A stretch of DNA of 20,834 nt, from IMG/VR virus record IMGVR_UViG_3300035698_003296, positions 1-20,834 of that record; one strand, 5' to 3'. The DNA is from a virus. Below the pieces are notes generated by a model. It was not told the origin of the DNA and did no database searches. It saw only the letters and a program-made list of their open reading frames with translations. The position numbers and the translations under genes are program-made. Positions 1 to 20,834 of the stretch are shown here, in pieces. Every line of letters begins with the position of its first letter. Positions within the stretch are counted from its first letter, which is position 1.

Positions 1-196
1 CCTCGGATAAATTACTAAAAGTAATGACATCACCGACTTTTAACCCAAGTGCTACCGGGTCGCCGCCGCCAAATGTAAGCAAGCTAGTAGAGTTAGTAGC
101 CGCAACACTAGTTAAATTTGTGTTACTTAAAGCAATTGCTGGCGTAATAATTTGTGTCCCATTAGGGCGGAAACTTGTCGGTGATGATCTGTACAT
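1..196 (-). CDS. Partial tail-type structural protein (N-terminal 65 residues, cut by window edge)
   Basis: An open frame on the minus strand starts at ATG 196 and runs off the left edge with no stop. It is preceded by an AAAGGA Shine-Dalgarno with good spacing. A second ATG five bases upstream (201) is in another frame that closes quickly, so 196 is preferred. The peptide begins MYRSSPTSFRPNGTQ, continues with Ser/Thr/Asn-rich sequence and reaches a GLKVGDVITFSNLSE motif. That 'VGDVI-F' phrase is typical of small beta-rich domains in phage tail and virion proteins, so a structural role is likely. It follows the 101-residue gene in transcription order after 32 bases. The exact family is not recognised and the rest of the gene lies outside the window. 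Confidence 0.6.
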   Translation of the reverse strand, partial: MYRSSPTSFRPNGTQIITPAIALSNTNLTSVAATNSTSLLTFGGGDPVALGLKVGDVITFSNLSE

Positions 197-228
197 AGCA
201 TTATCCTTTATTAATGTTTAAACTTTTA

Positions 229-534
229 TTATCGCTCCGTAATGGCTAGAAACTCTTCTGCTTTATCTATGATTTCTTGATATTGTGGATAATTTTCTGG
301 CCGCATATCTGCGGCGTAATGCTGGCCTACCCTTTCCATATCATCAGAACCTATTATAACCTCCACACCCCTGGAGGGAGTAAAAAGAAGATATTCCCCC
401 TTAATTAAAGGGCTTTCTATCTGTAGATTTGCACAATCTATTGCAAAATCCGATAACCCTTTGCAATAACCATCATTTATCATAACTAAATCATCAGGTC
501 TGGATGGTTCAGGCATATATTTAAATCTAAGCAT
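229..534 (-). CDS. Hypothetical protein, 101 aa, after tail fibre
   Basis: This gene encodes a 101-residue protein that I do not recognise. It lies just after the tail-fibre gene, in the gap before the next tail-type gene, and the fibre's TAG stop is part of a TAGGTAAG stretch that could act as a weak, distant Shine-Dalgarno. The sequence is mixed and soluble in character, with no signal peptide or membrane segment. Its middle (IKGEYLLFTPSRGVEVIIGS) could be beta-strand and its C-terminal third is helical and charged (PENYPQYQEIIDKAEEFLA). The position suggests a fibre chaperone or accessory, or a small tail protein, but this is only inference from context. An internal ATG at 516 has no ribosome site, so 534 is kept. 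Confidence 0.6.
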   Translation of the reverse strand: MLRFKYMPEPSRPDDLVMINDGYCKGLSDFAIDCANLQIESPLIKGEYLLFTPSRGVEVIIGSDDMERVGQHYAADMRPENYPQYQEIIDKAEEFLAITER

Positions 535-545
535 TTTTTTCTTAC

Positions 546-1523
546 CTATAATTTTATGTGAGCATATACAGCCAAACCCGGCTGGATTAATGAGTGTGAG
601 TTAATTGTAATACTCCCGGTATGACCATGTGAGGCCCCTGAACCGGCTGGGGCAAGTGCATCAGAAGCCATACTAGTGGAGCCTGCTTCTGATTGGTCGA
701 TATACGCACCATTAGAGCCGTCACCACTCATATTAGTGCTTGTATGGTTATGCACTGCTAGCTGGGCAATGGTTAATGATGAATTAAGAATTGTCGTACT
801 TCCTGTAGGGGTGATACTGCTTTCACCAATAGAATCATCACCTACGGTGTGAGTATTTCCTGCAGTAACGAGTACTTTATCAGTTGCATCGGGCATGGTT
901 AACGTCTTGCCTGCGGCCCAATCAGCCGCCGCAGATGCGCCACGTCCTGTACTAACAGCAGAATGAGAGTCGCTCGTTTCGCTCCATAGAAATGAGTAAA
1001 GGTCTTCGTATCTAGCGCCAGTATTGTCAGCACCAGAGCCAGTATCACCTAGGCTTTGCCCGTTTAATAACAGCCATCCAGAAGATGGGGCAGCTTTGAA
1101 CGTTTGTTTTATGTCCCCTGTGGAAGTATCCGTTATTCTTATTATATCTAAATATATAGATAAAGCCTCATTTTGGAGACTGCCACTATCCCAAAGAACC
1201 GTAATAGTAGTATCGGTTGAAAAACTACTACCTGTTATTGTACCATAAATAGTACCAGTAGTACTTCCCACTGCAATAATACGCCTGTCAAGACTATAGG
1301 TAGCCGTAACGTCCGTGCTGGCAATAGTAAAAGAAGTAGCACTAGCGTAAGTGTGAGTGCTTCCTTGCAATAACCATTGCGGGTCTTGATACCATGTGGC
1401 AATATCTGCCATTACCTGACGAATAACGTTGTTTATGAGGCTAGCCTTCATTCCCTCCGGCGCGCCATTTGGCGGTGCGCCACTGTTGCTTCCTGCCGTT
1501 ATACTGTAGCTTTCAATTCCCAT
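546..1523 (-). CDS. Tail fibre/receptor-binding protein with phage tail-collar domain
   Basis: This is a 325-residue virion protein likely to form a trimeric fibre or appendage that contacts the host surface. The N-terminal ~45 residues (SGAPPNGAPEGMKASLINN, then a helix with DIATWY) resemble attachment regions of short phage fibres. A Ser/Thr-rich beta region follows. From about residue 145 a classic tail-collar signature appears: SSGWLLLNGQSLG, then Y-DLYSFLW, then a MPDATDKVLVTAG stretch matching the usual 'LPD-RG-F--G' segment. The C-terminal tip has HNH (258-260) and HGH (299-301) motifs and ends QPGLAVYAHIKL, the common end of collar-fibre proteins. In T4 gp12 and gp37, HxH motifs bind metal in the fibre core; the same role here is inferred. 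The start overlaps the upstream stop by one base (TAATG) behind an AGGTA site. Confidence 0.85.
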   Translation of the reverse strand: MGIESYSITAGSNSGAPPNGAPEGMKASLINNVIRQVMADIATWYQDPQWLLQGSTHTYASATSFTIASTDVTATYSLDRRIIAVGSTTGTIYGTITGSSFSTDTTITVLWDSGSLQNEALSIYLDIIRITDTSTGDIKQTFKAAPSSGWLLLNGQSLGDTGSGADNTGARYEDLYSFLWSETSDSHSAVSTGRGASAAADWAAGKTLTMPDATDKVLVTAGNTHTVGDDSIGESSITPTGSTTILNSSLTIAQLAVHNHTSTNMSGDGSNGAYIDQSEAGSTSMASDALAPAGSGASHGHTGSITINSHSLIQPGLAVYAHIKL

Positions 1524-4500
1524 TACCTGGTACCCCTTTGTGTATTAGATCGAACAGAGCGGCGACCACCTCGCGGCTGCGCTCTACTGCCTGTATTTTT
1601 GTCTCCAGCAAGTGCCGCAACAAATTTTTCACGCACAGCCGGATGACTAGCCCCCTGAATAGCAACCGCTCCAACAACTGGCACGGGAGACAGGGAGGAA
1701 AGAGCGTTAAGAATTGGCAATATTGCTATGTTATATAATGATTTTGCTGCAGCTCTTTCAGTGGTGTTAGTGTTTTCGCTATTATTGGCGAATAGATTAA
1801 CCAATGCAGCAATGCCCTCCGAAAGCCTCCCTCCTATCGGTCCTACTAATGCTGTAGCTGGGTCCCGGCGGTATTTAATGGAAGCAACAAGGTTTATGTA
1901 AGGGTCAAAAATACCAAGCAATCCCGAACGGGAAACCGCCATATAAAGCTTGTCCTCTGGTGTTTTCGGCTTCTTGTCGGTTCCATCAGCAAATAGAGAC
2001 TCTCGCAATTCCCCAAGCCCCAACTGCGTCATAACAAGCAAGGGCATCATCAGGGCAGGAGCAAGTAAGCGCGATCTATCTGCAAGCGTTAAATCCTTGC
2101 CCGTTACGGCTGCTTTTCCAAGTCGATAATTGCGTACTAAAACATTTTTTGAGAAACCATAAATAAATGACTGCAAATAATAGGCTAACCCACCTATAGG
2201 ATGGGAGGCATATCTCGGCTTTTCTGCCGCTTTTGGCTTCATGATAGTCTGATCAACATATCGCCCTAGAGCAGTTTTATACATGCGTTGATATTTGTTA
2301 TCGCCTTCTAGATTAGCTTTTCCTAGCATGCCTGCGTTTTGCGCTAGAACCCAGCGAGAGAATCCTTTCGCCTCACTATTGGGAATACCAAGCTCGCTTG
2401 TAAGCAGTTCCGCGCTTTTGTGCTTGTTGCTGCTGTTTGCTATATCCCGTGCCAGATTGCGTATAAAGAATTGCCCTACGTGCACGGCGGCAACGCGGTT
2501 GTCTTCCGTCCATTTATGCAGTCCGTTCATGCGGAAGAATTTTTGTGCAATATAGCGCGGTAGTTTCGTGTCAACATGACCGCCAAAACGCTGTTGTAGC
2601 ATCATGTCGTTTGCTATTTGACCTGACGTGCCTAGAATGTCCTCTGATATCTCCCGCGCTTCTGCAATAGAAGCACTATTACCAAGAGCCTTTAAGGTGC
2701 TGACAAAGCCACGTCCTGCCATTTCAACGCTACCACTGCGTATTCCGTGCATCATTATCTCTGAAAGGGAAGTGACCGTAGCACGCGGCAAGAAAGATAA
2801 CATGCCAAGCACACGCGCCCAAGACAACACCGAACGCCCTTTCATTCCCATACCGCTGGGGATTTTTCCAGTTGAAGACTGCACGGTCTTTGCTACGTCT
2901 TCTATTGCAGCTCCTGCGCCTTCATTCACCATTGCTTGTTTTAATTTCTGCCACTTATCACCACCAAACCGACGTTCCCATTCTGCCTTTTGTGCAGTGC
3001 TCATAAAGTGAGATTGCAGAACCTCGATAGGGTCTTGAATTAGGTAGTCCTTCATAATATTATCAGATTCTTTGGAAAGCACACGTGCCTTAAGGAAGTT
3101 AGGGCGGGGGGCTTTGCTTATAGGCGTAAGCTCATTGCCCTCAAGCTTAACGCCCATATCACCAAGTTTAATAGCCTGTAGACGCTTTTCCGCAAGTTCT
3201 CGTGCTTCTTTTCTTGATATATCGGTTTTATAAGTATCTTCGTACGCGCGTGTTGCGGCCTTTAAAAAACCCTCTTCATTAGCAAGGATTTTCTCAATAT
3301 CATTTATGCGTGGGTAATACCCTTCAATCTCTCCGATATCAATCCCGGCTTCTTGCATGTAGGCTCTTTCGGCCTCTAAGATGCGCGATAACTCAAGCGC
3401 GACATTATCAACTATCGAACGCCCGGGGATAATACTTTGTGGGTTTTTCATCAAATGAGCAACGCGTGCCATTTTCGCCTTATCACGCCCCAACGGGTCC
3501 ATTAACCGGGCTAGCTTGTTGACATTCGCCATAACGCGTTCTTCAATGGACTCTTGATACGTTTGCTCCGTGCCCTGCCTTGCGCCACCAACAGGCGAGT
3601 AAAACATATCAGCGATTCTATGAATAGTTTCACTGCCCGTTCTGCTGGCAAGTCCTCGTAAATATCCATCATTAGAAAGGAACAATACGCGCCCCAGATC
3701 AAAGGCCGCTCCAAGTGGGTTAATACCTTTGCGACTATCTTTCAAAACTTCTGCCGTGATATCCCATTCGTTCTTCCAGCTTGCCATATTGTTTTTACTC
3801 CAACGAAACAACGGAGAAAGAGTATCTTCGTAAAACATTTTCCAAAGGTGAGGAGAGAAAAATGGATTGCTGTAGAAGGTTGGGTTGCCGGATGCGCCTT
3901 TTTCTTCTTTGATTTCAGAAAATAAACCCTCAATTGCGGCCTGGGTTGGCTCATCGACCTTGCCCGCAACATAAGAATCTAAAGCTTTATTTAGATCGGA
4001 AGCGTCTTTGATATCGCTATTGTCTAATCTGCTAGCAATTTCAGGGCGCAAGCCTGCCCGGTGCCGCATAAAGTGCGTAGCCGCCGCTTTAATCCAAGCC
4101 TTTGAAACCTTCATGCTTTTACGTTTGGCCTTAGCTCCTATCCGCAACACGCCGTTGCTGTAAGACACGGCATCAGTATTGACAATCTCTACAGATAGCG
4201 AATTATCCAAACCGATACCATGCGACGATATACCAAGCTTAGTAGACAGGGCTGAAAGAGCATTATAAACAGCATTATAAACAGCAGGAAGGGCCTTGCT
4301 CTCGACACTTTTTGACACATCAACATTCTGCAAAGCAAAATCATTTTTTATATTACTTTCGCTTGCTTTTGTTTCTTGGTTAGGCTGTGTTTTCTCAAAT
4401 ACGGAAGCGTCCCCAGCCTTGACCGCCTTATCATAATCCTGTTGAGTTTCTTCTTGTGCTGCGATATTTTCCGCTTTACGGGAAAGCTCCGCAACTTGCC

Positions 4501-6451
4501 GCGAAGTTTTTTCAGGACTTAGGGAATCGGTTATAAATTTAATCCGCTGATTAGATGTAGTAAGCGACGAAGGCCTCACTCCTCTTTTTTTTGCGTATTC
4601 CTTAAATGAAATAGGCTTAGGGGGCTTCTTTGCGTCCCGTCTACGTGCCTTGGCCTTTTCCACTTCTGCGGCGGTGTCTATTCCTTCTTTCTCCAAAGAC
4701 TGCATTTCTTGCTGGATATCGGAAATTTCTTGTACCGCATCAAGGTCCTGATCGCTATAAACCTTCTTGCCTGTGTAATCGCTTGCAATTGCCTCAAGCA
4801 GTACTGATAACTCCGGCCTATCTGGAAAATATCCAGCTTCGGAAGCGGCAAGGCCAATATCATCCAGAGTTTTGCCTTTGCTGTTAATAATACCAGGCAG
4901 ACTTTTAGATGTAATCCCCAATGCTTTTAAATCATCGGCATTGAATGATTCTGGGTTAATCCCACCTTGGTTTTTGATAAAATTAAGCAGCGAAGCTGGT
5001 TCTTTTGGAATATTGAGCGCACGATCTGCTGATTCCTCAATGGCCTTATTGCTTAAATTCATTTCTAGTGCTTGCTCATCTCTATATTGAGAGAATGGGT
5101 TATTTGCATCAACATCTGCAAGCGTGGCGGTTTTTCCTTCGCCAATTTCTTCAGGTGTAACGCTGTCATCTTCTGGATATTTTAGCGCGGCCTCTGCTTC
5201 GTTTCCTCTGCGTTTGCGCTGCGCCTCTCTAACATCAGGAGTTAAACCAATATCTGCCTCTTGTTGCCTTGCGTTATTTAAAGCCTCTGCTTTTACTTCT
5301 GTAAGCTGTTCCGTTTCGCCGTTTTCATTGACTACGTATTGACCAGACATGAATTGTTCAGGAGAGGGAAGCATTGCAGCATTAGGAGTAGGCAAAGCCA
5401 AAACCTCACCTTCTGCTTTTTCCTCTTGCCTTGGAGCAGGCAAAGCTAAAACTTCATCTTTCTGCGGATTTTGAGCAGGCTCCTTATTTGGCTTTCCTGT
5501 GTATGTTGATATTATATCTATTGGCAACCCTATTGCCTCCAGTATGCCCTCCATGACAATATCCACGGCTTCAGGATCTTCACCCACACCCACCGATGAT
5601 AGATATTCACCACCACCGCCGCCAAGAATTTGTATAGCAGTTTGGGAGGGGATATTTATAATTTGGCTTCCACCTAGTTTTATGGGCACAACAGAGCCGG
5701 TTCCGGCATCCACCAAAGCTTGGATTGCTGACTTTTTTACTCCGCGCCGCAGTGCATCGCTAGGACTTAAACCGCTTTGTATTCCATCTGACACATTCGC
5801 GCCATAAGTGGAAACAAAAGAGCCTATGCCTATGCCTCCACCAGCAACACCCATTTTTCCTACTAACTGGCCCGCAAGCTTGGGCGCGACACCGCGTGAA
5901 ATAGCTCCAACACCTTTTGTGCCAGCTATTGTTGCTGCAAAAACAGGCACTTGCTCTGCAAGCAAATCTCGCATAAGCCCTGTTTTATCCGGGGATTCCA
6001 TGAACTCACCACCAAGAGCCTTTGCAGCACTAAGGATTCCATCCTCTTTTTTTGCAGCGTTATACATACGCGTTAACGTAGGATGCTGCGGTATGTTATT
6101 TATTTCTTTTTGGGACGTTGCAAGGTCCATAAGGTTTTCTTTAACACTAGCGGAAGCGGAAGCCAGTTCACCCTCTGTTTTTGGGCGCATACCCATTCCG
6201 TCTTTTATGCTAATTGGTCTATCTTTTTTCGCATAATTCTGTAGGGCACTCGATAATTGAAGGCTATCAACCGCTTGCCCTGCGCGCGTAAAGCCACGAT
6301 TAAGAGAGCTAACAAACCCACCGCCTTTCGCTCCATATATATCAATCTCATTTTGCCTAGAATCAATTTCTGGCGCGGCTTCAGGTGCTGCATATTTTGC
6401 AAAAGGATTAACTTCGCTATTTTGCCTATATTTAGCGAAAGGATTAGCCAT
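1523..6451 (-). CDS. Giant internal virion/DNA-ejection protein (1642 aa)
   Basis: This is the largest gene in the window. Its size and place after two smaller probable internal proteins and before the fibre match the large ejection proteins of podoviruses (T7 gp16-like position), thought to enter the host envelope and help DNA translocation. The N-terminus carries NPFAKY twice (3-8 and 15-20), and NPFSQY recurs at 451-456. Residues ~165-300 are Gly/Ala-rich and hydrophobic, a possible membrane-inserting region. A Pro-rich linker near 330-360 repeats EVLALP twice. A long helical charged centre follows, then a conserved-looking stretch around 1005-1055 (EIEGYYPRIND) like parts of large polyvalent phage proteins. 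A hydrophobic segment lies near 1455-1475 (LLAPALMMPLLVM). The last 22 residues hold seven arginines and no acids. No lytic transglycosylase motif was seen. The start has AGGAG at good spacing and a TGATG overlap with the upstream gene. Confidence 0.8.
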   Translation of the reverse strand: MANPFAKYRQNSEVNPFAKYAAPEAAPEIDSRQNEIDIYGAKGGGFVSSLNRGFTRAGQAVDSLQLSSALQNYAKKDRPISIKDGMGMRPKTEGELASASASVKENLMDLATSQKEINNIPQHPTLTRMYNAAKKEDGILSAAKALGGEFMESPDKTGLMRDLLAEQVPVFAATIAGTKGVGAISRGVAPKLAGQLVGKMGVAGGGIGIGSFVSTYGANVSDGIQSGLSPSDALRRGVKKSAIQALVDAGTGSVVPIKLGGSQIINIPSQTAIQILGGGGGEYLSSVGVGEDPEAVDIVMEGILEAIGLPIDIISTYTGKPNKEPAQNPQKDEVLALPAPRQEEKAEGEVLALPTPNAAMLPSPEQFMSGQYVVNENGETEQLTEVKAEALNNARQQEADIGLTPDVREAQRKRRGNEAEAALKYPEDDSVTPEEIGEGKTATLADVDANNPFSQYRDEQALEMNLSNKAIEESADRALNIPKEPASLLNFIKNQGGINPESFNADDLKALGITSKSLPGIINSKGKTLDDIGLAASEAGYFPDRPELSVLLEAIASDYTGKKVYSDQDLDAVQEISDIQQEMQSLEKEGIDTAAEVEKAKARRRDAKKPPKPISFKEYAKKRGVRPSSLTTSNQRIKFITDSLSPEKTSRQVAELSRKAENIAAQEETQQDYDKAVKAGDASVFEKTQPNQETKASESNIKNDFALQNVDVSKSVESKALPAVYNAVYNALSALSTKLGISSHGIGLDNSLSVEIVNTDAVSYSNGVLRIGAKAKRKSMKVSKAWIKAAATHFMRHRAGLRPEIASRLDNSDIKDASDLNKALDSYVAGKVDEPTQAAIEGLFSEIKEEKGASGNPTFYSNPFFSPHLWKMFYEDTLSPLFRWSKNNMASWKNEWDITAEVLKDSRKGINPLGAAFDLGRVLFLSNDGYLRGLASRTGSETIHRIADMFYSPVGGARQGTEQTYQESIEERVMANVNKLARLMDPLGRDKAKMARVAHLMKNPQSIIPGRSIVDNVALELSRILEAERAYMQEAGIDIGEIEGYYPRINDIEKILANEEGFLKAATRAYEDTYKTDISRKEARELAEKRLQAIKLGDMGVKLEGNELTPISKAPRPNFLKARVLSKESDNIMKDYLIQDPIEVLQSHFMSTAQKAEWERRFGGDKWQKLKQAMVNEGAGAAIEDVAKTVQSSTGKIPSGMGMKGRSVLSWARVLGMLSFLPRATVTSLSEIMMHGIRSGSVEMAGRGFVSTLKALGNSASIAEAREISEDILGTSGQIANDMMLQQRFGGHVDTKLPRYIAQKFFRMNGLHKWTEDNRVAAVHVGQFFIRNLARDIANSSNKHKSAELLTSELGIPNSEAKGFSRWVLAQNAGMLGKANLEGDNKYQRMYKTALGRYVDQTIMKPKAAEKPRYASHPIGGLAYYLQSFIYGFSKNVLVRNYRLGKAAVTGKDLTLADRSRLLAPALMMPLLVMTQLGLGELRESLFADGTDKKPKTPEDKLYMAVSRSGLLGIFDPYINLVASIKYRRDPATALVGPIGGRLSEGIAALVNLFANNSENTNTTERAAAKSLYNIAILPILNALSSLSPVPVVGAVAIQGASHPAVREKFVAALAGDKNTGSRAQPRGGRRSVRSNTQRGTR
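4260..4283. repeat. Perfect 12-bp tandem duplication inside the giant ejection gene
   Basis: The 12-base unit gcattataaaca is present twice without mismatch. It keeps frame and encodes AVYN-AVYN on the minus strand, near residue 725 of the giant protein. It looks like a simple slippage duplication. Confidence 0.85.
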
Positions 6452-7242
6452 CAGATAGCTCCTAGCACTAGTTCTGCTGAACCATCGCCGAATATATCAT
6501 TGAAATATTTTATATTTGCTGCGCTAGGGTCTTTTTTAAGCTGCTCCGCCGCCGCTGGGTTGGAAGGTATAGAATTATTTTTCTTGGTATCTGCAGTAAT
6601 GCCCGAACGATAACCTTTAGGGCGTTGATAAAAATAGTGATCATCCCAAAAAGTGCCGCTAGCATCGTCTTCAATTCCAGTATCTTTGTAAGGCTCAAGC
6701 TCTCTATCTCCCACAACGCGCTTATATGCTTCCTGTTGCGCCATTTCGGGATTGCCCGTTTCCTGAAAAATTTGAGAGGCTACGCGTGCTACTTCATCTT
6801 GAACCACGGGATCAAGAGGCGAGCCGCTTCCCTTTGTAAATCCACCGTTTCTATCGCGAATAACACCAAGCCTTGAATCAATGTAACCCCGCACATCTCC
6901 ACCAAGGCTTTGAGGAACCTTGATCTTTTTTGGCGCACCTTCTGCAATTATTCCGCCATCGGCACCAAAGCGTTTCTGCCCCTCTCCAAGTGTGAAATCT
7001 TTAGGCCTAGCACGATTAAAACTTGATAAATCCTGTGGATTATAACCTTTAGAGGCATAATCGGAATACACGCCCATTTGTGATTCATAATCTTTTACGC
7101 CTTTCATACGGCTAAGGGCATCAGAAAGCGCACTGGATTTATGCTCCTGCTCTTCAAAAGCAGCCTTGTTTTTTAGGTAACTGCCTAATATGCCAGAACC
7201 TTTAACAGGCGTTAAATAATCCATAATGCTACGTTCTTTCAT
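6451..7242 (-). CDS. Probable internal virion protein, 263 aa
   Basis: I do not recognise a named family. The protein is soluble, polar and largely helical. It begins MKERSIMDYLTPVKGSG, has a helical stretch (KNKAAFEEQEHKSSALSDA), a Gly/Lys-rich middle (~residues 75-135, including LGEGQKRFGADGG) and an acidic, aromatic segment DDASGTFWDDHYFYQRPKG around 190-210. No signal peptide or catalytic motif is visible. It sits directly between a 260-residue ejection-type protein and the 1642-residue protein. In podoviruses that place usually holds the second of three internal/ejection proteins (compare the T7 gp14-gp15-gp16 order), so the same role is inferred from synteny only. The start at 7242 has TAGGAT six to seven bases upstream, and the stop shares one base with the next start (TGATG). 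Confidence 0.65.
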   Translation of the reverse strand: MKERSIMDYLTPVKGSGILGSYLKNKAAFEEQEHKSSALSDALSRMKGVKDYESQMGVYSDYASKGYNPQDLSSFNRARPKDFTLGEGQKRFGADGGIIAEGAPKKIKVPQSLGGDVRGYIDSRLGVIRDRNGGFTKGSGSPLDPVVQDEVARVASQIFQETGNPEMAQQEAYKRVVGDRELEPYKDTGIEDDASGTFWDDHYFYQRPKGYRSGITADTKKNNSIPSNPAAAEQLKKDPSAANIKYFNDIFGDGSAELVLGAI

Positions 7243-7250
7243 TTAATATC

Positions 7251-8033
7251 CTATAATCTTAAATCTTTAAAACCTAACTTCTGTGATGATATCTTTGAAG
7301 TACCCGTTTTCGTACTTCCATAATTACCGCTAATAGCGTTCATGTACCTTTCAAGAGCTGTGGTGCTTGAATTTTGGTCAAAGTCCCACCTGTCTATATC
7401 TGCATTTAACACGGATTGGTCGTAATCATCCTGCGCGCCGCCAGCATCACGCATACCGCCTGCTACATTAAAACCGATATCAGCCACGTTAGGAGCATAG
7501 GATGCGGCCTGAGTCATGCGGTTACGCTCATTTGCATAATCTTGACCATAAATATTGGCAGATAGCCCACCCAGTTCATCAAGTAGGTTTTGTTGCGAAG
7601 TGCTTACCGCGTCTTCGTGAAGCGGTGAACTAAGGCCACCGGCTCCAGACATTGCAAAAGTTGAATCAATATCAGGGCGTACCGCCTTCATGTAATTACG
7701 AAGCACACTGTCAGAGGCATTGTCATATACATCATCTAAATAGGGATTTGAGTTTAAATATTCACCTGATAAGGTGTCATTTATACCACCGGCGGCATTA
7801 TTTGCTACGCCCGAGCCTATATCTCCGGCTTCGCCTCCATACTCAATACCACGCTGTGTCAATTCTGACATAGGTGCTACGGTATCGCCCTGGTAATATT
7901 GGAAAGGCTCTTCATCGAAAATTCTTTCAGCTTCGGTAAAGCCTTTTTTAATATAGGGTATTTGCTCCGACCAAGGTTCTACCTTTTCGTTGTTGGATTC
8001 TTTTACTTTACCTGTTTGACCGCTAAGGGACAT
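7251..8033 (-). CDS. Internal virion (DNA ejection) protein, 260 aa
   Basis: This protein resembles small ejection proteins encoded just before the large ones in many podoviruses. The N-terminal half includes EPWSEQIPYIKKGFTEAERIF and QYYQGDTVAPMSELTQ. The centre has the familiar order NPYLDDVYDNASDSVL, then an S/G-rich 'SGAGGLSSPLHEDA' stretch, then ANIYGQDYANERNRM followed by AASYAPNVA. This 'NPYLD ... IYGQ-YA-ER' pattern is what I recall from such proteins. The remaining sequence is helical and polar, suited to a protein stored inside the head or portal channel and released on infection. Start 8033 has GGAG eight bases upstream and overlaps the preceding gene by 31 bases in another frame. 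Assignment as the first member of the ejection set is inference from pattern and gene order. Confidence 0.72.
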   Translation of the reverse strand: MSLSGQTGKVKESNNEKVEPWSEQIPYIKKGFTEAERIFDEEPFQYYQGDTVAPMSELTQRGIEYGGEAGDIGSGVANNAAGGINDTLSGEYLNSNPYLDDVYDNASDSVLRNYMKAVRPDIDSTFAMSGAGGLSSPLHEDAVSTSQQNLLDELGGLSANIYGQDYANERNRMTQAASYAPNVADIGFNVAGGMRDAGGAQDDYDQSVLNADIDRWDFDQNSSTTALERYMNAISGNYGSTKTGTSKISSQKLGFKDLRL

Positions 8034-8440
8034 AGTTGTCGCTCCATTACGATGGCAATTTGCTTATACTCGATAAGCATTTTATTCCATCCTTTACGAC
8101 CTTGAATCCTCAAGACACGGGCACCTTTTGAGTAGGCCCATTGTTCAATAATTTTGAGATATGGCAGTAATGCCCGTATGTTCTTACCTGCCATTAGAAC
8201 AATTTCACATACGGTCTGCTGCGGATGTTCGATAATCTGAGTTACCGAAGCCGCCTCTGGTAATCCGTTATAGTAGGCTACCCAGAGCTGCATTTGTCCA
8301 TTTTCACATAATTGTCGTATATTTTCAAGCTTATAGTCACCATGCAATAAAGTTCTTTGTAAAATATCCTCAAAATCGCACCAAACGCTATCAATTCTAG
8401 AGCTTGCAATACCTGTGAATAACCTATCCTGACAAGACAT
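8003..8440 (-). CDS. GNAT-like acyltransferase-fold protein in tail module, 145 aa
   Basis: The sequence follows the pattern of small GNAT (Gcn5-related acetyltransferase fold) proteins found in phage structural clusters: QLWVAYYNGLPEAASVTQI as paired strands, CEIVLMAGKN as the central strand and turn, a helix (YLKIIEQWAYSKGA), a strand RVLRIQGRKGWNKML, then a C-terminal strand. The usual acetyl-CoA loop Q/RxxGxG/A is not clear here, so enzymatic activity is uncertain and a structural role is possible. The frame could open at 8470, but ATG 8440 is chosen because it has AGGA nine bases upstream; the extra ten residues lie within the preceding gene. It overlaps that gene by 17 bases and the next by 31 bases. 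Similar proteins recur beside tail genes in podoviruses; their function is not known to me. Confidence 0.65.
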   Translation of the reverse strand: MSCQDRLFTGIASSRIDSVWCDFEDILQRTLLHGDYKLENIRQLCENGQMQLWVAYYNGLPEAASVTQIIEHPQQTVCEIVLMAGKNIRALLPYLKIIEQWAYSKGARVLRIQGRKGWNKMLIEYKQIAIVMERQLCPLAVKQVK

Positions 8441-8747
8441 AATAAAAAATCCTGTCTGTTGCTGCGTCACTATCGTGAGTTAGGGTAATTTCAAATTCAT
8501 CATTTGCGCTTTGATATACGCTAGTTACAGCCGCAGCCGCATTAGATGTGGTTGGCATCAAGAAAACCTTGGTATCTATGCCTATACGCCTGTTATCAAT
8601 AGTAGTTGTGGTTTGGCTTGCTCTTAGAGTTACCGAGCCTGTAGCGTTGTGTGCGCCATCTAGAACAGAGCGCAGAGCCGTTGCCAATTTTCGCCTGTGT
8701 TCGGCGGGATTTTTCCACTCAAGCGGTATATTGCTAAAAGGAATCAT
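8424..8747 (-). CDS. Conserved small tail-module protein, 107 aa
   Basis: This is a small soluble protein with a layout I recall in many phage tail modules: an N-terminal helix with NPAEHRRKLATALRSVLDG, a short beta stretch AHNATGSVTLRASQTTTTI, the segment FLMPTTSNAAAAV, and a C-terminal strand pair ending FEITLTHDSDAATDRIFYYVL. The 'T-TT-D-R' and 'PTT-NAA' phrases suggest a beta-rich virion domain like those at the ends of fibre or nozzle-associated proteins. No enzyme motif is seen. Its ATG overlaps the upstream stop as ATGA, with GGGGAT just before it, so it is probably translated by coupling to the nozzle gene. Biological role: minor tail or fibre-attachment component, by inference from context. 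Confidence 0.68.
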   Translation of the reverse strand: MIPFSNIPLEWKNPAEHRRKLATALRSVLDGAHNATGSVTLRASQTTTTIDNRRIGIDTKVFLMPTTSNAAAAVTSVYQSANDEFEITLTHDSDAATDRIFYYVLSG

Positions 8748-10228
8748 ATATCCCCATCATCTGATACTACAATATCGTCATAACCAAGTGCCTGAACAAA
8801 TCCGCCGGTAATATTCATTCTCATCTTATGGTATCGGGCTGACGTTTCCATCAAGGCTTCGCCTGTTGCCTCTATAGAAATAGCACTGCCGATATCAGGA
8901 CTACCATCAGTTAAAGAGTCGCGCGTAACACTCTGAATAGTAACAATTGTACTTGAATCCCCCTCAACTAATGGGCGGATAGACTCAAGATAGGAAATTT
9001 TCCCAGCAATAAAATTGTATTCCCTGCTATCTATAACCGCATCCATTGCAGAACCGGTAAAATAACCAACATTGTAATTGGTGTCGATACCACCAAGGCG
9101 CAATTCGCCACCACGGAATGCCTCGCTATCTAACGAAACATCAATAACGTCGATATCACTATAGAGATCATCTAGCTCCTCGACCGTCACACCTGCTGAT
9201 AACGAACGAAAAATAAGGGTCATATCTTTTTCTATATACGCCCATTTCTTTACATCCCAACGGTAAGCAAGCATTTTATTCGGTACACCATTGCTATTAT
9301 TAGCACCAGGGTATGATATAAGATAAAGTTTTTTTATTGGGTCTATTGTAGATGTAACTCTTTCTTTATAATCGCCGTCTAAATCATTGGCAAAGAAGCG
9401 GTCTACTTTTTCTGTTCCTATTGGGATGCTCTCAAGCCCGTTATACTGATAAAAACCTTCGGGGCTGTAATAGAAAGCATTACGTCCATGCGCTACTATA
9501 CTGCCCGGTAAATCACAGCCTCGGGAGTTTTCTACAGTAGGAAAATCAAACACGGCAGGAGAACCCACATAATCCATACGCCGTATTTTATCTTCTTGAA
9601 AAATTACACCGTATTCTTGGTTTCCCACTATACCTGTAATATGCCCACCGTCTGGTAAGTCACGGTATGCAGATTGTGTTTGAGCCGACACCACCCAGTC
9701 GGTAGTATCTAAAATAGAAGGCCAGCGCACACGGCGCGGCTTATAGCCATCAACTGAATCAAACGTGTTAGCAATTACAGGAAAGTTATTAATTGCGGCA
9801 ATATACCGCCCGTTTGGGGCAGTAGCGGATAAATTAGAGAATAAAGTGCTACCTCCTCCTGTAATATAGCGCTGCGTGGCTACATCAATATTAACCGCTA
9901 TAATGTCATCTTGAAACTGTGCGAAATTCCACTTCTCGGTACCTTGAATTGTATAGCCTCCAGATATGGAAACATTATCAAGGGATGTGCTAGAAACAAT
10001 ATATAATTTTGTTTTATCACCAACAAAAAGAACTTCGTTTGATTCAGGGTCACGCCCAGCAACCGCCCCTTGTGGCGTGTCATCTGTGCCTCCAGTCGTG
10101 ATAGGCACAAAATCCTCGAACGGTCCATAGCCTTTTATATATGGCGTAACGTTTCGCACATAGGCAGTGCCCGGGTTTTGATATCCGGAAAGGTCAGGTA
10201 AAAATTCTCCAAATTCTATTTTTGGCAT
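8744..10228 (-). CDS. Probable beta-propeller tail hub/nozzle protein (P22 gp10-like role)
   Basis: The 494-residue product is rich in beta-strand with repeated blade-like segments: SNEVLFVGDKTKLYIVSS, KWNFAQFQDDIIAVN, GRYIAAINNFPVIANTFD, GHITGIVGNQEYGVIFQED, GSIVAHGRNAFYYSPEGFY and KMLAYRWDVKKWAYIE. A PRRVRWPSILDTTDWV segment near 165-180 is typical of podovirus nozzle or tail-stabilisation proteins. Length is close to P22 gp10 (472 residues), which plugs and extends the tail below the adaptor. It directly follows the adaptor gene, sharing one base (TAATG), and its own stop forms an ATGA overlap with the next start. The propeller fold is inferred from the strand pattern and not proven; direct homology with P22 gp10 is not claimed. 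Confidence 0.75.
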   Translation of the reverse strand: MPKIEFGEFLPDLSGYQNPGTAYVRNVTPYIKGYGPFEDFVPITTGGTDDTPQGAVAGRDPESNEVLFVGDKTKLYIVSSTSLDNVSISGGYTIQGTEKWNFAQFQDDIIAVNIDVATQRYITGGGSTLFSNLSATAPNGRYIAAINNFPVIANTFDSVDGYKPRRVRWPSILDTTDWVVSAQTQSAYRDLPDGGHITGIVGNQEYGVIFQEDKIRRMDYVGSPAVFDFPTVENSRGCDLPGSIVAHGRNAFYYSPEGFYQYNGLESIPIGTEKVDRFFANDLDGDYKERVTSTIDPIKKLYLISYPGANNSNGVPNKMLAYRWDVKKWAYIEKDMTLIFRSLSAGVTVEELDDLYSDIDVIDVSLDSEAFRGGELRLGGIDTNYNVGYFTGSAMDAVIDSREYNFIAGKISYLESIRPLVEGDSSTIVTIQSVTRDSLTDGSPDIGSAISIEATGEALMETSARYHKMRMNITGGFVQALGYDDIVVSDDGDI

Positions 10229-10887
10229 TACGGAGTACCTGCATCGCTTCTTATAACGAGAGTAGAGCCACGAGTTAAGTTCTCCCTATCTTCACGATTT
10301 GCGGCATTGATAGCACCACGATATAACATAAGTTGCTGCTCTATCTCTTGCCATTTTTTAAGATAAATACATGCCTCTAAATTACAGGCGAATAGATAAA
10401 TATTGGGATGGTTAGTTAATAGGTTATTTGTAGGTGCTCCATCAGAAAGAGCCGCTAATTTGTAATACTCCATTACAACGCTATAGATAGCGTCCGGTAT
10501 TTTAAATAACACCAAATTAGAGCCTGAGCGGTTATAATGCGTAGGCTTTCCTGTGCCCTCGCTATAAGCGCTTTCATTAGCCTTTTGATTCGTTATATAT
10601 TGCAAATACTGGCGTTGACTTCCCGTTATATAGGGATTGCCCTTAAACCCTCGAAAGCCAGAAGGCAAAGCAACTGTTGCGGAATCTACAACAGTTGAAA
10701 GCGTATCGGATGCCTCAATATCGCTAATGCGCAAAGGTGACGTAAAATACTTGTCCCCTTCGTCGCCGGAACCTTGTATAATGCGCTGTTCTGCAAGAGT
10801 GATAATATCAGCTATATTTGATATGGAGCCGCGCTTCATGTAGCGCAGCACTGCCGATTGTAATTCTGAATATGTGCCTATAGACAT
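10228..10887 (-). CDS. Head-tail adaptor protein (SU10 adaptor/P22 gp4-like role)
   Basis: This 219-residue protein fits the phage adaptor family whose twelve copies sit below the portal and join it to the tail. The N-terminal helices (TYSELQSAVLRYMKR and IADIITLAEQRII) are followed by a beta domain with VALPSGFRGFKGNPYI. The characteristic core follows: YLQYITNQ, a strand 'NLVLFKIPDAIYSVVMEYYKL', a loop LSDGAPTNNLLTNHPNIYLFA, and helices CNLEACIYLKKWQEIEQQL. This 'PD-YSV-M-YY ... SD--PTN-LL--HP-IYL' signature is the main reason for the call. The start at 10887 directly abuts the preceding stop and has AAAGGGG seven bases upstream. It sits between a 113-residue protein and the nozzle gene, as expected for a connector gene. 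Confidence 0.82.
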   Translation of the reverse strand: MSIGTYSELQSAVLRYMKRGSISNIADIITLAEQRIIQGSGDEGDKYFTSPLRISDIEASDTLSTVVDSATVALPSGFRGFKGNPYITGSQRQYLQYITNQKANESAYSEGTGKPTHYNRSGSNLVLFKIPDAIYSVVMEYYKLAALSDGAPTNNLLTNHPNIYLFACNLEACIYLKKWQEIEQQLMLYRGAINAANREDRENLTRGSTLVIRSDAGTP

Positions 10888-11229
10888 TTAGCACCCCTTT
10901 AGTCCAATTTTACCAAGTCCCGTACGCAAGTAAGCATATTCGGGGTCATTCAGTTTACGAATAACCGCAGCTTTATGATTAGGGTCGTAAATATCAATGC
11001 CGTCCTCTAGCTTCCATTTCATAAGAACTACATTAGGAACAAACCCTACATGCTGCATATCGCGGCTTTCTGTATAGCCGTTGTTAGGGTCGTAATTCTG
11101 TGCGTGCTTATTGTCTTCAATGATTTCATCAACATTTTGCTCATAGGTAATGACTGTATCACCTGTCGTAGAGTCGTTATCGTGCCAAACAAGCATACCT
11201 TCATTATCTGTGATAAGGCGCTTAACCAT
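10888..11229 (-). CDS. Conserved-looking 113 aa protein in head-connector region
   Basis: I cannot name this protein. It is acidic and soluble, with an N-terminal beta part (LITDNEGMLVWHDND and GDTVITYEQNVDEIIEDN) and a C-terminal part reading MQHVGFVPNVVLMKWKLEDG, then NHKAAVIRKLNDPEYAYLRTG. The 'VPNVVL-KW--E-GID' and 'RKLNDP-Y--LRTG' phrases resemble a small protein I recall just upstream of adaptor genes in podoviruses with this gene order, where it is generally left unnamed. The start overlaps the pentapeptide gene's stop by one base (TAATG), with AGGCAGG upstream, and its own stop abuts the adaptor start. Candidate roles are a connector or head-completion factor, from context only. Confidence 0.65.
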   Translation of the reverse strand: MVKRLITDNEGMLVWHDNDSTTGDTVITYEQNVDEIIEDNKHAQNYDPNNGYTESRDMQHVGFVPNVVLMKWKLEDGIDIYDPNHKAAVIRKLNDPEYAYLRTGLGKIGLKGC

Positions 11230-11930
11230 TAGTATACCTGCCTTGTTATTATATTGCTGTCATCCATGAGTTCTTTTTTCCGCAATGGAGGCATATAACA
11301 GAAACACATGTCGGCATTGGTAAAATCTACGCCTTCAACTTTAGCTTGGCGCAAATCTACGCCCTGGAGGTTCGCGCCTTTAAAATTGACGTTGGACAAG
11401 TCGCAATCATTCCCGAATATAGCTGCTCGCAAATCAACATTGGATAAATCCATATCGCTTAGATTGTAACCTGAGAAATTCGCACGTTTTCCGTGAATAC
11501 GTGCCTGTTCTTGTGTTTTAAGAACCGCCTCACGAGTAAGCGCATTGCCCGGCAAATCTACTTCGCTTTCTGACTCGCCATCCTGTAGGATAACTATGCT
11601 GTCTTCTTTCGGTGCGGCTTTCGGTGCGGCTTTCGGCGTTTCATCATTAAGGGTGCCAGCAGGTACTTTCTTATTTTCATCTACCCCCGCTAAAGCATCC
11701 AGTGCATTATCAATACCGCCTTCTATTTCGACACTTCCACCTGGTATTTCAATTTTACCATCGGCTAGAAGCTGTTCAAATTTTTTAATTAACTCAGGGG
11801 TGTTCAGCTTCCCGCTTCTCAACGATTGAAATTTATTTGTGCTTGTTAACCAAATTATACCACCTTTTACCAAAGCGTGTTTCGATGCGTCAAACACTTG
11901 GCCTGAACTGTCTTTAACTATATATTGCAT
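11229..11930 (-). CDS. Pentapeptide-repeat protein, probable virion-associated, 233 aa
   Basis: The N-terminal ~65 residues form a small mixed domain (YIVKDSSGQVFDASKH, then GGIIWLTSTNKFQSL). An acidic and Ala/Pro linker follows, with PKAAPKAAPK at about 100-109. From about residue 150 to 209 there is a pentapeptide-repeat run: ANFSG, YNLSD, MDLSN, VDLRA, AIFGN, one extra residue, CDLSN, VNFKG, ANLQG, VDLRQ, AKVEG, VDFTN, ADMCF. Such repeats fold as a right-handed square beta-helix; Qnr and MfpA proteins of this fold mimic DNA and bind gyrase, but many others have unknown roles. Placement between the decoration gene and connector genes suggests a virion or head-fibre component. A terminator-like hairpin lies just upstream, and the start has GGAG seven bases before ATG. 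Confidence 0.8.
   Translation of the reverse strand: MQYIVKDSSGQVFDASKHALVKGGIIWLTSTNKFQSLRSGKLNTPELIKKFEQLLADGKIEIPGGSVEIEGGIDNALDALAGVDENKKVPAGTLNDETPKAAPKAAPKEDSIVILQDGESESEVDLPGNALTREAVLKTQEQARIHGKRANFSGYNLSDMDLSNVDLRAAIFGNDCDLSNVNFKGANLQGVDLRQAKVEGVDFTNADMCFCYMPPLRKKELMDDSNIITRQVY
11607..11638. repeat. 12-bp tandem microrepeat encoding PKAA linker
   Basis: The unit tttcggtgcggc occurs twice exactly and a third time in part. On the coding strand it gives the PKAAPKAAPK linker of the pentapeptide protein. Period 12 keeps the reading frame, so copy number could vary without disrupting the gene. Confidence 0.85.
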
Positions 11931-11942
11931 TTCTTATCTCCG

Positions 11943-11978
11943 ATTAAACAGGGGTGGGCATGCCACCCCCTTTTTAAT
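11943..11978. terminator. Strong GC-rich hairpin, bidirectional-terminator-like, after decoration gene
   Basis: Arms GGGGTGG (11951-11957) and CCACCCC (11963-11969) enclose a five-base loop. Outside these, ATTAAA (11943-11948) can pair with TTTAAT (11973-11978). On the plus strand the stem is followed by TTTTTAAT; on the minus (coding) strand by TGTTTAAT, a weaker U-tract. It begins at the TAA stop of the decoration gene and ends before the pentapeptide gene's ribosome site. It may terminate part of the transcripts or protect the 3' end of the capsid-decoration message. Confidence 0.65.
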
Positions 11979-12763
11979 TAAGCACGTTTCTGAGCTACAT
12001 AAATGTAGTCAACATCCACCACTTTCGACGTAGTAGTACGAGCTTCAATGCCAATAACTGGCGTTAATGCAGTAGATGCAGTTACGGCATTTGCAACTGA
12101 ACCCTCAAGAACTCCATTTATGTAGAAATTTGCAGTGCCTGAGCTGTCAATATCAATTGCCAGTGTGATATAAGTATCTGCCGCCGGTGCAACCGCTGAA
12201 TTAGCAATAGCAGTATCACTATTTGCCTTAACTCCCTGTGTATGGAAGAAATCGTTGGTTTGTGCCGTATCAAACACGAAACAGACCGCATTAGATGCTG
12301 CGCTTGTAATAGTAGTGCCAGAAATAGTAAATGGCATTTCAAGTGTTGTTGTGCCTAATACATCGGTGAAACCTACGTTTAAACATACATCAGCTACAGA
12401 AGTATTAAGGCGCAAACGCGTTTCCATATACAACCCGCCATTAGCAGGAATCCAGTTTAAACCATGAGTAAGGACGCTACCATCTGCTGCCGTGCCTGAA
12501 CCGGCATCACCCGAAGTTAGACGAGCAACCCCACCTGCAACACCTGCCGTCACCGCAGCAATAGCACCTTGGCCGTCAGAGCCTTGTGCAGCACTATATT
12601 GATCTGCAATAACATCACCAAGGAAATCATCGAACAAGGTAGCAAATTGATCATGCCCGGCATATAAGCCCTGGTAAGGGCGTAGTATGAGGGCGGTTTT
12701 TCCAGACAATGCGCTGATAAAATGAGTAGTAGCATCGTCCTGATTAGTTTGATTGAAAGACAT
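11978..12763 (-). CDS. Probable head decoration protein with concanavalin/LamG-like fold, 261 aa
   Basis: This gene follows the major capsid gene and encodes a Thr/Ala/Ser-rich, nearly all-beta protein. The N-terminal ~75 residues include LFDDFLGDVIADQYSAAQ and a Gly/Ala-rich linker. A jelly-roll pattern follows: GGLYMETRLRLN, DVCLNVGFTDV, NAVCFVFDTAQ, then ITLAIDIDSSGTANFYINGV and the closing strands TPVIGIEARTT and VVDVDYIYVAQKR. The 'G--NFYING' strand-turn-strand and final 'DVDYIYV-Q-R' are typical of lectin/LamG-like proteins seen next to capsid genes, which probably decorate the head. ATG 12763 is chosen because AGGAG lies seven bases upstream. A start at 12805 would extend into the preceding hairpin and lacks such a site. 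Family name is uncertain. Confidence 0.7.
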   Translation of the reverse strand: MSFNQTNQDDATTHFISALSGKTALILRPYQGLYAGHDQFATLFDDFLGDVIADQYSAAQGSDGQGAIAAVTAGVAGGVARLTSGDAGSGTAADGSVLTHGLNWIPANGGLYMETRLRLNTSVADVCLNVGFTDVLGTTTLEMPFTISGTTITSAASNAVCFVFDTAQTNDFFHTQGVKANSDTAIANSAVAPAADTYITLAIDIDSSGTANFYINGVLEGSVANAVTASTALTPVIGIEARTTTSKVVDVDYIYVAQKRA

Positions 12764-12784
12764 TGTAATTCTCCTTTTGTTGGC

Positions 12785-12808
12785 AGAGTGCTCCCGAAGG
12801 AGCACCCT
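12785..12808 (-). promoter_or_regulatory. 10-bp stem with TTCG tetraloop after capsid gene (mRNA stability/processing hairpin)
   Basis: On the coding strand AGGGTGCTCC and GGAGCACTCT pair over ten positions (one G-U) around a C(UUCG)G tetraloop, an exceptionally stable RNA loop. It lies six bases after the capsid stop and about a dozen bases before the next gene's AGGAG site. There is no U-tract, so a simple intrinsic terminator is unlikely; a 3'-end barrier or processing site is more likely. Confidence 0.75.
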
Positions 12809-12813
12809 AAATA

Positions 12814-13758
12814 TTAGTTAACGTTCAAATCAGCTACAATACCGCTTGCGGCTTCGTTGCGTGCTTCTAGCGTATATTCGCAAAGAATCTCACGCTTAGC
12901 AGAGTCACCAGTCTTAGCGAGCTCCGTAGACGTGATATTCCGCAAATAAGCCACAGCCCACATATCTTTCTGCAATACAAGAGAAGAACGTGGACGATGG
13001 AAGCGACTAGGAACTACCTGCAATGTTCCAAAATCAGAAACATAGAAGTCTACACCAGCATAGATTTTCTTATCTTCGGATTTATCAAAGCGTGTAGCGT
13101 TTCCTGTAAAGCTAGAAAAAACCTGCTTGTTAAACCCACCAACAAGAACACAATCAGGCATACCACCTGCATCCCAGCAAGTCTGAATCACATTTTTAAG
13201 CTGTGATTCAGTGAAAGCCCTTTGCGTGCCATCGGTTGCCGCCGTATTACCGACTCCACCATCAGAACCGCCAGCGCCACGACTAGCATTAGTAGTTAAC
13301 CAAGACTCAACACCGCCTAAAACACGAGCCGTAGTATTATTGCCGGCATTCTCCGCATTGTTAGAAAGCAAAGCACTTTCCATATCGCGGCGAAGTTCTT
13401 GGCGGCGTTTCTGGACTTGATAATCCATATCGCTACCGCGTCCAGCAGATGTAACGGCTTCTTGGGTGCCAGTCACACGCGCTATCTTAGATGATATTTG
13501 ACACGTATTACTTAAGCGTACCGTAGGGGCGGCAGCAAGAGCATTTCTGCTATCATCGCCTTCAAGCTGTGCATTTGAATCACTAGCGGTTGCCAGTGAA
13601 TCGGTTTGCCACTCGTGTAATGTTGATGTTGCATCAGTAGAGTCACACATATTTAAAAACGGTGTTTCTGTCGGTGCTATATTGTAGATTTGATCGGAAA
13701 GGTCTTCCCGATTACCTACGGCTGCGTAACTAGTTTGTGCATTAGTTGCTAAAGTCAT
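12814..13758 (-). CDS. Major capsid protein (SU10/DUF5309-type HK97 fold)
   Basis: The 314-residue product matches the SU10-like major head protein family (DUF5309). The start is MTLATNAQTSYAAVGNREDL, followed by the family-typical IYNIAPTETPFLNM and then HEWQTDSLA. Further signatures are TCQISSKIARVTGTQEAV with a 'GR-SDMDYQVQKRRQELRRDME' helix (the HK97-fold spine-helix region), LGGVESWL, and a P-domain/A-domain part with CWDAGGMPDCVLVGGFNKQVF and KIYAGVDFYVSDFGTLQVVP. It ends with AKTGDSAKREILCEYTLEARNEAA, also typical. About 300-350 residues is usual for the family. It follows the scaffold gene by 15 bases and has GGGAG eight bases before ATG. Many copies would form the capsid shell, and the downstream UUCG hairpin fits a highly expressed message. 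Confidence 0.88.
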   Translation of the reverse strand: MTLATNAQTSYAAVGNREDLSDQIYNIAPTETPFLNMCDSTDATSTLHEWQTDSLATASDSNAQLEGDDSRNALAAAPTVRLSNTCQISSKIARVTGTQEAVTSAGRGSDMDYQVQKRRQELRRDMESALLSNNAENAGNNTTARVLGGVESWLTTNASRGAGGSDGGVGNTAATDGTQRAFTESQLKNVIQTCWDAGGMPDCVLVGGFNKQVFSSFTGNATRFDKSEDKKIYAGVDFYVSDFGTLQVVPSRFHRPRSSLVLQKDMWAVAYLRNITSTELAKTGDSAKREILCEYTLEARNEAASGIVADLNVN

Positions 13759-13773
13759 ATTATATACTCCCGT

Positions 13774-14931
13774 TTACTTTTTGGCTTTCGCCTGTTTAAA
13801 TTGACGGCGGAGCTTTTGAACTTTGGCGGCGTTCTTCGCACTTGGATTAGCGCGCATGAAAGTTTCAGCATCTTTTATTTGCTTGGCAATGCCAGTGTTT
13901 GCACTATCGGAACCAGAAGGCTTTATGCTTCTTCTCGCTTTGTGAACACGTTTCGCAACATCAGAACTTGACTCTTTAAGCTTGTCGTAGTGCATCGCTT
14001 TAATGGCTACTTGCCAAATATCAGCGCGAATTAAATCGCCTAACTCATTGTCTGAAAACTCATAATTTTCTTTCAAATAAGTTTTAACATCACGCTCAAG
14101 CTTTGAGCCTTTTTCGCTATCTGCAAAATCAGGTACTTTTTCGGCAAGCTTTTTAGCTTCTGCTCCAGCCCACTCTTGATATTGGGCTGCGGCTTTAGCT
14201 TTTTGATCTGCCTCCTGTTGATGCTTGATAGCTTGCGTACGCTTTATAAGCTCACGCTTTTCATTAAGTTCTGTAACGGTTGCTGCATATTCTGCTGGGT
14301 CCTCTGTGCGTAGCTGTCTTAAATATTCTGACGAATATTTAGCCTCGCTTTTGAGTTGCTCGGTTAGTTTAACGCCAAGCAATCCTAGGTGCTGTTCAGC
14401 CTGTTTTCTTTCGTTCAAAAACTTTACCTTGTCTGCCTCGTAAGTTTTCCGTTCTTCGGATAGCTTTTGAGACTTTTCTGTATAGTTTTGCGCTTTTGAA
14501 TAGCTATCAATGAGTTGATCGAGTGTAGCGTCTTGGGGTTTTCCATCTACTTTGACGGTATAAAACTCTTCTTCGTCATCCTCGTATTCTTGATTTTCGC
14601 TATCGTCTGCGCCTTCCTCCTGCTTACCCTCGGCTTCAGCTTCCGAGTTTTCCTCGTCAGTTGCCTTTTCTGCAGGTGGTGGGGTTTTGCTTTCCAATTT
14701 CTCCTTGCTGCCGTCCTCCTCTTTGGAGTTAGCAGTGGTATCCTTAGAATCACCCTCTTTGTCGATGCCTTGTTTGCCTTCACGCCTATCACGCATGACA
14801 CGAACTGCATCATGAATATTATCGGCTTTAGGCTCAGTCCCGCTTGCACTTTCAACACCATTGGTGACTCCCGCATCCGGGTTGGTCTGGGTGCTTCTAG
14901 TATCTGGGGCTGCTGATTCTTCTCCTGGCAT
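13774..14931 (-). CDS. Scaffolding protein, 385 aa
   Basis: This gene lies between the portal block and the capsid gene, the normal place for a scaffold. The N-terminal third is highly acidic and Pro/Ser-rich. At about residues 124-165 is the widely shared scaffold motif: EEFYTVKVDGKPQDATLDQL, then IDSYSKAQNYTEKSQKLSEE. A long charged coiled-coil follows to about residue 260. The C-terminus is strongly basic (RRSIKPSG, VQKLRRQFKQAKAKK), as expected for a coat-binding tail. Scaffold proteins direct capsid assembly and leave or are cleaved before maturation. The start at 14931 is preferred over 14979 because AAGGA lies seven bases before it; the longer form would begin inside the preceding gene without such a site. 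The ribosome site is identical over 15 bases to that of the gene at 20129-20446. Confidence 0.85.
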   Translation of the reverse strand: MPGEESAAPDTRSTQTNPDAGVTNGVESASGTEPKADNIHDAVRVMRDRREGKQGIDKEGDSKDTTANSKEEDGSKEKLESKTPPPAEKATDEENSEAEAEGKQEEGADDSENQEYEDDEEEFYTVKVDGKPQDATLDQLIDSYSKAQNYTEKSQKLSEERKTYEADKVKFLNERKQAEQHLGLLGVKLTEQLKSEAKYSSEYLRQLRTEDPAEYAATVTELNEKRELIKRTQAIKHQQEADQKAKAAAQYQEWAGAEAKKLAEKVPDFADSEKGSKLERDVKTYLKENYEFSDNELGDLIRADIWQVAIKAMHYDKLKESSSDVAKRVHKARRSIKPSGSDSANTGIAKQIKDAETFMRANPSAKNAAKVQKLRRQFKQAKAKK

Positions 14932-14935
14932 AGTT

Positions 14936-15328
14936 TTATCCTTGTTTTGGTTCCGTTGATTTACCAGACGAATCAACAAGTATTTGTTTTCTTACTGGGC
15001 TTTTGGCCTGTTGCTGCTGCTCCAGGCCGTCCTTTGCGTCTAAAGTGGCTCGGGATATTTTCCCTCCATCTACGTAACGCTTTAAGTGTTCTTTTAGCTC
15101 TCTCAATACTCTGACGCGCACAAAAAGTATCTCGCGTCCTTCCGTATCATCATCAGCCGAGGCAAGTATCTGCTCTGTCCAGCCTTGCTCTAATTCCTCA
15201 AACGCACGTTGCAGCATAGGGTCGTCTAAGACACGCTTAGCTTCTTCACCCTTCGATTGAGTGCCGATAAGCTTAATTACGTCATCTGGAGTTATCGTCT
15301 CAAGCTGATCAAGGCTAAATATATTCAT
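14936..15328 (-). CDS. Conserved-looking 130 aa protein between portal and scaffold
   Basis: This is a helical, charged protein of unknown name. The core AKRVLDDPMLQRAFEELEQG followed by WTEQILAS, then GREILFVRVRVLRELKEHL and KRYVDGGKI, resembles a family of small helical proteins found next to portal genes in many phages. The C-terminal 35 residues are Gln-rich and basic (LEQQQQAKSPVRKQ) and probably unstructured. Its ATG overlaps the portal stop as ATGA, and the portal's final codons supply a GGGGGGTAAA ribosome site, so it is probably coupled to portal translation. Possible roles are a head-assembly accessory or portal-scaffold linker; this is inference from position. Confidence 0.7.
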   Translation of the reverse strand: MNIFSLDQLETITPDDVIKLIGTQSKGEEAKRVLDDPMLQRAFEELEQGWTEQILASADDDTEGREILFVRVRVLRELKEHLKRYVDGGKISRATLDAKDGLEQQQQAKSPVRKQILVDSSGKSTEPKQG

Positions 15329-17445
15329 CCTACTTTACCCCCCATACGCACAGCATCCGGCGACCGCTTGGCAACAAAATCAAGTCCTGCTTTATTGCTA
15401 GCTAGTTGAAACTCCATCGCCATTTTGTCGCGTTCACGCTTGTCTTCCATCGCCATTTTTTCACGCTCTAAAGCGTTTTTCTGTTCAATTTCGTATTTCT
15501 TGATTTCAGCCTTGGCTTGCTCTTTGAGTAATTCGGGGTCAGGCTTAGGCTTTTGCGGCTCAATCGTTTCAGGGTCAGCAAAGAACTTTTCTGGTGTTTT
15601 GTGCCCCAAAGCTTTTACAAATTCCCGAATAGCATTGTAAGCGTGTTCCGGTGTGACAGAACCAGGCACAGTCTCACTAGCTTTTTGTTGCATGGCTAGT
15701 ATTTGCATAATGCCAGCAATGAGCTCTTCTTTGTTTCCAGTGCCAAGCCCGACATTAATTTTTATTTGAGATTCGGAGTTCCAGAATCTCGGGTCAATTT
15801 CTTTAAATTTTCCACGGATGCGTATCATTTCGGCTTTATCTTGGTGTTTATGAAGATTCCGGGCTATCTTCTTAAAGATATCACTTACGCTTTCTGCGAA
15901 TATACGCGCAATAAGCATCGTACGCTTATCTTGCTTGTCCATTAATTTAGCTATGCCTTGAGCCGTATCATGCAAGCGGTCTACGTCCATTCCACGTGAA
16001 TTACGATGCACACCTGTTCTTGATTCCTTCGTGGCATCCATAAATTCCATCATCGCCTTTCCTTCCGCTGATAAAGGAGGCGTTATTATTGGCTGAACAG
16101 CATTATGATTTTTTACACGTATAAGTGAATTTGGCTTGCTGTTAAGCATATCATCTATATTTACCTGACTTTCAATAATCGTATATCTTTGATTATTACT
16201 CTGGTACATGTTGTCTAGTATTTGGCGTAGAATCGTGGATTTAATGAGCTGAATATCCATAATCAGATCAACAAGGCTCATTCCAATTGCCTTGTGTGGC
16301 TCTGGAACTGGACAAGCCATTGAATAAATATGATCGTCAGTAATTTCGTTAGAAAGGATATACTGGCAGTTCTCGCCAGCCGTAACGATACGCCGGTACT
16401 CTGCTACACCGTCGCCGTCAAAATCAATGCGGATATACCATTCAGTGTATAAAATCTTGCGACTTGCAGGGTCATTTATAATTTGCGAATTAGTATTGCC
16501 GTCCTCATCGTCATAGCGCGATACTGTCTCGCTATCGCCGTAAAATTCAGTATAGCCGTGGATATCATCTATAATATCCTTGTCGTATCCCAGCTCTATT
16601 AATTCGGAGGCGGTTTTGTCATCCTCATGCCCCAAGAACTCGGAATCATCCAAAGAAGTAGAACGCGGTGCAATAATAAATTTCTCTGGAGGAATATTAA
16701 ATATCTTATTCCCGCCCTTTATATTGATGCGCCTAAGCCTGACCTCAAAAAGAACGTCTGTACTTGCTGATTCGCTACCTAAAAGAACATCAAGCTCTTC
16801 TTCGGAAGGATTAATATAGCTTTTTTGACCCTTGCCACCTTCATCATTTAAATACACATATGAATTTTGCTCGGTGATTTCTAACTCGGAATCTTGAAGC
16901 AATATAAGTAAGTCATTCCCAGATAAGTCAGAAAAACGTAACTCTTCAACTTGTTCTTGTTTTTCCCATGTGGTGGCAGTAACGCCTATTTTTTGGATAA
17001 GAGCATCTTTAAACTTGGTGTATAGCACCATAAAGCCATTACACTTGTTCTCGAAAACATGATTGCAGTACTCGGTCTTTTGTTCCGCTTCTTCCTCGAG
17101 GCGCAATGCTTCTTCTGGGTCTTCCGAGCCTTGAGCCTCGAATTTTACGACATCATCGCCGCCGACAAATAGCTCAATAAGTTCTGGCAGGATGGTTTCG
17201 ACAGTATCTTGTGCATCACGACTCACTACCGATGATCGCCCCGGCAATTCATTACCAAAAGGCTTGCCACGGTAGTAATCCAAGGCTTTTTCACGTTCAA
17301 TGGAGATTGTCCCATCACGATAGGCAATTGCTGAATTACGGCAGCTTTTGAGAATAGTAGATAACTTATCCTCGCCCATTTGCTTGGATGATTTCTTTTC
17401 TGATTTTTTGTAAGAACCGCTTGCCATAGACCATCTATTCCACAT
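15325..17445 (-). CDS. Portal protein (P22-type), 706 aa
   Basis: The product is close in length to the P22 portal (725 residues) and shares its N-terminal pattern: EREKALDYYRGKPFGNELPG, then RSSVVSRDAQDTVETILPEL and LFVGGDDVVKFEA. Further on are YTKFKDALIQKIGVTATTWE, the wing/stem region with EWYIRIDFDGDGVAEYRRIV, YSMACPVPEPHKAIGMSLVD and the helix MDIQLIKSTILRQILDNMYQ. The C-terminal ~80 residues are a charged helical barrel-like tail (KAEIKKYEIEQKNALERE). Twelve copies form the ring through which DNA enters and leaves. Two ATGs are possible, 17445 and 17427; neither has a strong ribosome site, so the start is uncertain by six residues. A promoter-like sequence lies about 75 bases upstream, and the stop overlaps the next start. 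Confidence 0.88.
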   Translation of the reverse strand: MWNRWSMASGSYKKSEKKSSKQMGEDKLSTILKSCRNSAIAYRDGTISIEREKALDYYRGKPFGNELPGRSSVVSRDAQDTVETILPELIELFVGGDDVVKFEAQGSEDPEEALRLEEEAEQKTEYCNHVFENKCNGFMVLYTKFKDALIQKIGVTATTWEKQEQVEELRFSDLSGNDLLILLQDSELEITEQNSYVYLNDEGGKGQKSYINPSEEELDVLLGSESASTDVLFEVRLRRINIKGGNKIFNIPPEKFIIAPRSTSLDDSEFLGHEDDKTASELIELGYDKDIIDDIHGYTEFYGDSETVSRYDDEDGNTNSQIINDPASRKILYTEWYIRIDFDGDGVAEYRRIVTAGENCQYILSNEITDDHIYSMACPVPEPHKAIGMSLVDLIMDIQLIKSTILRQILDNMYQSNNQRYTIIESQVNIDDMLNSKPNSLIRVKNHNAVQPIITPPLSAEGKAMMEFMDATKESRTGVHRNSRGMDVDRLHDTAQGIAKLMDKQDKRTMLIARIFAESVSDIFKKIARNLHKHQDKAEMIRIRGKFKEIDPRFWNSESQIKINVGLGTGNKEELIAGIMQILAMQQKASETVPGSVTPEHAYNAIREFVKALGHKTPEKFFADPETIEPQKPKPDPELLKEQAKAEIKKYEIEQKNALEREKMAMEDKRERDKMAMEFQLASNKAGLDFVAKRSPDAVRMGGKVG

Positions 17446-17519
17446 TAGTGAACTAGCTTAGCTCTAGGCTTGCTTTGAAAATATCTGTTTTTGAATACAT
17501 ACAGACTCACGTGTAAATA

Positions 17520-17548
17520 ATTCTATACTGATTTATTTATAATATCAA
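17520..17548 (-). promoter_or_regulatory. Sigma70-like promoter between large terminase and portal
   Basis: On the minus strand TTGATA (17548-17543, 5 of 6 to TTGACA), a 17-base spacer and TAGAAT (17525-17520, 5 of 6 to TATAAT) lie in the 107-bp AT-rich gap after the terminase stop. This is one of only two gaps near 100 bases between genes in the window. Transcription would start near 17513 and run into portal, scaffold and capsid. Confidence 0.55.
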
Positions 17549-17552
17549 GAAA

Positions 17553-19010
17553 CTAAACTACCCATTCCGAATGACCACCGATAAGCAGCCCACTTTTTCT
17601 ATAGCTATCTGACCTTGGAACCTCCGCAAAACGAAGCATCATTATTGCATAACGCAACGCATCGAGCACGTCGTCTTTCATACCCTGGATGATTCCCTCC
17701 TTGCGGTGGTACATGTTAAATTCTTCAAAAAATTCCGCGCAGGTGCTGAATACTTTAAGTTCCCCTCTATCCATCATAGACAGAAGAAGCATAATGCCAG
17801 CTTCTAAGCTATTCCCTCCACTCTTGCCATCTTCTTTTGGTGGGAAGGTTGCTTTTTCAGGAAGCATATTAACGCCATCATCTTGATAAAGCTTGGCTTT
17901 CTGCTCACCTGCTCCCGGGTCGTGTTGGTGTCCATCGTGAGGCCAAGCAACAGGGATTTTATCACCACCCATAGATTTAATAGCTGCCGTATGTTCTTCA
18001 CGTTTGGCTTCACGCTTACGCCATATGCGCGTCAAATATACAACATTATTGTCACGATCATGTGCAAGACTTACTACTGCTGCTGGATGATCCCAACCAA
18101 AGTCAATTGCATTTATACGCGCCCAATGACCAGGAATCTCAAACGGTATAACCTTAATAGCACTTTCGTGAATTGGATATACACGCCCGGAACCAAGTAT
18201 AGGATTACCATTTGCCCTAGCCTCTCTTTCATGTTCAGGGTATGAATCAACAATAGCCTGTGCTGCTTCGTGCGTATAATGCCCTACCTCCATGATACCC
18301 ATTTGAGTTACATGTGTCCGCTTTCCTTTTATTTTCGGATCAGCAGATAGAAAGCGTTCAACAGTTTTTGACATGCCAAGCAAAGGCGTGAATGTCGTAT
18401 AGACAAAACCACCCGTAGCATTTGTGCGTGTTAATCCCTCCATGTAGATATCAAGCGGTGGCTCTTCATCAAACCAAACAAAATGGAGTGTTGGCCCCTG
18501 CCACTTCTCACGGCCTTGGTTGTACGACTTGAAAGAAATAATAGAGTAACCACCAGAAACATGACGAACCGTAACCTTTGTAACAGCCTCCGGCGTTCCT
18601 CTGGCCATCGTAATGCTAATAATATCATCCTTGGGGATAGTGCCAGTTCCCCACTCTCCGAACTCACCAAGTAAAATACGCTGTGGATTGTCACGCGTTG
18701 CCTCACCGGTAACGGAAGAAGCCCAGCCCTTTGTAGGCTTATCAAAACGCCTTCCTTCCCAATCGTCAGGGTATTTACCAGTTAGATGGTAAGCAGTCTC
18801 AAAGCCTCCAGAAACAGTCTTGCCAAGCTGATTACCAGCCATAAACAAGCGTTCGCGCCACTCATTACCGGCACTATGGAAACTAATTTGCTTGGGATAT
18901 GGGAAGTAAGACGAAAGCCGATTATATTTCAGCCTTCTTTCCTTTTCCTCTAGCAGTCTGCAGAGTTCTGACTTGACCTGCAAGAGTGGAAATTCTGGTG
19001 TCGATTTCAT
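17553..19010 (-). CDS. terL: Terminase large subunit (packaging ATPase and nuclease), 485 aa
   Basis: This is the motor that translocates DNA into the head and cuts the concatemer. The ATPase domain shows Walker A GNQLGKT (59-65), Walker B LHFVWFDEE with D181 and catalytic E182, and the coupling motif TTFTP (205-209). Family-typical segments include PYPKQISFHSAGNEWRERLF before Walker A, WGTGTIP (~119-126) and SYNQGREKWQG (162-172). The RNase H-like nuclease domain begins with INAIDFGWDHPA (D303, D307), continues with PHDGHQHDPGAG (D359) and ends with KDDVLDALRYA (446-454), giving the expected acidic metal-binding set. Length is normal. The start lies 89 bases inside the terS gene in a different frame; the overlapping N-terminus (CRLLEEKERRLKYNRLSSYF) looks like the usual helix before PYPKQ, so the long overlap is probably real. 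Confidence 0.93.
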   Translation of the reverse strand: MKSTPEFPLLQVKSELCRLLEEKERRLKYNRLSSYFPYPKQISFHSAGNEWRERLFMAGNQLGKTVSGGFETAYHLTGKYPDDWEGRRFDKPTKGWASSVTGEATRDNPQRILLGEFGEWGTGTIPKDDIISITMARGTPEAVTKVTVRHVSGGYSIISFKSYNQGREKWQGPTLHFVWFDEEPPLDIYMEGLTRTNATGGFVYTTFTPLLGMSKTVERFLSADPKIKGKRTHVTQMGIMEVGHYTHEAAQAIVDSYPEHEREARANGNPILGSGRVYPIHESAIKVIPFEIPGHWARINAIDFGWDHPAAVVSLAHDRDNNVVYLTRIWRKREAKREEHTAAIKSMGGDKIPVAWPHDGHQHDPGAGEQKAKLYQDDGVNMLPEKATFPPKEDGKSGGNSLEAGIMLLLSMMDRGELKVFSTCAEFFEEFNMYHRKEGIIQGMKDDVLDALRYAIMMLRFAEVPRSDSYRKSGLLIGGHSEWVV

Positions 19011-19431
19011 CTTCAGTCATTTCCTCGAAAACATTAACATTTTCAATTTTTTGGCTGAACATGCCTAAATCTAATCCTATAAGGTGAAGGGCGCGATTAA
19101 CACCCGATGAATCGTATTTGTATTCCCCGGTTGGATTTCCTTCTTTATCAATTACCTGTATTACTTGAAGGCTACGCTTAACAACCTCTTGGAGTCCCTC
19201 AAGAACCCATGCTTTATCAACAATAGACTTTTCTTCAACTTTAGTCATTAGCTGCTCAATGTAGGTTTTAACACGCGGTCTATTTGATACGTCATAAGCT
19301 CGGCTCAGAATAGTTTGCGTCTTCATATTTCCTGCACTATATGCAGCTTTATAGGCATCAGCTTTACAACGTGTTTTAATAAATGCTTGTGCAAATTTTA
19401 TCTCACGTGCGGTCAGATCATCTTTTGCCAC
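18922..19431 (-). CDS. terS: Terminase small subunit, 169 aa
   Basis: The small terminase recognises packaging-site DNA and recruits the large subunit. Residues ~6-60 carry the Terminase_2-type helix-turn-helix pattern: LTAREIKFAQAFIKTRCKAD followed by AYKAAYSAGNMKTQTILSRA and NRPRVKTYIEQL. The middle is an oligomerisation helix region (WVLEGLQEVVKRSLQV). The C-terminal part MTEDEIDTRISTLAGQVRTL ends in a basic tail RGKGKKAEI, likely the TerL-contact or DNA-contact end. The start codon is GTG at 19431, supported by GAAGGG just upstream; no ATG in frame is better placed. It overlaps the preceding small gene by 19 bases and the large terminase by 89 bases. Confidence 0.88.
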   Translation of the reverse strand: MAKDDLTAREIKFAQAFIKTRCKADAYKAAYSAGNMKTQTILSRAYDVSNRPRVKTYIEQLMTKVEEKSIVDKAWVLEGLQEVVKRSLQVIQVIDKEGNPTGEYKYDSSGVNRALHLIGLDLGMFSQKIENVNVFEEMTEDEIDTRISTLAGQVRTLQTARGKGKKAEI

Positions 19432-19643
19432 TCTAACCCTTCCCCTGGCATAAATCTTATCGCCAATTTTAAACGACTAACTCGCCGGACACCTTTACTA
19501 TCTTTTTCTATCCGCTTAGCTCCATAATCAGCAGCATACTTACTAGGATACACTTTTGGATAGAATTTTCCAGAAGATGTAGCAAATATATTAATCCACG
19601 TTGACACACGGCACTTTCCTTGATTCTCTGGCTTGTCTTCCAT
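19413..19643 (-). CDS. Small protein before terminase, 76 aa
   Basis: This is a short basic protein with the pattern RVSTWINIFATSSGKFYPKV, then SKYAADYGAKRI, then SRLKLAIRFMPGEGLEW. The order 'WINI... GK-YP--Y-S---A--GA-R ... GEGLEW' resembles small conserved phage proteins that have a Trp-Asn strand, an aligned Tyr/Ser-Ala helix and a final 'xGEGL' turn; I do not know their function. Start ATG 19643 is preceded by AGGTAGGTG and shares one base with the upstream TGA (TGATG). A GTG at 19646 is an alternative that adds one residue. The 3' end overlaps terS by 19 bases. Confidence 0.62.
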   Translation of the reverse strand: MEDKPENQGKCRVSTWINIFATSSGKFYPKVYPSKYAADYGAKRIEKDSKGVRRVSRLKLAIRFMPGEGLEWQKMI

Positions 19644-20062
19644 CACCTACCTGCCACATAAAACATCATTGCAACAACATTAACCAATCTATCCAAACCC
19701 AGTTCATGTCCGCGCCTTTCGCATTCTTCTTTCATCATATCAGGAACTGTTTTAGCTTCGTATGGACGCTTACTATCAAGGAAATATTCAACCAGATCAT
19801 CTTCCCAAACCTGCTTTGCTCCAAAATCCAAGAGCTGCTTTACAAGCTCTGGGTATTTATCAGAATCAGTGCTATTTAACACTGAAACACCAGAAGCATG
19901 TTTTAAATCTTCCATGAGCTCATCAGTAAAACACTTGCCATTAGTTTCAAAAATGCCCTTCATCAATAAGCCGTTGTGCAAAGTGGCATATCCAGTGCGC
20001 ATACCCACATCTAAAGTAATTTTTGCCCCGCTTATCCGATTTTTTAAGAATGGTATTGTCAT
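19643..20062 (-). CDS. Small protein with RuvC/RNase H-like N-terminal motif, 139 aa (possible resolvase)
   Basis: The first strand reads KITLDVGMRTGYATLHNG (14-31), like the beta-1 strand and turn of RuvC-type Holliday junction resolvases, where the Asp (here D18) is catalytic. The C-terminal helix region RRGHELGLDRLVNVVAMMF offers H119 and D124, comparable to the 'H--DA' helix of those enzymes. The usual 'V-E' acid of the fourth strand is not obvious: the matching place reads VSVLNST. The protein is also short for RuvC (about 160-175 residues). It may be a minimal, divergent or inactive member, or an unrelated protein with a similar strand. A resolvase beside terminase would suit removal of DNA branches before packaging. 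The start has AAAGGA eight bases upstream. Confidence 0.5.
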   Translation of the reverse strand: MTIPFLKNRISGAKITLDVGMRTGYATLHNGLLMKGIFETNGKCFTDELMEDLKHASGVSVLNSTDSDKYPELVKQLLDFGAKQVWEDDLVEYFLDSKRPYEAKTVPDMMKEECERRGHELGLDRLVNVVAMMFYVAGR

Positions 20063-20064
20063 TA

Positions 20065-20127
20065 TTATATCCTTTCTATAGCCCTTAAACGCTCGGTGTA
20101 CATGTGGGTTAGGTGCTCGTTGGTCAT
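20065..20127 (-). CDS. Possible microORF, 20 codons, between two small genes
   Basis: In the 66-base gap a complete frame begins at ATG 20127, one base after the upstream stop, and ends TAA two bases before the next ATG. It encodes MTNEHLTHMYTERLRAIERI, a plausible amphipathic helix. A GAGGA sequence lies about 13 bases upstream, rather far. Its end overlaps the ribosome site of the next gene, so its reading could simply be leader sequence coupling the two genes. Coding status is uncertain. Confidence 0.3.
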   Translation of the reverse strand: MTNEHLTHMYTERLRAIERI

Positions 20128-20128
20128 G

Positions 20129-20446
20129 TTAAAATGAATCCTCACCAAGAGCAGGAACTACATCATCTAGCCTGGCTTGTTGCTCGCCAATATCTGCTAA
20201 ATATCTCCATACATCGTCAAGACTGGTTTCGATATCACCAAGTAAGCAATTAGGCACTCCATGGGCTGTACTTTCCTCCGAAATGGGGGCGGACCCTAAT
20301 AGAACATCAGCTATATTTATTTGATTGCTACGCACCCTAATAGCTACCTCCCTGATTTCGTTGATTTTATATAAAACACCGATTAACCTAGGTTCGGGTT
20401 TTTTTAATTTTGGGCTTCCTAGTGTCGCTGCTTGATTATGCTCCAT
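20129..20446 (-). CDS. Hypothetical protein, 105 aa
   Basis: I do not recognise this protein. It is soluble and mostly helical: IGVLYKINEIREVAIRVRSN, NIADVLLGSAP, CLLGDIETSLDDVWRYLADI and a final acidic stretch GEQQARLDDVVPALGED. No metal or nucleotide motif is seen. ATG 20446 is chosen because AAAAGGA lies seven bases upstream. ATG 20473 is a possible alternative, adding nine basic residues and sharing one base with the upstream stop (TAATG) behind AAAGG. The ribosome site at 20444-20458 is identical over 15 bases to that of the scaffold gene. Function is unknown; the position before the resolvase-like and terminase genes gives no clear clue. Confidence 0.6.
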   Translation of the reverse strand: MEHNQAATLGSPKLKKPEPRLIGVLYKINEIREVAIRVRSNQINIADVLLGSAPISEESTAHGVPNCLLGDIETSLDDVWRYLADIGEQQARLDDVVPALGEDSF

Positions 20447-20472
20447 AGTTTTATCCTTTTTTGTTGTTGCCA

Positions 20473-20658
20473 TTAAAAATACCTTTTATCTTTTTTAAGT
20501 GCTTTTAGTTCTTTTTCTATGCGCTCCCTTTCTTTGCCGATTTCTTTCTTGTCAAGCTTAAGTATTTCCCGTCTTGCCTCGGGGCTAACGTGGGCTAAAA
20601 TACCATATGAAGCTTTAGCCGCCTGATCGGCAAGCTTGCGTGTTTTAAAATCAACCAT
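20473..20658 (-). CDS. Small charged helical protein, 61 aa
   Basis: The product is short, lysine-rich and almost wholly helical. It starts MVDFKTRKLADQAAKASYG, continues SPEARREILKLDKKEIGKER and ends with a Lys/Glu heptad-like stretch to KDKRYF. A coiled coil in the last 35 residues is likely. ATG 20658 is chosen because GAGG lies eight bases upstream. A longer frame to 20766 exists but its extra residues (Arg/Gly-rich, including RDSRRDGTKPGRQC) look non-coding and would overlap the end of the preceding gene. The stop shares one base with a possible ATG of the next gene. Function is unknown. Confidence 0.6.
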   Translation of the reverse strand: MVDFKTRKLADQAAKASYGILAHVSPEARREILKLDKKEIGKERERIEKELKALKKDKRYF

Positions 20659-20756
20659 TAGCTTTACCTCTTTTATTCCCCCACACTGCCTACCTGGCTT
20701 TGTGCCGTCTCTCCGGCTGTCTCGTTGTCTATATCCTCTCGCAACGTTGAGATTCT

Positions 20757-20834
20757 TTAGGCACACAGGGCGGCCGAGATCTTTTGGTAATAACCATCTG
20801 CACGTTCATTCAACCTGCCGCGCATCACACTCCA
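20757..20834 (-). CDS. C-terminal fragment of an unidentified gene (cut by window edge)
   Basis: A minus-strand frame enters from the right edge and stops at TAA 20757-20759, giving 25 residues including MRGRLNERADGYYQKISAAL. The composition is protein-like, and the stop leaves a 98-base gap before the next ribosome site. It is too short to identify, and it could be chance. Confidence 0.4.
   Translation of the reverse strand, partial: WSVMRGRLNERADGYYQKISAALCA

Follow-up and report, generated by a model that had tools for sequence, protein, structure and literature searches.

A stalked pentapeptide-repeat protein in a variable slot behind the capsid gene of an SU10/LUZ24-type phage, a candidate accessory virion protein

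A pentapeptide-repeat protein in which a predicted beta-helix is carried on a flexible linker is encoded among the head genes of a short-tailed phage, in an interval whose gene content changes from relative to relative. We propose, with confidence slightly better than even, that it is an accessory virion protein of SU10/LUZ24-type phages that works with the LamG-like product of the preceding gene. In this arrangement, the N-terminal ~70 residues would dock the protein on the head or the head-tail vertex, and a flexible linker of ~45 residues would carry the C-terminal domain, a capped three-coil pentapeptide beta-helix that may provide a rigid, exposed binding or spacer surface. Possible targets would be cell-surface or particle-bound ligands, bound alongside the lectin-like fold of the LamG protein. 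The proposal is built on what was observed: the repeats, the linker, a beta-helix in the predicted structure, the position in the slot and a LamG and pentapeptide pair that recurs.

Genomic setting

The stretch of DNA analysed (the window) is the whole of virus record G000, 20834 bases, and is presumably a fragment. Its genes are, by their family matches, the late module of an SU10/LUZ24-type short-tailed phage (podophage), in the order terminase, SU10_portal (633 bits), scaffold, SU10_MCP, LamG-like protein, pentapeptide protein, PHROG 3982, SU10_adaptor and PHROG 3287, the last a structural protein that might be called the nozzle from its place. ARAGORN found no tRNA genes in the window, and the defence-system library gave no match. 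The features around the pentapeptide gene are the following.

12814..13758, minus strand: major capsid protein (SU10_MCP, 330 bits), upstream border of the slot
11978..12763, minus strand: LamG-like (concanavalin-type) slot protein, the likely partner; Laminin_G_3 at 25.2 bits, below the cut-off of 27.6
11951..11969, minus strand: hairpin between the LamG-like and pentapeptide genes, a terminator-like stem with a weak T tract
11229..11930, minus strand: pentapeptide-repeat protein gene, 233 amino acids, ATG start
10888..11229, minus strand: PHROG 3982 protein (PHROG match), downstream border of the slot
10228..10887, minus strand: SU10 adaptor (73.1 bits)

The initial annotation had recognised the open reading frame and set it between capsid-decoration and connector genes. 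The reading frame is as claimed, with the minus strand now added, and family scans give the LamG-like, PHROG 3982 and SU10 adaptor genes as neighbours. A GGAG lies ~8 nt upstream of the ATG, and the stop overlaps the start of the PHROG 3982 gene on the same strand (TAATG), in tight packing. The GC content of the gene (0.427) and its GC3 (0.38) fall within the range of neighbouring genes, and there is thus no sign of a very recent foreign origin. For the LamG-like protein the inner ATG (12763) is the probable start, in preference to the GTG at 12805, because its relatives begin there.

Repeats and predicted fold

Along the 233 residues, the following parts can be distinguished.

11715..11930, minus strand: N-terminal region, presumed anchor, residues 1-72; homologue in one LamG-bearing contig (L267) only
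11571..11714, minus strand: low-complexity linker with PKAAPKAAPKED, residues 73-120; pLDDT about 30-36; shorter in L267
11484..11570, minus strand: beta-helix N-terminal cap, residues 121-149, with a strand at 123-125 and a helix at 133-145
11301..11483, minus strand: 12 pentapeptide units plus the insertion D175, residues 150-210; about 3 coils of an Rfr beta-helix
11232..11300, minus strand: C-terminal tail, residues 211-233, of low confidence in the AlphaFold2 model

Units 1-5 (A150-NFSG, YNLSD, MDLSN, VDLRA and AIFGN) are followed by the lone D175, and then by units 6-12 (CDLSN, VNFKG, ANLQG, VDLRQ, AKVEG, VDFTN and ADMCF, ending at F210). The dozen or so units that had been read from the DNA, with one residue inserted behind the fifth, are therefore present, as are the small N-terminal region and the PKAA-type linker, whose PKAAPKAAPKED occupies residues 99-110. 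PMC8145042 defines pentapeptide-repeat proteins by a minimum of eight tandem units. Membership of PF00805 was taken as that minimum, with units of the A(D/N)LXX type, and a score above the family cut-off; the protein has 12 units and matches at 50.5 bits (E 1.5e-13; cut-off 20.2). A motif-run score (the longest run) is 10 for this protein, with a maximum of 6 in 5000 composition shuffles and of 4 among 15 other window proteins scored. The same score reaches 12 in two long open reading frames with repeats of another kind (in L085 and L243) and is not specific, so that the Pfam score carries the weight. The repeats are far beyond chance.

The fold was modelled with AlphaFold2 from the single sequence, without an alignment. 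In blocks of ten residues the pLDDT is 29-46 up to residue 120 and 66-90 from residue 121 to residue 210, with a whole-protein mean of 52.6; modelled alone, the N-terminus has a mean pLDDT of 45, a value that is uninformative as to its fold. Foldseek placed Alr1298, Np275 and a designed pentapeptide solenoid at the top; of its 57 matches, one reached E <= 0.001. When these Foldseek matches were re-examined with VIA-align, pentapeptide chains again headed the list, among them Np275 (Z 11.4, rmsd 2.5, 89 residues) and Alr5209 (Z 10.4, rmsd 2.3, 92 residues). The right-handed quadrilateral beta-helix of PF00805 proteins is thus predicted, with consistent support, for residues 121-210. The beta-helix on which the initial annotation had made its reading depend is present in the model, where it resembles solved pentapeptide proteins. 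Np275 and Alr5209, which are small PF00805 proteins, share with the window protein the tandem units, the predicted quadrilateral beta-helix and the N-terminal helical cap. The window protein differs from them in its additional ~120-residue N-terminal region with the linker, in its encoding within a phage head block, and in having three coils where such small members have four. An N-terminal region followed by a flexible linker and a rigid beta-helix, encoded beside a lectin-like fold in a slot whose phiM5 occupants are recorded as virion proteins, fits a stalked surface protein.

Relation to Qnr and MfpA

It had been suggested that the protein is either a decoration or head fibre or a modulator of host gyrase, and the second option is weakened by the comparison with Qnr and MfpA. 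A Qnr/MfpA-like DNA mimic acting on gyrase would share the fold class, and MfpA is indeed among the structural matches, with Z up to 8.5; VIA-align warns that a Z near this value may mean only an arrangement common among repeats. Against such a mimic stand the family model scores, which reach 29.1 of 240 bits for Qnr and 18.1 of 360 bits for MfpA, both short of the cut-offs and far below those of genuine members. MfpA, Qnr and AlbG have 8-9 coils according to the review PMC8145042, and Qnr/MfpA proteins are rod-like dimers, whereas the 12 units of the window protein make three coils, with no confident C-terminal helix. The net charge of residues 146-210 is just -3, and the gene occupies a late head-gene position. 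By sequence, the window protein is not a Qnr/MfpA protein, and a role as gyrase modulator is very improbable.

A variable slot between the capsid and PHROG 3982 genes

The interval between the capsid and PHROG 3982 genes (10888-13758 in the window) is a variable slot in SU10/LUZ24-type phages. Slots were collected from three scans (with the capsid, nozzle-position and portal proteins), two PHROG 3982 loci and six phage records (L085-L090). Removal of loci with identical capsid starts left 144 slots, the window included, and since the best 80 loci were kept per scan, the set is a sample near the window and not a census. In this sample 47 slots are at most 150 nt long (empty) and 97 are larger, up to 4498 nt; two pairs have identical DNA, leaving 142 distinct slots (47 empty, 95 filled). 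The two commonest protein families occur in 47 and 56 loci, and one or both are found in 72 of the 97 filled slots (both in 31); neither is present in the window. Both families are also found in Pelagibacter phage HTVC106P (gp61 and gp60), and in many slots a gp60-like gene lies directly against PHROG 3982. Open reading frames were called mechanically, and some slot frames are therefore spurious.

Against profiles of the gp61-like and gp60-like families the window protein did not rise above shuffles (best HMMER score 3.2 bits). For its N-terminus and the largest slot family hhalign gave a strong score, which was discarded as artefactual: the unrelated LamG protein scored about equally, and once that family was trimmed to its 48 true-length members, the scores fell to shuffle level.

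Some slots carry other kinds of gene. One (L005:2323-4083) encodes a 586-amino-acid O-antigen ligase family protein (Wzy_C, 36 bits), a possible surface-modifying cargo, and three others (L054, L063 and L079) encode proteins that, judged by eye only, are glycosyltransferase- and sugar-nucleotide epimerase-like. At L040:10088-10384 and the next reading frame, adjacent similar gp60-like copies look like a local duplication.

Terminator-like hairpins are frequent in the slot, being found in 36 of the 144 slots (103,647 bases) as compared with about 0.005 per kb between the portal start and the capsid gene, a stretch that is mostly coding. They often lie directly after the capsid gene, and nothing special is therefore said by them about the pentapeptide gene. 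The hairpin of the window, which the scan lists on the plus strand and whose minus-strand stem folds at -16.7 kcal/mol, was absent from a stricter hairpin scan of the 144 slots. Given how common such hairpins are and this failure, no lowering of pentapeptide gene expression is claimed.

Two relatives bear on the nature of the proteins encoded at this position. In Sinorhizobium phage phiM5, which is outside the 144 slots, both slot proteins (Sm_phiM5_13 and _14) are recorded in the notes of the deposited record as detected in the particle proteome. The slot is bounded by Sm_phiM5_15, a PHROG 3982 homologue (E 6.4e-17), and holds a GDSL/SGNH-type protein with a homologue in one sampled locus (L035, E 3.7e-9). 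The record carries no particle-detection note on Sm_phiM5_15 and states no virion location for the slot proteins. In phage SU10, gp10, a candidate minor capsid protein, is placed by coordinates between the capsid protein gp9 and the adaptor gp11. PMC9509320 describes gp10 as having a predicted Ig-like fold, similar to the minor capsid protein of Epsilon15 and to the N-terminus of the phi29 head fibre, and reports that no density was seen for it in the SU10 map. Sm_phiM5_13 and _14, SU10 gp10 and HTVC106P gp61 and gp60 thus share with the window protein the position from the major capsid gene to PHROG 3982 or the adaptor; unlike it, none is a pentapeptide protein by Pfam.

Recurrence of a LamG-like and pentapeptide pair

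The LamG-like query alone, searched against viral contigs, returned six loci (L267-L272), fetched without reference to the repeats. One (L272) was set aside, having matched none of six SU10-type profiles; in the other five, all SU10-type modules, the LamG relative comes immediately after the capsid gene. The relatives are 43-54% identical to the LamG-like protein of the window, and three that were scanned gave no Pfam match. Repeating the search with an alignment recovered five of these six contigs and added none; in the open reading frames of a 253-locus collection, a LamG profile picked out no further clear member. In annotated phages, no match was found to the LamG protein, P0008 or P0007.

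The reading frame after LamG in L267 is an N-terminal homologue of the window protein (phmmer E 3.1e-6; E 8e-4 in the reverse search of a larger reading-frame set). Over residues 1-150 the two have a global score of 75.5, the maximum of 1000 shuffles being 36.5. The homologue resembles the window protein in having a charged linker rich in Pro, Ala and Lys, and perhaps in a cap helix, and ends with its contig at residue 114, where the repeats would begin. In L267 the capsid protein is 58% and the LamG protein 48% identical to that of the window.

In L268-L271 the reading frame after LamG encodes 164 amino acids and matches PF00805 in all four records (34.3 bits in L268 and 34.2 in L270), above the cut-off. 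It is followed by PHROG 3982, one small reading frame and the adaptor. The neighbours and their order are those of the window; the protein differs in an N-terminus unrelated to that of the window protein (751 of 1000 shuffles score as well) and in more degenerate repeats. For the repeat parts the likeness is weak, being equalled in 25 of 1000 shuffles. The L268 and L270 capsid proteins are 96% identical; the four contigs count here as a single lineage. In the pentapeptide gene these two records differ at 6 synonymous and 2 nonsynonymous sites, small numbers that suggest maintenance of the gene.

Between the window and L268, the LamG protein is 51% identical, as against 31% for the capsid protein, 32% for the portal, 25% for the scaffold, 22% for PHROG 3982 and 23% for the adaptor. 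LamG being far more alike than the capsid, portal or adaptor, its gene seems to have been exchanged between lineages, and the pentapeptide neighbour beside it is present in both. Since the N-termini are unrelated and the repeats weakly alike, the pair may have arisen on two occasions, or else diverged strongly.

When the window is left out, having been chosen for its repeats, a pentapeptide gene is found in the one LamG-slot lineage that is decidable (1 of 1) and in none of 143 other slots, by a phmmer search of reading frames for all slots and by PF00805 for virus records. The pair is represented by three lineages, of which L267 is cut off by its contig end and another is the window itself; an association beyond the window is suggestive.

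Pentapeptide genes in the lineage and in other phages

Within the lineage such genes are rare. In the PENTAPEPTIDE protein search, PF00805 was run against 237 distinct virus records reached through SU10-type loci, many of them short fragments (L122, L131 and L137 were left out, their contigs being already included). The first 82 records held none above the cut-off; two weak matches at 12.6-12.7 bits (G015 and G018) lie below it and are not counted. Further batches gave none in 49 records (two of them repeats), one in 49, none in 50 and none in nine of a 15-record batch. The one exception, a 41-kb contig (G149, holding L167), has strong pentapeptide matches at both of its ends (30-263 and 40805-41032), which could be the halves of a single gene if the genome is circular or permuted; they lie outside the stored locus, and L167 is not among the 144 slots. 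A phmmer search with the window repeats over the reading frames of the 253 loci and the window found the window and three phage loci only, the latter fetched because they hold pentapeptide genes, with one further match at E 8.8. Apart from the window and its LamG-bearing relatives, no pentapeptide match was found in the slots examined.

Across phages, 278 of 50,697 records match the repeat stretch of the window in PENTAPEPTIDE genes at E 0.1 or better. The surroundings of seven other pentapeptide stretches were read, and one lies among annotated head genes. This is Eggerthella phage PMBT5, in which the gene is near a Lar-like gene. PMC9394477 lists six PMBT5 virion proteins by mass spectrometry, the pentapeptide protein not among them, and attributes the low number to low titre. 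The stretches read in Rheinheimera Barba1S, Bordetella IFTN6, Caulobacter RW, ctfPj964, Vibrio CP-T1 (where the match is under no annotated gene) and Rhizobium TM3_3_14B hold no annotated capsid or portal gene; those of Rheinheimera and Caulobacter consist nearly entirely of hypothetical proteins, so that head genes are not excluded there. The view that the fold is unusual in a head block is therefore borne out within this scope. In phage L, PMC8022706 places pentapeptide repeats in the early left operon. Literature searches, with few subscription journals covered, brought up no title or abstract opening that describes a phage virion with a pentapeptide protein in it.

For the whole protein or its N-terminus, no homologue was confirmed in viral or genome contigs by scans that need exact 8-residue seeds and hence find only close relatives; L267 was reached by the LamG-led search only. 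A search of annotated phages with the N-terminus returned 3 matches, none better than E 3. Apparent tblastn matches of residues 118-149 to other phage pentapeptide proteins were discarded, as the alignments slide one repeat run over another. The stalked pentapeptide architecture was found in no annotated phage, and its place is of a known kind.

Role of the protein

Of the two roles first offered for the protein, that of a decoration or head fibre gains support, by analogy, from the phiM5 particle records, from SU10 gp10 and from the recurrent LamG and pentapeptide pair. The gene lies beside the major capsid gene in a variable slot, as would that of a decoration or head-fibre protein, and by analogy with the phiM5 slot proteins its product may sit on the virion head. 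Such a role in the virion is, on this reasoning by analogy, slightly likelier than not. Several points count against it. Some slots hold genes unlikely to encode virion parts (the ligase family gene of L005 and, by eye, those of L054, L063 and L079). SU10 gp10 is without density, the PMBT5 protein is missing from the few virion proteins found, and the window and L268 pentapeptide proteins share no N-terminus.

Alternatively, the protein may be a late-expressed accessory (moron) product that stays out of the virion and works inside the host, on superinfection, the envelope or a host protein for instance, from a slot that tolerates insertion. The Wzy_C family protein in the L005 slot is of this kind, six of the seven other phage stretches (two nearly all hypothetical) have no annotated capsid or portal gene nearby, and the PMBT5 protein, encoded near a Lar-like gene, agrees with it. 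A surface protein, however, is the better fit for the anchor-linker-display layout and the recurrent pair, and the phiM5 slot proteins are recorded in particles, so that action in the cell is unlikely, though to be taken seriously. A factor in neck or connector assembly, functionally linked to PHROG 3982 and the adaptor through translational coupling, would account for the stop-start overlap and the location by the adaptor gene. Yet 47 of 144 slots are essentially without a gene between capsid and PHROG 3982, which shows that relatives assemble without one, and in many others it is a gp60-like gene that abuts PHROG 3982; an assembly role is accordingly improbable.

Significance

The best-studied bacterial pentapeptide proteins act on gyrase. 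Phage members are frequent, as the 278 records indicate, and the cases examined are without an assigned experimental function. It is a tentative proposal, held at somewhat less than even confidence, that SU10/LUZ24-type phages exchange a surface cassette of a LamG-like and a stalked pentapeptide protein in which the fold is a displayed element of the virion. If this is true, the stalked version beside a LamG-like protein, after the capsid gene, would give the pentapeptide fold a virion role, and the rigid beta-helix would join the parts with which phages decorate their heads. For annotation, it is useful to know that this podophage lineage exchanges its surface and accessory genes in the interval from the capsid gene to PHROG 3982.
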